From Dyella amyloliquefaciens (GTDB lineage: Bacteria > Pseudomonadota > Gammaproteobacteria > Xanthomonadales > Rhodanobacteraceae): DNA of 64,000 nucleotides. Numbering within the stretch: position 1 is the first letter of the stretch; each line of letters begins with the position of its first letter. Below, piece after piece: positions 1-64,000 of the stretch. The notes beneath the pieces were generated by a model, which worked only from the letters and a program-made list of their open reading frames with translations, was not told the origin of the DNA and did no database searches. The stretch lies in contig NZ_SAYT01000002.1 of NCBI RefSeq assembly GCF_004296575.1, positions 549,313 to 613,312 on the forward strand. The letters run 5' to 3'. A program made the translations under genes and the position numbers.

Positions 1-1
1 C

Positions 2-448
2 CTGGACGAACGCATCCGCGGCCTGCGCAGCGGCAGTGACGATTACCTGACCAAGCCGTTCGCGCTCGACGAACTGATGGCGCGCATCGAAGCATTGGCT
101 CGCCGCGCCGGACAGCACAGCGACCTGGACCAGCTCAGCGTGGGTGACCTTACGCTTGAGCCCCGCACGCGCCGCGTATTCCGCGGTGGCCGGCCGATCC
201 TGCTGCAACCACGCGAATACCAGCTGCTGGAATACCTGATGCGCCACCAGGGCGAAGTGGTGACGCGCAAAATGCTGCTGACGGCCGTGTGGGGCTATCA
301 CTTCGATCCGGAGACCAACGTGATCGACGTGCAGATGAGCCGGTTGCGCAACAAGATCGACAAGGACGAGGTGGACCCGCTGATCCGCACCGTACGCGGC
401 GTGGGCTTCACCATCAACACGACGGAAGCCGGCGATGGCGATCGCTAG
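2..448 (+). CDS. OmpR/PhoB-family response regulator (partial, 5' end outside window)
   Basis: C-terminal 148 residues of a response regulator that activates or represses genes when phosphorylated by its partner kinase. The open frame runs in from the window edge. It begins inside the receiver domain, with the GSDDYLTKPF stretch holding the conserved receiver lysine. A winged-helix DNA-binding domain follows, with the typical EYQLLEYLMRH and VRGVGF motifs. The stop codon overlaps the next gene, a histidine kinase, by 14 bases, so the two are co-translated. An RND efflux operon follows on the same strand and is the obvious regulatory target (inferred). The phospho-acceptor Asp lies outside the window. 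The 5' end cannot be assigned. Confidence 0.93.
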   Translation: MDERIRGLRSGSDDYLTKPFALDELMARIEALARRAGQHSDLDQLSVGDLTLEPRTRRVFRGGRPILLQPREYQLLEYLMRHQGEVVTRKMLLTAVWGYHFDPETNVIDVQMSRLRNKIDKDEVDPLIRTVRGVGFTINTTEAGDGDR

Positions 449-1814
449 CTTCCGCCACTCGGTGGTGTTTCGCATGGCGGCCGGCTACGGCCTGTTGCTG
501 CTGCTTTCAGTCGCCGTGATCTCGGCCGTGTTCTACGTGGCTACGGCCGGCTTGTTGCGGCGGAACATCGACCAGCAGCTGGGCAGCGCCTCGCGCCATC
601 TCTCGCAGCTCGAAGAACAGAGCGGCATCGGCGCGCTCGCCCGCGAGATCGACAGCCTGCTCAACGACAACCAGGACAGCGACACCGAGATCTACCTGCT
701 GCTCGATCGCCAGGGTCACACGCTCGTAGGCAACCTCACCGGCTGGCCCAGCCGGGCCTTTGCCCACGACGGATTGCAGCAGCTCGACGTGGTACGCCTG
801 GGACGTCGCTCATCCAGCCGCCTGCAGACGCGAGTGCTCGCCGATGGCGCCGTGCTGGTGGTCGGTCGCGACATGGACGATGTTCGCGAACTGGAGCACA
901 TGATCCTTGTCGCGCTCGGGCTGGGCGGCATGCTTGCCCTGGTGTTGGCGGGCAGCGGCGCGGTGCTGTTCCGCTCCCAGCTGCAGCGACAGCTCAAGGC
1001 CATTCATCGCACCACCACCGACATTGCCGCGGGACAGCTCGACCGGCGTATTGCCGTGCTCAATTCGCGCGACGAGTTCGCCGTCATCGCCCACGACGTC
1101 AACGGCATGCTCGACGAAATCCAGCGCCTGATGGAAACCTCGCGCAATGTTTCCAACGCGATCGCGCATGACCTGCGCACGCCGCTGGGGCGCGTGCGCG
1201 GCGCGCTGGAGCATTCGCTGCGATCGCCCGAACGCCAGCAACAACTGCCGCAGGAAGCGCAGCGCGCCATCGACGAGATCGATGGCCTCATCACCGTGCT
1301 CGACAAGCTGCTGCAGATCGCCGAGGCCGAATCCGGCGTGCGCCGCCAGAGCTTCGAACCGGTCGTGCTGCGCAACCTGCTCGACGACATGATCGAGCTT
1401 TACCAGCCCGCGGCCGAATCGCTGTCGATCCAGCTGAACTGCCACATCGAAGGCGATCCCTGCGTCCTGGCCGACCGCCATCTGCTGGCCGGCGTGCTGG
1501 CCAACCTGCTGGACAATGCCTTCAAGTACGCCGGACAAGGCGCCCAGATCGCCGTAAGCGCCAGACAGGAAGCCGGTCGCGTGCACGTCTGCGTGCAGGA
1601 CGATGGTCCGGGCATCCCGGACGTGGCGCTGCCGCGCGTCACCGAACGCTTCTTCCGCACCGACACCAGCCGGCACCAGCGCGGCAACGGCCTGGGGCTC
1701 AGCATCGTGGCGGCCGTGGTCGAACTGCATCGCGGCCTTCTCACGCTGTCCAACGCCAGGCCCGGCCTGAAAGTCGATATCGACCTGCCCACGGCAAGTC
1801 TTACCAAACCGTAA
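435..1814 (+). CDS. Sensor histidine kinase of two-component system
   Basis: A 459-residue inner-membrane histidine kinase. It has a first membrane segment at about residues 10-38, a periplasmic sensor region to about 155, a second membrane segment at about 156-180, then HAMP, HisKA and HATPase_c domains. The phospho-acceptor His is H245 in IAHDLRTPL. The N box is NLLDNAFKY near 357-365, followed by DDGPGIPD and GNGLGLSIV. It overlaps the upstream response regulator by 14 bases, which makes it the cognate kinase. The periplasmic part has no motif I recognise, so the ligand (metal ion, drug or envelope stress) is unknown. The adjacent CusA/CzcA-type pump makes metal plausible but unproven. Confidence 0.93.
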   Translation: MAIASFRHSVVFRMAAGYGLLLLLSVAVISAVFYVATAGLLRRNIDQQLGSASRHLSQLEEQSGIGALAREIDSLLNDNQDSDTEIYLLLDRQGHTLVGNLTGWPSRAFAHDGLQQLDVVRLGRRSSSRLQTRVLADGAVLVVGRDMDDVRELEHMILVALGLGGMLALVLAGSGAVLFRSQLQRQLKAIHRTTTDIAAGQLDRRIAVLNSRDEFAVIAHDVNGMLDEIQRLMETSRNVSNAIAHDLRTPLGRVRGALEHSLRSPERQQQLPQEAQRAIDEIDGLITVLDKLLQIAEAESGVRRQSFEPVVLRNLLDDMIELYQPAAESLSIQLNCHIEGDPCVLADRHLLAGVLANLLDNAFKYAGQGAQIAVSARQEAGRVHVCVQDDGPGIPDVALPRVTERFFRTDTSRHQRGNGLGLSIVAAVVELHRGLLTLSNARPGLKVDIDLPTASLTKP

Positions 1815-1976
1815 CTGTCGCCAGGCATGCGGCACGACTAAGGTTCGCGTGACCCTTTTCGCACGCCGGCCTGATCCCACCCCGTGATGGCTGGCGTGCA
1901 CCCCACAGCACAGGCCAGGCCCGCGCCCGGCCCTTGGGTGCGCATGCGCATCCGGCTCGGCATAAGCGACAGAACC

Positions 1977-3152
1977 ATGAAGAACCATCACGGACGACTG
2001 GTGACAGTAGGTTGCCTACTGGCAGCACTCCTCCTGGTGCTCGCCGCGCGGCACGAACTGCCGGCCAAGGCGCATGCCTCGCCGCGGCCAGCGCCGACGG
2101 ATACGCAAACCGTCGCCGTCAATCCGCAACAGGCCAAGCAGGTCCGCGTGGCCGAAGTGACGCAACGCGAGTTCTATCCTACGGTCGATGCCGTCGGTTA
2201 TGTCGATTTCGACCAGGACCATCTTGCCCAGGTCAACTCACCTTATGCCGGACGCGTGCGCGAAGTGTTCGCCAGGGCCGGTGACAAGGTCGAGCGCGGA
2301 CAGGCGCTGTTCGCACTGGACAGTCCCGATCTTGCCCAGGCCGAAGCCACCCTGGTGAGCGCCGCCGCCGCACGCGCGCAGACCGGCGCCGCGCTCGAGC
2401 GGGCCAAGGGCATGGCGCAGGTGCAGGCCAATGCTCCCCGTGACCTGGAGCAGGCCGTCGCGGATCAGCAGACGGCCGAAGGCAACTACCAGGCGGCACG
2501 GCGCGCGCTGCGCATCTTCGACAAGAGCGACGCGGACATCGACCGGATCGCAGCGACGCGGCGCGTTGATGGCGAGCTGCGCATTGAGAGTCCCATCGCC
2601 GGCCGGGTGACGGCACGCAACGTGGCGCCAGGTGATCTGGTACAGCCGGGCAGTACGCCCTCGCCCTTCAGCGTGTCCGACGAGGACAGCCTGTGGCTGG
2701 TGGCCAACGTGGTCGATGCCGATGCAGCACAGATCCAGCTGGGCCAGTCCATGACGGCGAGCCTGCCGGCGCTGCCGGGCAAGCCGATCGACGCGCATGT
2801 CGACTATGTCGCCAGCAGTTCGGACCCGTCGACGCACCGCGTCATGCTGCGCGCCGTGCTGCACACGCCGCCTGCCGGATTGCGCCCGCAGATGCTGGCG
2901 AACTTCCGTATCCAGACTGCCGAGCCGAGCCACCACGACGCGCTGCCCGTCGATGCCGTCGTACGCGAAGGCACGGGTGCGATGGTGGTGTTCACCACGA
3001 CCGACGGCCTGCGCTTCACTCGCCATCCGGTGCAGGTCGGCGTGTTGCAGGACGGGTTCTATCCGGTGCTCGCCGGCCTGCCGCCGCATGAGCGCATCGC
3101 CACCGAGGGCGCGCTGTTCCTGAGCAACGCCCTGGCGCTGCAGTCGCAGTAA
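1977..3152 (+). CDS. RND efflux periplasmic adaptor subunit (CusB/CzcB-like, HlyD family)
   Basis: A 391-residue membrane-fusion protein that links the inner-membrane RND pump to the outer-membrane channel. An N-terminal membrane segment or signal lies at about residues 8-24. The lipoyl-like half motif NSPYAGRVREVFARAGDKV is near residue 78. An alpha-hairpin follows at about 115-195 (repeated Ala/Gln-rich heptads), then the second barrel-sandwich half (IESPIAGRVTARNV) and beta-barrel domains. I chose the ATG at 1977 because it starts directly before the hydrophobic segment; the frame stays open further upstream, but that part looks non-coding. It is first of three efflux genes (adaptor, pump, channel). 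There is no His- or Met-rich metal-binding extension. Confidence 0.9.
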   Translation: MKNHHGRLVTVGCLLAALLLVLAARHELPAKAHASPRPAPTDTQTVAVNPQQAKQVRVAEVTQREFYPTVDAVGYVDFDQDHLAQVNSPYAGRVREVFARAGDKVERGQALFALDSPDLAQAEATLVSAAAARAQTGAALERAKGMAQVQANAPRDLEQAVADQQTAEGNYQAARRALRIFDKSDADIDRIAATRRVDGELRIESPIAGRVTARNVAPGDLVQPGSTPSPFSVSDEDSLWLVANVVDADAAQIQLGQSMTASLPALPGKPIDAHVDYVASSSDPSTHRVMLRAVLHTPPAGLRPQMLANFRIQTAEPSHHDALPVDAVVREGTGAMVVFTTTDGLRFTRHPVQVGVLQDGFYPVLAGLPPHERIATEGALFLSNALALQSQ

Positions 3153-3189
3153 GCCCCCTTCCTCCACCTGCCGACGTCAGGGATCGATC

Positions 3190-6100
3190 GTGTTCAAAGG
3201 CCTCGTCGCGTTCGCGCTGACCCGCCGTGCCATCGTGATGATGGCGCTGGCTGCATTCATCATCGCGGGCCTTGTCGCCTACGCGAAGCTCAACATCGAG
3301 GCCTATCCGAACCCCGCGCCGGTGATCCTTGAAATCACCGCACAGGCGCCAGGCTTGTCCGCGGAAGAAATGGAGCGCAGCTATACGCGCCCCATGGAAG
3401 TGGGCCTGGCCACCACACCCGGTGTCGAGAGCATTCGCTCCACTTCGTTCTACGGCCTGTCGTTCGTGCGCGTCACCTTCAAGTACGGCACCGACTACTA
3501 CTTCGACTACACGCAGGCCGCGCTGGCCCTGCAGCAGAACGTCAGCCTGCCCAACAACGTGCAGCCGCAGATCCAGGCATCCAGCCTGGTGGGTGAGATC
3601 TTCCGCTATCAGCTGGTCGGGCCGCCCTCCATGAGCCTTACCGAGCTGCGCACGCTGCAGGACTGGGTAGTCACCCGGCGCCTGCTGTCGGTGTCGGGCG
3701 TGGCGCAGGTGGTGACCTGGGGCGGTACCACCAAGGAATACGAGGTGGATGCCGACCTCGCCAAGCTGCAGGGTTATGGCATCACCCTGCCCCAGCTGGT
3801 GAGCGCCATCGGCAATGCCAACAGCAACGTGGGCGGCCGCACCATCAATGTCGGCCAGCAGTCGGTGAACATCCGCGGCATCGGCCTGATCAAGAATGTC
3901 GACGACATCGGCAACACCGTGCTGAGTCAGAACAACGGCACGCCGGTGCTGGTGAAGGACGTAGCCAAGGTGAAGCTTGGCGCCGTGCCGCGACTTGGGC
4001 GCGCCGGACGCGACAATCAGGACGATGTAGTCACCGGCATCGTGGTCATGAACCGCACGCTGCAGACCAACGAAGTGGTGGCGCGGGTCCAGGACGAAGT
4101 AGGCAAGCTCAACAGCGACGGCACGCTGCCACCGGGCGTGAAGCTAGTGCCGTTCTACGACCGCTCCACGCTCGTGGCCGTCACCACGCACACCGTGCTG
4201 CACAACCTCATCTTCGGCTGTCTGTTGGTCTTCCTGATCCAGTGGGTCTTTCTCGGCGATCTGCGCAGCGCCATCATTGTCAGCGCGAACATCCCGGTGG
4301 CATTGTTCTTCAGCATCATCATCCTGGTGCTGATGGGCGACTCGGCGAACCTGCTCTCCCTGGGCGCGGTGGACTTCGGCATCATCGTCGATTCGGCGGT
4401 GATCCTCATCGAGAACATCTTCCGGAATTTCCAGAAAACCCAGGAAGAACGCCAGGAGCTGCTGCACGAGTCGGTGCAGAGCGACCTCGGCGCCTACATG
4501 CGCGGCGGCGCAGCACACGGCTGGACGGATCGCCTGCGCCTGCTCTTCATCAGCGCCATGCAGGTCGATCGTGCGGTGCTGTTCTCCTCGGCCATCACGG
4601 TGGCGGCATTCATACCGCTGTTCACCATGCAGGGCGTGGAAGGCCAGATCTTCAACCCCATGGCGCGTACCTACGCCTATGCGCTGTCCGGCGCGCTGAT
4701 CGCCACCTTCACCATTTCGCCCGTGCTGGCCTCGTTGCTGCTGCCCAAGCATGTCAAGGAGACCGAAACGGCCTTCGTGCGCGCGATCCGTCGCGTCTAT
4801 ACGCCGGTGTTGCGCTGGGCGCTGGCCCGTCGCCGCACCACGGTGGGCCTGGGCGTGGGCTTCCTGCTGTTGGCCGCACTGCTGCTGACCCGCGTGGGCA
4901 CCGAGTTCCTGCCGGCGCTGGAGGAAGGCAATCTGTGGATCCGCGCGTCGATGCCGCCCACCATCTCGCTGGAGGCTGGCGCGGACAAGGTAAACACGCT
5001 GCGCCACATCCTGCTCAAGCACCCGGAAGTGGTGACGGTGGTATCGCAGCATGGCCGGCCCGATGACGGCAGCGACGCTTCCGGCTTCTACAACGTCGAA
5101 CTGTTCGTGCCGCTGAAGCCACAGGACGACTGGCCCAGCGGGCACACCAAGGAGAAGCTTGTCGCCGAACTGCAGAGCGAGTTCGAGAACGCCCTGCCCG
5201 GTGTCGAGTTCAACTTCTCGCAGTACATCCAGGACAACATCGAGGAAGGCCTGTCCGGCGTGAAGGGTGCCAATTCGGTGAAGATCGTCGGTCCCGAACT
5301 TCCCGAGCTCGAACGTCTCGCCGACGAGGTGATGCACGAGATGCAGAAGGTGCGTGGCGTGCAGGACCTCGGCGTATTCCACGTCCTGGGCCAGCCCAAC
5401 CTCAACATCACCGTCGACCGTGCCAAGGCGGCGCGCTACGGCCTCAATACCGGCGACATCAATACCGTGGTGCAGGCCGCCGCGGGCGGTGCGTCCGCCA
5501 CGACCGTGCTGGAGGGCGAACGCCAGTTCGACCTGGTGGTGCGCCTTGCACCGCAGTACCGGCGCAGCATCGAAGACATCGGCAACATCCAGGTGGGCTA
5601 CAGCCTGCCGAACGGCGGCAACGGATACGTGCCGCTGCGGGACGTCGCCAGCATCACTCTGGATACCGGTGCGTCGTACATCTATCACGAGCGCAACGAA
5701 CGCTTCGTGCCGGTGAAATTCAGCGTGCGCGGGCGCGACCTGGGAAGCACCGTCGAAGAGGCGCAGCAACGCATCGCGCAGCATGTTGCCTTGCCGCCCG
5801 GTTATCACCTCACGTGGGCGGGCGAGTTCAACGACCTGCAGCAGGCCAAGCAACGCCTGGCGGTGGTGTTGCCGATCGCGGTCGGCCTGATCCTGGCGTT
5901 GCTGTTCGCGCTGTTCAATTCCTTGCGCGACAGCCTGCTCACGCTGGCCGCGATTCCGTTCTCCATCGGCGGCGGCATAGTCGCGCTCCACCTGTCGGGA
6001 CTGGATTTCAGCATCTCCGCGGCGATCGGCTTCGTCTCGCTGTTCGGTGTTTCGGTGATGAACGGCATCCTCGTCATCACCTACTTCAACCACCTGATAT

Positions 6101-6378
6101 TCGCGGGCCACACACCGCTGGATGCCATGATGCAGGCGGCCGAGCAACGCATGCGCCCCATGCTGATGACCGCCCTTTCCGCCTGCATCGGTCTGCTGCC
6201 CGCCGCACTTTCGCAGGGCATCGGCAGCCAGGTGCAACGCCCGCTGGCTACGGTGGTGGTGGGCGGCATGCTGATCGGTCCGGTGATGTTGCTGGTCGTC
6301 GCGCCCGCACTGCAGGTGCTGGTAGTGGAATGGTCGCAGAAGCGACGCCAGCGTCGCCTGGCGAGGAGCGCGCCATGA
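3190..6378 (+). CDS. RND efflux transporter permease, CusA/CzcA (HME) family
   Basis: A 1062-residue proton-driven inner-membrane pump with the normal 12-TM, two-porter-loop RND architecture. It starts with GTG. In TM4 it carries D395, D401 and E408 (DFGIIVDSAVILIEN). Their spacing matches the three acidic residues (D402, D408, E415) reported as essential in the CzcA heavy-metal exporter, and it differs from the adjacent DD pair of drug pumps. The N-terminus and C-terminal porter halves are complete. The gene follows the adaptor by 37 bases and overlaps the outer-membrane channel by ATGA. Substrate is not determinable by eye: I could not confirm a CusA-type methionine triad, so divalent cations or organic substrates both remain possible. 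Confidence 0.9.
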   Translation: MFKGLVAFALTRRAIVMMALAAFIIAGLVAYAKLNIEAYPNPAPVILEITAQAPGLSAEEMERSYTRPMEVGLATTPGVESIRSTSFYGLSFVRVTFKYGTDYYFDYTQAALALQQNVSLPNNVQPQIQASSLVGEIFRYQLVGPPSMSLTELRTLQDWVVTRRLLSVSGVAQVVTWGGTTKEYEVDADLAKLQGYGITLPQLVSAIGNANSNVGGRTINVGQQSVNIRGIGLIKNVDDIGNTVLSQNNGTPVLVKDVAKVKLGAVPRLGRAGRDNQDDVVTGIVVMNRTLQTNEVVARVQDEVGKLNSDGTLPPGVKLVPFYDRSTLVAVTTHTVLHNLIFGCLLVFLIQWVFLGDLRSAIIVSANIPVALFFSIIILVLMGDSANLLSLGAVDFGIIVDSAVILIENIFRNFQKTQEERQELLHESVQSDLGAYMRGGAAHGWTDRLRLLFISAMQVDRAVLFSSAITVAAFIPLFTMQGVEGQIFNPMARTYAYALSGALIATFTISPVLASLLLPKHVKETETAFVRAIRRVYTPVLRWALARRRTTVGLGVGFLLLAALLLTRVGTEFLPALEEGNLWIRASMPPTISLEAGADKVNTLRHILLKHPEVVTVVSQHGRPDDGSDASGFYNVELFVPLKPQDDWPSGHTKEKLVAELQSEFENALPGVEFNFSQYIQDNIEEGLSGVKGANSVKIVGPELPELERLADEVMHEMQKVRGVQDLGVFHVLGQPNLNITVDRAKAARYGLNTGDINTVVQAAAGGASATTVLEGERQFDLVVRLAPQYRRSIEDIGNIQVGYSLPNGGNGYVPLRDVASITLDTGASYIYHERNERFVPVKFSVRGRDLGSTVEEAQQRIAQHVALPPGYHLTWAGEFNDLQQAKQRLAVVLPIAVGLILALLFALFNSLRDSLLTLAAIPFSIGGGIVALHLSGLDFSISAAIGFVSLFGVSVMNGILVITYFNHLIFAGHTPLDAMMQAAEQRMRPMLMTALSACIGLLPAALSQGIGSQVQRPLATVVVGGMLIGPVMLLVVAPALQVLVVEWSQKRRQRRLARSAP

Positions 6379-7853
6379 TGCTTTCACTCAGGACGTGGCG
6401 TCACAGCGTGCTCGCAACGACGCTTGCGGTCTGCGCAGGTTGTGCGGTCGGCCCGGACTATCAGCGCCCGTCCACGCCCACGCCCGCCCGTTTCACCCGC
6501 GAAGCGCTCGGCGATACGGCCGGAAGCCAGAACGGCGGCACGCAGCAATGGACATCCAGCGAGGCGATCAGTCAGACGTGGTGGGAGGTATTCGGGTCCG
6601 AAGCGCTCAATGCCCGCGTGCAGCGCGCGCTTGCGCACAACCCGGACCTCGATGCCGCCATGGCGGCATTGCGCCAGGCCCAGGAGAACGTGGCGGCACA
6701 GCGGGCCACGTTCTTCCCCAGCGCCCAGCTGGGCTACGCGCCCTCGCGTCAGCGTGACGCCGTGGGCACGCTCTCGCCGACGCTGACGGCGGGCTCGACC
6801 TATTACACGTTGCATACCGCGCAGCTCAGCATCAGCTACGCACCTGACGTATTCGGACTCAACCGGCGCACCGTGGAGTCGTTGCAGGCGCAGGCCGACA
6901 ACCAGCGTTTTCAGCTGGAAGCCGCGCGCCTGAGCCTTGCGGCCAACGTGGTCAACACGGCCATCCAGGAGGCCTCGCTGCGTGCGCAGATCGATGCGAC
7001 CAACACGGTGATCGACGCCCAGACCCGCGCGCTGGCGATCCTGCACGACCAGGCCCGACTGGGTTATGCCTCCGCCCTCGACGTGGCCGCGCAGGAAAGT
7101 GCCCTTGCGCAGGCGCGCCAGGCGCTCCCCGGCCTGCAGAAGCAGCTGCAGCAGAACCGCGACCTGCTCGCCGTGCTATGCGGCGACACACCCGACCAGG
7201 CTGGTGCACTGGAGTTCGACCTGGAGCACCTGACGCTGCCGGTGGCGCTGCCACAAGCCGTACCCTCGCAACTGGTGACGCAACGCCCGGATGTACGCGC
7301 GGCCGAGGAAAGCGTGCATGACGCCAGTGCCCAGGTTGGCGTGGCGCTGGCCAATCGCCTGCCGCAGCTCACCTTGTCCGGCGCCTACGGCGGCAGCGCG
7401 ACATCGTTCACGCGCATGTTCACCGACGACAATATTTTCTGGGTGCTGGCTGGAAGCGTCACCCAGACGGTGTTCGATTTCGGTGCACTCAAGCACAAGC
7501 AGCGCGCTGCCGAGGCAGCGTTGCAGCAGTCGGCCGCGCAGTACCGTGGCGTGGTGCTTGGGGCATTCCAGAATGTAGCTGACACCTTGTATGCCATCGA
7601 CAGCGATGCGCGTGCGCTTGCTGCGGCGGACGATGCCGAAAAGGCCGCACAGCGCACGCTCACTCTCACGCAGAAGCAGCAGCAGCTGGGTTACGTCAAT
7701 TCGCTGGCATTGATCAATGCGCAGCAGGCGTATGAGCAGGCACGGATTTCGCGGGTGCAGGCGCAGGCGGCGCGACTCAGTGATACGGCGGCGTTGATTC
7801 AGGCGTTGGGGGGTGGGTGGCAGGACTCTTCTGGGACGAAGAAGTCGGGGTGA
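6375..7853 (+). CDS. Outer-membrane efflux channel, NodT/TolC family lipoprotein
   Basis: A 492-residue TolC-like channel that completes the tripartite pump. The leader ends in CAGC followed by AVGPDYQRP, the usual start of NodT-family channels. Cys23 is the likely lipidated residue, although the position three residues before it is Cys rather than the usual Leu. Two OEP repeats follow, with long coiled-coil Ala/Gln/Arg-rich helices and the RPDVRAAE motif in the middle. The C-terminus ends in LIQALGGGW, typical of this family. The start ATG overlaps the pump stop codon (ATGA), so the three efflux genes form one operon. The gene is followed by a 900-base repeat mosaic. Confidence 0.92.
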   Translation: MMLSLRTWRHSVLATTLAVCAGCAVGPDYQRPSTPTPARFTREALGDTAGSQNGGTQQWTSSEAISQTWWEVFGSEALNARVQRALAHNPDLDAAMAALRQAQENVAAQRATFFPSAQLGYAPSRQRDAVGTLSPTLTAGSTYYTLHTAQLSISYAPDVFGLNRRTVESLQAQADNQRFQLEAARLSLAANVVNTAIQEASLRAQIDATNTVIDAQTRALAILHDQARLGYASALDVAAQESALAQARQALPGLQKQLQQNRDLLAVLCGDTPDQAGALEFDLEHLTLPVALPQAVPSQLVTQRPDVRAAEESVHDASAQVGVALANRLPQLTLSGAYGGSATSFTRMFTDDNIFWVLAGSVTQTVFDFGALKHKQRAAEAALQQSAAQYRGVVLGAFQNVADTLYAIDSDARALAAADDAEKAAQRTLTLTQKQQQLGYVNSLALINAQQAYEQARISRVQAQAARLSDTAALIQALGGGWQDSSGTKKSG

Positions 7854-7900
7854 TCGCTTCAGGGCAATCCACCATGGGTTCTCCCTTGAGATAGCGCGAT

Positions 7901-8160
7901 CTGGCTCGCCTGCAGCGGGCTTCCGAGCCGCTGCCGCGGCCCGGGTCACTTTCTCTTGCATGCCCAAGTCCCACAGGGATTAGCTTCGCGTCAGAAAGTA
8001 ACCAAAGAGAAAGGCACCCCGCGTGGCGCTGGCCGGGCTGCGCCCAGCCAGTCCGTGAGGGGCGGCCGGGCTTTTCGACCGGGCTCCTGCCCGGACGAAA
8101 AGTGCCCGACGTCCTGTCGGGCACCCCTGCGGGGCCTGATCGTCCACCCCTCACCGCCAC
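7901..8160 (+). repeat. Mosaic intergenic repeat, copy 1 (forward)
   Basis: Copy 1 begins with GGCTCGCCTGC-GCGGGCTTCCGA. It continues with GGGTCACTTTCTCTTG, then AGAAAGTAACCAAAGAGAAA, followed by nested GC-rich hairpins (GTCGGGCAC/GTGCCCGAC type). The same blocks occur in the same order on the opposite strand at 8353-8591. Related GGTCACTTT/AAAGTAACC hairpins are common in intergenic DNA of xanthomonads and pseudomonads (recalled, not checked). The function is unknown; a role in transcript 3' ends is possible because it lies between convergent genes. Confidence 0.7.
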
Positions 8161-8230
8161 ACAGGGGACGGTCTAAGGCTCGTGCCGCTGCGCGGCACAT
8201 CGCGTTGTAGAGATGCGCGTCATCGTTCGT

Positions 8231-8305
8231 TGTGGGAGCGCACCCTGTGCGCGACCGCAGAGGTGATGCCCTACGCCGCGGTGGCGCACAGGGTGCGCTC
8301 CTACA
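8231..8305. repeat. REP-like inverted pair
   Basis: Unit 8231-8254 (TGGGAGCGCACCCTGTGCGC, +) faces unit 8281-8305 on the other strand across 26 bases. Each unit has an internal palindrome, GCGCAC-N3-GTGCGC, and the pair can form a larger hairpin. Five further inverted pairs of the same family lie at 12698-12763, 13056-13291, 17851-17970, 38856-38931 and 42530-42612. This arrangement resembles BIME-type REP pairs. Confidence 0.85.
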
Positions 8306-8352
8306 GAGAGGAGGGTCCCGCTCTTCGCTTTGACTCTTGATCTCCCCTCCCC

Positions 8353-8591
8353 TATGCCGCGGCGGGCGGGTGGAGGAAAGCCCGAAGGGTGGCCGGCAAG
8401 GACGCCGGCCAGTTTGTCGTCAGGGCAGGATGCCCTGTCGACAAACCCCGCAACCCGCCCGCGTACCTTCCGCGCGTCAGCCCGGAAGGCGCGAAATGGG
8501 GTGGCCTCTCTTTTGGTTACTTTTCTCTGGCCATACAGAGAAAAGTGACCCGGCCTCCGGCAGGAGGTCGGAAGCCCGCGGCAGGCGAGCC
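8353..8591 (-). repeat. Mosaic intergenic repeat, copy 2 (inverted)
   Basis: Read on the minus strand this copy has the same block order as 7901-8160. GGCTCGCCTGC and the GGGCTTCCGA block come first, then GGGTCACTTTTCTCTG, AGAGAAAAGTAACCAAAAGA, and a GC-rich hairpin series including TTTGTCGACAGGGCA / TGCCCTGACGACAAA. Loop segments and hairpin sequences differ from copy 1 while the arms are kept. The two copies flank the REP pair at 8231-8305 almost symmetrically. Confidence 0.7.
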
Positions 8592-8628
8592 CAGTCGCGA
8601 CGACGCCTGGAAGAGCAAAAGTCACTGG

Positions 8629-8648
8629 ATCCCTGCTTTTGCAGGGAT
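8629..8648. repeat. Perfect hairpin ATCCCTGC-TTTT-GCAGGGAT
   Basis: An 8-bp perfect stem with a TTTT loop, preceded by CACTGG and followed by GACGACG, lies about 110 bases downstream of the gltX stop codon. It has the form of the ATTCCC-N8-GGGAAT type repeats known from Neisseria (dRS3) and related intergenic repeats. Membership is inferred from form only. There is no T-tract, so it is not a clear terminator. Confidence 0.5.
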
Positions 8649-8757
8649 GACGACGTAGGAAGAGTTTTCGCCAGAACAACGCCTTTGCAGCGCTCAGGCA
8701 AAACGCAACCGACCCGCTTCCTCGAACCAGTGATGCAAGCGCCTCAACTTTTCCCGA

Positions 8758-10158
8758 TCAACCCTGCGCCTTCGCAATCGCGTCATCAATCCGCTTGAGC
8801 GCCACCTCGCGCCCCGCCAGATAAATCGTGTGATCGATTGACGGCGACACCTGCGTACCCGTCATCGCCACGCGCAGCGGCTGGGCGATCTTGCCCATAC
8901 CGAGCTCCAGCTTCGCCGCCACCTGCTCGATCACGCCATGGATCGACTCGGGCTTCCACTCCACGTCCGCCAGCAGCCCCTTGGCCGCTTCCAGCACGGC
9001 GACGGCGCTGTCGTTCTTCAGATGCTTGGCGACAGCCTTGTCGTCCCACTCGACGATCGGGCCGTACCAGATCTTCGCGCGCTCGGCCATTTCCTTCAGC
9101 GTCTGCACGCGGTCGCGCAGTGCGACGATCACGTCAGCGGGCTTTGGCCACGTGCTGAAATCGATGCCGGCCTGCGTAAGGTGCCACTCGAACTCCGGCA
9201 CGATTGCGCTCGGCTCTTCGGTCTTCAGGTAATGCTGGTTGAGCCACGACAACTTGGTCACGTCGAAGCGCGAGGCAGCCTTGTTGACGTCGCCGATGTC
9301 AAACAGGCGAACCATCTCCTCCTCGGAGAAGATTTCCTGGTCGCCATGCGACCAGCCCAGGCGCACCAGGTAGTTGAGCAGCGCGTGTGGCAGGAAGCCG
9401 TCATCGCGGTACTGCATGACGCTCACGGCGCCGTGGCGCTTGCTCAGCTTCTGGCCATCGGGGCCGAGGATCATCGGCAGGTGGGCGAATTCCGGCACCG
9501 GCGCGCCCAGCGCCTTGTAGATGTTGATCTGGCGCGGCGTGTTGTTCACATGGTCGTCGCCACGGATCACCTCGGTGATGCCCATGTCGATATCGTCCAC
9601 CACCACGGCGAAGTTGTAGGTGGGCCAGCCATCGGAACGGAAGATCACCAGGTCGTCGAGCTCGGTGTTGCTCCACTCCACGCGACCCTTCACCTTGTCG
9701 TCGAACACCACCGAGCCTTCCAGCGGGTTCTTGAAGCGGATCACGCGGTTCGGATCGTCGCGGTACGGCTCGTTGCGATCGCGGTAGTAGCCGTTGTAGC
9801 GGGGCTTCTCGCCCTTGGCCATGGCCTCGTTGCGCATTGCCTCGATCTCGTCCTTGGACTCGTAGGCGTAGTAGGCCTTGCCGGCCTTCAGCAACTCGTC
9901 GGCCACCTGCTTGTAACGCTCGAGGCGGGCGGTCTGGTAGATCGGACCTTCATCGTGGTGAAGACCCAGCCAGTTCATGCCATCCAGGATCGCCTGCACG
10001 GCTGCCTCGGTGGAGCGCTCGCGGTCGGTGTCCTCGATGCGCAGCACGAACTGGCCGCCGCGGCGACGCGCTTCCAGCCAGCAGTACAGCGCCGTGCGGG
10101 CGCCGCCGATGTGCAGGAAACCGGTGGGACTGGGGGCGAAGCGGGTGCGTACGGTCAT
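8758..10158 (-). CDS. gltX: Glutamate--tRNA ligase
   Basis: A 466-residue cytoplasmic class I aminoacyl-tRNA synthetase that charges tRNA-Glu with glutamate. The N-terminus [18 protein letters not shown] holds the HIGH-type motif at residues 16-19. The KMSKS-equivalent is KLSKRHG near residue 240. The C-terminal anticodon-binding helical domain is present, and total length is normal for a bacterial GluRS. The ATG start is followed immediately by the conserved core, so the start is secure. It stands alone, convergent with the RND operon and convergent-free on its 5' side, where 194 non-coding bases separate it from the DUF4399 gene on the same strand. Confidence 0.98.
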
Positions 10159-10324
10159 GGGATCCAGCGGGGGACGCGAAAGAAGTCGCCCATTTTAGCC
10201 GATACCGGCTCGGGAGCCGACCGCCCGCCCAAAACGATTGCCCCATGTATGCCCTAGCGCCGCTGATACCCGATATCCGGGCGCGGAAGGCCAGTGGCCA
10301 TGCCCCTGGGCACCAGAGCGGCTT

Positions 10325-10344
10325 GCCGGCCTTTGCAGGCCGGC
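10325..10344 (-). terminator. Possible terminator hairpin after DUF4399 gene
   Basis: GCCGGCCT-TTGC-AGGCCGGC forms a perfect 8-bp stem just past the stop codon of the DUF4399 gene. No T-run follows on the minus strand, so intrinsic termination is uncertain. Confidence 0.35.
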
Positions 10345-10352
10345 GGCCAGGG

Positions 10353-10787
10353 TCACTTCACCGTGATGGTGACCGGCTTGGAAACAATCGGCGGGTCGAA
10401 CGGCACATGGTTCTCGTCGCCCAGCTCCAGTTGCAGGACATGCTTGCCCGGCGCGAGCTTGACGGTGGTTTCGGTCTGGCCGTTGCCGAAATGCAGGTGG
10501 TGCTCATCCTTCGGAATCGGCTGGCCGGCAGCCGGCATGTCCGTCACGTCCACCAGCAGGTGGTGATGGCCGGTACCTTCCTTCTTCACGCCCGCCGGCG
10601 CCACGCCCATGCCCTTGAGGCCGAACTGGACCGTGACTTCGGAACCGACGATGGCGCCATCCTTGGGCGAGATGATGTAGACCTCCGCACCCGCCGGAGC
10701 CTTCGTGACCGGGACGCCCGGTGCATCGGCGGCGAAAGCGCCACCGGCAGCAACGGTGAGCGCGAGTGCTAGCAACATGCGTTTCAT
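10353..10787 (-). CDS. Periplasmic DUF4399 protein
   Basis: A 144-residue exported protein with a signal peptide (residues 1-20, cleavage near AFA-ADA). The mature part matches the DUF4399 pattern: VYIISPKDGAIVGSEVTVQFGLKGMGVAPAG in form, then a HHHLLVD segment, then PFDPPIVSKPVTITVK at the C-terminus. The histidine-rich HHH and HHLHFG stretches could bind a metal, but this is a guess; the family function is unknown. A good ribosome-binding site (GGAGAC) lies 8 bases before the ATG at 10787. It is a single-gene unit, divergent from the glycosyltransferase gene. Confidence 0.85.
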   Translation of the reverse strand: MKRMLLALALTVAAGGAFAADAPGVPVTKAPAGAEVYIISPKDGAIVGSEVTVQFGLKGMGVAPAGVKKEGTGHHHLLVDVTDMPAAGQPIPKDEHHLHFGNGQTETTVKLAPGKHVLQLELGDENHVPFDPPIVSKPVTITVK

Positions 10788-10955
10788 CGAAGTGTCTCCG
10801 CGGTGACAAGTCCCCGCAGTGTAACCACGAAATGTCATGAGGGTGTCGACTGCATCCGATCGCATGACCATCGTCACGTGGGCGTCATGCGCGCGCCACG
10901 CGCCCGCAACGCCCACAGAGGAACCTGCACCGGGCCAGCCAACGGTAATCTCCAA

Positions 10956-12116
10956 GTGCGCATCGGCATTGTCAGCGAGACCTATCCACCCGAAATCAAC
11001 GGCGTGGCACTGACCGTGCACAGCCTCACCGCGGGACTCGCGGCGCAAGGGCACACGGTCGATCTGATCCGTCCCCGTCAACAGCAGCCTTTCCAGGACG
11101 AGCCAGGCATCGTCGCACTCGATGTCCCCGGTGCATCGCTGCCGCGTTACCCCGGCCTGCGTTTCGGCTGGCCCGCAGGCAGCCAGCTGCGCGAGCGATG
11201 GACGCGACTGCGCCCCGATGCCATCTATGTCGCGACCGAGGGACCGCTGGGTTGGTCGGCGATTCGCACGGCCAAGCGCCTGGGCATCCCGGCAGCCACT
11301 GGCTTCCATACCCGCTTCGATACCTATGCCGATCACTACGGCGTGGGCTTTCTCACTCCCATCGTCCGTGGCTACCTGCGGCGCTTTCACCGGCGTGCTG
11401 CCGCCACGCTGGTGCCCACCGATGCACTGGCCGCCGAACTGACAGCGCTGGGCGTCGACACCGCGCGCCTGCTGCGTCGCGCGGTCGACACGCAACTGTT
11501 CCATCCGCGCCACCGCAGCGCGGAACTGCGTGAAACCTGGGGCGTGGACGGCAACACGCCGGTGGTGCTGTACGTCGGACGCATCGCACCGGAGAAGAAT
11601 CTCGATCTGGCCGTGCGCACGTTCCGTGCGATCCAGCAGCAGGTGCCCAAGGCGCGCTACGTGTGGGTGGGCGATGGCCCGGCCCGCGCGGCGCTGCAGG
11701 CCGCCAATCCGGATTTCATCTTCGTCGGCATGCAGCGCGGCGACGCGCTCGCCCGCCATTACGCCAGCGCCGACCTGTTTCCCTTTCCCAGCCTCAGCGA
11801 AACCTTCGGCAACGTGATTCTCGAAGCGCTGGCCGCCGGCCTGCCGGTGGTTGCGTACGAGGAAGGTGCCGCACGCGAGCACCTGATGCACGGCCACAAC
11901 GGCTATCGCATCGACGCAGGCGACGAGAAGACCTTCATGGAATCGACGGTGACGCTCGCCGGCAACGCCAGCCTGATCCGCCACATGGGTCGCGCGGCGC
12001 ACGCAAGCATCGCCAATCTTTCGCCGGAGGCAGTGATCCGCGAGTTCGAAAACCTGTTGCGTGAACTGGCCCAGGAGAACGTGCATGAACACCCTGCCAC
12101 CGCTGCACACGCCTGA
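10956..12116 (+). CDS. GT4-family glycosyltransferase (GDP-mannose-dependent mannosyltransferase-like)
   Basis: A 386-residue cytoplasmic GT-B glycosyltransferase. The N-terminus RIGIVSETYPPEINGVAL is typical of the PimB/MgtA/SqdX branch of family GT4. The C-terminal nucleotide-sugar domain has SETFGNVILEALAAGLPVV, which contains the E-x7-E motif. I chose the GTG at 10956 because the conserved fold begins immediately there; the frame stays open upstream but encodes unrelated sequence. The donor sugar and acceptor (lipid or polysaccharide) cannot be read from sequence. A PAP2 phosphatase follows 24 bases downstream, suggesting a shared lipid or envelope glycan pathway. Confidence 0.85.
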   Translation: MRIGIVSETYPPEINGVALTVHSLTAGLAAQGHTVDLIRPRQQQPFQDEPGIVALDVPGASLPRYPGLRFGWPAGSQLRERWTRLRPDAIYVATEGPLGWSAIRTAKRLGIPAATGFHTRFDTYADHYGVGFLTPIVRGYLRRFHRRAAATLVPTDALAAELTALGVDTARLLRRAVDTQLFHPRHRSAELRETWGVDGNTPVVLYVGRIAPEKNLDLAVRTFRAIQQQVPKARYVWVGDGPARAALQAANPDFIFVGMQRGDALARHYASADLFPFPSLSETFGNVILEALAAGLPVVAYEEGAAREHLMHGHNGYRIDAGDEKTFMESTVTLAGNASLIRHMGRAAHASIANLSPEAVIREFENLLRELAQENVHEHPATAAHA

Positions 12117-12140
12117 CCGGGCGTGGATCACGGAGAAGCC

Positions 12141-12686
12141 ATGAGCACACTCCCGGGCCCTCGTCTCGCCATCGACCGCCGCATGTGCGTGGCCGCCAAC
12201 CGTTGGGGCACGCGTCGCGCGGTCGGCGTCTTCTTCGGCATCATCAGCCGGCTCGGTGATGGCGTGTTCTGGTATTCGCTGATGGCGGTGCTTGCCCTGG
12301 TCGACGGACGCCGCGGCCTGCTCGCCGCCGCGCAGATGGCCGTGACTGGACTCACCGCGTTGTTCCTGTACCGCCTGCTCAAGCGCTGGACGCGCCGCCC
12401 GCGTCCGTTCCGCGCCTGCCCCGGCGTAATCGCTCACGTGCCGCCGCTCGACGAATTCAGTTTCCCATCGGGCCACACGCTGCAGGCGGTGAGTTTTACC
12501 GTCGTCGCGCTGGCCTGGTACCCGCTGCTTGCACCGCTGCTGCTCACCTTCACTACGCTGGTGGGTGCATCGCGCGTGATCCTGGGCCTGCACTATCCGA
12601 GCGACGTGATCGCCGCGACCGCCATCGGCGGCGCGCTGGGTGCGTTGTCGTTGTGGTTGCTGCCGCTGCGGGCGTTGGTGGGGTGA
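12141..12686 (+). CDS. PAP2-superfamily phosphatase (membrane)
   Basis: A 181-residue inner-membrane phosphatase with four or five hydrophobic segments. It carries the three PAP2 motifs: K81-x6-RP (KRWTRRPRP), FPSGH, and SRVILGLHYPSD with the catalytic His and Asp. It hydrolyses a lipid phosphate or pyrophosphate; candidates are undecaprenyl pyrophosphate, phosphatidylglycerol phosphate or a lipid A phosphate, and I cannot choose between them. The ATG at 12141 has GGAG about 8 bases upstream. It is the second gene of a pair with the GT4 glycosyltransferase. Confidence 0.88.
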   Translation: MSTLPGPRLAIDRRMCVAANRWGTRRAVGVFFGIISRLGDGVFWYSLMAVLALVDGRRGLLAAAQMAVTGLTALFLYRLLKRWTRRPRPFRACPGVIAHVPPLDEFSFPSGHTLQAVSFTVVALAWYPLLAPLLLTFTTLVGASRVILGLHYPSDVIAATAIGGALGALSLWLLPLRALVG

Positions 12687-12697
12687 GGCAGGCGTGC

Positions 12698-12763
12698 ATC
12701 GCGCACTGGGTGCGCTCCTACAAGGACACGGTGCCTTGGTAGGAGCGCACCCAGTGCGCGATC
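12698..12763. repeat. REP-like inverted pair
   Basis: Two units of the family (minus-strand copy at 12698-12721, plus-strand copy at 12738-12763, core GTAGGAGCGCACCCAGTGCG) face outwards across 16 bases, forming a long imperfect hairpin 12 bases after the PAP2 stop codon. Confidence 0.88.
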
Positions 12764-12777
12764 CAACCTCGCCGCAC

Positions 12778-12884
12778 CCTGCACAATTCGCCGCCATCGC
12801 GTCGCTCGCGCTTTACACTCAAATAGATAGCGTACCTATCCACAAGCTTTTCCCACATACATCCACATTGTCTGTGGAAAACGC
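12778..12884 (+). repeat. 107-bp structured repeat, unit A
   Basis: Contains GATAG-N5-CTATC. Box 1 (CTATCCACA) is at 12836, box 2 (ACATCCACA) at 12859, and box 3 (TGTGGAAAA, which is TTTTCCACA on the other strand) at 12873. Boxes start 23 and 14 bases apart. TCCACA-N5-TGTGGA makes a second stem. Confidence 0.9.
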
Positions 12885-12936
12885 GCCGGCCTTCGCGTGC
12901 CTGCCCGTCCGCGGATGCCCTGTTGAGTCGCACCAG

Positions 12937-13044
12937 CCGCTGGGCAAATCAGCATCACTGCGTCGCGACCTGTTTGGCTTCAATGAGATAGATCATCTAT
13001 CCACAGGTTGCCGGAAGGCGTATCCACATCGACTGTGGAAAACC
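12937..13044 (+). repeat. 107-bp structured repeat, unit B
   Basis: GATAG-ATCAT-CTATC, then boxes at 12997 (CTATCCACA), 13020 (GTATCCACA) and 13034 (TGTGGAAAA). The 23- and 14-base spacing is unchanged from unit A, although the 14 bases between boxes 1 and 2 differ completely. Confidence 0.9.
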
Positions 13045-13055
13045 ATGGCGTAGCG

Positions 13056-13082
13056 CAGTCGCGCACAGGGGGCGCTCCCACA
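13056..13082 (-). repeat. REP-like unit (minus orientation)
   Basis: Variant unit GTCGCGCACAGGGGGCGCTC, 12 bases after unit B. It pairs in inverted orientation with 13267-13291, enclosing repeat unit C. Confidence 0.75.
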
Positions 13083-13098
13083 AGAGCACGCGAAACGG

Positions 13099-13207
13099 TT
13101 GTGTGCTCAATCAGGCATCAGCATGTCGCGATGCGTTTATCGTCAACGAGATAGCGCAGCTATCCACAGGCTTCCTGTGTGCGTATCCACATTGGCTGTG
13201 GAAAACC
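13099..13207 (+). repeat. 107-bp structured repeat, unit C
   Basis: GATAG-CGCAG-CTATC, boxes at 13160 (CTATCCACA), 13183 (GTATCCACA) and 13197 (TGTGGAAAA), same spacing. It lies between two opposed REP units. Confidence 0.9.
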
Positions 13208-13266
13208 GCAGAGGCCTTGCAACCACATCGAGCCATGCCCCTTAAAACGAACACGGAGATCGTGAT

Positions 13267-13291
13267 GTGGGAGCGCACCCTGTGCGCGACA
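13267..13291 (+). repeat. REP-like unit (plus orientation)
   Basis: GTGGGAGCGCACCCTGTGCG, the partner in inverted orientation of the unit at 13056-13082. Confidence 0.82.
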
Positions 13292-13305
13292 CGGGCCGCC
13301 TCAAG

Positions 13306-13413
13306 CCTGCGCAATCAGACATCAGCGTGTCACGTCATCTTTACCATCAAATAGATAGCCCACCTATCCACAGCCTTCTTCCATGCGTATCCACATTGGC
13401 TGTGGAAAACCGT
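13306..13413 (+). repeat. 107-bp structured repeat, unit D
   Basis: GATAG-CCCAC-CTATC, boxes at 13364, 13387 and 13401, same spacing. The second stem TCCACA-TTGGC-TGTGGA is identical to that of unit C. Confidence 0.9.
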
Positions 13414-13497
13414 GGCGCACGCAGGCTGCGCTCCGCATTCGAATCGATTGCTGGTCACGTGGAACCGCTTCTGGCGCTCGACGTTGCTTGCCTCGCT

Positions 13498-13604
13498 CCT
13501 GCGCAAACATGCGCCACTGCGTCGTCAGGTCTTTATCTTCAGACAGATAGCGCACCTATCCACAGGCTGTTCCCGGACACATCCACACGAGCTGTGGAAA
13601 ACGT
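13498..13604 (+). repeat. 107-bp structured repeat, unit E
   Basis: GATAG-CGCAC-CTATC, boxes at 13556, 13579 (ACATCCACA) and 13593, same spacing. The unit ends 3 bases before the accD terminator. Confidence 0.9.
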
Positions 13605-13607
13605 CGC

Positions 13608-13635
13608 AAAAAAAACAGCGCCACAAGGGCGCTGT
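13608..13635 (-). terminator. Rho-independent terminator of accD
   Basis: On the minus strand an 8-bp stem, ACAGCGCC-CTTGT-GGCGCTGT, is followed by eight T residues, 25 bases after the accD stop codon. Confidence 0.9.
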
Positions 13636-13660
13636 TCTTTTGCAACATGAGAATACGTGA

Positions 13661-14533
13661 TCACGCCACGCGCGGTGCCTTCTGCATGATGCCCAGCAGG
13701 TCGGCCAGCTTGTCGCGCATTTCGCGGCGATCGACAATCATGTCGATTGCGCCGTGCTCGACCAGGAACTCCGAACGCTGGAAGCCTTCCGGCAAGGTCT
13801 CGCGCACGGTCTGCTCGATCACGCGCGGACCGGCGAAACCGATCAGCGCCTTCGGCTCGGCCACGTTGATGTCACCCAGCATGCCCAGGCTTGCCGACAC
13901 GCCGCCGGTGGTCGGATGCGTGAGCACGCTGATGTACGGCACGCCGGCGTCGCGCATGCGCGCGAGCGCCGCGGAGGTCTTCGCCATCTGCATCAGCGAG
14001 AACAGCGATTCCTGCATGCGCGCACCGCCCGTGGCGGAGAAGCACACCAGGGCGCTGCGATCGGCCAGCGCACGCTCGGCAGCGCGGGTGAACTTCTCAC
14101 CCACTACCGAACCCATCGAACCGCCCATGTAGGAGAACTCGAACGCCACCGCCATCAGCGGGCGACCCTTGAGGCGGCCGCTCATCGCCAGCAGCGCGTC
14201 CTTCTCGCCGGTGGATTTCTGCGCCGCGATGATGCGGTCGCGATACTTCTTGGAATCACGGAACTTGAGCGGGTCGCTCGGCTCCATGCTGGCCCACAGC
14301 TCCTGCACCGAACCCGCGTCGAGGAGCGAGTCCAGGCGCGCACGTGCGTCGATGGTGTGGTGATGGGCGCACTTGGGGCACACCATCAGGTTGCGCTCCA
14401 GCTCCGGCCGGTAAAGCACCGTGCCGCAGCCGCCGCACTTCTCCCACACGCCTTCCGGCACCTTGCCCTTGCCGCCGGTTCCGGTGGCTTCCGTGCGGGC
14501 GCGCGGAGTCATGATTTTCTGGAGCCAATTCAT
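13661..14533 (-). CDS. accD: Acetyl-CoA carboxylase carboxyltransferase subunit beta
   Basis: A 290-residue cytoplasmic subunit that, with AccA, transfers the carboxyl group from carboxybiotin to acetyl-CoA to make malonyl-CoA for fatty-acid synthesis. An N-terminal four-cysteine zinc ribbon (CGGCGTVLY then VCPKC) lies near residues 34-57. The crotonase-like carboxyltransferase core includes [13 protein letters not shown] and [10 protein letters not shown]. Length is normal. The start ATG at 14533 is well placed before the [10 protein letters not shown] sequence typical of AccD. It follows trpA on the same strand, 186 bases downstream, with a large inverted repeat in the gap. Confidence 0.98.
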
Positions 14534-14558
14534 ATCAACTCAACCTCGAAACTCGTCA

Positions 14559-14712
14559 CCCTCTCCCCCTCGGGGAGAGGGCTGGGGTGAGGGGCCAATC
14601 TTGCCTCGGTCCGGCTTTGACACTCCTCTTTCCCGGAGTCCAAAGCCTGCACATTCAATGTCGCCCGCAAGCCCCGCCCCTCACCCCAACCCTCTCCCCG
14701 AGGGGGAGAGGG
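14559..14712. repeat. Long inverted repeat between trpA and accD
   Basis: Left arm 14559-14594 (CCCTCTCCCC...GGGGTGAGGGG) and right arm 14677-14712 are near-perfect reverse complements, about 36 bases each, separated by 82 bases. Each arm also has its own CCCTCTCCCC/GGGGAGAGGG stem. A further copy of the arm is at 42474-42509. The transcript from trpA into accD would carry a stable hairpin, which could separate the expression of the two genes. Confidence 0.85.
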
Positions 14713-14719
14713 AGCAAGC

Positions 14720-15517
14720 TCAGGCATCGAGTGCCTTGCGTATCGGCGCCAGGAAGTCCTTGGCTCGCGCGACGACGTCATCGACGTCCTCCGCACCCGC
14801 CAGGCGCTCCACCAGCGCACTGCCGATCACCACCGCATCCGCGAAACCGGCGATGGCCTTGGCCGACTGCGCATCGCGCACGCCGAAACCTACAGCCACC
14901 GGTGCCTTGGACTTCGCACGGATATCGGCCACGCGAGCAGCAATGTCATTGGTGCTCAATCGTGCCGCACCCGTGATGCCGGCGAACGAGACATAGTACA
15001 GGAAACCCTGGGCCGACCCGCACAGCTGCACCATACGCGAGGGTGCGGTGGTGGGAGCCGCCAGCAGGATCTGCTGCAGGCCCGCGTGGCGCAGCGGCTG
15101 CAGTACGGAGGACTCCTCCAGCGGACAATCGACCACCAGCACGCCATCCACGCCGGCCTGCACGGCCTCCTGCGCAAAGCGCACGTAGCCGTGGATCTCG
15201 ATGGGGTTGAGGTAGCCCATCAGCACGATCGGCGTGTCCGCGTCACGCTGGCGGAACTGCGAAACCCAGCCCAGCACGTCTCCAAGACCTACGCCCTTCG
15301 CGATTGCCCGCTCGCTGGCGTGCTGGATCACCGGGCCATCCGCCATCGGATCGGAGAACGGCACACCCAGTTCGATCACGTCGGCCCCGGCATCGACCAG
15401 TGCGTGCATCAGCGCAACGGCATGCTCAGGCGACGGATCACCCGCGGTGACGAACGGAATGAGCCCAGTGCGTCCCGCGGACTTCAACTGCTCGAAACGA
15501 CGATCGATGCGGCTCAT
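14720..15517 (-). CDS. trpA: Tryptophan synthase alpha chain
   Basis: A 265-residue TIM-barrel enzyme that cleaves indole-3-glycerol phosphate to indole and glyceraldehyde 3-phosphate; indole passes to TrpB in the alpha2-beta2 complex. It starts [12 protein letters not shown]. The catalytic glutamate and aspartate lie in [17 protein letters not shown] chose the ATG at 15517, which overlaps the trpB stop codon (ATGA), rather than the longer open frame because the conserved N-terminus begins there. The final step of tryptophan synthesis is therefore translationally coupled to trpB. Confidence 0.97.
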
Positions 15518-16722
15518 ACCTGCACTCCTTCGCGTGCGGCAATCGTGTGCACGTCCTTGTCGCCGCGACCGGAGAGGTTGCACAGCACCAGGCCGTCCTT
15601 CGGGTATTCGCGTGCCAGCTTGATGGCCTGCGCAACGGCATGGCTCGATTCCAGCGCGGCGAGAATGCCTTCGGTACGCGCCAGCAAGTGGAATGCCTCC
15701 AGCGCCTCGTCATCGGTGACGCCCACGTACTCGGCGCGGCCCGCATCCTTCAGGAATGCGTGCTCCGGACCCACGCCCGGGTAGTCGAGACCAGCCGACA
15801 CCGAATGCGTTTCGGTGATCTGGCCGTTGTCATCGCACAGCACATAGGTGCGATTGCCGTGCAGCACGCCAGGACGACCCGCCGCCAGCGAAGCCGCATG
15901 GTGTCCCGTGGCAATGCCCTCGCCTGCTGCTTCGGCACCCACGATGCGCACCTTCTCGTCATTGAGGAACGCATGGAACAGGCCGATCGCATTGGAGCCA
16001 CCGCCCACGCAGGCGGTGATCACGTCCGGCAGGCGGCCGAATTGTTCCTGCACCTGCACGCGCGCCTCGCGGCCGACGATGCTGTTGAAGTCGCGCACCA
16101 TCAGCGGATACGGGTGCGGTCCGGCCACGGTGCCGATGATGTAGAAGGTGTCGGCCACGTTGGTGACCCAGTCGCGCATCGCTTCATTGAGCGCGTCCTT
16201 GAGCGTCTTCGAGCCGGAGGTGACCGGCACGACTTCCGCACCGAGCAGCTTCATGCGGTAGACGTTGATCTTCTGGCGCTCGATATCCACGGCGCCCATG
16301 TACACCACGCACTTCATGCCGAAGCGTGCGGCCACCGTCGCGCTCGCCACGCCGTGCTGGCCCGCGCCGGTCTCCGCGATGATGCGCGGCTTGCCCATGC
16401 GCTTGGCCACCAGCGCCTGGCCGATGGTGTTGTTGATCTTGTGCGCGCCGGTGTGGTTGAGGTCTTCGCGCTTGAGCAGGATGCGCGCACCGCCCACGTG
16501 CTGCGACAGGCGCTCGGCGTAGTACACGGGACTGGGACGGCCCACGTAGTACTTCAGGTCACGATCCAGCTCGGCCAGGAAATCCGGATCCTCGCGCAGG
16601 CGCAGGTAGGCCTCGGTCAGCTCGGCCAGGGGCGCCATCAGGGTTTCGGCGACGTAGCTGCCGCCGTAGGCGCCAAACCGCCCGTGTTCGTCGGGGTAGG
16701 CGTTGAAGTCGATCTTGCTCAT
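15514..16722 (-). CDS. trpB: Tryptophan synthase beta chain
   Basis: A 402-residue PLP enzyme that condenses indole with serine to form tryptophan. The PLP lysine is K95 in [18 protein letters not shown] and the phosphate-binding GGGSNA motif are present. Length and ends match the bacterial TrpB1 type. It is the first gene of trpBA and is divergent from a TrpI-like LysR gene, with 105 bases between the two start codons; this is the arrangement by which TrpI activates trpBA in Pseudomonas. It is not part of a full trp operon. Confidence 0.98.
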
Positions 16723-16804
16723 GGGGATCGCTCGGAAGGAAGAAATGCTTCCGCCACCCTACCCCAGAGACCGCCTCCCCAAAAGCGATATGATGGCCAC
16801 CACC

Positions 16805-16821
16805 TGTCAGATAAACTCACA
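16805..16821. promoter_or_regulatory. Candidate TrpI (LysR-type) binding site
   Basis: In the trpB-trpI gap, TGTCAG-N5-CTCACA forms an imperfect palindrome with the T-N11-A core of LysR-type sites. It lies 7 bases before the trpI-like start codon and 83 bases upstream of trpB. In Pseudomonas, TrpI binds the equivalent gap to activate trpBA in response to indoleglycerol phosphate. The site is inferred from pattern and position only. Confidence 0.5.
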
Positions 16822-16827
16822 CGTGCC

Positions 16828-17724
16828 ATGCCTCGGCCGCTACCCTCCCTGAATGCCCTGCATGCCTTTGAGGCCTCAGCCCGCCTGGGCAGCGTGAGCA
16901 AGGCTGCAGTCGAACTGCATGTCACCCATGGCGCCGTAAGCCGACACATACGCTCACTGGAGGAGGCATTGGGACTGCCCCTGTTCCAGCGCCAGGGACG
17001 AGGTCTCGCGCTTACCCCCGCCGGACAGCGCCTGCGCGACACGGCGACCGCCGCCTTCGCCCAGTTGCGCGACACGGTGGAGTCGCTGCGGCCGGAAGCA
17101 GGTCATGCGCCTTTCGTGCTGGGCTGTCCGGTGAGCCTGCTGGCGCGCTGGATGATTCCCAGGCTGGAGCGCCTGATGGCGGAACTGCCGGAACTCAACC
17201 TGCACCTGCGCCCGCAGGAGACGCCCTTCGACGATGTCCTCAGCGGCCTGGATGCGGCCGTGCTCGCCGGTGATGCGCCATGGCCCGCGTCATGGCATGT
17301 GCGCCCGCTGGTGCAGGAACGCATCGGCCCGGTGGCCAGCCCGGAGTTCGCACAAGCCCACCAACTGGCCCGACGACCACCCGATGCGGCACGAGACCTT
17401 CCGCTGCTGCAAACCCAATCGAGAGCCCAGGCCTGGAGCAAGTGGGCGGAGGCGGCCGGCATCGTCCACGTGCAGTTGCCGGCAGCGCAGAGCTATCCCC
17501 ACCTGTATCACCTGATCGAAGCTGCCGTCGCTGGCCGTGGCCTCGCCATCGCACCTGAGCCACTGGTGGCTGACGACCTGGCCTCCGGGCGACTGGTCGC
17601 GCCCTGGGGGTTCGTGGATTCATCGGCGCAGTGGGTACTCGCGACGCCATCGCGCATGCCAGTCGAGCGATCGGAGGCGCTGGCGCGCTGGCTCGCCGCC
17701 GAGTTCAGACGAGCTCCTGGATAA
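16828..17724 (+). CDS. trpI: LysR-family regulator, TrpI-like activator of trpBA
   Basis: A 298-residue LysR-type regulator. The N-terminal winged helix is at about residues 6-65 (PSLNALHAFEASARLGSVSK, then AVELHVTHGAVSRHIRSLEE), close to what I remember of Pseudomonas TrpI and GcvA. The C-terminal effector-binding domain runs from about 93 to the end. It is divergent from trpB and lies between trpB and trpF. The open frame extends far upstream through antisense trpB; the ATG at 16828 is the start that gives a normal-length LysR protein. The TrpI role is inferred from similarity and position; a GcvA-like function is the alternative. Confidence 0.8.
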   Translation: MPRPLPSLNALHAFEASARLGSVSKAAVELHVTHGAVSRHIRSLEEALGLPLFQRQGRGLALTPAGQRLRDTATAAFAQLRDTVESLRPEAGHAPFVLGCPVSLLARWMIPRLERLMAELPELNLHLRPQETPFDDVLSGLDAAVLAGDAPWPASWHVRPLVQERIGPVASPEFAQAHQLARRPPDAARDLPLLQTQSRAQAWSKWAEAAGIVHVQLPAAQSYPHLYHLIEAAVAGRGLAIAPEPLVADDLASGRLVAPWGFVDSSAQWVLATPSRMPVERSEALARWLAAEFRRAPG

Positions 17725-17727
17725 AGC

Positions 17728-17835
17728 GACTGCGCATTTGCGCACCATCGCGTCGCCGCGCCTTCGCGATCAGGCAGTTAGCGCATCTATCCACAGGCTT
17801 TTCCAGCACGCATCCACATTCGCTGTGGAAAACGT
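17728..17835 (+). repeat. 107-bp structured repeat, unit F (dispersed copy)
   Basis: Single copy 4 kb from the main cluster. It has GTTAG-CGCAT-CTATC (one change in the first arm), and boxes at 17787 (CTATCCACA), 17810 (GCATCCACA) and 17824 (TGTGGAAAA) with the same 23- and 14-base spacing. It lies 3 bases after the trpI-like stop codon. Confidence 0.88.
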
Positions 17836-17850
17836 ATCGGTGCCTCCAGC

Positions 17851-17970
17851 TGTAGGAGCGCACCCAGTGCGCGATCGGTGCCGCAACGTGCCTGTGCAGC
17901 GGGCTGATGCGACAACCGTTGGCTGAGGTGAGCCGGCGAGGCTGCGGTCGCGCACTGGGTGCGCTCCTAC
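17851..17970. repeat. REP-like inverted pair overlapping the trpF stop codon
   Basis: Units at 17851-17875 (+) and 17947-17970 (-), core GTAGGAGCGCACCCAGTGCG. On the minus strand the TAG within GTAGGAGCGC is the trpF stop codon, so the repeat abuts or forms the 3' end of the gene. Confidence 0.88.
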
Positions 17971-18587
17971 CGTGAGGCGTTGCGCACGGCCTGGATGAAA
18001 TCCGCCAGCTTGACCGGGTCCTTGATGCCCGGCGCGGATTCGACACCACTGGCGACATCCACCGCCCACGGTCGTGCCACGCGAACGGCCTCGCCCACGT
18101 TCGCCGGGGTGAGGCCACCCGCGAGAATCAACGGCTGCGCGAGATCGTTGGGCATCAGCGACCAGTCGAAGGTCTTGCCGCTGCCGCCTGCCTCACCGAG
18201 GCCATGCCCGTCCAGCAGCAGCCCAGCCGCGGACGGATAGCGCCGCAGCTTGTGCAAGGCCACCTTGCCCTCGCCCATGGCAATGGCCTTGAGAAAGCGC
18301 CGACCGAACTGGGCGCACCAGTTGTCCGGCTCCTGGCCATGGAACTGCAGCAGATCCGGCTGTACCGCTTCGATCACTTCCTGCACGAGCTCGGCATCGT
18401 CGTCCATGAACAGCGCGACTGTGCCGACGAAGGGCGGCAAGGCATCCACGATGGTGCGTGCCTGCTCCAGCGTGACGCGGCGCTTGCTGCGCTCCGTGAA
18501 GACCAGCCCGATCGCATCCGCGCCCAGCTTCGCCGCCAGCAGTGCGTCCTCGACGCGGGTCATGCCGCAGCACTTGATGCGGGTCAT
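17967..18587 (-). CDS. trpF: Phosphoribosylanthranilate isomerase
   Basis: A 206-residue TIM-barrel enzyme that isomerises N-(5-phosphoribosyl)anthranilate to CdRP in tryptophan synthesis. The start [11 protein letters not shown] contains the catalytic Cys region. A phosphate-binding stretch [11 protein letters not shown] and a DVASGVE motif near the C-terminus are typical. The ATG at 18587 overlaps the truA stop (ATGA), so trpF is coupled to truA, as in many gammaproteobacteria. Its TAG stop lies inside a REP-like element. Confidence 0.96.
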
Positions 18588-19351
18588 TGGCTTACCTCCG
18601 CCGGCAGGCCCCAACGTGCTTCGTAGCGCGGCCCGATGAACGTCAAGCCGGAGGCGAGTGCCGTAGGACCCGCCACTTCACGGCTGCGCCCCGCCAACAG
18701 TTCGCCCATCCAGGACACCGGTTGCTCGCCGCGCCCGATCGGCAACAGCGAGCCGACGATGTTGCGCACCATGTGATGCAGGAAAGCGTTCGCCTCGATT
18801 TCGATGATGACCTGCTCATCCTCGCGACGGACGCTCACGCCCAGCACTTCGCGACGCGCATGAGCCGCCTGGCAGGAGATCGCGCGGAATGCGCTGAAGT
18901 CGTGTTCGCCCATCAGGACCTGCGCCGCCTCGTGCATGCGCACGGCATCCAGCGGCAGCCGCTCCCATGTCACGTAGCGCGCGTCGAGTGCGGCGCGCAC
19001 CGGTCGATTGAGAATGCGATAGCAGTAACGCCGGCTGCGCGCGGAAAAACGTGCATGGAACGCCTCGTCCACCGGCTGTGCCCACAGCACCGCCACGCTG
19101 GGCGGCAAGTTGGAGCAGGTGCCGAGCACCCAGCCGCGCAGGTCGCGTTGCACTTCGGTGTCGAAATGCACCACCTGGCAACGCCCGTGTACACCCGCAT
19201 CCGTGCGCCCCGCACAGGTCACTTCCACGGGATGCGCGGCAACGAACGACAACGCCTTCTCCAGCGCGCCCTGCACGGTGTCGCCGTGGGTCAGCCGCTG
19301 CCAGCCGGAGAAATCGGTGCCGTCGTATTCGATGCCAAGGGCAAGTCGCAT
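18584..19351 (-). CDS. truA: tRNA pseudouridine(38-40) synthase
   Basis: A 255-residue enzyme that converts U38, U39 and U40 of the tRNA anticodon arm to pseudouridine. The catalytic aspartate is D51 in [11 protein letters not shown]. The N-terminal [13 protein letters not shown] and C-terminal [13 protein letters not shown] motifs are conserved. It follows fimV by 105 bases on the same strand and overlaps trpF at its end. Confidence 0.97.
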
Positions 19352-19403
19352 GAAGGGAAAACGCCATCTACGGGAACGACAAGGGTAACAGGCCCCAAAC
19401 GCA

Positions 19404-19429
19404 CTCGGGCCGGCAAAGGCCGGCCCGAG
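19404..19429 (-). terminator. Probable terminator hairpin after fimV
   Basis: An 11-bp perfect stem (CTCGGGCCGGC / GCCGGCCCGAG) with a 4-base loop lies 27 bases past the fimV stop codon. Only a short TTT follows on the minus strand, so termination may be partial before truA. Confidence 0.55.
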
Positions 19430-19456
19430 CGGGGTTTGCTGCGATGACGGAGCGCG

Positions 19457-21853
19457 TCAGTGGATGCTGTCGAGCAGGCGCTTGGCCACGTCCTTCTGCA
19501 TCTGCGTGCCCTCGTGGATCACTTCCTCGAGCATCGCCTGGGCACCGTCCGGATCGCCCATGTCGAGGTAGGCGCGCGCGAGGTCGAGCTTGGTATCCAC
19601 CGGATCGTCGCTGAAGGTACCGATCTCGTGGTCCAGCTCGTGGGCCGGCATCTCTTCGGCTGGCTCGGCGAAAGCCCAGCTCGAACCGCTGGTCTCGAAC
19701 TCTTCCTCGACGCTCTTCCCGACCGCAGCGACAGGTTCGCCCGCCGGAGCATGGGCGTGGTTTGTCGTCGGACGCGGCGTCAGGTCGAAATCGAAGTGGT
19801 ACTCGCTGACCTTCTTGTTCGAGGACGAAACGTGCTGCGGCAGCGGCGGCGGCAGCTCTTCGTCGTCGTGGCCTTCGTGCTTCTCTTCGGCGTAGCGGTC
19901 CAGGTCGAAGTGATCCAGCGCGTCACGCTCTTCCTCGTCATGCACCGGCAGCGGCGCACCATGGGAGAACAACGGATGCTCGGGAACCAGGTCTTCGCCC
20001 ATGTGCACGACGTCCTGCCATTCCGACTGCTGCGGATCGGCGATATGTGCGTGCATCGCCTCGGCGGCAGCCTCGAAGTGCTCCACGTCGCGGCGGCTGT
20101 AGTACAGGCTGACCAGCTCCAGGTGCAGGCCGACGTCATCCGGGTGTTCGGCAAGCTGGTCGAGCAGCTCGTCCTGATCCGGATCCAGGCTGTCCATGCC
20201 GATCGTCGGCTCGGTGCCGAAGCGGTCGGCCAGCGAGCCCGTGGAAGCGGCACCGGCGGCAGCGGCCGGCTTGCGACTGCGGCCACGCAGGCCGAGCAGA
20301 AGCAGCAGTACGGCGGCGCCAGCGCCCGCACCCCAGGCCCAGGTCTGCATGTACCAGGGTTCTTCATCAGCCACCGGCGCCGGCTTCGGCGCAGCAGGCT
20401 TGGCGACCGGCTTGACCGGGGCCGGCTTGGCAGCGGCGGTCGTGCTGGCATGTGCCGGTTCGCTGGCGGGAGACGGCGTGGCAGCCGTGGCGCTCGGCGC
20501 GCTGGCAGCCGGTGCCGGCGTGGTACCGGGCGCATTGGCCTTGACCACGGTTTCTTCCGCGGCCGGCTTGGCGGCCTCGGTCTTGGCAGCCTCGGGCTTG
20601 CTCGCTTCCGGCTTGGCGGTCGCGTCGGCCTTGGCCGGGGCGGCAGCAGCGGCAGCCGGCTGTCCAGCGGCCTTGCGGGCATCCGCCAGCTGGTGCTGCA
20701 GGTCGGCGATCTCGCTGTCCTTCAGCGAGAGCAGGCGCTCGTTCTTGCCATTGATGTCTTCCAGGTCCTTCAGGCGCGACTTCAGCTCATTGCCCTGCTG
20801 CTGCAAGGTGGTGAGCGCCTCCTGGCTGCGCAGCAGGTCCTGATGAAGGGCAGCCATGCCCTTCTCCGCCGCCTTGTCGGCGCCCTTGCCGCCCTTGCCG
20901 GCAGCGTTGTCAGCACCTTCCTTGGCCGGCACCAGGGCCAGGCGATCGCCTGAAGGCGCCGCCGTGGTCGGTGCGGACGAGGCGTTGGCGCGGGTACCGG
21001 CATCGGCCACCGTAGTCGGTGCGCGCGCGGCGCCGGAACGCCAGTCACTGTTCTGGCGCATCACTTCGGCAGCAGCGGCGGCGACCGCCGTTGCCTGGGC
21101 ATCCGCCTTCGAAGGAATGCGCAGCACGGCGCCGGTCTTCAGGGCATTGACGTTGTCGCGGTAGAACGCGTCCGGGTTGGCCTGCTTGAGGGCCAACAGC
21201 ATCTGGTTGAAGTCGACGCCCTCGGGGGCCGTTTCATGCGCGATGGCCGACAAGGTCTGGCCACGCTCGACCGGACCGAATGTCTCGCCAGCCGCGGCAC
21301 GGGGAGCTGCCGCCGGCTTGGAAGGCTTGGCCTCGGGTGCCGGCGCCGCAGCGGCCGCCTGGCTGGTACTGCTGGCGGCCGGCGGCGTGCTGGCAGCACG
21401 GCGCGACGCCTTCGGCGCTGCCTGCGTCGGAGCGGCTGTGGCCGGCACATTGTTGGCCATGGCGCTCGGCGGATCGAGCAGGATGGTGAACTCGCGCACG
21501 CTCTTGCCGGCGGCGTTGTTCACTTCGACCAGCAAGTCCAGGTAAGGGTCGTTCACCGGTGCGGAACTGGTGATGCGGATGACCTTCTTGCCATTGGCGC
21601 CGTTGACGACGGCGAACTGCAGGGGAACCGTCGGGCCCGCGGCAACGCCCGCCTGGGCGGCATCCTCGGCGGAAGCGAGCCGTGCAGTCAGATTCTGCAG
21701 CTCGGCCGGGCTGTCGGGATTAACCGGGATTTCGGCCAGCAACGGCTGCCCCAGGGCGGATTTCACCTGGATCTGGCCCAGTTCCAGTGCGGCTGCCTGG
21801 CTGCTGCCGAGGGCGAGCGCCACCAGCATAGACAGCTTCAACGAACGATTCAT
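19457..21853 (-). CDS. fimV: Pilus assembly/polar hub protein FimV
   Basis: A 798-residue inner-membrane protein needed for type IV pilus assembly, twitching and polar organisation in relatives. It has a signal peptide (residues 1-22), the FimV N-terminal domain (LELGQIQVKSALGQPLLAEI), a LysM peptidoglycan-binding region at about 195-250, and a coiled coil at about 325-395. A long Ala/Pro/Lys-rich linker follows, then one membrane segment near 503-525 and an acidic cytoplasmic part. It ends in the conserved TPR-like C-terminus (KLDLARAYLDMGDPDGAQAM). It is shorter than Pseudomonas FimV (about 900 residues), mainly in the linkers. The asd-fimV-truA-trpF order is widely conserved. Confidence 0.95.
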   Translation of the reverse strand: MNRSLKLSMLVALALGSSQAAALELGQIQVKSALGQPLLAEIPVNPDSPAELQNLTARLASAEDAAQAGVAAGPTVPLQFAVVNGANGKKVIRITSSAPVNDPYLDLLVEVNNAAGKSVREFTILLDPPSAMANNVPATAAPTQAAPKASRRAASTPPAASSTSQAAAAAPAPEAKPSKPAAAPRAAAGETFGPVERGQTLSAIAHETAPEGVDFNQMLLALKQANPDAFYRDNVNALKTGAVLRIPSKADAQATAVAAAAAEVMRQNSDWRSGAARAPTTVADAGTRANASSAPTTAAPSGDRLALVPAKEGADNAAGKGGKGADKAAEKGMAALHQDLLRSQEALTTLQQQGNELKSRLKDLEDINGKNERLLSLKDSEIADLQHQLADARKAAGQPAAAAAAPAKADATAKPEASKPEAAKTEAAKPAAEETVVKANAPGTTPAPAASAPSATAATPSPASEPAHASTTAAAKPAPVKPVAKPAAPKPAPVADEEPWYMQTWAWGAGAGAAVLLLLLGLRGRSRKPAAAAGAASTGSLADRFGTEPTIGMDSLDPDQDELLDQLAEHPDDVGLHLELVSLYYSRRDVEHFEAAAEAMHAHIADPQQSEWQDVVHMGEDLVPEHPLFSHGAPLPVHDEEERDALDHFDLDRYAEEKHEGHDDEELPPPLPQHVSSSNKKVSEYHFDFDLTPRPTTNHAHAPAGEPVAAVGKSVEEEFETSGSSWAFAEPAEEMPAHELDHEIGTFSDDPVDTKLDLARAYLDMGDPDGAQAMLEEVIHEGTQMQKDVAKRLLDSIH

Positions 21854-22032
21854 CGTGTATTCCCCCGAACGACCCCGACGTTTTTATTGGCTCACCGCAA
21901 AACGGTGGCACCTGCAACGCGGTCACTTTAGTTAGGTACAAGCCAATCAACAATAGTACCGGCCAGTATTTACAACATCTTGCTGCAGTTTGTTCTTGTC
22001 TGTCCGCACCCGCCAAAGGGCCGGATTTCAAC

Positions 22033-22329
22033 TCAGGGATGGCCGGTTCCCTGCTGGGTCGCCTGCAGCGCCTTGAGCTGGCGTTGCAGGTCGGCAATCT
22101 GCTGGTCCTGCTGCTTGAGCTTCTCGTCCGCCTGATGCGTCCGGCCTTCTTCCTTCTGGACGTCACCCTGCAACCGTTTCACTTCCCCCTGCTGGCTGGA
22201 AATGGCCTGGTCCAGCTGCTTCTGCTGGGCGGGGACCTGGCTTCCCGACGCGGAGGGGTTTTGCGCTGCCCAGGCTGGCACGGCAAGCACCAGAGCACAC
22301 CACGACAGCCTGGACAGCACGACTTTCAT
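22033..22329 (-). CDS. Small secreted coiled-coil protein of unknown function
   Basis: A 98-residue protein with a signal peptide (residues 1-21, cleavage near AWA-AQN) and a mature region that is mostly heptad-like and Gln/Lys/Glu-rich, so probably a periplasmic coiled coil. The start codon shares one base with the asd stop (TAATG), which ties its translation to asd. I do not recognise a family. Its place between asd and fimV suggests an envelope or pilus-related helper, but this is position-based speculation. It lacks a Cys lipobox. Confidence 0.7.
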   Translation of the reverse strand: MKVVLSRLSWCALVLAVPAWAAQNPSASGSQVPAQQKQLDQAISSQQGEVKRLQGDVQKEEGRTHQADEKLKQQDQQIADLQRQLKALQATQQGTGHP

Positions 22330-23357
22330 TACAGGTAATCCTTGATGAGCAGTTCGGCGACCTGCACGGCATTCAGTGCGGCGCCCTTGCGGATGTTGTC
22401 GGCGACGACCCAGAGATCGAGGCCGCGCTCATGCGAGATGTCCTCGCGAATGCGGCCGACGAACACCGGATCCTTGCCCGCGGCGTCGCCCACCGGCGTC
22501 GGATAACCACCGGCCTTGCGCTCGTCCATCACCACCACGCCTTCGGCGTTTTCCAGCAGCTCGCGTGCCTGCTCGGCGGTGATCTTGTCGCGGGTCTCGA
22601 TGTGCACGGCCTCGGCGTGGCCGTAGAACACGGGCACGCGCACCGCCGTCGGATTCACCTGGATGGTGTTGTCCTCGAGGATCTTGCGCGTCTCCCACAC
22701 CATTTTCATTTCTTCCTTGGTGTAGCCGTTCGCCTGGAAGTCGTCGATGTGCGGAATGACGTTGAAGGCGATCTGCTTGGAGAACTTCTTCGGCTCCACG
22801 TCCTGGAAGCTCAGCATGGCGGCGGTCTGCTGGCCGAGTTCCTCCAGGCCGCTGCGGCCGGCGCCGGACACGGACTGGTAGGTCGCCACGTTGATGCGCT
22901 CGATACCCGCGGCGCGATGGATCGGCGCCAGCGCCACCAGCATCTGCATGGTGGAGCAGTTCGGATTGGCGATGATGCCGCGCGTGGTGTACTCGGCGAT
23001 GGCGTGCGGGTTCACCTCGCTCACCACCAGCGGGATATCGTCCTGATAGCGGTACTCGGAGGTGTTGTCGATCACCACGGCGCCTGCTGCCGCAGCGCGC
23101 GGCGCGTGCTCGCGGCTCACCGAGCCGCCGGCCGAGAAGAAGGCGATGTCCACGCCGTTGAAATCGTAGTCGGCCAGGTTCTGTACGGTGACCTGTTTTC
23201 CGCCAAAGGTGATTTTTTCGCCCGCCGAACGCTCGCTGGCCAGCGGCACCAGCTCGCTGATCGGAAAATCACGCTCGGCCAGGATGGCCAGCAGGGTTTC
23301 ACCCACGGCGCCCGTCGCACCGACCATTGCCACCTTGTAGCTGCTCTTCTTGCTCAT
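22329..23357 (-). CDS. asd: Aspartate-semialdehyde dehydrogenase
   Basis: A 342-residue NADPH enzyme that reduces aspartyl phosphate to aspartate semialdehyde, the branch point to lysine/diaminopimelate, threonine and methionine. The N-terminal Rossmann motif is VGATGAVGETLL. The catalytic cysteine is C134 in NPNCSTMQM. The active-site His lies in the C-terminal half. Length and fold match the usual bacterial ASADH. It precedes the coiled-coil gene and fimV in the same direction. Confidence 0.97.
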   Translation of the reverse strand: MSKKSSYKVAMVGATGAVGETLLAILAERDFPISELVPLASERSAGEKITFGGKQVTVQNLADYDFNGVDIAFFSAGGSVSREHAPRAAAAGAVVIDNTSEYRYQDDIPLVVSEVNPHAIAEYTTRGIIANPNCSTMQMLVALAPIHRAAGIERINVATYQSVSGAGRSGLEELGQQTAAMLSFQDVEPKKFSKQIAFNVIPHIDDFQANGYTKEEMKMVWETRKILEDNTIQVNPTAVRVPVFYGHAEAVHIETRDKITAEQARELLENAEGVVVMDERKAGGYPTPVGDAAGKDPVFVGRIREDISHERGLDLWVVADNIRKGAALNAVQVAELLIKDYL

Positions 23358-23478
23358 GTCCCGTTATCAGGTAGGAGGAATCGGAAAATCGCCTCGCGGC
23401 ACCGATCTCCGCTATGCGCGGAAATCTAGCCGGGGCAGCGCACAAAACAACCTGCGACACGCATGGGCGTGAAAGTCA

Positions 23479-24495
23479 TCACGCTTTGGGTGTCACTCGG
23501 CTCAATACGGCCGGGTTCAGCGGCGTCGGCGGTTTTCCGGCCGACTCACCAAATCCCAGCGCCGCAATCACATTATCGACAGCCAGATTGGCCATCGCGC
23601 GGCGCGTTTCTTCGCTGGCGCTGGCGATATGCGGGCTGAGCACCACATTCTCCAACGACATCAGGTCCGGATGTACGCAAGGCTCGCCTTCGAAGACATC
23701 CAGCCCCGCTGCGGCCAGCTGGCCCTCGCGAAGCGCCGCCGCCAGTGCAGCATCGTCGACGATGCCGCCTCGCGCAACATTCACCAGCACCGCCGAGCGC
23801 TTCATCTGCGCCAGCTCCGGAGCTCCGATCGCATGCCGGTTCTCCGGCGTGAAAGGCAGCACCAGCACCAGGAAGTCCGACTGGCGCAGCAATTCTTCCT
23901 TGCTGACCAGGGTGGCGTGGCACTCGCGCTCCACTGTCTCAGGCAGTCGCGAGCGGTTGTGATACAGCACCCGCATGTCGAAGCCGAACGCGCGGCGGGC
24001 GATACCCTGCCCGATCCGCCCCATGCCGAGGATGCCCAGCGTGCGTCCATGGATGTCCAGGCCCAGCCAGTCGTCGAAGCGCATGTGGCTGCCCGGCCAC
24101 TGCCCCGCCCGCAGCCAGCGCTCCGCCGCCCCGACGCGACGCCCCGACGCCAGCATCAGCGCCCAGGCAAAGTCGGCGACGCTTTCAGTGAGCACTTCGG
24201 GGGTGTTGCTGGCGAGGATCCCTGCACGGGTGAGCGCGTCCAGATCCAGATTGTTGTAACCGACACCGAGATTGGCGACGACCCTGAGACGCGCATTGCC
24301 GTCCAGTACGGCGGCGTCCACACGATCGGCCAGGCCGACCACGGCGGCATCGACGCCCGCCAGCTTCCTCTTCAGCTCATCGGCAGTGTGTCGGCGCTCG
24401 ACAGCCTCGGCTTCGACATCGAAATGCTCGGCCAGGCGCGCAAGCACATCGGGGAACAACGGGCGAGATACCCAGACTTTCGGTTTGGCGGTCAT
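23479..24495 (-). CDS. D-isomer-specific 2-hydroxyacid dehydrogenase (GhrB/glyoxylate-hydroxypyruvate reductase-like)
   Basis: A 338-residue NAD(P)H oxidoreductase. Its nucleotide-binding motif is LGILGMGRIGQGIARRA. The substrate arginine is in VNVARGGIVDD, with a Glu in FEGEP and the catalytic His in LSPHIAS. These match glyoxylate/hydroxypyruvate reductases and related 2-ketogluconate reductases; exact substrate cannot be set by eye. It is not the pdxB or serA type because it lacks their extra C-terminal domains. It lies between aroC (upstream) and asd (downstream), 49 and 121 bases away. Confidence 0.88.
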   Translation of the reverse strand: MTAKPKVWVSRPLFPDVLARLAEHFDVEAEAVERRHTADELKRKLAGVDAAVVGLADRVDAAVLDGNARLRVVANLGVGYNNLDLDALTRAGILASNTPEVLTESVADFAWALMLASGRRVGAAERWLRAGQWPGSHMRFDDWLGLDIHGRTLGILGMGRIGQGIARRAFGFDMRVLYHNRSRLPETVERECHATLVSKEELLRQSDFLVLVLPFTPENRHAIGAPELAQMKRSAVLVNVARGGIVDDAALAAALREGQLAAAGLDVFEGEPCVHPDLMSLENVVLSPHIASASEETRRAMANLAVDNVIAALGFGESAGKPPTPLNPAVLSRVTPKA

Positions 24496-24544
24496 CAGCT
24501 TATGGGTCTGCTCAACATCAGTTGGCGCGGCGACGCGCCAAAAC

Positions 24545-25633
24545 TTAGGGAATACGGGGATCGACCTCGCCGACGTCGCCGCACTGCGCGCGATGGCGCA
24601 GCGCGTGATCCATCAACACCAGGGCCACCATGGCCTCGCCGATCGGCGTCGCACGAATGCCCACGCAGGGATCGTGGCGTCCCTTGGTGACCACATCGAC
24701 CGGTTCGCCGGCAAGGTTCACGCTGCGGCCGGGAATGAGGATGCTCGACGTGGGCTTGAGCGCCATCGAAGCGACGATGGCCTGGCCCGAGCTGATGCCG
24801 CCGAGGATGCCGCCGGCATGGTTGGAGGCAAAGCCGTCGCGACTGATTTCATCGCGATGCTGGCTGCCGTGCTGTACCACCGCGCCAAAGCCGTCGCCGA
24901 TCTCGACGCCCTTCACCGCATTGATGGACATGAGCGCGGCGGCGATATCGGCGTCGAGCTTGCCATAGATCGGCTCGCCCCAGCCCGGCGGCACGCCTTC
25001 GGCCACCACGTTGACGCGCGCACCGACGGAATCGCCGGATTTGCGCAAGGCATCCATGTATCCCTCCAGCACCGACACTTCATGCGCGTCGGGCCAGAAG
25101 AACGGGTTCTGCTCCACCACGCCCCAGTCGAACGAGCCCGGCGTGATCTCGCCGATCTGCGCCATGTAGCCGCGCACGCGCACGCCATGGCGTTCGGCCA
25201 GCCATTTCTTCGCAACCACGCCGGCTGCCACGCGCATCGTCGTTTCGCGCGCGGAGGAACGCCCGCCACCACGCGGGTCGCGGATGCCGTATTTCTGCCA
25301 GTAGGTGTAGTCGGCGTGGCCCGGACGGAAGGTCTGGGTGATGTCGCCGTAGTCCTTGCTGCGCTGGTCGGTGTTTCGGATCAGCAGCGCGATGGGCGTG
25401 CCGGTGGTCTTGCCTTCATACACGCCGGAGAGAATCTCCACCTCGTCGGCCTCGCGACGTTGCGAGGTATGGCGCGTCTTGCCGGTGGCGCGGCGATCCA
25501 GATCGGCGCGGAACTCTTCCACTGCCAGCGACAGGCCCGGCGGACAACCGTCGATCACGCAGCCGATGGCGGGACCGTGGCTTTCGCCGAAGGTGGTGAC
25601 GGTGAAGAGTTTGCCGAAGGAGTTGCTGGACAC
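24545..25633 (-). CDS. aroC: Chorismate synthase
   Basis: A 362-residue flavin-dependent enzyme that makes chorismate from EPSP, the last step of the shikimate pathway and the source of tryptophan precursors. The N-terminus [19 protein letters not shown] and the [14 protein letters not shown] and GGRSSARET signatures are clear. I use the GTG at 25633 because the conserved N-terminus starts there; the open frame extends further upstream without family similarity. Confidence 0.96.
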
Positions 25634-25667
25634 GAGGCTCGTTCGTCTGCGGGGAAACCCGCACAGC

Positions 25668-26225
25668 TTAGCGCGATGCGGGCACCGCTGCGCTGTTTGC
25701 CGCGATTTCGCGCCACTCCCGCGCAAGCATGGCGAAAACCACGTCATCCACCCATTCGCCGCGATGCCGAAAACTCTCGCGAAAATGGGCTTCCTGGCGA
25801 AGACCCAGGGCACGCATCAGCGCCATGCACGGCTCGTTACGCGGGTCGACCGAGGCATGGACGCGATGGACGTCCAGCCGGCCAAACAGCTCGCCGAGCA
25901 GCACCTGCACGGCCTCGCGCGCAAAACCCTTCCCCTGATGCTCTGGCGCCACGGTGATGCCGAACTCGCCGAGGCCGTCTCCCGACAGGCAGAAACCCAG
26001 GTCGCCGATCAGCGCGCCATCGCGCAATCGAATGGCGCGCTGGAACCAGGTGCCAGGCGCGGGCGTCGCCGATTGATTACCGATGAAACGATCCGCATCC
26101 GCCAGCGTGACGGGTTGCCAGCCCTGGTATCGCGCCACCTCCGGATCGGAGCGGTAGCGAAACAGGACGGTTGCATCAACGGGATGCAACGCGTCGAGCC
26201 GGAGCCGCGAGGTCTCCAGCTCCAT
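25668..26225 (-). CDS. GNAT-family N-acetyltransferase (RimJ/RimL type)
   Basis: A 185-residue acetyltransferase that uses acetyl-CoA. It begins [11 protein letters not shown]-like ([13 protein letters not shown]), typical of the RimJ/RimL branch. The acetyl-CoA loop is [12 protein letters not shown] (Q/R-x-x-G-x-G/A form), followed by [20 protein letters not shown], the usual motif B. The substrate is unknown; ribosomal protein N-termini, antibiotics or small molecules are all found in this family. It lies between prmB and aroC on the same strand, with 6 bases to prmB, so it is probably in the same operon. Confidence 0.85.
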
Positions 26226-26231
26226 GGTCGA

Positions 26232-27158
26232 TCAACGACCCTGGCGCGCTTGCGCTTCGGCGCGGATCGCGTCGGCGTGCTCGATCAGGTCGCGACGCTC
26301 GAGCGCGAAGACGCCCATCGCGCCGACCTTGAACTCGATCCACACGAACGGCACCTGGGGCATCAGCTCGACCAGCGCGCGCTCGCTTTCGCCCACTTCG
26401 ACGATCAGCAGGCCGTCTTCGGTGAGGTAGTCCGCTGCTTCGTCGAGCATGCGGAAGCAGATGTCCAGGCCGTCCTCGCCCGAGGTGAGGCCGAGCTTCG
26501 GCTCATGACTGTACTCGCCCGGCAGCGCGGCGTATTCGTCCTCGGTGACATACGGCGGGTTCGACACGATCAGGTCGTAGCGACGGCCCGCGAGGCCGTT
26601 GAACAGGTCGGACTTGATCGCCTCGACGCGACCCTCGACGTGCTGAAACGCGATGTTCTCGCGCGCCAGCGACAGCGCCTCATCACTGATGTCGACGATG
26701 TCGACCTGCCAGTCGGGGTTGTACTCCGCCATGGCGATACCGATGCAGCCCGAACCCGTGCACAGGTCCAGCGCACGCTCGACGTGGCGGTGGTCGAGCC
26801 ACGGCTGGAAGCCCGACTCGATCAGCTCGGCGATCGGCGACCGCGGCACCAGGGCGCGGCGGTCGCTCTTGAACTTCAGGCCCGCGAACCAGGTTTCGCC
26901 AACGAGGTAGGCCACCGGCAGGCGCTCGGTGACGCGGCGCTCGATCAGCGCCAGCACGCGCTCGCGCTCCTCGCCGGTGAGCTTGCCTGCGCCATAGGCC
27001 GGCGGGATATCCGGCGGCAGGTGCAGGCTGGCCAGCACCAGGTGGGTGGCCTCGTCGATCGGGTTGTCGTGGCTGTGCCCGAAGGTAAGGCCTGCCGCGG
27101 AGAAGCGGCTGGCGCCGTAACGGATGAAGTCGATGATCGAGGCGAGTTCGTGGGTCAC
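26232..27158 (-). CDS. prmB: Ribosomal protein uL3 glutamine methyltransferase
   Basis: A 308-residue SAM-dependent methyltransferase that methylates a glutamine of ribosomal protein L3. The SAM motif is ALDLCTGSGCIGIAMAEY, and the glutamine-methylase signature NPPY lies in LIVSNPPYVTEDEY. The N-terminal region (FIRYGASRFSAAGLTFGHS) is of the PrmB rather than the PrmC type. GTG start. It heads the aroC-side gene group and is divergent from psd. Confidence 0.93.
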   Translation of the reverse strand: MTHELASIIDFIRYGASRFSAAGLTFGHSHDNPIDEATHLVLASLHLPPDIPPAYGAGKLTGEERERVLALIERRVTERLPVAYLVGETWFAGLKFKSDRRALVPRSPIAELIESGFQPWLDHRHVERALDLCTGSGCIGIAMAEYNPDWQVDIVDISDEALSLARENIAFQHVEGRVEAIKSDLFNGLAGRRYDLIVSNPPYVTEDEYAALPGEYSHEPKLGLTSGEDGLDICFRMLDEAADYLTEDGLLIVEVGESERALVELMPQVPFVWIEFKVGAMGVFALERRDLIEHADAIRAEAQARQGR

Positions 27159-27252
27159 GGCGGCTTGTCAGGCTTCAGGGGGCCGCCAAGTATAGCCGGA
27201 GCCGGGCCGTCACCCAGGCGTAATCATCCCGCGCTTCGTTCATACTTGCCGG

Positions 27253-28098
27253 ATGACCTTCAACGTACTCCTCCAATACATCCTTCCCCACCGCGCCCTG
27301 TCGCGGGTGGTCTACTGGGCCACGCGCTGGACGTTCAAGCCGTGGAAGGACTTCCTGATCAGTACGATCGTGCGCAACTACCAGGTCAACATGGCCGAGG
27401 CCGCGCAGCCCGATCCGCTGGCCTACCAGCATTTCAATGCGTTCTTCACGCGCAAGCTGCGGCCCGACGCGCGACAGGCCGACGCCGATCCTGCCGCCGT
27501 GCTCTCGCCGGCCGACGGCAAGATCAGCCAGATGGGCCGCATCGTCGAGGGCCGCATCTTCCAGGCCAAGGGCCAGGAGTACACGGCTGCCGAACTGCTG
27601 GGCGACGAGGCCAGCGCCGCGCCGTACCGCAACGGCAGCTTCGCCACCATCTACCTGTCGCCGCGCGACTATCACCGCGTGCACATGCCCTTGAAGGGAA
27701 CGCTCAGGGAAACCGTGCACGTGCCCGGCCGCATCTTCAGCGTGGCACCGTTTGCGGTGAAAGCGATTCCCCGCCTGTTCGCCCGCAACGAGCGCCTCGT
27801 CTGCCACTTCGACGGCGAGCACGGCCCGTTCGTGGCGGTGATGGTCGGCGCCATCCTGGTGTCCAGCGTGGCCACCGTATGGGACGGCCTGGTGATTCCG
27901 CCGTATGCGTCATCGATCCGCCGCAAGTCCTTCTCCGGACAGAACATTACGCTCGAGCGCTTTGCCGAGATGGCGCGCTTCAACATGGGTTCCACGGTGA
28001 TCCTGCTGTTCCCGGAGGGCATGGCCGAGCTTGACCCGCTGCCCCCGCAGCAGGCAGTCAAGGTGGGGCAGCGCCTGGGCATGCAGCTCAAAGGGTGA
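27253..28098 (+). CDS. psd: Phosphatidylserine decarboxylase proenzyme
   Basis: A 281-residue inner-membrane-associated enzyme that makes phosphatidylethanolamine from phosphatidylserine. The proenzyme self-cleaves before Ser247 in [10 protein letters not shown] (the LGST-type motif, here MGST) to create the pyruvoyl cofactor. The PADGKI stretch and [12 protein letters not shown] are conserved. Length is close to E. coli Psd. It is divergent from prmB with 94 bases between. Confidence 0.96.
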
Positions 28099-28105
28099 CC
28101 CTCAT

Positions 28106-28125
28106 GGCGTCAAATTATTGACGCC
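28106..28125. promoter_or_regulatory. Perfect palindrome downstream of psd
   Basis: GGCGTCAA-ATTA-TTGACGCC is a perfect 8-bp inverted repeat 8 bases after the psd stop codon and 122 bases before the next gene. The preceding GGGTGACCC is a second short palindrome. There is no T-tract, so an operator or a weak 3'-end hairpin are both possible. Confidence 0.45.
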
Positions 28126-28246
28126 CAGGGTGACGCGTTTCGTCGTTTTGTGACGATTTTGGCGCAACGCCTCCTCGGGGATGGCTAAGCTCGCTGCCGG
28201 CGCCGCAACGAGCGGATGCCAGCCCAGGCCAGCCCGAGGAGCATCC

Positions 28247-28681
28247 ATGCGCATTGTCACCCGCCTCATCGCCATGAGCCGCGCCCGCCAGCTGGCCCGC
28301 CAGCTCCGCGAGATCGAACGCAGCGTCCATGCGCTACCCAAGCGCACGCGTGCCCGACTCGGCACCATGGCCTTGCGGGAGATTGGGCAAGCTTCGCGTT
28401 CCGAATTCCCCCACCTTTACGGCACGGCCCCGGAAGAGCGTTACCTGCCGTGGGGCCAGGGCACCGATATCGGCTTTGCCCGCGCCCGTTCGGACAACCC
28501 CGAGGTCTCGATGCGCGGCATCGCCCTGTGGCTGGCCGTGGCCTATCACGAAACCAAGGACACTCCGCACGCCAACCTGCGCCCGCAGCATCGCGAACTG
28601 ATGCGCCTGCTGCGCGAGCTGAAGGAAGCGCACCGCGGAGATTCGCCGCAGACCTGGATGCAGGCCACCGCAGCCGCCTGA
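28247..28681 (+). CDS. Conserved-looking protein of unknown function
   Basis: A 144-residue basic, soluble protein with an Arg-rich N-terminal helix (RLIAMSRARQLARQLREIER), a central segment with YLPWGQGTDIGFARARS, and a C-terminal helix. It has a strong ribosome-binding site (GAGGAG) before the ATG at 28247 and ends in a good terminator, so it is very likely expressed as a single-gene unit. I do not recognise a family. No signal peptide, membrane segment or metal motif is visible. Confidence 0.75.
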   Translation: MRIVTRLIAMSRARQLARQLREIERSVHALPKRTRARLGTMALREIGQASRSEFPHLYGTAPEERYLPWGQGTDIGFARARSDNPEVSMRGIALWLAVAYHETKDTPHANLRPQHRELMRLLRELKEAHRGDSPQTWMQATAAA

Positions 28682-28702
28682 ACACCGCCCGTGGAAGAAG
28701 GA

Positions 28703-28734
28703 ACGCCGCCCTCAGGGGCGGCGTTCTTTTTTGC
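28703..28734 (+). terminator. Rho-independent terminator
   Basis: GAACGCCGC-CCTCAGGG-GCGGCGTTC followed by six T residues, just after the 28247-28681 gene. It is convergent with mltD, which ends 20 bases further on. Confidence 0.92.
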
Positions 28735-28753
28735 AGCCTTGGCCAGGCAAGCC

Positions 28754-30259
28754 TCAGCGGCAGCTCGGCACCTTCAACGACTGGCCCGGCTTGATGTGCT
28801 GGTGGTTGAGGCCATTCATTTCGGCCACTTCCTGCACCGAGGTGCAGCCCAGCTTGTTGACGATGCTGGTGAGGGTGTCGCCACGCCGCACCGTATAGCT
28901 GCGGGTCTTGCCGCTGCTGGACGAACGCGAGGGCGAAGAAGCCGGAGGCGGAGGCGGCGGTGGCACCACCGGCAACACGGCGGTGTGCAGGTCGTTGGCA
29001 AGGATCGGCCACGGACCGTCGGTGCAACGTGCCTCGTAAGGCTTCTCCAGCACCTTCGGCACCATCACACGCACGCCGGTCGGCTGGCTGACCTGGGGGT
29101 CGAGCCGCGGATTGAGATTGCGCAAGGTACGGAACCAGCCGTCACTCATGCCAGCGGCCGAACCCAGGCACACGGTCAGCTCGGTCAGCGATGCCGGGCG
29201 CTTGAGCACGATGCTGCCCGGCGCACCGTCCACGCGGGGGAAGCGCAGGTTGTAGCTCTCCGGATGCAGGAACAGCCACGCGGCTGCCAGCACGGACGGC
29301 ACGTAGTCGCGCGTTTCCTGCGAGAGCTGGTTGTAGATGGTCGGGTCGTACAGGCTCACCGAGGTGTTGTCGCCCACCATGCGGCGCATGCGCCCCTCGC
29401 CGCCGTTGTAGGCGGCCAGGGTCAACTCGAGATTGTTGTTGAAGGCGCGCAGTTGCTCGTCCATGTACTCCGCATTGGCGCGCGCCGATGCAGCGGGATC
29501 GAAGCGCGAATCGAAGCCGTCCTCGGTGGTGAGGCCGAAGCGCAAACCGGTGGCATACATGAACTGCAGCGGGCCCGCCGCGCCGGAACGCGATACCGCA
29601 TGCACCTTGCCGCCGGATTCCTTGGCGAGGATGCCGAACAGCAGCGCCTCGGGCAGATCCGCCTTCTGGTATTCCGGCCACATCTGGTAACGCAGGAACT
29701 GGTAGTTGATGTAGGCGTCCATGAGATTGCCGCGCCACTGCGTCAACCACATCTCCAGCGCCGCCTTCACCGGACCGTTCATCGCGATCAGCTGGGACAG
29801 CTGCTGCCCCCGCAACAGCGTCACGCTGCGCTGGGCCTCGGGCAGGCTGGCCGCACCGGTCTTGCCGCTTTCGCTGCCTTCGGGCACTTCATCGCCCATG
29901 GCACCCAGATCATCGCCCAGCGCGAAGTTGCCGTCCTTCAGACGCAGCAGTCGATCGAACACCGAGAAGAAGCGCTGCGAATCGCAACCCGGCGTGCTCG
30001 GGCAATGCGCGGCGGCACTCTTCAACTGGTCCAGCGATGCATCGAGCGTCTGCTGCGCAGCCTGGGTGTTGCCGGCGCGCGTCTGCGCCACGGCGTTTTC
30101 ATAGCCACGGCTGGCCTGGTCGAGTTGTGTGTAGAGCTGGTTGGCCTCAGGCGTGGGCTTCGGCTTGGCACCACCACCGCTCGCGCAGGCGGCAAGCAGC
30201 AAGGTTGCGCCGGCGAGGGGGACCAGGCGCAGGGAGCGACGAAATGCGGGGGAAACCAT
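28754..30259 (-). CDS. mltD: Membrane-bound lytic murein transglycosylase D
   Basis: A 501-residue outer-membrane lipoprotein that cleaves peptidoglycan to anhydro-muropeptides. The lipobox is LLAAC at residues 21-25. The SLT domain spans about 205-330, with the catalytic Glu in LAKESGGK and with AAYNGGEGRM. A Pro/Ser linker leads to one C-terminal LysM domain at about 455-500 (YTVRRGDTLTSIVNKLG). E. coli MltD has two LysM domains, so this protein has a shorter wall-binding region. It has no close partner genes and is divergent from the DUF853 ATPase. Confidence 0.93.
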   Translation of the reverse strand: MVSPAFRRSLRLVPLAGATLLLAACASGGGAKPKPTPEANQLYTQLDQASRGYENAVAQTRAGNTQAAQQTLDASLDQLKSAAAHCPSTPGCDSQRFFSVFDRLLRLKDGNFALGDDLGAMGDEVPEGSESGKTGAASLPEAQRSVTLLRGQQLSQLIAMNGPVKAALEMWLTQWRGNLMDAYINYQFLRYQMWPEYQKADLPEALLFGILAKESGGKVHAVSRSGAAGPLQFMYATGLRFGLTTEDGFDSRFDPAASARANAEYMDEQLRAFNNNLELTLAAYNGGEGRMRRMVGDNTSVSLYDPTIYNQLSQETRDYVPSVLAAAWLFLHPESYNLRFPRVDGAPGSIVLKRPASLTELTVCLGSAAGMSDGWFRTLRNLNPRLDPQVSQPTGVRVMVPKVLEKPYEARCTDGPWPILANDLHTAVLPVVPPPPPPPASSPSRSSSSGKTRSYTVRRGDTLTSIVNKLGCTSVQEVAEMNGLNHQHIKPGQSLKVPSCR

Positions 30260-30419
30260 GGACGACTTCGCTGTCGGATCAGTTGACGGACCTTACTGCG
30301 CATCGCCCCGGCGACTCAACCGATCCGATGCGCTCACGCTGCGACAGATACCTACACACGAGCGTGCCCGGGGCGAGTTCGCGTGGCTACAATCGAGCGG
30401 CCACAAGAGGACGGAACCC

Positions 30420-31928
30420 ATGACTGACATCCTGATCGGCCGCAACGACAGCACCAGCGTGTGCCTGGACCCGCACTACGGCAATCGTCACGGCATGATC
30501 GCGGGCGCTACCGGCACCGGCAAATCGGTGTCGCTGATGGTGCTGGCTGAGGGCTTCTCGAAGCTCGGCGTGCCCTGCTTCCTGGCCGATGCCAAGGGTG
30601 ATCTGGCCGGCCTGTCGATGCCTGCCGGCGAACCGGGCGACAAGCTGCAGGCGCGCCTGGCCAAGCTGCAGCTCAACGACTGGAAGCCGCAGGCCAATCC
30701 GGTGATCTTCTGGGATATCTACGGCAAGCTCGGCCATCCCGTGCGCGCCACCATCAGCGAGATGGGACCAACGCTGCTGGGTCGCATCCTCGAGCTCAAC
30801 GACACGCAGGAAGGCGTGCTCGAAGTGATCTTCAAGGTGGCCGACGACCAGGGCTGGCTGCTGCTCGATCTGGCCGATCTGCGCGCCATGCTCGGCTTTG
30901 CCAGTGAGAACGCAAAGGACATCTCCAGCCACTATGGCCTGATCAGCACGCAGAGCATCGCGGCCATCCAGCGCGCGCTGCTCAAACTGGAGCAGGACGG
31001 CGCCGATCAGTTCTTCGGCGAGCCGGCACTGGAGCTCTCCGACCTGATGCGCCAGGACATGAGCGGACGCGGCGTGATCAACATCCTCGCCGCCGACCAG
31101 CTGATCCTCAAGCCGCGCCTGTATTCCACTTTCCTGCTGTGGCTGCTGTCGGAACTGTTCGAACAGTTGCCCGAAGTGGGTGACCTCGACCAGCCCAAGC
31201 TGGTGTTCTTCTTCGACGAAGCGCACCTGTTGTTCGACGACGCGCCGCCAGCCTTGCTGCAGCGCGTGGAACAGGTGGTGCGCCTGGTCCGTTCCAAGGG
31301 CGTGGGCGTGTATTTCTGTTCGCAGAACCCGGACGACGTGCCCGGCAACATTCTCGGCCAGCTCGGCAATCGCGTGCAGCATGCTCTGCGCGCCTTCACG
31401 CCACGCGACCAGAAGGCGGTGAAAGCCGCCGCCGAAACGTTTGTGGCCAATCCGAAGATCAACGTGGCGGAAGCGATCACCCAGCTTGCCGTCGGCGAGG
31501 CTCTCGCTTCGACACTGCGCGATGGTGGCGTGCCCTCGCCTGTCGAGCGCGTGCTGGTGACCTCGCCCACCGCGCGCATCGGCGCGATCACCGACGCGGA
31601 GCGCAGCACCGTGCGCCAGCGCTCTCCGGTGGGCGCCAAATACGACACGGCCGTCAATCGCGAATCCGCCGCCGAAATGCTCGCCAAACGCGCCAGCGAG
31701 AAAGCCGCCGATCCCCAGGTCGTCGCGAAACGCGGTTCGACCGATGCATCCACCGAAAAGCAGGGACCGGACTGGACCGATGCGGTGAAGGACGCGTTGC
31801 TCGGCACCAGTCGTCGCCAGGGCATGATCGAGGCGATGGCGAAATCCGCCAGCCGCGCGGTGGGCTCGAAGCTTGGGCAGCAGATCGTGCGCGGCGTACT
31901 GGGTGGCATCTTTGGCGGCAAGCGATGA
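30420..31928 (+). CDS. DUF853 / HerA-like ATPase (YjgR family)
   Basis: A 502-residue cytoplasmic ATPase of the HerA/FtsK-related fold. Walker A is GATGTGKS at residues 29-36. Walker B is LVFFFDEAH with D266 and E267. A sensor-like stretch SKGVGVYFCSQNPDD follows, and the conserved C-terminus ends SKLGQQIVRGVLGGIFGG. These mark the DUF853 (YjgR) family, whose biological role is unknown; HerA relatives translocate DNA. I chose the ATG at 30420, where the family N-terminus (ILIGRN) begins. A membrane protein follows 62 bases downstream. Confidence 0.9.
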   Translation: MTDILIGRNDSTSVCLDPHYGNRHGMIAGATGTGKSVSLMVLAEGFSKLGVPCFLADAKGDLAGLSMPAGEPGDKLQARLAKLQLNDWKPQANPVIFWDIYGKLGHPVRATISEMGPTLLGRILELNDTQEGVLEVIFKVADDQGWLLLDLADLRAMLGFASENAKDISSHYGLISTQSIAAIQRALLKLEQDGADQFFGEPALELSDLMRQDMSGRGVINILAADQLILKPRLYSTFLLWLLSELFEQLPEVGDLDQPKLVFFFDEAHLLFDDAPPALLQRVEQVVRLVRSKGVGVYFCSQNPDDVPGNILGQLGNRVQHALRAFTPRDQKAVKAAAETFVANPKINVAEAITQLAVGEALASTLRDGGVPSPVERVLVTSPTARIGAITDAERSTVRQRSPVGAKYDTAVNRESAAEMLAKRASEKAADPQVVAKRGSTDASTEKQGPDWTDAVKDALLGTSRRQGMIEAMAKSASRAVGSKLGQQIVRGVLGGIFGGKR

Positions 31929-31990
31929 ATCGCCATCGCATGACGCAACGTGTACTTCCATCGATGACCAGCCATGACTGAGAGTTACTG

Positions 31991-33250
31991 ATGCCGCGCG
32001 TCGCCACCGTCTCGTCCGACACGCCCTTCAGCGAGCGCTTCGTGGCGGGCTTCGGCTATCCGTTGCGCGGTGGCAGCCTGGCCACCTGCGCCGCGCTGGC
32101 GCTGGCCCACTACCTGGTGATCCTGCCGTCCTACATCGGCATTTTCGCCAGCTTTGCGCTGTGGGCGGCCACGTGGCGTTACGCGGCCACCTGCCTGCTG
32201 CACACCGCCAACGGCTACGCCGATCCTCCTGATATCGGCGTGGACAGCAATCCCTCCGCCGGCAATGGTCTCACCGCCATCCACCTGTTCGCCGTCGCGC
32301 TCTGCTTCGTGAGCAGCGTGTTCTATCCGCCGGCCCTGTGGCCGCTGGTGCTGCTGTTTGCGATCACCCTGCCCGCCATCGACATGTCGCTCGCCTTCGA
32401 CGGCAGCATGGAAGTGGCGATGAGCCCGGTGAACTGGTGGGAGGTGATGCGCCGGTTCGGCAGTTCGTATCTGATTCCGGTGGGACTGAACCTGGCCACC
32501 GGCGTGCTGATCATCCTGGCTTCACTGGCGACGGCATTCCTGCCGAAGCTGCTGTCGCTGCCGCTGTTCGCCTTCGCCTATACCTACCTGATCATCCTCA
32601 ACCTGCATCTGATGGGCGCGATGATCCACCAGCGCCACGAGAGCTTCGGCATCGAGCCTGAGGCCGAGGAGCTCGTGCGCGAAGGTGGTTACGACGAAGA
32701 CACGCAATTGCTGGAACAGGTGAAGGCCGTCGCCTCCACCGATCGTCGCGCGGCCATCGGCATGCTGGTGACGCGCATGCAGGGTCGCAGCGCGCCCGTG
32801 CCGATGCACCAGGCCTATCGAGAACTGCTGCGCCAGGAGGGCTTGCGCGATGGCCTGCTGGAGCATGGACACATCTGGACGGCCGTGCTGCTGGCCAACA
32901 ACGAGCCGCGCCGCGCGCTCGGACTGGTCCAGGAATGCATGGAGATCGACCCCGCCTTCCTGCCGGATGCTCCCGAGCATGCGGGCCTGCTCGCTGATCA
33001 GGCCGCGCGTGCGGGCATGACGCGCCTGGCCCTCAAGCTCTGCCGTGGCTACCTCGCCCACTGGCCGCGTTCACCGGACGCGCCACGCATCGGGCTGCTC
33101 GCTGCACGTCTACTGGGTGATGAACTCGACCAGCGCGCCGAGGCGGTCGTACTGCTGGGCAAGCTGGCCGCGGCGTGGCCCGAACATCCCCTGCGCAAGG
33201 ATATCGACACCCTGGCCCAACGCCTGCAACAGCAACCCAGGCCGGCCTGA
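31991..33250 (+). CDS. Polytopic membrane protein with TPR-like C-terminal region, function unknown
   Basis: A 419-residue protein. The first ~215 residues hold about six hydrophobic segments (roughly 30-60, 95-130, 155-180, 185-210). Residues 225-415 are soluble, helical and Leu/Ala/Arg-rich, with TPR-like pairs (RRALGLVQECMEIDPAFLPD, then MTRLALKLCRGYLAHWP). This suggests an inner-membrane scaffold. I recognise no enzyme motif. It lies between the DUF853 ATPase and greB on the same strand; whether it works with the ATPase is unknown. Confidence 0.8.
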   Translation: MPRVATVSSDTPFSERFVAGFGYPLRGGSLATCAALALAHYLVILPSYIGIFASFALWAATWRYAATCLLHTANGYADPPDIGVDSNPSAGNGLTAIHLFAVALCFVSSVFYPPALWPLVLLFAITLPAIDMSLAFDGSMEVAMSPVNWWEVMRRFGSSYLIPVGLNLATGVLIILASLATAFLPKLLSLPLFAFAYTYLIILNLHLMGAMIHQRHESFGIEPEAEELVREGGYDEDTQLLEQVKAVASTDRRAAIGMLVTRMQGRSAPVPMHQAYRELLRQEGLRDGLLEHGHIWTAVLLANNEPRRALGLVQECMEIDPAFLPDAPEHAGLLADQAARAGMTRLALKLCRGYLAHWPRSPDAPRIGLLAARLLGDELDQRAEAVVLLGKLAAAWPEHPLRKDIDTLAQRLQQQPRPA

Positions 33251-33316
33251 GTCACCTCGCATCATGTGGCCCTCGATAGAATGGGCCTTCGAACGCTGCA
33301 CTACGGACGTACCGAG

Positions 33317-33814
33317 ATGACCCGCTGGCGACCGCCTGCCCTCCACTCCACTTCCATCATCACTCGCGAAGGCTTCGAAAAGCTGAAGGCGGAGCTCGAC
33401 CACCTGTGGCATACGCTGCGTCCCGAAGTGGTCAAGGCCCTCGCCGCGGCGGCCGCCGAAGGCGATCGCTCGGAGAACGCCGAATACACCTACCGCAAGA
33501 AGCAGCTCGGTGAGATCGATCGCCGCGTGCGCTACCTGAGCAAGCGCATCCCCTCGCTGAAAGTCGCCGAAGGCGCGCCTGCGGATCGCGAAGCGGTGTT
33601 CTTCGGCGCCAGCATCGAACTGGAGAACATCGCGTCCGGTGAGAGCGTGACCTATCGCATCGTCGGTCCCGACGAGACCGACGCGCGACTGGGATGGATC
33701 AGCATCGATTCGCCGCTCGCGCGCGCCGCGCTCAAGAAGCGCCTCGACGATGAATTCGAGGCGGAACTGCCCGGCGGGCTCACGCGCTTCGCGATCGTGG
33801 CCGTGAACTACTGA
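33317..33814 (+). CDS. greB: Transcription elongation factor GreB
   Basis: A 165-residue factor that binds RNA polymerase and stimulates cleavage of backtracked transcripts. The N-terminal coiled coil contains [21 protein letters not shown], with the acidic tip needed for cleavage. The RVRYLSKR segment is of the GreB rather than the GreA type. The C-terminal FKBP-like domain follows. The ATG at 33317 gives the normal length; an upstream in-frame start would add 17 residues not typical of the family. Confidence 0.93.
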
Positions 33815-33830
33815 AGCAACCTGGCCGGCA

Positions 33831-34322
33831 TTACTCGCCGTGCAGCAGCGCGGCGATCTGCCCGCGATGCGAGTCGACGAAGCGCAGGTTGTCCGGGTTG
33901 ACCCAGACCTTGTTCATGTTGTTCGACAACGCGGGATCTTCGCGCGCCTGTGCCGCCATCACCGCATTCATCAACGCGATGTTGGCGACGATGAATTCGC
34001 GGGGCGTAAAGCCGTACTTCTTCACCAATGCCGGAATCCGCGCGTCACTGGCCATGGCCTGCGCCGCCAGGTCATCCAGGCTGTGCACCTTGGTCGGGTC
34101 CGGCGCGCCCTGCGGCGGGATGCCGGTGGCCCGCGCCTCGCGCGTTGCCGCGGCAAGACGATTGAACACATCGTCATTGAGCGTGTAGTTCTTGATCTGC
34201 TGCTTGTCTGACTCAGGCAGCCCCGTAGGTGCGAGCTGCGCGTGCGCCAGGGGCACGATGCCCAACAGCAAGGCCAGCATGCCCAGCTGGCAGCGGCGCA
34301 GGAAACGATCGAAAGCGGGCAT
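33831..34322 (-). CDS. Secreted protein of unknown function
   Basis: A 163-residue protein with a signal peptide (residues 1-29, cleavage near AHA-QLA) and a helical mature part ending in a conserved-looking NPDNLRFVDSHRGQIAALL. The ATG at 34322 has GGAGAG upstream. I do not recognise a named family. It is convergent with greB and lies downstream of the PhnD-like gene on the same strand, 69 bases away. Confidence 0.75.
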   Translation of the reverse strand: MPAFDRFLRRCQLGMLALLLGIVPLAHAQLAPTGLPESDKQQIKNYTLNDDVFNRLAAATREARATGIPPQGAPDPTKVHSLDDLAAQAMASDARIPALVKKYGFTPREFIVANIALMNAVMAAQAREDPALSNNMNKVWVNPDNLRFVDSHRGQIAALLHGE

Positions 34323-34391
34323 GAAACTCTCCGGGCAGACCGGCGTTGCCGGCGAAAGCAGCACCCTAGCATCCTGCGCTTGAATGACGGC

Positions 34392-35438
34392 TCAGTGCCG
34401 CAGCAGCAGGTGCACGGCCTTCTGGTAATCCGCGTCGATCTGCTTCAGGCGGGCGTTCCGGGCCTGCTCGCTGACCCAGCGACCGTTGCGGGCCTGCTCG
34501 CGCAGGAGCTGGAATTCCATGTCGATGAAGGGCTTGAGCACGCTTTCATCGGCGGCATCGAAGCCGGCCAGGTCCGGAATGCGAGCGAGATTGGTCCGCT
34601 CGCGCTCACCCGCCGCGCCCGGGGCATGCCCGTAGTCGCGCATGAAGGCGATCAGCTGACTGCGCAACGGCTCAGGCATGCCATCGCGGACCACCAGCAC
34701 GCCGGAAGGAATCAGGGACGACTTCCAGATCACCCGGATGTGCGTCGCCTCGTTGGGAAAATTGCGGCGAAACAGATCCAGATCCGGGTTATTGCAGGTC
34801 GCCACGTCGACTTCGCCGTTGACCACCGCCAGCGCGTTGTTCTGGTGATTGGCCACGCGCACATTGGAGAAGAAGGTGTCCGAGTTGAGCCCTTGCGACG
34901 CGAACACCTGCGCCTCGGGCGCGACATACCCCGTCACCGACAGCGGCTCGCCGCGACCGTAACGCCAATGCCCCGGCTTCGCGAGCATATCCTTGAGATC
35001 GTGGATGGGGCTGTCGGAGCGAACGATCAGCATCGCGACATTGCCCTTCACGCCATCGCTGCGAACGAACTGAGCCACCACGCGCATGTGCTGGTGCTGC
35101 ACGGCCTCGGTGGCGAGTCGTCCCGAGAGAAAGGCGATATCCACGCGCTTCTCGGCGATCGCACCGGAGAGCCCTGCGTAACTGCTGACGGATACGGTAT
35201 CGACAGGATGTCCCAGCCGCTTGTCCAGGTCTTCCAGCAATGGCCGCCACTGCTCGCGCGATTCGGCTGCACTCCCGATCGGCAGGATGCCGAAATGAAT
35301 GGCTATCGACGGCGCTTTCGTCCCCGCGCCATCATCGGCTATCGAAGGGACGGCGCCAAGCAACAAGCCGACCAGCACGCCAAATCCCAGCAGGCGTTGC
35401 AGTCTCTCCCCAAAGCGCGTCCGACCAGCCTTTTCCAT
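34392..35438 (-). CDS. PhnD-like phosphate/phosphonate-type substrate-binding protein (orphan)
   Basis: A 348-residue periplasmic binding protein of the PhnD/PtxB superfamily. It has a signal peptide (about residues 1-35), then FGILPIGSAAESREQWRPLL, VSSYAGLSGAIAEKRVDIAFL and a GRGEPLSVTGY region, typical of the two-lobed fold. In transport systems such proteins deliver phosphonate or phosphite to an ABC importer. Here no ABC ATPase or permease is adjacent, so it may be a sensor or scavenging receptor, or pair with a transporter elsewhere. A secreted protein gene follows on the same strand. Confidence 0.82.
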   Translation of the reverse strand: MEKAGRTRFGERLQRLLGFGVLVGLLLGAVPSIADDGAGTKAPSIAIHFGILPIGSAAESREQWRPLLEDLDKRLGHPVDTVSVSSYAGLSGAIAEKRVDIAFLSGRLATEAVQHQHMRVVAQFVRSDGVKGNVAMLIVRSDSPIHDLKDMLAKPGHWRYGRGEPLSVTGYVAPEAQVFASQGLNSDTFFSNVRVANHQNNALAVVNGEVDVATCNNPDLDLFRRNFPNEATHIRVIWKSSLIPSGVLVVRDGMPEPLRSQLIAFMRDYGHAPGAAGERERTNLARIPDLAGFDAADESVLKPFIDMEFQLLREQARNGRWVSEQARNARLKQIDADYQKAVHLLLRH

Positions 35439-35525
35439 GCCCGTTCCCCAGCGCCCTGCTGACTGGCTTTTTAGCGCGATTGCGGACCCACCGCAATTTC
35501 AAAGATGCCGGGGGTGATGCACCCA

Positions 35526-36329
35526 TCAGAGGGTCGTGGGGGCCGGATACTGGCGCCCTTCGCGCCGCGGCTGGTAGCAGACGGTGTTCCGATGGAAGGC
35601 TTCATGGCCGTTTTCCGGATGCCAGCCGGGAATGCCCGATAGCGGCAACGGCCGCAACTCCAGGGGATCACGCAATAACCGGCCATTCCTAACGCCTTCG
35701 ACACAGGCGCCGATGGCGCTGTCCTGTGTGCCATCGGCGAGGAAGACCAGGGCCTTGCCGACCAGGAGCTTGTCGGGCGTCAATGCGTGCTCCATCAACG
35801 CGTGGCCGAACAGATCGATCGCAATGCGCCCGTCCTGCCATGCCGCGCGTTCGCGCCAGAACAGCCCATGCCAGTCGTGTGCATCCCACACATCCAGCAG
35901 ACGGCGATCACGCAGCAGCACGATGACGCCGGCCTCGTCGAAATGCGTCATCGCATACTGCGCACGCGAACGCTGCTTGGCGCCCATGCGCCCAATGTCA
36001 ATCATCTGCTGCAGGTTGAGCGCCCGCTTGATGTCGGGATAGCGCAGCCAGATCAACGCATTGAACAGGTCGTGCCAGTTGGATTCGCGCGTGGCGATGT
36101 CGCCGTGATCGGCGATGCGCTGCTCGTAATGCACGCCGTCGTCCAGCAGCGCCGGCGTCTGCACGACGAAACGTTCGCGCATCGCCGCAGGCCGCGCGGC
36201 ATTCAACGCATCGATACCGGGCCACGCATCTGCGCACAGCCAGTCAGCGTGCGCCTGCCATTCGCTCAATGGCGGACGGAGAAATACCTCGGGATCGATC
36301 GTGCCGCGGGCGGGCGCCACATAACGCAT
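35526..36329 (-). CDS. DUF3025 domain protein
   Basis: A 267-residue cytoplasmic protein with the DUF3025 features NWHDLFNALIWLRYPDIKRALN, AMTHFDEAGVIVL and GKALVFLADG, and a PGWHPEN motif near the end. The family has no assigned function. It follows rimO by 18 bases on the same strand, so it is probably in the rimO transcript. No signal peptide or membrane segment. Confidence 0.85.
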   Translation of the reverse strand: MRYVAPARGTIDPEVFLRPPLSEWQAHADWLCADAWPGIDALNAARPAAMRERFVVQTPALLDDGVHYEQRIADHGDIATRESNWHDLFNALIWLRYPDIKRALNLQQMIDIGRMGAKQRSRAQYAMTHFDEAGVIVLLRDRRLLDVWDAHDWHGLFWRERAAWQDGRIAIDLFGHALMEHALTPDKLLVGKALVFLADGTQDSAIGACVEGVRNGRLLRDPLELRPLPLSGIPGWHPENGHEAFHRNTVCYQPRREGRQYPAPTTL

Positions 36330-36347
36330 GACGCCGCGCCGTCGCGA

Positions 36348-37667
36348 TCAGCCCGCCAGGCGTGCGTGCAGGTCGTGCTCGTCGGCGTCTTCGACTACCA
36401 CGTCGACGAACTGGCCCGGCTTCAGCAGCTGGCCGTTGGCGATGTGCACCACGCCGTCGATTTCCGGCGCATCCGCGGCCGAACGCGCGACCGCGCCATT
36501 GGCGCCCGCCTCGTCGACCAGCACCTTGATGGTGCGGCCGATCTTGCGCTGCAGCTTGGCGGCGGAGATTTCCGCCTGCACCGCCATGAACTGCTCGAGG
36601 CGGTCTTCCTTCAGCTCTTCGGACACGGCACCCGGCAGCTCGTTGGCCTTGGCGCCGTCCACCGGCGAGTAGGCAAACGCGCCGACGCGATCGAGCTCGG
36701 CCTCACGCAGGAAGTCGAGCAACTCCTCGAACTCCGCATCCGTTTCGCCGGGGAAGCCCACGATGAAGGTGCTGCGGATGGTGAGGTCGGGCACGACCTT
36801 GCGCCAGTTGCGGATGCGCTCCAGCGTCTTGTCGATGTTGCCCGGGCGCTTCATCAGCTTGAGGATGCGCGGGCTCGCGTGCTGGAACGGGATATCGAGG
36901 TACGGAAGGATCTTGCCCTCCGCCATCAGCGGCATCACTTCGTCCACGTGCGGATACGGATAGACGTAGTGCAGTCGTGCCCACACGCCCAACTCGGACA
37001 GGCCTTCGCACAGCTCGGTCATGCGCGTGCGGTAGCTCTTGTCGCGCCACTGGCGCTCGGCGTACTTCACATCCACGCCGTAGGCGCTGGTGTCCTGCGA
37101 GATCACCAGCAGTTCCTTCACGCCGCCCTTCACCAGGCGCTCGGCTTCCAGCAGCACTTCATCGACCGGGCGCGACACGAGGTCGCCACGCATCGAGGGA
37201 ATGATGCAGAAGCTGCAGCGGTGGTTGCAGCCCTCGGAAATCTTCAGGTACGCGTAGTGCTTCGGCGTCAACTTGATGCCGGTGTCCGGAATGATGTCGA
37301 GCAGCGGGTTGCGCTTGGGCGGCAGCGCCGAATGCACCGCGCTCATCACGCTGGCGTAGTCCTGCGGACCGGTGATGGCCAGCACATCCGGATAGGCTTC
37401 GCGGATCAGCTCCGAGCGCTTGCCCAGGCAACCGGTGACGATCACCTTGCCGTTCTCGTGCAGCGCTTCGCCGATCGCATCCAGCGACTCCTGCACGGCC
37501 GCATCGATGAAGCCGCAGGTGTTGACCACCACCGCGTCCGCCGCACCGTAGCTGGGCACGATCTCGTAGCCCTCGACCTTCAGCTGGGTGAGGATGCGTT
37601 CGGAGTCGACCAGGGCCTTGGGGCAACCAAGACTGACGAAACCGACTTTGGGCGAGGCCTGCGACAT
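36348..37667 (-). CDS. rimO: Ribosomal protein uS12 methylthiotransferase
   Basis: A 439-residue radical-SAM enzyme that adds a methylthio group to Asp89 of ribosomal protein S12. The UPF0004 domain is N-terminal ([16 protein letters not shown], with NTCGFID and VTGCLGKR cysteines). The radical-SAM cluster motif is [13 protein letters not shown] domain closes the C-terminus. I chose the ATG at 37667 (MSQASPK), giving the E. coli-like length; an ATG 36 bases upstream would extend it without similarity. Neither start has a strong ribosome-binding site. Confidence 0.95.
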
Positions 37668-37771
37668 GGAGGAGCAACCGTAACTATGCGGAAAACGGAC
37701 CATTATAGCCCAGGTCGGTTCATTTCCCTGAACGACTAGAATGGGCGCCTTGCCACCCGGGAAGCGTTGTC

Positions 37772-38443
37772 ATGGGCCAGACCATCAATCTCAACACCAC
37801 GCGCATGCAGTGCATCGGCGCCTACCTGGCCAAGCCGGCGGGCAAGTCCAAGGGCGGCATCGTAGTGATCCAGGAGATCTTCGGCGTCAACGATCACGTT
37901 CGTCGCGTTGCCGATGGCTTTGCGGAAGCCGGCTACACGGCCATTGCCCCGTCGTTCTTCGATCACCTCGAGACTGGCGTCGAACTGGGCTACAACGAAG
38001 AAGGCTATACACGCGGCAAGGCACTGGTGATGGAGCTGGGCATGGACCGCGCCGTGGAGGACGTGGCCAGCGCTGCCGAGGCGATTTCCTCCGCGGGGCG
38101 CATCGGTACCGTGGGCTACTGCTGGGGCGGCACGGTGGCAATGCTCGCCGCCATGCGTCTGGGACTGCCTTCCGTCAGTTACTACGGTGCGCGCAACGTG
38201 CCCTTCCTTGGCGAAAAACCCAAGGCGCCTGTGATGTTCCACTTCGGCGAAAAGGACAAGGGCATTCCAGCGGAGATGGTGGAGAAGCACCGACAGATGC
38301 TGCCGCAGATGGAGGTGTTCACGTACCCGGCTGACCACGCTTTCAATCGTGATGTGGGAACGCAGTACGACGAGGCGAGCGCCAAGCTGGCCTACGAGCG
38401 AACGCTCGCGTTTTTTGAAAAGCATCTGGTGCAGGGCGCATGA
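37772..38443 (+). CDS. Dienelactone hydrolase family protein
   Basis: A 223-residue alpha/beta-hydrolase of the DLH type. The nucleophile is C117 in GYCWGG, with the supporting E35 in IQEIFG, an Asp in HFGEKDKGIP and a His in YPADHAFNRD. The catalytic set is complete. Classical DLH opens dienelactone in chlorocatechol breakdown, but no such pathway lies nearby, so it is probably a general carboxylesterase. It overlaps the HIT-family gene by ATGA. Confidence 0.9.
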   Translation: MGQTINLNTTRMQCIGAYLAKPAGKSKGGIVVIQEIFGVNDHVRRVADGFAEAGYTAIAPSFFDHLETGVELGYNEEGYTRGKALVMELGMDRAVEDVASAAEAISSAGRIGTVGYCWGGTVAMLAAMRLGLPSVSYYGARNVPFLGEKPKAPVMFHFGEKDKGIPAEMVEKHRQMLPQMEVFTYPADHAFNRDVGTQYDEASAKLAYERTLAFFEKHLVQGA

Positions 38444-38850
38444 GCGAGTTCGCGCTGGATCCGCGACTGGCGAACGATACCCGCCCCGTCCTGTCGCTCG
38501 CACTGTGCGAAGTATTGCTGATGAATGACGCGCGTTTTCCCTGGCTGGTGCTCGTGCCCCGCCAGGCGGGACTCGTCGAGATCTGCGACCTTCCTCCCGA
38601 ACGACAGGCCGCGCTGTGGCAGGAAGTGAACCAGGCCGCACAGGTACTGCGCTCCGTGGCGCCCTTCGACAAGCTCAACCTGGGTGCGCTCGGCAACATC
38701 GTGCGGCAGCTGCATGTGCACGTCGTCGGCCGTCGCAAAGGCGATGCCGCGTGGCCAGGCCCGGTGTGGGGTAGCGGACGGGCGGAGCCTTATGCGGAAG
38801 ACGCGTTGGTGGCGATGACGGAGCGATTGCGCTCGGCCTTGGCGCGTTGA
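38440..38850 (+). CDS. HIT-domain protein with a Gln-substituted triad
   Basis: A 136-residue histidine-triad nucleotide-binding protein. The active region reads NIVRQLHVHVVGRR: the last two histidines of H-x-H-x-H are kept, but the first is Gln. WPGPVWG follows. HIT proteins hydrolyse or transfer nucleotides; the Q-for-H change also occurs in some natural HIT subfamilies, so loss of activity cannot be assumed. It is translationally coupled to the dienelactone hydrolase. Confidence 0.85.
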   Translation: MSEFALDPRLANDTRPVLSLALCEVLLMNDARFPWLVLVPRQAGLVEICDLPPERQAALWQEVNQAAQVLRSVAPFDKLNLGALGNIVRQLHVHVVGRRKGDAAWPGPVWGSGRAEPYAEDALVAMTERLRSALAR

Positions 38851-38855
38851 GCGCC

Positions 38856-38931
38856 GATCGCGCACTGGGTGCGCTCCTACAACAGCGATTGGCGCGCCAG
38901 CTCGTCTGTAGGAGCGCACCCAGTGCGCGAT
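38856..38931. repeat. REP-like inverted pair
   Basis: Minus unit 38856-38880 and plus unit 38907-38931 (core GTAGGAGCGCACCCAGTGCG), 26 bases apart, starting 6 bases after the HIT gene stop. Confidence 0.9.
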
Positions 38932-38951
38932 CACCCTTACTAACCACTGCA

Positions 38952-38985
38952 CAAAAAAAGCCCGCGAATTTCGCGGGCTTTCTTG
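38952..38985. terminator. Bidirectional rho-independent terminator
   Basis: AAAAAAAGCCCGCGAA-ATT-TCGCGGGCTTTCTT-like hairpin (stem AGCCCGCGA/TCGCGGGCT). There are seven T residues on the minus strand after the lipoprotein gene and a shorter T-rich tract on the plus strand after the HIT gene. Confidence 0.9.
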
Positions 38986-39000
38986 TCAATCGGCTACCGA

Positions 39001-39462
39001 TCAGTGCTGCTGCGGCGGCGGGGGTTCCGCGGCCTTCGGCGGAGCCTTGTAGTCTTCCAGGTCGCGCGCCTTGGTATCGACGATGCTGATCTTCTTCAGC
39101 TGACCACCGTCGTCGTAGTACACCGTGAAGCCATAGTCGAGCTGCAGGCGCGCCATGTACTGCAGGTGCTGCTTGCGGACCTTGGAGTCGTCGCTGGGCT
39201 CGACCAGCACGGTCTTGGGCAACTTGCCCTGGTCCTTCAGGTAGGCAAAGTGGCTGCCCGTATCCAGTGCCGACAGCACGGCGCCGTCGACGATGAACTG
39301 GCCATTCTTGTAGGCCTGGATGGTCACGTCGAACTGGCTCTTCATGTCCGCCGTGCGCACTTCGTCCTTGGTGCTGCCGCGGTGGCAACCGGCCAGCACC
39401 AGCATGCTGCCCAGCAGGATGGCTGCGGCCGCGCGGGTCAGCAGCGTGGGAAAACGGGTCAT
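39001..39462 (-). CDS. Putative lipoprotein of unknown function
   Basis: A 153-residue protein with a signal peptide ending in the lipobox LVLAGC (Cys near residue 26), so a likely outer- or inner-membrane lipoprotein. The mature part is mixed alpha/beta with a Pro-rich tail. I chose the ATG at 39462 (MTRFPTLL) directly before the hydrophobic leader. A strong terminator follows. No recognised family; the ADMKSQFDVTIQAYKNGQFI stretch may be diagnostic in a search. Confidence 0.78.
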   Translation of the reverse strand: MTRFPTLLTRAAAAILLGSMLVLAGCHRGSTKDEVRTADMKSQFDVTIQAYKNGQFIVDGAVLSALDTGSHFAYLKDQGKLPKTVLVEPSDDSKVRKQHLQYMARLQLDYGFTVYYDDGGQLKKISIVDTKARDLEDYKAPPKAAEPPPPQQH

Positions 39463-39573
39463 GCGGAATCTCCTGCAATGCATGGATGTTGACTGTGTGA
39501 GTGTAGCGCCGCCCCGGCCGAACGCATCGGACCGGGAAGGTAGCCGTTCAGGTGGATCAAAAAGGTCGAAGAC

Positions 39574-40140
39574 TCAGGTGCGCGGCAGGGTCACGCCCTG
39601 CTGGCCCTGGTACTTGCCGCCGCGATCCTTGTAGCTGGTCTCGCATTCCTCGTCGGACTCGAGGAACAGCATCTGTGCCACGCCTTCGTTGGCGTAGATC
39701 TTGGCGGGCAGCGGCGTGGTGTTGGAGAACTCCAGCGTCACATGCCCCTCCCACTCCGGCTCCAGCGGCGTCACGTTGACGATGATGCCGCAACGCGCAT
39801 AGGTGCTCTTGCCCAGGCAGATGGTCAGCACCTGGCGCGGGATGCGGAAGTACTCGACCGTACGCGCCAGCGCGAAGGAATTGGGCGGGATGATGCACAC
39901 GTCCGCCTCGACGTCGACGAAGCTGGTCGGATCGAACGCCTTCGGATCGACGATGGTCGAGTTGATGTTGGTAAAGATCTTGAACTCGCGCGCGCAACGC
40001 ACGTCGTAGCCATAGCTCGACGTGCCGTACGACACCAGCTTGGTGTTGTCGCGCGTCTTGACCTGGCCCGGCTCGAACGGCTCGATCATGCCGTGCTGTT
40101 CGGCCATGCGGCGGATCCACTTGTCGGATTTGATGCTCAC
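39574..40140 (-). CDS. dcd: dCTP deaminase
   Basis: A 188-residue trimeric cytoplasmic enzyme that deaminates dCTP to dUTP, feeding dTMP synthesis. The sequence [21 protein letters not shown], the [17 protein letters not shown] segment with catalytic residues, and the C-terminal [15 protein letters not shown] are conserved. Starts with GTG. Length is normal. It is probably the last gene after apbC and the FMN reductase. Confidence 0.97.
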
Positions 40141-40210
40141 TCGGACTCCCGAAGGGGTTGTCAGTCGCGCCGTGGGGCGTAAAGACCGGGAAAATAGCGG
40201 AAACCCGGGT

Positions 40211-40780
40211 TCACCCGCCAGTCGCCCGCGCCAATTCGCGGGTCAGCGCGCCCAGCGCCTCGCGTACCAGCGCGACCTGCGACACATCGGCGAGCAGGTC
40301 GGCCTCGTCGCAACCGGCTCCCGGCAACGGGACGGTGACGAAGGCCGGCTCCAGCAGGCGGGCCGACATGGTGCGCAGGATTTCACGCAAAGCGTCCTGG
40401 GCGTGGTGCGACCCGCGCGCCGAGGCGTTCCAGAGCACGACCGGCTTATCGGGAAACTCCAGGCTGCCCACCAGCCAGTCCAGCAGGTTCTTGAACGGGC
40501 CCGGCACGCCATGGGCGTATTCCGGGCAGGCGATCAGCAGGGCGTCGCTGGCGCCCACCAGTCGCCGCAGCGCCTCGGCGGAAGCCGGCAACGCTTCCAT
40601 CTCATCGTCCGGGTTGAACAGCGGCAGGCTCGCCAGGCCGTCATAGACAGTCAGGGAGATATCCCCGGAAGCGAGCCTTGCTGCGGCTCGCAGCAAGGCC
40701 GTATTGCCCGAACGCCGGCGCAGGCTGCCGGACAGGCCTAGCACGCGCAGTGGCGGCGCCCGTCCGGCATCCGGACTCAC
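40211..40780 (-). CDS. NADPH-dependent FMN reductase family protein
   Basis: A 189-residue flavodoxin-like oxidoreductase. The FMN-phosphate loop is [16 protein letters not shown], and [17 protein letters not shown] is the second flavin/NADPH motif. It reduces flavins or quinones with NAD(P)H; the natural substrate is unclear (azo/chromate/quinone reductases share the fold). The GTG start overlaps the apbC stop (GTGA), so the two are coupled. Confidence 0.9.
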
Positions 40781-41898
40781 GGGGTGCCCTGCACCATGAT
40801 CTTGCCCAGGCCCAGCGACTTGTTGCGAGGATGGCGCGACAGCCGGCCGGCGGCGTTACGGGCGATCTCGCGGTAACGCGCGGCCAGATCGGAATCGGGC
40901 ATCGCCACCACGGTCGGCGTGCCGCTATCGGCCTGCTCGCGGATACGGATGTCCAGCGGCACCGAACCCAGGTAGGCCACGCCGTACTGGTCGGCCATGC
41001 GCTGGCCACCGCCCTCGCCGAAGATGTGCTCTTCGTGGCCGCAGTTCGAGCAGACGTGGGTGGCCATGTTTTCCACCACGCCCAGCACCGGCACTTCGAC
41101 CTTCTCGAACATCTTCAGCGCCTTGCGCGCGTCCAGCAGCGCGATGTCCTGCGGCGTGGTGACGATGACGGCACCGGCCACCGGTACCTTCTGCGACAGC
41201 GTGAGCTGGATGTCGCCGGTGCCCGGCGGCAGGTCGACGATGAGGTAGTCGAGCTGCTCCCAGCGGCTGTCGTTGAGCAGCTGCATCATGGCCTGGGTGA
41301 CCATCGGTCCGCGCCAGATCATCGGCGTCTCTTCGTCCACCAGGAAGCCGATCGACATGGCCTGCAGGCCATGGGCTTCCATCGGGACGATGGTCTTGCC
41401 GTCCGGCGACTGCGGCTTGCCGCTGATGCCGAGCATGCGCGGCTGGCTGGGGCCGTAGATGTCCGCGTCGAGCACACCCACCCTGGCGCCTTCCGCGGCC
41501 AGCGCGAGCGCGAGGTTGGCCGACACCGTGGACTTGCCTACGCCGCCCTTGCCCGAGGCCACCACGATGATGTTCTTCACGCCCGGCAACGGGCCCAACG
41601 TGCCCTGCACCTTGTGAGAGTGGATGCGCGTGCCGATCGAGACGGCGGCGGAGGCAATCGCCGGATCGGCTTCAAGCGCCTGCTTCGTGAGGGACGTCAG
41701 CGCAGGAATGGCGCCCGTCGCGGGATAACCCAGCTGGATGTCCACGGAGACGCGGTCGCCGTCCACGCCGACGGCGCGCACGGCGTCGACCAGCGGCGCA
41801 CCGGTGTGAGGGTCGATCAGCTCGCCGAGAATGCGGCGGACCAGGGCTTCGCTTGCCTGCGTCATATCGAATCGTGGACTGTCATGGGGATCACTCAT
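40777..41898 (-). CDS. apbC: Iron-sulfur cluster carrier ApbC (Mrp/NBP35 family)
   Basis: A 373-residue P-loop ATPase that binds and passes on [4Fe-4S] clusters. The N-terminal DUF59 domain is at about 15-90. The deviant Walker A is SGKGGVGKSTVSANLA, and the cluster-binding CxxC is CSNCG. Length is normal. It is the first gene of a short operon with the FMN reductase; a second in-frame ATG 33 bases downstream could also serve as start. Confidence 0.95.
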   Translation of the reverse strand: MSDPHDSPRFDMTQASEALVRRILGELIDPHTGAPLVDAVRAVGVDGDRVSVDIQLGYPATGAIPALTSLTKQALEADPAIASAAVSIGTRIHSHKVQGTLGPLPGVKNIIVVASGKGGVGKSTVSANLALALAAEGARVGVLDADIYGPSQPRMLGISGKPQSPDGKTIVPMEAHGLQAMSIGFLVDEETPMIWRGPMVTQAMMQLLNDSRWEQLDYLIVDLPPGTGDIQLTLSQKVPVAGAVIVTTPQDIALLDARKALKMFEKVEVPVLGVVENMATHVCSNCGHEEHIFGEGGGQRMADQYGVAYLGSVPLDIRIREQADSGTPTVVAMPDSDLAARYREIARNAAGRLSRHPRNKSLGLGKIMVQGTP

Positions 41899-42014
41899 TA
41901 TGCCAGCCGCAGCCCCCTATCCGGCCCGTTGCGACGCTCTCGCATTGCAACTTGACGCCCCTGCATGACCTCGGTCAGGCTCCAAACATACGCTTTCGTA
42001 CGGGAGGATCACCC

Positions 42015-42458
42015 ATGAAGTCACTGCTTCGCGCCGCCGTCGTCGCCGCCCTGCTGCTGGGCGCCGGTTCGGTATTTGCCGCCGAGAACACCCCGGTCGG
42101 CACCTGGAAGACCATCGATGACGAGACGGGCAAGCCCAAGTCCATCGTGAAGATCACGGATGAAGGCGGCGAACTGAAGGCGACCGTAGTGGAAGTGCTG
42201 CAGTCCGACGAAGGCCCGCATCCCGTCTGCAAGAACTGCGACGGCGAGCGCAAGAACAAGCCGATCGAAGGCATGAACATCATGTGGGGCGTACACAAGG
42301 ACGGCGACGTCTGGGACGGCGGCAAGATCCTCGACCCCAAGACCGGCAAGGTCTACAAGGTGAAGCTGCAGCCCAGCGAAGATGGCAGCAAGCTCACCGT
42401 CCGCGGCTACATCGGCTTCTCGCTGCTGGGCCGCAGCCAGGAGTGGCAGCGTCAGTAG
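42015..42458 (+). CDS. Periplasmic DUF2147 protein
   Basis: A 147-residue exported protein with a signal peptide (residues 1-24, cleavage near VFA-AEN) and the DUF2147 pattern: GTWKTIDDETGKPKSIVKI, then GMNIMWGVHKDGDVWDGGKILDP and a C-terminal LTVRGYIGFSLLGRSQEW. The domain is a small beta-rich fold of unknown function found in envelope proteins. A strong ribosome-binding site (GGGAGG) lies 9 bases before the ATG. A CNNC-like pair in PVCKNCDGE may form a disulfide or bind metal. Divergent from apbC. Confidence 0.9.
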   Translation: MKSLLRAAVVAALLLGAGSVFAAENTPVGTWKTIDDETGKPKSIVKITDEGGELKATVVEVLQSDEGPHPVCKNCDGERKNKPIEGMNIMWGVHKDGDVWDGGKILDPKTGKVYKVKLQPSEDGSKLTVRGYIGFSLLGRSQEWQRQ

Positions 42459-42473
42459 TAACCCGCTTTGACT

Positions 42474-42509
42474 CCCTCTCCCCTTTGGGGAGAGGGTTGG
42501 GGTGAGGGG
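42474..42509 (+). repeat. Copy of the GAGAGGG/CCCTCTC repeat arm
   Basis: A CCCTCTCCCC-TTT-GGGGAGAGGG hairpin followed by TTGGGGTGAGGGGCCAATCT. It matches the left arm at 14559-14594, including the flanking CCAATCTTGC. It lies 15 bases after the DUF2147 stop. Confidence 0.85.
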
Positions 42510-42529
42510 CCAATCTTGCGATCACCCCC

Positions 42530-42612
42530 GTAGGAGCGCACCCAGTGCGCGACCGCAGACTTCCCTAACCCGCTAATGTCTAGGGTCTATCGCGCACTGG
42601 GTGCGCTCCTAC
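42530..42612. repeat. REP-like inverted pair
   Basis: Plus unit 42530-42552 and minus unit 42590-42612, core GTAGGAGCGCACCCAGTGCG, 37 bases apart, between the convergent DUF2147 and DeoR genes. Confidence 0.9.
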
Positions 42613-42626
42613 AACAAACGGGTCGA

Positions 42627-43427
42627 TCAGGCCGAATCCGCCCGATGCACCGCCACGCCACGCGCCGTGAACGCCGCACGCGTGGCCCGGTCTGCCGAGT
42701 GTTCCACCACCAGATGCTGCACGCGCGACAGTTCCGCCACCTGGTGCGCGGCGACGGCGCCGAGCTTGTCATCGGTGGCGACTACCACCGTCTCGTCGCT
42801 GGCCTCGATCATCGCGCGCTTGAACAGCGCCTCTTCGCTGTCGAAACCCCACAGGCCATGCGCTGCATCGATGGCGCAGGCGCCCGGGAAACACAGGTCG
42901 GCGCGCACACGACGCACCTGCTCCACCGCCTGCGCACCGATGGTGCCGCCGATGGTGGCATCGACGCGGCCGCCGATCAGCAAGACATCGAAGCCTTCGC
43001 GATCCAGCAGCAGCTGCGCGATATGCGGTGCATTGGTGATGACGGTAAGCCGCGCATCGGTCGGCAACACCGAGGCGATTGCCACGTTGGTGGTGCCGGT
43101 GTCGATCAGCAACGTCTGGCCGGGTCGCACCAGTTCCGCCGCCTTGCGGGCCAATGCCTGCTTGCGTGCCGAATGCTCGCCGCGACGCTGCTTGAGCGGC
43201 GACGGCGTGGCCGTAGGCAGCAGCGCGCCGCCATAGACGCGCTTGCACAAACCCATCGCCGCCAGTTCACGCAAGTCGCGGCGAATGGAGTCTTCCGACA
43301 CGTCGAAGACGGCGGCGAGTTCCGCCGCCACCACGCGCCCGTCGTTGCGCAGTTTCGCCAGGATGCGCTGCTGCCGCTCCTGGGGCAGCGCGCCGCTGTC
43401 GGGTGCGGGCTGTGCGGGCTTAGCCAT
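42627..43427 (-). CDS. DeoR-family transcriptional regulator
   Basis: A 266-residue sugar-responsive regulator. The N-terminal HTH is RQQRILAKLRNDGRVVAAEL, with DVSEDSIRRDLRELAAMGL. The C-terminal DeoRC sensor domain contains IDTGTTNVAIA, LIGGRVDA and ATDDKLG, which usually bind a phosphosugar. I chose the ATG at 43427; the open frame extends upstream through antisense sequence. It overlaps the HAD gene by 8 bases and is the third gene of an MFS-HAD-DeoR operon. A tandem-decamer array upstream of the operon is its likely operator. Confidence 0.9.
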   Translation of the reverse strand: MAKPAQPAPDSGALPQERQQRILAKLRNDGRVVAAELAAVFDVSEDSIRRDLRELAAMGLCKRVYGGALLPTATPSPLKQRRGEHSARKQALARKAAELVRPGQTLLIDTGTTNVAIASVLPTDARLTVITNAPHIAQLLLDREGFDVLLIGGRVDATIGGTIGAQAVEQVRRVRADLCFPGACAIDAAHGLWGFDSEEALFKRAMIEASDETVVVATDDKLGAVAAHQVAELSRVQHLVVEHSADRATRAAFTARGVAVHRADSA

Positions 43428-44055
43428 GACGCACACCGTCGGCGGCAAGCAGGCCAAGCTCAGTGAGCCGGATGCGCAGGCCATCGGGTTCGCTGAACCA
43501 CCAGCCCTGCATGCCCAGCGCCTCGGCGGCGTCCACGTTGCGCCGGGAGTCGTCGATGTAGAGCGCACGTGCCGGATCCACCGCATAGCGATCGAGCAGG
43601 CACTGGTAGATGCGCGGATCGGGCTTGATCAGTCGCTCTTCGCCCGACACCACGATGCCCTCGAACCACTGCAGGAACGGATAGCGCTGCCGTGCGATGG
43701 GAAACGTCTCGTGCGACCAGTTGGTGAGCGCCAGGAGACGTACACCGCGTGCCTTCAATTCGGCCAGCAGTGCCACCGTTCCCTCGATGGGCCCCACCAG
43801 GGTCTCTTCCCAGCGCAGGTGATAAGCATCGATCAGGTCTGCATGCTCGGGGTAGCGATCGCGCAGCAGGGCCGTCGCTTCGGACCACGAGCGTCCCGCG
43901 TCCTGTTGCTCGTTCCAGGCGCTGTTGCAGACTTCGCGCAGGAACCAGTCCATGCGCTCCTCATCGTCGATCAACTGCCGGTAGAGGCGACGCGGATCCC
44001 AGGCAATCAACACGTTGCCCAGATCAAAGACCACGGTGTCGACACGCTTGCTCAT
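43420..44055 (-). CDS. HAD-family phosphatase (subfamily IA, YihX-like)
   Basis: A 211-residue cytoplasmic hydrolase. The nucleophile Asp is in VVFDLGNVLIAWD, followed by LTNWS (motif II), a Lys in LIKPDPRIYQ and IDDSRRN (motif IV). This matches YihX-type alpha-glucose-1-phosphate phosphatases and related sugar phosphatases. The start ATG at 44055 overlaps the MFS stop codon (ATGA). Together with a DeoR regulator and an MFS carrier, a role in sugar-phosphate handling is likely (inferred). Confidence 0.9.
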   Translation of the reverse strand: MSKRVDTVVFDLGNVLIAWDPRRLYRQLIDDEERMDWFLREVCNSAWNEQQDAGRSWSEATALLRDRYPEHADLIDAYHLRWEETLVGPIEGTVALLAELKARGVRLLALTNWSHETFPIARQRYPFLQWFEGIVVSGEERLIKPDPRIYQCLLDRYAVDPARALYIDDSRRNVDAAEALGMQGWWFSEPDGLRIRLTELGLLAADGVRHG

Positions 44056-45224
44056 CGCTGCACGATCCTCGCAGAAAGTCCCACCAGCACCAGCAGCCCC
44101 GCCACCGCGGCGAACGCCATCGGCAAGCTGCTCGCATGCGCCACGAAACCGATCAAAGCCGGGCCACTCAACAGTCCTGCATAACCCAGCGTGGTCGCCG
44201 TGGCGATGGCTATTGCCGGCGGCGTGCCAGGAAGCCGGCCTGCCGCACTGAACATCACGGGCACGATGTTGGAGGCGCCCAGGCCGATCAACACGAAACC
44301 GCCGAGCGCCGCGAGTGCACCCGGCGCCCACGCCACCACCAGGAAGCCGGCGACCGCCAGCGCGGCGCCGGTGCGCACGGCCCAGACAGGCCCGAAGCGC
44401 GCGATCAGGCGATCACCCATAAGGCGGCCCAGCGCCATCGCCACCGAGAAACAGGCGTAACCGAAGCCCGCGGACGCAGCGGCAAAACCGCGGAAATCAC
44501 GCAGGAACACCGCACTCCAGTCGAGCATCGCGCCTTCGGCGAGGAAGCTGGCGAAACACATCAGCCCAAGCAGCCATGCGAGCGCATGCGGCATGCCGAA
44601 CTTGGTCTTCTCTGTATCGGTGGCCTGGGGTGCATCGTCGAGCAGGTCGCCACGCAGCCACAGCACCAGCGAGAGCAGCACCACGGCAACGACCGTCGCC
44701 GCGAATACGAGTGGCAGTCCCAGGGCCAGCAATCCGCTCACCACCGCGGCGCCCGTGAGGCCACCGATGCTGAAGAGTCCATGGAAGCCCGACATCAGCC
44801 GGCCGCCATCCAACCGCTCCACATCGACGGCGTGCGCATTCATCGCGACGTCGACCGCGCCGAGCATCACGCCGAAATAGAACAGCGTCGCGACCAGCGC
44901 CGCGATGCTCGATGCCAGGGCCAGCGCGGGCAGCGCCAGGCACAACAACAGGCCCGAGGCGACGATCAGCGTGCGATTGCCCAGCTTGTGCGCAAGCCAG
45001 CCGACGAACGGCATCGACAGCATCGAGCCACCGCCGAACACCAGCAGCGCCAGGCCGAGTTGCGCGTCGTCGAGCCCGAGCCGCGCCTTGGCATAGGGAA
45101 CCATGGGAGCCCAGGCCGACATGCCGATGCCGGACACCAGGAAGATCACGCGCGTGGCTCGCCGCGCAGCGGCCAGCGAACGGCCCTCGGGAAGGCCGCG
45201 CACAGCGGCGGAAATAGCTTTCAC
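44052..45224 (-). CDS. Major facilitator superfamily transporter
   Basis: A 390-residue 12-TM inner-membrane carrier. It begins with GTG, then a short Arg-rich N-terminus before the first TM. RRATRVIFLVSGIGMSAWAP, a loop MPFVGWLAHKLGNRTL (motif A form) and a central GDLLDDAPQATDTEK linker between the two six-helix halves are visible. It resembles the fucose-permease-like/YbjJ branch of MFS (tentative). It is the first gene of the MFS-HAD-DeoR operon and probably carries a sugar or sugar-like compound; direction of transport is unknown. Confidence 0.85.
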   Translation of the reverse strand: MKAISAAVRGLPEGRSLAAARRATRVIFLVSGIGMSAWAPMVPYAKARLGLDDAQLGLALLVFGGGSMLSMPFVGWLAHKLGNRTLIVASGLLLCLALPALALASSIAALVATLFYFGVMLGAVDVAMNAHAVDVERLDGGRLMSGFHGLFSIGGLTGAAVVSGLLALGLPLVFAATVVAVVLLSLVLWLRGDLLDDAPQATDTEKTKFGMPHALAWLLGLMCFASFLAEGAMLDWSAVFLRDFRGFAAASAGFGYACFSVAMALGRLMGDRLIARFGPVWAVRTGAALAVAGFLVVAWAPGALAALGGFVLIGLGASNIVPVMFSAAGRLPGTPPAIAIATATTLGYAGLLSGPALIGFVAHASSLPMAFAAVAGLLVLVGLSARIVQR

Positions 45225-45264
45225 GGCGGACTCTTGGGGAAGGAGAGAACGCGATAAAGGTAGC

Positions 45265-45303
45265 TAATCGTGCATAAACGTGCAATACCGTGACAATCGT
45301 GCA
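45265..45303 (-). promoter_or_regulatory. Tandem decamer array, candidate DeoR operator
   Basis: Four direct repeats in a row on the plus strand: TAATCGTGCA, TAAACGTGCA, ATACCGTGA (one base shorter), CAATCGTGCA. The core CGTGCA recurs once per helical turn. The array ends 40 bases before the MFS start codon, where a repressor site would block the operon promoter. DeoR-family regulators often bind direct repeats, and the operon encodes one. Assignment is inferred. Confidence 0.6.
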
Positions 45304-45385
45304 CCGCTCGTTGCCCGCTTCCTGCCATGCTGGCGCCCCCGGAAGCACGCACGCTGGCGGTCAGGCCACGCAAGGAGTCGCGAAC

Positions 45386-45916
45386 ATGCCAACCATCCTC
45401 ACCCACGCCGTTGTCCCGCTGATGCTCGGCGGCGCCCTCGGTCGTCGCGTCATCAGCCGTCGCCTGCTCGCCGCCGGGGCCGTCGCGGCGATGCTGCCCG
45501 ATGCCGATGTGCTGGCCTTCAAGTTCCACGTCGCCTATGCCGACAGCTTCGGCCATCGCGGCGCCACGCATTCGATGATGTTCGCGCTGCTGCTCGCCGT
45601 CGCTGCCGCCCTGTGGCACCGGCGATTGAACACCACGCCATGGCGAGCCGCGGGGTTCGTCGGCCTGGCCGCCCTCTCGCACCCCCTGCTTGATGCCTGT
45701 ACCAACGGCGGTCTCGGCGTCGCGCTGTGGTGGCCCTTCAGCGATGCGCGATGGTTCGCGGCTTTCCGCCCGATTGCCGTGTCGCCAATCGGCGCGCGCT
45801 TTTTCAGCGAGCGTGGGTGGCACGTGCTGCAGTCGGAGTTCTGCTGGGTATGGCTGCCGACGGCCATCATCGCGGCCGGCATCGTCGCCTGGCGGTGGAC
45901 GTCCAAACGGACGTAA
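45386..45916 (+). CDS. Membrane-bound metal-dependent hydrolase, YdjM/DUF457 family
   Basis: A 176-residue inner-membrane protein with about four hydrophobic segments. Motifs typical of the YdjM family are MPTILTHAVVPLMLG, LPDADVLAF, HRGATHS and HPLLDACTNGG, which supply the His/Asp ligands of a presumed metal site. YdjM is SOS-controlled in E. coli, but I see no LexA box here. The ATG at 45386 is the first with family similarity. Confidence 0.88.
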   Translation: MPTILTHAVVPLMLGGALGRRVISRRLLAAGAVAAMLPDADVLAFKFHVAYADSFGHRGATHSMMFALLLAVAAALWHRRLNTTPWRAAGFVGLAALSHPLLDACTNGGLGVALWWPFSDARWFAAFRPIAVSPIGARFFSERGWHVLQSEFCWVWLPTAIIAAGIVAWRWTSKRT

Positions 45917-45996
45917 CCGGCCCCATGGCGCCGCTGGCGCGGTTTCCAGGGGGCGCCATGCCATAATGCTCAACCCCCTCGCAGCCGCTTCCGCCC

Positions 45997-48099
45997 ATGA
46001 GCCGTCGCCTCCTCGTCACCAACGCCCTGCCCTATGCCAATGGCCCGCTGCACCTGGGTCACCTGCTGGGCTATATCCAGGCCGACGTATGGGTGCGTGC
46101 GCAGCGGATGCAGGGCAACGAGACGATCTATGTCTGCGCCGACGACGCCCATGGCACGCCGATCATGCTGGCCGCCGAAAAGGCCGGCCTGACGCCGGAG
46201 ACCTACATCGAAGGCATCCGCGTGGGGCACGAGGCGGATTTCGCCGCATTCAACGTGGCGTTCGACCACTATCACACCACGCATTCGGAAGAGAACCGCG
46301 CGCTCGCCTCGCTGATCTACACGCGCCTGCGCGACGGCGGCTACATCGCGCGCCGCGACATCCAGCAGTTGTTCGATCCGGAAAAGGAAATGTTCCTGCC
46401 GGATCGCTACATCAAGGGCACCTGCCCCAATTGCGGCACGGCCGACCAGTACGGCGACAACTGCGAGAACTGCGGCGCGACCTACGCGCCGACCGACCTG
46501 GTCAACCCGTATTCGGTGATGTCGGGCGCCACGCCGGTGCTGCGCGACTCGGAACATTATTTCTTCGAACTCGGCAAGTTCGAGCCGCTGCTGCGTGACT
46601 GGTTCGGTGGCAAGCTCACTGATGGCCAGCCGGTGGCCAACAGCGGTGTGGTCGCCAAGCTGCGCGAGTGGCTGGACAGCGGACTGAAGGATTGGGACAT
46701 CTCCCGTGATGCACCCTACTTCGGCTTCCCCATTCCCGATGCGCCGGGCAAGTTCTTCTATGTGTGGCTCGATGCACCGGTGGGTTACCTCGCCAGCTTC
46801 AAGGCGCTGTGCGAGCGCACCGACCTGAAGTTCGAGGATTTCCTCGCGCCGGACAGCCACGCCGAACTGCACCACTTCATCGGCAAGGACATCATCAATT
46901 TCCACGGCCTGTTCTGGCCGGCGATGCTGCACGGCGCGGGCTTCCGTACGCCGACCGCACTGCACGTCAACGGCTACCTGACGGTGAACGGCGCGAAGAT
47001 GTCCAAGTCGCGCGGCACCTTCATCCAGGCGCGCACCTACCTCGATGCGGGCCTGCATCCGGAATTCCTGCGCTACTACTTCGCCAGCATGCTGAGCGAC
47101 ACGCCGGTGGACGTGGACCTGGACCTCAAGGCCTTCGAGGAGCGCGTCAATTCGCACCTCGTCGGCAAGTGGGTGAACATCGCCAGCCGTACCGCCGGCT
47201 TCGTGCACAAGTATTTCGAAGGACGCCTCGCACCCGCCTTCAGCCATGAAGAGCAGGAACTGTGGCGCGAACTGCTCTCGCTCTACGGCGACGTGCCGGC
47301 GCTGTACAACAGCGGAGAGTTCGCCGAAGTGACGCGGCGCTTCGTGACCATGGCCGACATGGTCAACGGCTACATCGCGGCCAAGGCGCCGTGGGCCATG
47401 GCCAAGGACGAATCGCAGCGCAATGAACTGCACCAGGTGTGCTCGTTTGCGCTGGCTGCATTCCGCCTGCTCGCCGGCCTGCTCAAGCCCGTATTGCCGG
47501 CCACGGTGGAAGCGGCCGAGCATTTCCTCGCCGCGCCGATCACCGGTTTCGACGATGCGCGCGCCGAACTGCACAACCACACCGTGAACGTGTTCGAGCC
47601 CCTGCTCGGACGCATCGATTCCAAGCACGTCGTGGCGATGGTGGAGATGTCCAAGGACTCTCTCGCGCCCGCCGAGAAACCCAAGCCCACCCCGAAGCAA
47701 GCCAAGGACACCAGCAAGCCCATGAGCGAAGCCAGCACCACTCCGACCGCCGCCACCGACGGCCCCGCCGTGATCGGCATCGACGATTTCGCCAAGCTCG
47801 ACCTGCGCGTGGGCAAGGTCACCGTGTGCGAGTTCGTGGACGGCTCGGACAAGCTGCTGCGCTTCGAACTCGATGCCGGCCCGCTGGGTACGCGCCAGAT
47901 CTTCTCCGGCATCCGCGCTGCCTACGGCGAGCCGGAAAAGCTGGTGGGTCGCAACGTGGTGTTCATCGCCAACCTGGCGCCGCGCAAGATGCGTTTCGGC
48001 CTCTCCGAGGGCATGATCCTCTCCGCCGGCGACGGTGGCAGCGATCTGTTCCTGCTGGACGCCGACCAGGGTGCGAAGCCGGGCGCAACTGTCCGCTGA
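45997..48099 (+). CDS. metG: Methionine--tRNA ligase
   Basis: A 700-residue class I synthetase that charges tRNA-Met. PLHLGH (HIGH motif) is near residue 20. A zinc domain has paired CxxC motifs ([17 protein letters not shown]) near 145-165, and KMSKS (AKMSKSRG) is near residue 334. A C-terminal EMAP/Trbp111-like tRNA-binding domain follows an Ala/Lys/Pro linker from about residue 590. This is the long, dimeric E. coli type. The rnfB and nth genes follow in the same direction. Confidence 0.98.
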
Positions 48100-48103
48100 T
48101 CCC

Positions 48104-48709
48104 ATGACGCTCGCCGATCGCATCGACGCCCTGCTGCCGCAGACGCAATGCGAACAATGCGGCTTCCATGGTTGCCGCCCGTATGCGGAAGCGATTGCCT
48201 GCGGTGAGGCCTCGATCAATCGATGCCCGCCGGGAGGTGCCGCGGGCATCGCGCGTCTCGCCGAACTGCTGGACGTGCCGGTGCTGCCACTCGATCCCGA
48301 GCATGGCGTGGAGAAGCCACGCACGCTCGCGCGCATCGTGGAGGCTGACTGCATCGGCTGCACCAAGTGCATCCAGGCCTGCCCGGTCGATGCCATCGTG
48401 GGCGCGGCCAAGTTGATGCACACCGTGATCGTCGACGACTGCACGGGCTGCGAACTGTGCGTGCCGGCCTGCCCGGTGGACTGCATCGTGCTGGAACCCA
48501 TGCCGCTCGCACAGGCCGAAGACACCGCCCACGCCGATGCGGCGCGTGCCCATTTCCAGCGTCGCGAGGCACGACTGGAGCGCGAGCAGGCGCAGCGTGA
48601 AGTCGAACTGGCCGCTCGCAAGGCCGAAGTCGGCACGGCCATGCAGACCAATCCCGTGCTGGCCGCACTCGCCCGCGCGCGCGCCAAACAACAAGGAAAG
48701 CCCTCGTGA
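48104..48709 (+). CDS. rnfB: RnfB-like ferredoxin without membrane anchor
   Basis: A 201-residue iron-sulfur protein. The N-terminal [4Fe-4S] domain is [10 protein letters not shown]...INRCPPGG. Two ferredoxin clusters follow: [12 protein letters not shown] and [16 protein letters not shown] charged helical tail ends the protein. Standard RnfB begins with a membrane helix; here the protein starts directly at the cluster domain, so it is soluble. No rnfA, C, D, G or E gene is adjacent. It starts 4 bases after metG and overlaps nth (stop/start GTGA). Confidence 0.88.
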
Positions 48710-49353
48710 AGAAGGCCGACGTCGTCGAGCTGTTCACCCGACTGCGCGAACTCGATCCGCACCCCACCACGGAACTCAACTACACCACGCCGTTCGAGCT
48801 GCTGATCGCCGTGGTGCTGTCGGCGCAGGCGACCGACGTGGGTGTGAACAAGGCGACAAAAAAGCTTTATCCGGTTGCTAACACCGCACAGGCGATCCTC
48901 GATCTCGGCGAGGAGAAGCTCAAGCCGTACATCAGCACCATCGGCCTGTTCAACAGCAAGGCCAAGAACGTGATTGCGCTGTGTCGCATCCTGGTTAAGC
49001 AGTACGGCGGCGACGTGCCGGACACGCGTGAAGCGCTCGAGGCGCTGCCGGGCGTGGGACGCAAGACCGCCAACGTGGTGCTCAACACCGCGTTTGGACA
49101 TCCGACCATTGCGGTGGATACGCACATCTTCCGCGTCGCCAACCGCACCGGTCTCGCTCCGGGCAAAGACGTGCGTGTGGTGGAGGACAAACTGGAGAAG
49201 GTGGTGCCGCTGCCGTTCAAGCAGGACGCTCATCACTGGTTGATCCTGCACGGCCGCTACGTATGCAAGGCACGCAAGCCCGAATGTCCCCGTTGTGTCA
49301 TTCGCGACCTCTGTCGTTACAAGCCGAAGACCGTGGACAACGAAAAGGCATGA
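48706..49353 (+). CDS. nth: Endonuclease III
   Basis: A 215-residue base-excision repair glycosylase/AP lyase acting on oxidised pyrimidines. The helix-hairpin-helix carries K120 ([12 protein letters not shown]) and catalytic D138 ([12 protein letters not shown]), at the same numbers as in E. coli. The [4Fe-4S] cluster is held by C187, C194, C197 and C203. GTG start overlapping the rnfB stop codon; rnfB could supply electrons to the cluster, but this is speculation. Confidence 0.97.
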
Positions 49354-49362
49354 CTAGTGGCA

Positions 49363-49383
49363 CGGTGCGGGCGCTCCGCACCG
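49363..49383 (+). terminator. Possible terminator hairpin after nth
   Basis: CGGTGCGG-GCGCT-CCGCACCG, a perfect 8-bp stem, 9 bases after the nth stop. Only weak T content follows. Confidence 0.45.
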
Positions 49384-49493
49384 GGATTCCTCATGTTTTC
49401 CTCAGTGTTTCGCGCAACTTCATCAAGCTTGATGTGCGACGCGAGCCTATGTTTAAGCCTCCCCGGAACCTCAGACCCCATCAGGAGGCCACC

Positions 49494-49796
49494 ATGAAGC
49501 GTCAAATTCTCCCCGCTGTCATCGTGCTGGGACTTGCCTTCGCCGGCACGGCCAGCGCCGTTGAAACCTATACCGTCGACGAGAACGGCTATGCCGTGAT
49601 TGGCTTCGTCGGACACAGTCCCGAGGACTTCGCCCGTGCCCAGCAGCAGGCCAAGGGTTGGGAGCGCGACCGTCATCTGATGCTGGTGCCACAGAGCATC
49701 AAGGCCGTGGCCATCGACGAATCGCAGGGCGTCGCCCTGAGTGACGAGCAACTCAAGCAGGCTATCGTTGCCGCGTCCGTGGCGAAGAGGCCCTGA
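49494..49796 (+). CDS. Small periplasmic protein of unknown function
   Basis: A 100-residue exported protein with a signal peptide (residues 1-22, cleavage near ASA-VET) and a short acidic mature part containing GHSPEDFARAQQQAKGW. A ribosome-binding site (AGGAGG) lies 7 bases before the ATG. I do not recognise the family; it has no Cys, so no lipoprotein or disulfide role. Confidence 0.78.
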   Translation: MKRQILPAVIVLGLAFAGTASAVETYTVDENGYAVIGFVGHSPEDFARAQQQAKGWERDRHLMLVPQSIKAVAIDESQGVALSDEQLKQAIVAASVAKRP

Positions 49797-49838
49797 ACCG
49801 CGTTTCTCTGGCGCCCGTTTGGCGCCATCGCAGGGAAC

Positions 49839-49866
49839 CTGACGGCGGGCCAAGGCCCGTCGTCAG
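49839..49866. promoter_or_regulatory. Palindromic hairpin in the gap before the second two-component system
   Basis: CTGACGGCGGGCC-AA-GGCCCGTCGTCAG, a 13-bp stem with one mismatch, 43 bases after the small periplasmic gene. With GGCGCC-N5-GGCGCC at 49810-49826 it probably ends that transcript, though no T-tract follows. Confidence 0.45.
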
Positions 49867-50020
49867 GTATGTAAAGACCCGTATCGATTGACGGCGCACA
49901 GCCCAGCGGCCAACGTGTCCACCGCCAGCGGCAAAAGATCCACAAAAGGAAGTCTGGGGATCATGGCGGTGTACGGTGGCATGAGCCACGATTTCCCGAG
50001 GCCGATACGGGTGCCTGCGC

Positions 50021-50686
50021 ATGCATATTCTGCTGGTCGAGGACGATGCCGAGCTGGGCGGCGCCATCAAGCATGCGCTGGAGCACCAGTCGTACGCGAT
50101 TACCTGGCTGCGTGACGGCCGCGAAGCCAGCGAAGCCTTGCGCGGTGAGCCGGTCGACCTGGTGCTGCTGGACCTGGGGCTGCCCGGCAAGGACGGCCTC
50201 GAAGTGCTGGCCCAGGCGCGCCGCGCGGGCGTGAAGACGCCGGTGCTGGTGATGACGGCGCGCGATGCGCTGGAAACGCGCATCCGCGGCCTGGACCTGG
50301 GCGCCGACGACTATCTGGTCAAGCCGTTCCATCTGGGCGAACTGTCCGCCCGCATCCGCTCGCTGACCCGGCGCACGCAAGGCCTGGCCGACAACCTGGT
50401 GGAAGTGGGCGGTTTGCGCCTCAACCTGGCGACGGCCGAAGTGGAGTTCCGCGGCGCGCTGGTAAGCCTCACCCGCCGCGAGTTCGCCCTGCTCCGCGTA
50501 TTGATGGAGCGGGCGGGACGCATCGTCCGCCGCGAGACGCTTGAGACTTCCGTCTACGGCCTGGACACCGTGGTCGAACGCAATGCCATCGAAGTCCAGG
50601 TGCACTGGCTGCGTCGCAAGCTCAGCACCGAGGTGATCCATACTGTGCGTGGCATCGGCTACATGATCCCGCGCGAACCCAAATGA
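50021..50686 (+). CDS. OmpR-family response regulator (QseB/PmrA-like)
   Basis: A complete 221-residue response regulator. The receiver domain has acidic E7/D8/D9, the phospho-acceptor D51 (LVLLDLGLP), and K in YLVKPF. The winged-helix domain ends VIHTVRGIGYMIPREP. The sequence style (MHILLVEDDAELGGAIKHAL) is of the QseB/PmrA/TctD group. It overlaps the kinase gene by ATGA, and an RND efflux operon follows, its likely target. Confidence 0.94.
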   Translation: MHILLVEDDAELGGAIKHALEHQSYAITWLRDGREASEALRGEPVDLVLLDLGLPGKDGLEVLAQARRAGVKTPVLVMTARDALETRIRGLDLGADDYLVKPFHLGELSARIRSLTRRTQGLADNLVEVGGLRLNLATAEVEFRGALVSLTRREFALLRVLMERAGRIVRRETLETSVYGLDTVVERNAIEVQVHWLRRKLSTEVIHTVRGIGYMIPREPK

Positions 50687-52089
50687 GCCCAGCGTCTCAT
50701 CCCGCCAGTCTCCGCACGCGCCTTACCTGGCTGATCATCGCCGTGATGGTCGCCGTGCTGATTCCACTCGGCTGGATCAGCTACCGCCGCGAACTGCGTG
50801 AGATGAACGAGCTGCTCGACGGCCGACTCGCCCAGGCCGGGCGCACGCTGGGCACGCTGATCGCGCACGGCGAGCTGCCGCAGCGCGATGCCGAACTGCC
50901 GGGCATCAAGCAGGATGGCGAGACGCGGCATCACGGCGTGGTGGTGTCGGTGCATCCGCACAACTATGAACCGGAAGTGGGCTTCCAGGCCTACGACCCG
51001 CGTGGCGAACTGATCGCCGCGACCTCCAATCTCTCCGACCTGCCGCCGCCCTCCGCCGACGAGCGCGGCTTCCGCGACATCCAGCACGAAGGCCGCCTGT
51101 GGCGCACCTTCACCCTGCAGAACCGCGCGAACCTGGTGATACGGATTGGCGAGCGTTCGGACAATCGCCAGGACATCGCACGCGGCCTGGTGATCGAGCA
51201 CACCTTGCCCCTGCTGATCGGCCTGCCCCTGCTGGCCCTGCTGGTGAGCCTGGCAGTGAAGCGCGGCCTGCGCCCCGTCGCGGTACTGACCGAGATGCTG
51301 GACCGGCGCACGCCGGGTAGCCGCAAGCCGATGCCCGCCAACGTCGCGCCGCAGGAGATCAAGCCGCTGATCGTCGCGCTCAACCAGCAGCTGGAACGAC
51401 TGGAAGACGCGCTGGAGCGCGAACACCGCTTCGCCACCGACGTCGCCCACGAACTGCGCACGCCGCTCGCCGCGACCATGATCCACCTGGAAAGCGCAAT
51501 GATCTCGGACGACCCCACCGAGGTGGAGTTCACCGTGCGCAATGCGCAGCAGAGCATGGCGCGGCTGGGTCGGCGCGTGGAGCAGATCCTGGCGATGGCA
51601 CGGCTCGAGGCAGGCGCCGCTTCCCAGCAACGCACCCGCCTGGACCTGGCCCGCATCGCCACCGAAGTGATCGAGGAGCTTGCGCCGCTGATCGTTGAGA
51701 AAGACATCGCCGCTAGTCTCAGCCACGATGACGAACCGGTGATCGTACGCGGCCACGAAGTCGCCCTCACCGCCATGTTCCGCAACCTGATCGAAAACGC
51801 CCTGCGCTACACCGAGGCCGGCGGGCAGGTCGAAGTGTCCATCCATCGCGACGGCCACAGCGCCGTCATCGACATCTGCGACAACGGCCCCGGCATTCCC
51901 GAGGGACGCCGCCAGGCGGTGTTCCAGCGCTTCCACCGCGAGGAGGAAAGCGCCACGCGCGGCTATGGGCTGGGATTGAACATCGTGCAGCGCGCGATCG
52001 AGCTGCATGAGGCATCCGTCGAGTTGCTGGAGTCGCCGCTGGGGCGGGGGTTGCTGGTGAGGATCCGGATGGCGGCGGAAGCCGCGTAA
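50683..52089 (+). CDS. Sensor histidine kinase (QseC/TctE-like)
   Basis: A 468-residue kinase with membrane segments near residues 13-30 and 175-195, and a periplasmic domain of about 140 residues between them. A HAMP-like linker follows, then HisKA with H256 in FATDVAHELRTPLAA and HATPase_c with NLIENALRYTE, DNGPGIPE and GYGLGLNIV. The sensed signal is unknown. It is the cognate kinase of the upstream regulator, which it overlaps by 4 bases. Confidence 0.94.
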   Translation: MSPASHPASLRTRLTWLIIAVMVAVLIPLGWISYRRELREMNELLDGRLAQAGRTLGTLIAHGELPQRDAELPGIKQDGETRHHGVVVSVHPHNYEPEVGFQAYDPRGELIAATSNLSDLPPPSADERGFRDIQHEGRLWRTFTLQNRANLVIRIGERSDNRQDIARGLVIEHTLPLLIGLPLLALLVSLAVKRGLRPVAVLTEMLDRRTPGSRKPMPANVAPQEIKPLIVALNQQLERLEDALEREHRFATDVAHELRTPLAATMIHLESAMISDDPTEVEFTVRNAQQSMARLGRRVEQILAMARLEAGAASQQRTRLDLARIATEVIEELAPLIVEKDIAASLSHDDEPVIVRGHEVALTAMFRNLIENALRYTEAGGQVEVSIHRDGHSAVIDICDNGPGIPEGRRQAVFQRFHREEESATRGYGLGLNIVQRAIELHEASVELLESPLGRGLLVRIRMAAEAA

Positions 52090-52463
52090 GTCGCGCTCCG
52101 CCCGCACCCTCATCCGCTGCGACTGAAAGGAGTCCCTGTGGGACCGGCACCTTCTCCCGAAGGGAGAAGGGCTGCTTCGCTCAGGTTTCCCGGACATACG
52201 ACCACCGTCGTCTCACCGCAACATGGCACACCTAAGCTCCCCGCTGCCCAGCCACCCTTCAGCCATCCAAAAGGTTTCCACAAGATTGGGTTGAGATCAT
52301 GGGCTGATCGGGCCCTGCGCCTGCACCGAGCCATGACATGCCCTTGCTTCCGCACTCCCCTGCCTCCGGACCACCCTGCCTCCAGCCGTCCTCGCCGTGA
52401 CCTCACCGTAACGGCGCCGCCTGCCCGGCGCCGTCTGTGCGCCCACGTTTCGCTGGAATCTCC
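52090..52463 (+). other. 374-base interval before the second RND operon
   Basis: No credible gene. It holds a perfect hairpin CCTTCTCCC-GAA-GGGAGAAGG at 52150-52170, related in form to the CCCTCTCC repeats, and otherwise a probable promoter/leader for the efflux operon. I see no convincing -35/-10 pair. Confidence 0.6.
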
Positions 52464-55400
52464 ATGCTTGGTCTAGTCCGAATCGCCCTGTCGCGACCGC
52501 TCACCTTCATCGTGCTGGCGATCGTCATCCTGATCGCCGGCCCGCTGGCGGCCTTTCGCACACCCACCGACATCTTCCCGAACATCGGCATCCCGGTGAT
52601 CAGCGTGGTGTGGACCTACAACGGCCTGCCGCCCGACCAGATGTCCGGTCGCGTCATCTATTACTACGAGCGCCAGATCACCACGTCGGTCAACGACATC
52701 GAGCACATGGAGTCGCAGTCGCTGCCAGGCGTGGGCATCGTGAAGATCTTCTTCCAGCCCGGCGTGGACATCCGCACGGCGACCGCGCAGGTGACCTCCA
52801 TCTCGCAGACGGTCGTGAAGCAGATGCCGCCCGGCATCACGCCGCCGCTGATCCTCAATTACAACGCCTCGACCGTACCCGTGCTGCAGATGGCGCTGTC
52901 GAGCAACGAGTTGTCCGAGTCGAAGATCCGCGACATCGGCCAGAACTTCATGCGCCCGACGCTGATCTCCGTGCCGGGCGTGGCGATTCCCACGCCCTAC
53001 GGTGGCAAGCAGCGCCAGATCACGCTGGACCTCGACCCGCAGGCGCTTGCCGCCAAGGGCCTTTCCGCGCAGGACGTGGGCAATGCGCTGTCCGCACAGA
53101 ACCAGATCATCCCGGTGGGCACCGCGAAGATCGGCACCTACGAATACCACGTGCAGCTCAACAACAGCCCCACGGCGATCGAGGAGCTCAACACGCTGCC
53201 GGTGAAAACCGTCAACGGCGCGACGATCACCATCGGAGACGTGGCGCATGTGCGCGACGGTGCGCCACCGCAGAACAACGTGGTGCGCGTGGACGGCAAG
53301 CGCGCCGTACTGATGCCCGCGCTGAAGAACGGCAACGCGTCGACGCTGGACGTGGTCGCCGGCATCAAGAAGCTGCTGCCGCTGATCAAGGAAACCCAGC
53401 CCTCGTCGCTGAAGATCTCGCTGCTGGCCGACCAGTCGGTGTTCGTGAAGTCCGCGATCAGTTCGGTGGCGCGCGAAGGCATCATCGCGGCCCTGCTTAC
53501 CTCGGTGATGATCCTGATCTTCCTTGGCAGCTGGCGTTCGACGGTGATCATCGCCGTATCGATTCCGCTATCGATCCTCTCGGCCATCGCGTTGCTGGCG
53601 GTAACCGGGCAAACCCTCAACGTGATGACCCTGGGCGGCCTTGCGCTCGCGGTGGGCATCCTGGTCGACGACGCCACGGTGACCATCGAGAACATCAACT
53701 GGCATCTCGAGCAGGGCAAGGACGTGCACACCGCCATCATGGACGGCGCCAGGCAGATCGTGACACCGGCCTTTGTCTCGCTGCTGTGCATCTGCATCGT
53801 GTTCGTGCCGATGTTCATGCTCAACGGCATCGCGGGCTTCCTGTTCCGCCCGATGGCGCTGGCGGTGATCTTCGCCATGGCCTCCTCGTTCCTGCTCTCG
53901 CGCACCCTGGTGCCGACGCTGGCGATGTACCTGCTCAAGCCGCACCACACCGAGCACGGCAAGGGTGACCATCCGGAAGATCCGTACATCAATCACCATG
54001 AGGGTGACCAGCCGACCCAGCGTCGCCGCTCCAGCCTGATGGTTCGCCTGGTGTCGATGCAGCAACGCTTCGAGCACCACTTCACCCGCGTGCGCGATGT
54101 GTACTACGCGACGCTGAGCATCGCCCTGGCCCATCGCCGCAAATTCGTCATCAGCTTCCTCGGCTTCGTGCTGGTCTCCTTCGCACTGGTGCCGTTCCTG
54201 GGCCGCGACTTCTTCCCCGAGGTCGACGCGGGTTCCATCGCCATGCATGTGCGCGCCCCGATGGGCACGCGCGTGGAAGAGACCGCCGCGGAGTTCGACC
54301 ATATCGAGGCGGCCATCCGCAAGGTGATTCCGCCCGACCAGCTGGAAACGGTGATCGACAACATCGGCCTGCCGCTCAGCGGCGTGAACCTGGTCTACAA
54401 CGCGAGCGGCACCATCGGCCCGCAGGACGGCGACATCCAGATCGTGCTGAAGGACGGCCACAACCCCACCGCCGATTTCGTGCGCGAGCTGCGCGCAAAG
54501 CTGCCGCGCGAGTTCCCCGGCACGCAGTTCGCCTTCCTTCCCGCGGACATGAGCACCCAGATCCTCAACTTCGGTGCACCCGCGCCGCTGGACATCAACA
54601 TCACAGGCCGCGATCGCGAGGCGAACGAGGCGTACGCGATGTCGATGATGAAGGAGCTGCGCAAGGTGCCGGGCATCGCCGACGTGCGTCTGCAGCAGAG
54701 TTCCAGCTATCCGCAGCTCAACGTAAAGGTGAACCGCACGCGCGCCGACGAGCTTGGCGTGACCGAGCGCGATGTCACCAACAGCATGGTCGCGTCGCTG
54801 GCCGGCAGCTCGCAGGTCGCGCCGGCGTTCTGGCTGAACCCCAAGAGCGGCGTGTCCTATGCGATCGTGGCGTCCACGCCGCAGTACCGCATGGACAGCA
54901 TGGCCGACCTCGCCAGCTTGCCGGTGACGGCCGGTGGCAAGAGCGCCAGCCAGATCCTCGGCGGCCTTGCCACGTTCACTCGCGAACCTAGCGCAGCGGT
55001 GGTGTCGCACTACAACATCATGCCGGCGTACGACATCTACGCCACCGTACAGGATCGCGACCTGGGCGCCGTATCCTCCGACGTGCAGAAGGTGCTCGAC
55101 CGCTTCGCCGCCACGCGTCCCAAGGGCACCGTAGTTGCCCTGCATGGCCAGGTCGGCACGATGAACGAAGCGTTCGGCGGCCTGATCTTCGGCCTGGTGG
55201 GCGCGATCGTGATGATCTACCTGCTGATCGTAGTGAACTTCCAGTCGTGGCTGGATCCGTTCGTGATCATCACCGCCCTGCCCGCGGCGCTCGCCGGCAT
55301 CGTGTGGATGCTGTTCATCACGCACACCACGCTGTCGGTGCCTGCGTTGACCGGCGCCATCATGTGCATGGGCGTGGCCACCGCCAACTCGATCCTGGTG

Positions 55401-55703
55401 GTGAGCTTCTGCCGCGAACGACTGGCCGAACATGGCGACGCCATGAAGGCCGCGCTCGAAGCCGGCTTCACCCGCTTCCGCCCGGTCTGCATGACCGCAC
55501 TGGCAATGATCATCGGCATGCTGCCGATGGCGCTGAGCCAGGAACAGAACTCGCCGCTGGGCCGCGCCGTCATCGGCGGCCTGCTGTTCGCCACTTTCGC
55601 CACCCTGCTGTTCGTGCCGGTGATCTTCAGCATCGTGCATGGCCGTGAGCAGGTGCAGCCGTCACCCGATTCCCTGATTGGAGATACCGTTCATGCCGCA
55701 TGA
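52464..55703 (+). CDS. RND efflux transporter permease (drug-type, HAE-1-like)
   Basis: A 1079-residue proton-driven efflux pump with the full 12-TM RND plan. TM4 carries the adjacent D402-D403 pair (GILVDDATVTIEN), the hallmark of drug/hydrophobic-compound RND pumps as opposed to the HME class at 3190-6378. A charged, His-rich linker (HHTEHGKGDHPEDPYINHHEG) connects the two halves, between TM6 and TM7. I chose the ATG at 52464; an in-frame start 27 bases upstream is weaker. It overlaps the adaptor gene by 11 bases, so the operon is pump-adaptor-channel. Confidence 0.92.
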   Translation: MLGLVRIALSRPLTFIVLAIVILIAGPLAAFRTPTDIFPNIGIPVISVVWTYNGLPPDQMSGRVIYYYERQITTSVNDIEHMESQSLPGVGIVKIFFQPGVDIRTATAQVTSISQTVVKQMPPGITPPLILNYNASTVPVLQMALSSNELSESKIRDIGQNFMRPTLISVPGVAIPTPYGGKQRQITLDLDPQALAAKGLSAQDVGNALSAQNQIIPVGTAKIGTYEYHVQLNNSPTAIEELNTLPVKTVNGATITIGDVAHVRDGAPPQNNVVRVDGKRAVLMPALKNGNASTLDVVAGIKKLLPLIKETQPSSLKISLLADQSVFVKSAISSVAREGIIAALLTSVMILIFLGSWRSTVIIAVSIPLSILSAIALLAVTGQTLNVMTLGGLALAVGILVDDATVTIENINWHLEQGKDVHTAIMDGARQIVTPAFVSLLCICIVFVPMFMLNGIAGFLFRPMALAVIFAMASSFLLSRTLVPTLAMYLLKPHHTEHGKGDHPEDPYINHHEGDQPTQRRRSSLMVRLVSMQQRFEHHFTRVRDVYYATLSIALAHRRKFVISFLGFVLVSFALVPFLGRDFFPEVDAGSIAMHVRAPMGTRVEETAAEFDHIEAAIRKVIPPDQLETVIDNIGLPLSGVNLVYNASGTIGPQDGDIQIVLKDGHNPTADFVRELRAKLPREFPGTQFAFLPADMSTQILNFGAPAPLDINITGRDREANEAYAMSMMKELRKVPGIADVRLQQSSSYPQLNVKVNRTRADELGVTERDVTNSMVASLAGSSQVAPAFWLNPKSGVSYAIVASTPQYRMDSMADLASLPVTAGGKSASQILGGLATFTREPSAAVVSHYNIMPAYDIYATVQDRDLGAVSSDVQKVLDRFAATRPKGTVVALHGQVGTMNEAFGGLIFGLVGAIVMIYLLIVVNFQSWLDPFVIITALPAALAGIVWMLFITHTTLSVPALTGAIMCMGVATANSILVVSFCRERLAEHGDAMKAALEAGFTRFRPVCMTALAMIIGMLPMALSQEQNSPLGRAVIGGLLFATFATLLFVPVIFSIVHGREQVQPSPDSLIGDTVHAA

Positions 55704-56868
55704 TGCCCATGCCGCCACGACGCCGCGGCAACCGCCCAATGTGTCCAAGGCATTGCGCATAGGCATTGCCCTTGCCGTGCTCGCCACCATCGCAGGCATT
55801 TCCGTGCGTGCCTACGACTACCATCGCGTGGTCAAGTGGACCGACGCGCAGGTGCTGCCGAGCGTGCAGGTGATCACGCCCGACGTCGGCGGCAGCGCCG
55901 AGGGCATGAGCCTGCCCGGCCATCTGGACGCCTGGATCAGCGCGCCCATCCATGCGCGCGTGGGTGGTTACCTCAAGAGCTGGAACCACGACATCGGCAG
56001 CCAGGTGGCCGCCAATGAAACGCTGGCCGTCATCGACACGCCTGAGCTGGACCAGCAATTCGAGCAGGCCAAGGCCAATCTCGCCCGCGCGAAGGCCAAT
56101 GCGCGTCTCGCCGCGCTGACCGACAAGCGCTGGAAGAACCTGCTTGCGTCCAACTCGGTATCCCGCCAGGAAGCCGACGAAAAGGCCGGCGAAGCGGAGG
56201 CGGCGGAAGCCAACGTGCAGGCCGCGCAGGCCGACATGGACCGCGTCGCCGCGCTGGAAGCGTTCAAGCACGTCACCGCGCCGTTCGCCGGCACGGTCAC
56301 CGCGCGCCACACCGACATCGGCGACCTGATCAGCGCGAACGACAGCGGCCCCGCCCTGTTCACCGTCGCCGATACCAGCCGCATGCGCCTGTACGTGGAT
56401 GTCCCGCAGGGCTATGCCGGCGCCATCAAGCCGGGCATGAGCGTGCAGCTGGATGTGCCGGATCATCCGGGCGAGCAGTTCACCGGTCATCTCATCGGCA
56501 ATGCCGGCGCGGTGAACCAGGCCTCCGGTACCGTGCTCGCGCAGTTTGAAGTGGACAACACGAAGAACGCGCTGATGCCCGGCGCATATGCCGAAGTGCA
56601 TCTGCCCACGGACAGCAGCAACCACATCATCACCGTGCCGGCCACCGTGCTGCTGTTCCGCGCACAGGGCCCTCAGGTCGCCGTACTGGGTGCGGACAAC
56701 AAGGCGGAACTGCGCAAGGTGCATATCGCCATGGACCTGGGCGACCACCTGCAGATCGACCAGGGCCTGAAGCCCGGCGACCGCATCATCGACCATCCGC
56801 CCGATTCGCTGATGCAGGGTGACCAGGTGATGGTTGCCACGACGGCGTCCGGCGCGAAGAAGGGGTGA
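55693..56868 (+). CDS. RND efflux periplasmic adaptor subunit
   Basis: A 391-residue membrane-fusion protein with an N-terminal anchor at about 26-44, a barrel-sandwich half (APIHARVGGYLKSWNHDIG), an alpha-hairpin at about 110-190 and a C-terminal beta-barrel. GGAG at 55680-55683 lies before the ATG at 55693, which decides the start over a TTG 15 bases upstream. It overlaps the pump gene by 11 bases and the channel follows. Confidence 0.92.
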   Translation: MPHDAHAATTPRQPPNVSKALRIGIALAVLATIAGISVRAYDYHRVVKWTDAQVLPSVQVITPDVGGSAEGMSLPGHLDAWISAPIHARVGGYLKSWNHDIGSQVAANETLAVIDTPELDQQFEQAKANLARAKANARLAALTDKRWKNLLASNSVSRQEADEKAGEAEAAEANVQAAQADMDRVAALEAFKHVTAPFAGTVTARHTDIGDLISANDSGPALFTVADTSRMRLYVDVPQGYAGAIKPGMSVQLDVPDHPGEQFTGHLIGNAGAVNQASGTVLAQFEVDNTKNALMPGAYAEVHLPTDSSNHIITVPATVLLFRAQGPQVAVLGADNKAELRKVHIAMDLGDHLQIDQGLKPGDRIIDHPPDSLMQGDQVMVATTASGAKKG

Positions 56869-56873
56869 CGACC

Positions 56874-58349
56874 ATGCGCAGTGCTCTGTTGTTGCGCCTG
56901 TGCTGCCTTTCGGCGATCGCGGCGCTGCCCGCGTGTTCACTCGCACCGGCCTACCAGAAGCCCGATGTCGGCAAGTTGCCGGAAGCGTTCGCCGGCCAGA
57001 CCCAGGATGGACTGTGGTCGCCTGCGCATCCGGCGGATACGGCGTCGCGCGGCCCCTGGTGGTCGGTGTACGACAACCCCGAGCTCGATCGGCTCGAAAA
57101 GCAGCTCGATGCCGCCAACCCTTCGCTCTCGGTCGCCCTGGCGCGCTATGACGCGGCGCGTGCCGTGGTCGGCGAGGTTCGTTCCGATCTGTATCCGCAC
57201 CTGGGCGTCGGCGCCAGCGACCTGCGCAACCGCCAGTCCGACAACCGCCCGCTACGCGGCAGCAATCAGCCCAACGAATACAGCGCGGACACCGTCGGCT
57301 TCGCCGCCGGCTATGAGCTGGACCTGTGGGGCCGCGTACGCAACGAGGTGGCCGCCGGCAAGGCCGACGCCACGGCGGCAGCGGCGGATCTCGCTTCAGC
57401 CAAGCTCAGCCTGGAAGCGCAGCTGGCCAATCTCTACATCCGCCTGCGCGGCTATGACGTGCAGGACCGCATCCTCAAGGACACGCTGGACGCCTATCGC
57501 CAGGGGCTGGACATGACCCAGCGCCGTTTCGAGGGCGGTATTGCCTCTGGCCTGGACGTAAGCCGCGCGAAGACCCAGTTGTCTGACGCAATGGCCCAGG
57601 TCTCCGAAGTGGAGGCGCAACGCGGGCTCACCGAACACGCGATCGCCACCCTGGTGGGCGAACCGGCGTCCACGTTCAAGCTGTCCACCACCGACGCGGC
57701 GATGCCGGTGCCGGCGATTCCACTCGGCGTGCCGTCGACCTTGCTGCAGCGACGCCCCGACATCGCGGCCGCCGAACGCCGCGTGTTCGCCGCGAATGCG
57801 GAGATCGGCGTGGCGCGGGCCGCGTTTTTCCCCCGCATCGGCCTGTCCGCCGTGTTCGGCTGGCAGAACACCGGAGGCGAGCTGCTCACCGCGGGCAATC
57901 GCTACTGGGCACTGGGCCCCGAACTGGCGATGAGCCTGTTCGACGGCGGCCTTCGCCACTCCCGCGTGCAGGCCGCGCAAGCAAATCTCGATGCGGCAGC
58001 AGGACAGTACCGGCAAGTCGTGTTGAATGCCTTCCAGCAGGTGGAAGACAATCTCACCTTGCTGCAACAGCTGGGCAAGGAAGCGCACGAACAGGATGAT
58101 GCCGCCAGCTCGGCACGCGACTCGCAGACCATCGCCACCAATCGCTACCGCGAAGGCGCGGTGAATTACCTCGACGTGGTCAGCGCACAGACGGCCGCGC
58201 TGCAGGCCGAACGCAGCGCCGAGCAGGTGCGTACGCGTCGCCTGCAGGCCAGCGTGGACCTGATCCGCGCGCTTGGCGGCGGCTGGGACAGCGCGCAGCT
58301 GGCGAGCGAAGACAAGGCACTTTCGGAAAACACACCCCGGGCCCGCTGA
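56874..58349 (+). CDS. Outer-membrane efflux channel, NodT family lipoprotein
   Basis: A 491-residue TolC-like lipoprotein with the lipobox LPAC at residues 18-21, a central RRPDIAAAERRVFAANAEIG motif and the C-terminal IRALGGGW end. AAGGGG lies at a suitable distance before the ATG at 56874; an in-frame GTG 9 bases upstream overlaps the adaptor stop and is an alternative. It completes the second tripartite pump. Its last codons fall inside a tandem duplication that continues into the intergenic region. Confidence 0.93.
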   Translation: MRSALLLRLCCLSAIAALPACSLAPAYQKPDVGKLPEAFAGQTQDGLWSPAHPADTASRGPWWSVYDNPELDRLEKQLDAANPSLSVALARYDAARAVVGEVRSDLYPHLGVGASDLRNRQSDNRPLRGSNQPNEYSADTVGFAAGYELDLWGRVRNEVAAGKADATAAAADLASAKLSLEAQLANLYIRLRGYDVQDRILKDTLDAYRQGLDMTQRRFEGGIASGLDVSRAKTQLSDAMAQVSEVEAQRGLTEHAIATLVGEPASTFKLSTTDAAMPVPAIPLGVPSTLLQRRPDIAAAERRVFAANAEIGVARAAFFPRIGLSAVFGWQNTGGELLTAGNRYWALGPELAMSLFDGGLRHSRVQAAQANLDAAAGQYRQVVLNAFQQVEDNLTLLQQLGKEAHEQDDAASSARDSQTIATNRYREGAVNYLDVVSAQTAALQAERSAEQVRTRRLQASVDLIRALGGGWDSAQLASEDKALSENTPRAR

Positions 58350-58542
58350 CGCATCGGACCTACACCGAAGCGCCTGCCCGGGGGCGTGGGAACCCGTTCA
58401 CATGCGGAGGGAGGGGGAAGCCGCGAACAGGTTCGTGACACCCCGGGCCCACTGACACGTCGGACCTACACCGACGCGCCCGCCCGGGGACTTAGGAACC
58501 TGTTCACGTGCGGAGAGAGGGGAGGCCGCGAACAGGTTCCAT
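58335..58542. repeat. Imperfect tandem duplication, two ~106-base units
   Basis: Units 58335-58440 and 58441-58542 both run CCCCGGGCCC, then CGGACCTACACCGA, GCCCGG, the AACC(C/T)GTTCAC block and CCGCGAACAGGTTC. The first 15 bases of unit 1 encode the end of the channel gene. In unit 2 GGAACCTGTTC and GAACAGGTTCC are a perfect 11-bp inverted repeat, which may act as a shared 3' hairpin for the convergent efflux and SulP genes. Confidence 0.85.
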
Positions 58543-58556
58543 GATCGGGCCGCTTC

Positions 58557-60071
58557 CTATGCGGCCCTTCGTACGCCTTCGACGCGCTGGTTGAGCTGTT
58601 TCCAGTCCACTACCAGCTCGCACCCGCGCGACGAGGCATTACGACCCCATTCGCGCAGCAGCTCCAGACACGCCTGGTCGACGTGCTGCAGACGATCCAC
58701 CACCAGTTGCAGCCGCGTGTTCGGCGGCACGCGTTCCAGCGTGCGCGCCACCGAAGGCACGCGCAGGAACGTCGCCGAGCCTTCGAGCCTCAGCGAGGCC
58801 GTACCGGGCTCGTCATGCTGGTGCAGGTTCACCTTCAGTCGCGAGGAGTGCAGCGCGAGGCGGAACAGCGACAGCGCGAAACCGACCAGCACGCCCGCCA
58901 GCAGATCGGTCGCCACGATGGCGAGCGTGGTCGCGACATAGATCCACGCCGTGCCCGCGCCGTATTGCGCCAGCGCCTTCACCTGCCTGAAGTTGACCAT
59001 CTTGATGCCGGTGTAGACGAGGATGCCCGCGAGGCAGGCCACCGGCGTCATGCGCATCAGCCACGGCAACAGCGCGGCGAATACCAGCAACCATGCACCG
59101 TGCATGATGGTCGCCATGCGCGTGGCAGAACCCGCTTGCACATTCGCCGCGCTACGCACGATCACACCCGTCATCGGCAACGCGCCCAACAGGCCGCACA
59201 GCATGTTGCCCACGCCCTGCGCGGTGAGCTCGCGATCGTATTGTGTGCGCGCTCCATCGTGCATGCGATCGACTGCAGCAGCCGACAGCAGCGTTTCCGC
59301 ACTCGCGATGAAGGCGAACGTGAGGGCCGCGATCAACAACGACGGCTCAAGCAAACCCGCCAGGCCGCTCCAGCTCGGCATGGACACCGCAGCCATGAGG
59401 TTGGATGGCACGTCCACGGTCTTCACCGGCAGATTCATCCACTGCACGATTGCCGTAAGCGCCACCACCGCCAGCAACGCACCGGGCACGAAGCGCAGCT
59501 TCGCCGGACGCAGCTTTTCCCAGCCCAACATGATGGCGATGGTTGCCACGCCGACACCCAATGCCGCCAGGCTTCCACGCTCGCCCTGCAACGCGTCGAC
59601 CAGTGCACCCGGCCATGCGGCGAAGTTCTCGAGGCCTCGCGCCTTGGGCACGGCGTCCATCAGCACGTGCATCTGCGAAGCCACGATCAATACACCGATA
59701 CCCGACAACATGCCCGCGACCACCGCCGGCGAACACATGCGGAACCACACGCCGGCACGGCACAAACCGGCTGCGATCTGGATCAGGCCTGCCAGCAGGA
59801 CGACCGGGCCAAGCGCGGCCACGCCGTGTTCGCGCACCAGTTCGAACACCAGCACGGCAAGCCCCGCAGCAGGACCACTGACCTGCAACGGCGAACCGGC
59901 GATGGCGCCGACCACCACGCCACCGACGATACCGGTGATCAGTCCCGCGGCAGGCGGCATGCCCGAAGCGATCGCAATGCCCATGCACAAGGGCAACGCG
60001 ACCAGGAAGACCACGACCGATCCGAGCAGGTCCCGCCCGAACCGTCCTTGCGAGAAGTAACGCTGTATCAC
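58557..60071 (-). CDS. SulP-family anion transporter
   Basis: A 504-residue inner-membrane protein with about 11-12 hydrophobic segments and a C-terminal cytoplasmic STAS domain from about residue 400 (LHQHDEPGTASLRLEGSATF). It begins YFSQGRFGRDLLGSVVVFLVALPLCMGIAIA, typical of SulP. I use the GTG at 60071, with GAGGA upstream; the long open frame beyond it runs through antisense carbonic-anhydrase sequence. SulP proteins carry sulfate, bicarbonate or other anions; the adjacent carbonic anhydrase favours bicarbonate. Confidence 0.9.
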   Translation of the reverse strand: MIQRYFSQGRFGRDLLGSVVVFLVALPLCMGIAIASGMPPAAGLITGIVGGVVVGAIAGSPLQVSGPAAGLAVLVFELVREHGVAALGPVVLLAGLIQIAAGLCRAGVWFRMCSPAVVAGMLSGIGVLIVASQMHVLMDAVPKARGLENFAAWPGALVDALQGERGSLAALGVGVATIAIMLGWEKLRPAKLRFVPGALLAVVALTAIVQWMNLPVKTVDVPSNLMAAVSMPSWSGLAGLLEPSLLIAALTFAFIASAETLLSAAAVDRMHDGARTQYDRELTAQGVGNMLCGLLGALPMTGVIVRSAANVQAGSATRMATIMHGAWLLVFAALLPWLMRMTPVACLAGILVYTGIKMVNFRQVKALAQYGAGTAWIYVATTLAIVATDLLAGVLVGFALSLFRLALHSSRLKVNLHQHDEPGTASLRLEGSATFLRVPSVARTLERVPPNTRLQLVVDRLQHVDQACLELLREWGRNASSRGCELVVDWKQLNQRVEGVRRAA

Positions 60072-60082
60072 GGCAGCCGTCC

Positions 60083-60766
60083 TCACGCAGCGGACGCAGC
60101 GGGCATCGAGAAGCGCGCATGCGGCGTCGCCTCGGGCACCCTGCCCTTGCCCGGCTCGATCGGCACGAAACAGCCCTGTTGCGCATCGAACGCCTTCAGT
60201 TCCGCGTGCGCGATGTCGTAAACCCATCCGTGAATGCTCAGCTGGCCACTCGCCAGCGCGGCCGCCACGGCGGGCAAGGTACGCAGGTGTTCGAGCTGCC
60301 CCACCACGTTTTCCTCGGTCAGGCAGCGCAGGCCTTCCGGCCCCTGCAGATCGGGGCCATTCTGCTCGACCACATAGCGCGCCACGTCCGCATGTTTCAT
60401 CCACGCCGCCACCGACGGCATGTCCTGCACCAGCTCGGGATATTGCAGCGCCTTCATCGCGCCGCAATCGGAATGACCGCAGATCACGATATGACTCACC
60501 TTAAGCACCTTCACCGCGTACTCGATGGCGGCGACCACGCCGCTCACGTGCTGGGCATACGGCGGCACGATGTTGCCGATATTGCGGTAGACAAACAGCT
60601 CGCCGGGTTGCGTGGAAAACATCATCTCCGGCATCACGCGCGAATCGGCGCAGGTGATGAACATCGTGCCGGGATTCTGGCCGGCGGCCAGCTTGCGGAA
60701 GACCTCGCGCTGGGCGGGAAAGACATCGTTGCGGAACTGTTCGAAACCTTCGATCAAACGCTTCAT
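60083..60766 (-). CDS. Beta-class carbonic anhydrase
   Basis: A 227-residue zinc enzyme interconverting CO2 and bicarbonate. The zinc ligands are C39, H98 and C101 (ITCADSRVMPE with C39-D41-R43, and ICGHSDCGAM). It starts at the ATG at 60766 (MKRLIEGFEQF). The SulP gene begins 11 bases after its stop codon, so the two are one operon. Bicarbonate is the likely shared substrate (inferred). Confidence 0.94.
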   Translation of the reverse strand: MKRLIEGFEQFRNDVFPAQREVFRKLAAGQNPGTMFITCADSRVMPEMMFSTQPGELFVYRNIGNIVPPYAQHVSGVVAAIEYAVKVLKVSHIVICGHSDCGAMKALQYPELVQDMPSVAAWMKHADVARYVVEQNGPDLQGPEGLRCLTEENVVGQLEHLRTLPAVAAALASGQLSIHGWVYDIAHAELKAFDAQQGCFVPIEPGKGRVPEATPHARFSMPAASAA

Positions 60767-60971
60767 GCGAAAACTCCAGGCAAAAATAGGGTGCGATGCC
60801 CACGACGCGGCATGCGCCGACGCGGCACCGAAAGACTTGGATGGTTGGAATGGCCGTGACGGGCCGCAGGCGCACGCAGCGCGCAGCAATCAACGACTCA
60901 GGGAGGTAGACACCGGCATGTCATGCACGCGGAAAGAATCGTGCATGCCCTTCACGGGGCGGTGGCGTCGA

Positions 60972-61322
60972 TCAGACCGCTTCGGGCGGGCGTAGCAGCC
61001 GGGAAGGCGCGTGCGGCCCCACATCGTGGGCGCCGGCAACGGGAGGACCGATGGGCATGGGAGCCCACAAATGCGCGGTATCGAATGGATGCAGGATGTC
61101 ATCCATCCCGCCGCCGGTGTTGTCTTCGAGCGAAGACTGCCCGGATGAATCGGCGTCGTTCTGCACGTCATCGGCCATCGAGATGACAAGCGCACACTTC
61201 TCTCCTGCCTGTGTCGGCGTCGACGCAGGCAATGGCCGCACAGGCACGCCGATCAGCAGCAACAGGCTGAACACGTAGGCGAGCCATACGGCGAAAGGAG
61301 AAGAGAGGCGACGCGAAGTCAT
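60972..61322 (-). CDS. Small secreted protein of unknown function
   Basis: A 116-residue reading frame with an N-terminal hydrophobic segment (residues 11-28, signal peptide or anchor) and an acidic, Ser/Gly-rich mature part with no recognised motif. It has no ribosome-binding site, but a fair promoter lies directly in front of its ATG, so it may be a leaderless transcript. The assignment rests on that promoter and the leader; it could be a chance frame. Confidence 0.45.
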   Translation of the reverse strand: MTSRRLSSPFAVWLAYVFSLLLLIGVPVRPLPASTPTQAGEKCALVISMADDVQNDADSSGQSSLEDNTGGGMDDILHPFDTAHLWAPMPIGPPVAGAHDVGPHAPSRLLRPPEAV

Positions 61323-61330
61323 GCATCAAA

Positions 61331-61379
61331 ACTATCGGAAAGCAGTCATGAATCGCAAGTGTTTGCGATGATTTCATGA
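61331..61379 (-). promoter_or_regulatory. Candidate promoter with operator-like palindrome
   Basis: Read on the minus strand, TTGCGA (-35, 61353-61358) and GATAGT (-10, 61331-61336) are 16 bases apart, and the ATG of the small gene begins 9 bases after the -10. An imperfect palindrome spans 61346-61379: outer TCATGA arms and inner TCGCAA/TTGCGA arms, overlapping the -35. Inferred from pattern only. Confidence 0.5.
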
Positions 61380-61430
61380 CATGTTCCGTGCGCAAACTCA
61401 GGAAGCGTTTAGCCATCCAATGAGCAGCGC

Positions 61431-61466
61431 GAAAAAAAGAGACGGCGGGCAATGCCCGCCGTCTCT
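61431..61466 (-). terminator. Rho-independent terminator of the porin gene
   Basis: On the minus strand a 13-bp stem, AGAGACGGCGGGC/GCCCGCCGTCTCT with an ATT loop, is followed by a run of T residues, 43 bases after the stop codon. Confidence 0.93.
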
Positions 61467-61508
61467 CCATCCTTGGGTCGAACTCCGTTGCGATAGTCGT
61501 GCGGTTGC

Positions 61509-63140
61509 TTAGAACGGGTAGTAGCGGAAGGAGGTGAAGAACATGTCTTCCTTGGCCTTCGGCGAAGCGGCACCGTTGGTGAGCACGCCGTTGACGAAGC
61601 CCTGGCCAGCAAACGCTTCCTTCTCGGTGTGCGAGTACTGCGCACCGAACTGCATCTTGCCGAACTTGCCCTGGTAGAACTTCCACCAGAAGCCGGCGGT
61701 GCCCTGCCAGATGTCCTTGGCGTTGCCCACGCAGGTGGCCGCAGCGGCACCGGTGGTGTCGCATCCGCTGTTGTTGTAGGCCGGGTTGCCGTAGCCGAGC
61801 TGCACGAGGGCGCCGTTCTTCGAAGCAATGAAGTCCTTCTTGCTCGTCGACTCGCGGCCGCCGAACAGGTAGACGTCGATGTCCGGGTTGGCGTGCCAGG
61901 TCAGGCCCGTCAGGATCATGCTTTCCTTGATCGGAGCCAGGTTGCCCTGGGGCGAGAAGGTCACGTCAGGCAGCTGGGTGCTGCCGTAGCGGCCGATGCC
62001 CTTGCCAGACATGCCCGAGATCTGCCAATCCAGGGTCTTGTCGATGAGCGGCATGATCGCGCCCAGACCCCAGCCACCGCCGTAGGTGTCGTGGTTCTGG
62101 TACGAGCCGTTGACGGCATAACGGTTGTAGAAGGCGCGGCCCAGGCCGAACACTTCGTAATGACCAAAGCCCGGATCGGCGGCGAACTTCACGATCACGT
62201 CCGGCATGTGGTTGAGCGACAGCGTGTTGGCCGAGTCGAAGCCCGAGCCTGCACCGATGTTGTAAGCCGTCTGCTGCACCGGCGCATTGGCCTGGTTCGG
62301 GCTGGAGTAGAACGTGGTCTGCGGATTCTCGAGCGAGATACCCAGCCAGTACTTCTTGTCCCAATCCTTGACCAGGCGGATCTGCGCCTGACGCGCCCAG
62401 GTGAAGCCCGGGATGTACTGTGCGTCGATCTGCGGCGGCATCTGCTCGGTGCGCGGGATGATGCCCTTGGCGTTGAGCGTCAGCAGCGACCAGTTCTGGC
62501 CGGCCAGCAGGTGCAGGCCTTCGTTGTCCCAGTCGGAGGTCATGTAGACGTTGCGCATGCGCGGATTGAACGAGTTGGACTCGTTCGAGTTCGCGGTCTG
62601 GGCGCCGCCCAGGAAGTCCATTTCGATGTAACCGGCGAGATGGGTGTTCGGGTTCACGTCACCCTGCGCGAGGGCCGACAGGCGGCTCTGGCGGGCGCTC
62701 ATGCGGAACTCGCTCATGTGCGCGGTCTGCACGTTCTTGTACGGCATCGCGCTGTAGTTGGAGGCGATGTCCGCGCCTTCCTGGGCCGAACGGTAGATCG
62801 TTTCAGCCGCCAGGAAGCCACCGAGCGTGATGTTCACGCCCTTGTAGGCGATCTTGTCAGCCGACTTCTTCACCTGGGTGTCGGTCGCGGCGACCTGTTT
62901 CTGCACCTGCTCCACGGCCTGGCCGGTGGACACGTTGATGTCGGACTGAGCATCCGTACGCTGCTCCAGCTCGACCACCTTCGCCTGCAGGGCCTGCAAC
63001 TGGGCCTTCAGCGCTTCGATTTCAGCGGACTGCGACGACTGCGTGGTCTTCGAGTTCGCCTGGGCCGGATCGGCCATCACGTGAAAGCTGGTAACGCCCA
63101 AACCGGCAGCAACGGCTACCGCGAGCAACTTGGAACGCAT
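61509..63140 (-). CDS. DcaP-like outer-membrane porin
   Basis: A 543-residue protein with a signal peptide (about residues 1-23) and an N-terminal coiled coil ([20 protein letters not shown]). A long beta-barrel region follows, ending in RYYPF with the C-terminal aromatic residue used in outer-membrane insertion. The coiled coil plus barrel matches the DcaP family of trimeric porins. The substrate is unknown (dicarboxylates and other small anions are reported for relatives). GGAG lies before the ATG at 63140, chosen over an upstream in-frame start. Confidence 0.85.
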
Positions 63141-63368
63141 GGATATTCTCCGCATGTAGGTAGGAACCACCTGGACCGCCCCCTTTCGATCTCCGGCCGT
63201 CCAAGCACGATCGGAGCGCAGGATGCGGCCGCGTCTTTACCGTTAGATGCACGTTATGTGACAGAACCAAGACATCGGTCTGCTGGAGCCCGCCAACGGA
63301 GAGCTAACGAGCGCCCTGCCCTGAGCACCGGGCCACGGCCACCTGGCAGTGGCTGCTATGCTTGCGGG

Positions 63369-64000
63369 ATGGAAAACCTCTGCAACAGCATGGCCGGCCG
63401 CATGGCCGAGCGCTTTCGCGGCTTCCTGCCGGTCATCGTGGACGTGGAAACCGGTGGCTTCGACTCCGAGCGCGACGCGCTGCTGGAAATCGCCGCCGTC
63501 ATCCTGCGCATGACACCCGAAGGCTATCTGCAGCCGATGCCCGCCGTGGCGGCCCATGTGGAGCCGTTTCCCGGCGCCAACATCGATCCGCGTGCGCTGG
63601 AAATCACCGGTATCGACCCGGACAACCCGCTGCGCGGCGCGCTGGACGAGCGTCTGGCGCTGGACCACGTGTTCAAGCCCATCCGCGACGCCATGCGTGA
63701 CATGGATTGCCAGCGCGCCATCCTGGTGGGGCACAACGCGGCCTTTGACCTGGGTTTCCTCAATGCCGCGGTGCGCCGCGTGGGGCACAAGCGCAACCCC
63801 TTCCACCCCTTCAGCTGCTTCGATACCGCCACCCTGAGCGGCCTGGCATTCGGCCAGACGGTGCTCAGCAAGGCCGTGCAGGCGGCTGGCATTCCTTTTG
63901 ATACGCGCGAGGCGCACTCGGCCATTTACGACGCCGAGCGCACGGCCGAACTGTTCTGCACCATCGTCAACCGCTGGCGCCGCCTCGAGGTATTCGAGCG
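63369..64000 (+). CDS. rnt: Ribonuclease T (partial, 3' end outside window)
   Basis: First 210 residues of a DEDD-family 3'-5' exoribonuclease that trims tRNA and other RNA 3' ends. The DEDD residues are D25 and E27 in VDVETGG, an Asp in [12 protein letters not shown], and His/Asp in [15 protein letters not shown]. The frame is open to the window edge, about four residues short of a typical E. coli-length RNase T. It is divergent from the porin gene. Confidence 0.94.

Follow-up and report, generated by a model that had tools for sequence, protein, structure and literature searches.

Phased three-box modules in Dyella amyloliquefaciens and its relatives as candidate DARS-like elements

Five copies of a short element, named A to E, follow one another in a 64,000-nucleotide stretch of the genome of the soil bacterium Dyella amyloliquefaciens (the whole stretch of DNA that was analysed, hereafter the window), and a sixth copy, F, lies further downstream. 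Each copy carries three nonamers resembling DnaA boxes, which raises the question of what such modules are: sites at which DnaA is handled, or a structured RNA or mobile repeat, as a preliminary description of this DNA had alternatively proposed. The pattern CTATCCACA-N16-ATCCACA-N5-TGTGGAAAA matched the window six times without mismatch, always on the + strand (match starts 12836, 12997, 13160, 13364, 13556, and 17787), and gave 0 matches in 100 dinucleotide shuffles of the window. The start-to-start spacing of 23 and 14 bp claimed for copies A to F was thus borne out exactly, as was the presence of TCCACA-N5-TGTGGA in all six. The stem GATAG-N5-CTATC had been assigned to every unit; it was found in A to E, but not in F, which reads GTTAGCGCATCTATC. 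The span of 107 bp given for the unit agrees with the block conserved among relatives, which runs from about -56 to +47 from box 1. In contrast to the almost fully variable spacer described between boxes 1 and 2, a majority sequence, GGCTTnnCC, was observed, with per-base frequencies of 0.75-0.99 in 104 units from relatives and weaker conservation over 345 units. The starts of units A to E are unevenly apart (161, 163, 204, and 192 bp), and the rigidity thus resides inside the unit. The A-E array is flanked by two convergent genes, a PAP2 phosphatase gene and accD. At up to 2 mismatches, the window's genome holds 11 pattern matches. Scattered among the modules are palindromic, REP-like repeats of the GTAGGAGCGCACCCAGTGCGCGA type (window 12681-12779, 13058-13082, and 13266-13290).

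Table 1. Features of the modules and their surroundings. Positions are those of the window, except for the 12/14 site, which is given in the coordinates of the genome assembly.
Feature	Position	Strand	Remarks
PAP2-family phosphatase gene	12123..12686	+	PF01569; points into the A-E array
Module A	12779..12884	+	DnaA-box-like nonamers 12836-12844 (+), 12859-12867 (+), 12873-12881 (-)
Distal block, module A (tentative)	12780..12795	+	-55/-54; relatives often carry a Fis-like consensus there
IHF-like stretch, module A (tentative)	12817..12829	+	-18 to -6 from box 1; 7 of 9
Module B	12940..13045	+	boxes 12997-13005 (+), 13020-13028 (+), 13034-13042 (-)
Module C	13103..13208	+	boxes 13160-13168 (+), 13183-13191 (+), 13197-13205 (-)
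Module D	13307..13412	+	boxes 13364-13372 (+), 13387-13395 (+), 13401-13409 (-)
Module E	13499..13604	+	boxes 13556-13564 (+), 13579-13587 (+), 13593-13601 (-)
accD	13661..14533	-	PF01039, PF17848; converges on the A-E array from the right
trpB	15514-16722	-	one flank of module F
Module F	17730..17835	+	boxes 17787-17795 (+), 17810-17818 (+), 17824-17832 (-)
trpF	17967-18614	-	other flank of module F
12/14 site of the window's genome	G000:C1:639997		box II-III distance of 12 bp, as in DARS

The stems with their variable loops had been read as a sign of selection on structure. This was analyzed in 345 distinct units, which are related, so that counts among them are not independent events, and whose loci were for the most part chosen with the 23/14 pattern. 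The five pairs of the GATAG/CTATC stem were paired in 0.42-0.74 of the units and were expected from the columns in 0.42-0.74, with observed pairing equal to expectation within 0.03, and the whole stem was present in 73 of the 345; selection on structure is not supported. The palindrome made by boxes 2 and 3 is explained by two inverted DnaA boxes. A structured RNA was ruled against, since there was no covariation over the 345 units and no Rfam family reached the gathering score in an Rfam scan of the window. The mobile repeat has one observation in its favor: five further modules of the window's genome (loci L009-L013) lie in dispersed repeats, four of them in a composite repeat of about 1.1 kb whose main pieces are 87-94% identical, and the fifth in a diverged relative of that repeat (77-79%). 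However, at least four named genera (Dyella, Rhodanobacter, Frateuria, and Fulvimonas) keep arrays at their accD/trp locus, which makes a mobile element unlikely as the basic nature of the module. A structured RNA or mobile repeat is the least probable of the readings considered here, and we regard it as scarcely credible. Stretches matching the arms of the 1.1-kb repeat were also seen at 7896-8660 of the window, there without a module.

Among relatives, an earlier count in the fetched loci had given 339 triples with 23/14 spacing, 20 with 12/14, and 4 others out of 363, a count biased by the fact that most of the loci had been picked with the 23/14 pattern. It was replaced by a search with free gaps, TCCACA-N(1-31)-TCCACA-N(1-25)-TGTGGA, in 13 Dyella genomes, which retrieved 129 box triples, compared with 0 for the reversed pattern used as a control. 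By script count, 113 of these triples were spaced 23/14 and 13 were spaced 12/14, the latter one in each of the 13 genomes. The remaining three were one 22/14, one 25/14, which overlaps a module on the opposite strand, and one 11/15. No triple was found in twenty evenly placed 20-kb stretches of one Dyella genome (G004), despite the 145 occurrences of TCCACA there on both strands. These results support the fixed phasing, as expected for a protein such as DnaA read across the boxes. The distance between units varies, in contrast to this fixed inner spacing: neighboring modules are 113 to 290 bp apart (166 pairs, 300-bp cut-off), and no sharp 10.5-bp period that would indicate helical phasing between units was detected in these pairs. 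The boxes themselves are of unequal quality, as box 3 fits TTWTNCACA fully in 281 of the 345 units, and box 2 is a poor DnaA box, with two or three mismatches in 255.

The inner spacing was compared with that of the DARS (DnaA-reactivating sequence) sites of E. coli K-12, whose box names were assigned to our matches from the published description. DARS1 was measured as TTATCCACT(+), TTATCCACA(-), and TAATACACA(-), and DARS2 as TTATTCACC(+), CTATCCACA(-), and TTCTTCACA(-), both at 14 and 12 bp. When the module is read on the minus strand, its box 3 takes the place of box I (TTTTCCACA), and box II faces it head-to-head at 14 bp. The third box points the same way as box II and lies at 23 bp, that is, 12 + 11, about one helical turn further out. 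A degenerate box may also exist within GGCTTnnCC at the place of DARS box III, as judged from column frequencies. DARS boxes I and II are described as acting head-to-head, an arrangement linked in E. coli to the release of ADP (PMC8682772, available excerpt). On account of this pair, a DARS-like reactivation is favored, and titration comes next.

The 12/14 triples retrieved by the free-gap search correspond to a separate site, which carries the DARS spacing. This form occurs once in each of 20 Dyella genomes and was found in 39 of 41 relatives (up to 2 mismatches); its core matched in 211 of 321 genomes of the class, a number that can include other DnaA-box sites, and the reversed control matched in none. 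By tblastn, priA was located downstream of the site at 18 of the 20 loci examined (L094-L113, 15 of them from one genus), with no match in L095 and L097, and PriA domains were confirmed for the window's genome. For the class, 20 stretches from 19 genomes (L255-L274) were sampled around matches with 0 or 1 mismatch, and 19 sites were located by regular expression in 18 of them, L257 and L274 giving none. A priA gene was detected by tblastn in seven of these 20 stretches; no DnaA match was obtained with a 454-residue DnaA query, which was run without a positive control, nor was there a match for MutH or RppH. An IHF consensus (8 of 9 or better) was located at -112..-109 from box II in 16 of the 19 class sites (shuffled mean 0.14, maximum 2), and in 14 of 21 sites from the order, which come mostly from one genus (shuffled mean 0.02). 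A full Fis consensus (6/6) was found at -78 from box II in 6 of the 19 class sites and 15 of the 21 order sites. In the window's own genome, the 22/14 triple (G000:C1:647143-647181) lies 7 kb from the 12/14 site; it is the only triple found near that site there, and lies where relatives have their second array.

Fis- and IHF-like sites were also sought in the modules. The Fis consensus at -79 or -78 from box II was full in 98 of the 345 units and reached 5 of 6 or better in 208, and the true consensus ranked first among 720 permutations of its letters at this place. The six window copies have at most 4 of 6 at the shared place, a degenerate form, and a Fis homologue of 39% identity is encoded in the window's genome. 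The IHF consensus at -18 from box 1 reached 7 of 9 or better in 98 of the 345 units; in the window, the same place scored 7 in D, 8 in F, 6 in B and E, and under 7 in C. Within the genus, 31 of 67 units had it, but 85 of 15,119 other letter orders did as well or better (19 of 3,496 in a sample), and the site is thus kept as tentative. Hardly any module shares the -110 IHF site of the 12/14 core (of 346 units, 2 have it at -110 and 2 at -108). An upstream dyad scan gave modest signals.

An IHF-like stretch adjoining box 1 at a fixed offset, together with a weak IHF match that overlaps box 1 and the spacer (start +2, 7 of 9 in 62 of 345 units), would suit a datA-like inactivation, in which the module and IHF would promote ATP hydrolysis by DnaA. 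We consider this improbable. According to the available part of PMC5742627, datA requires that its boxes 7, 2, and 3 point the same way and that an IHF site lie between boxes 2 and 3; in K-12, 162 bp separate these two boxes. In the module, boxes 2 and 3 instead face each other at the spacing seen in DARS, and the only IHF-like match between the module boxes is the weak one overlapping box 1. The datA-like titrating cluster first proposed pointed to the right field, but datA fits less well than DARS, as 14 bp head-to-head is the arrangement of DARS boxes I and II and datA boxes 3 and 4 are 12 bp apart.

The distribution of the modules was surveyed at up to 3 mismatches, and the counts are upper bounds, as some of the matches listed are 12/14 sites seen through the 23/14 pattern (for example in G004, and the sole listed matches of G326 and G257). 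With this limit, the pattern was found in 20 of 20 genomes of the genus, in 77 of 147 genomes and 18 of 26 genera of the family, and in 75 of 250 genomes of the order, all in families f1 and f2, with none in families f3-f12. In the class, 5 of 293 genomes matched: the window's genome, the three other members of the order in the sample, and G426, whose match overlaps a 12/14-like arrangement. Outside two families of the order, modules are rare. In a scan with organism names, at least 118 stretches matched, and of the 80 among the matches listed, 77 belong to Dyella, Luteibacter, Rhodanobacter, Frateuria, Fulvimonas, Xanthomonas, Stenotrophomonas, Pseudoxanthomonas, and kin. The other three listed are MAG contigs named Desulfuromonadales or Desulfomonile, which we take to belong to the phylum Desulfobacterota, with a single 23/14 match each (L161:6989-7034, L175:2826-2871, and L191:685-730).

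In 119 loci tested, mostly of 8 kb, accD, trp, or truA was a neighbor in 26, the degV/sppA/priA neighborhood was recognized in 6, and neither was seen in 87. The first of these numbers would favor a DnaA-dependent control of the neighboring accD and trp genes. This is very improbable in our view, given that the 87 loci show no marker gene of the two named places and that no promoter is expected where modules A to E lie, between convergent genes.

The place on the chromosome was expressed as distance from dnaA. With exact lengths, the 12/14 core lies at 0.19 (G004) and 0.15 (G144) of the chromosome and the accD array at 0.41 in both; with rounded lengths (G005, G012, and G019), the values are 0.14-0.16 and 0.34-0.38. 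E. coli DARS2 and DARS1 lie at 0.21 and 0.33, computed from the coordinate that we take to be oriC. These positions bear on the main rival, a DnaA sink, in which the arrays would bind DnaA and lower the free pool without nucleotide exchange. Many copies stand in tandem (in G004, the 15 pattern matches are 14 modules and one 12/14 site), each unit has one strong box, namely box 3, and in E. coli titration by DARS1, DARS2, and datA has been proposed, the three accounting for a large fraction of the titration power according to a 2025 paper (PMC12371093, available excerpt). However, a fixed inner spacing would be unnecessary for a sink, and 126 of the 129 triples are limited to two spacings; early titration would be poor at an array 0.34-0.41 of the chromosome away from dnaA (five genomes). 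We hold the sink to be unlikely, at about half the probability of the reading that we prefer.

That preferred reading, to which we assign an even probability, is that the modules are amplified and modified DnaA-reactivating, DARS-like modules. Their geometry, conservation, and positions, and the absence of RNA covariation, are observed directly; DnaA binding, nucleotide exchange, and an effect on initiation are what we infer for them. In this prediction, ADP-DnaA would bind boxes I and II head-to-head, a contact that in E. coli stimulates the loss of ADP. Bending of the DNA onto the complex would come from a Fis-like site, and perhaps an IHF-like one, situated past the third box. The resulting apo-DnaA would next bind ATP, and the amount of reactivation would be determined by the tandem and dispersed copies. 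The modules probably help to tune the timing of chromosome copying. Against the DARS-like reading stand the third box, which is off the DARS place, the poor box 2, the low Fis scores of the window copies, the weak module IHF match, and the near absence of the -110 site, and the same parts could titrate DnaA without exchange. The wider scheme, which is plausible but falls somewhat short of an even probability, is that the Gammaproteobacteria widely share a DARS site, often by priA, with IHF at about -110 and Fis at -78 from box II, and that this site was copied in two Xanthomonadales families into 23/14 arrays with the third box one helical turn outward, forming a multicopy bank of candidate DnaA-reactivating modules.

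Conservation of DARS2 has been reported for E. coli-proximal beta- or gamma-proteobacteria (PMC5742627 and PMC4245941, both in excerpt) and across seven species (PMC8682772, in excerpt). In the partial listings of the open-access literature, no description of such a site in Xanthomonadales was found; the sole paper with both "DARS2" and "Xanthomonas" concerns mitochondrial disease. A DARS-spaced site in 211 of 321 genomes of the class, along with an amplified variant in one order, would offer new ground for working out the spacing rules of ADP stripping from DnaA and how copy number and position set replication timing, and the natural 12/14 and 23/14 series is a ready test of box III and of helical phase.

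Compared with known systems, the modules share with oriC the presence of DnaA boxes. They differ in place, as the GC skew of G004 changes sign near dnaA and about opposite to it, away from the arrays and the 12/14 site. In 22 stretches of this genome alone, the skew becomes positive between 850 and 965 kb, with dnaA at 806 kb, and negative again between 3.16 and 3.38 Mb, the 482-kb stretch, which is plus, being an exception. The 12/14 match was also considered as oriC and dropped, since dnaA and the skew of G004 place this site (4.73 Mb) off the origin. With datA, the modules have in common a DnaA-box cluster in intergenic DNA with an IHF-like stretch, but box directions and distances differ, the third module box being inverted and 14 bp away. 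The likeness to DARS1 and DARS2 is closer. In these two sites, boxes I-III are identically spaced and box I is oriented against boxes II and III (PMC5742627, available excerpt), and the module likewise has three DnaA-box-like sites with box I opposed to the other two, a box I-II start distance of 14 bp in six of six window modules, and a Fis-like site beyond box III in relatives. In contrast, its box II-III distance is 23 bp in six of six window copies instead of 12 bp, and modules form multicopy arrays. As the 12-bp distance is a defining feature, the module is a DARS-like variant and not a DARS. The Fis-like site of the modules is 78 or 79 bp from box II, whereas the one full Fis match of E. 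coli DARS2 is at -137; two 8-of-9 IHF matches lie there at -99 and -83, with 3 bp between them, in agreement with the description of IBS1 and IBS2 (PMC4245941, available excerpt), and there are further IHF matches at 7 of 9. The priA-linked sibling site, with the order of its IHF and Fis sites swapped relative to E. coli DARS2, matches the 14 and 12 bp of DARS1 and DARS2 exactly and carries both an IHF and a Fis consensus.
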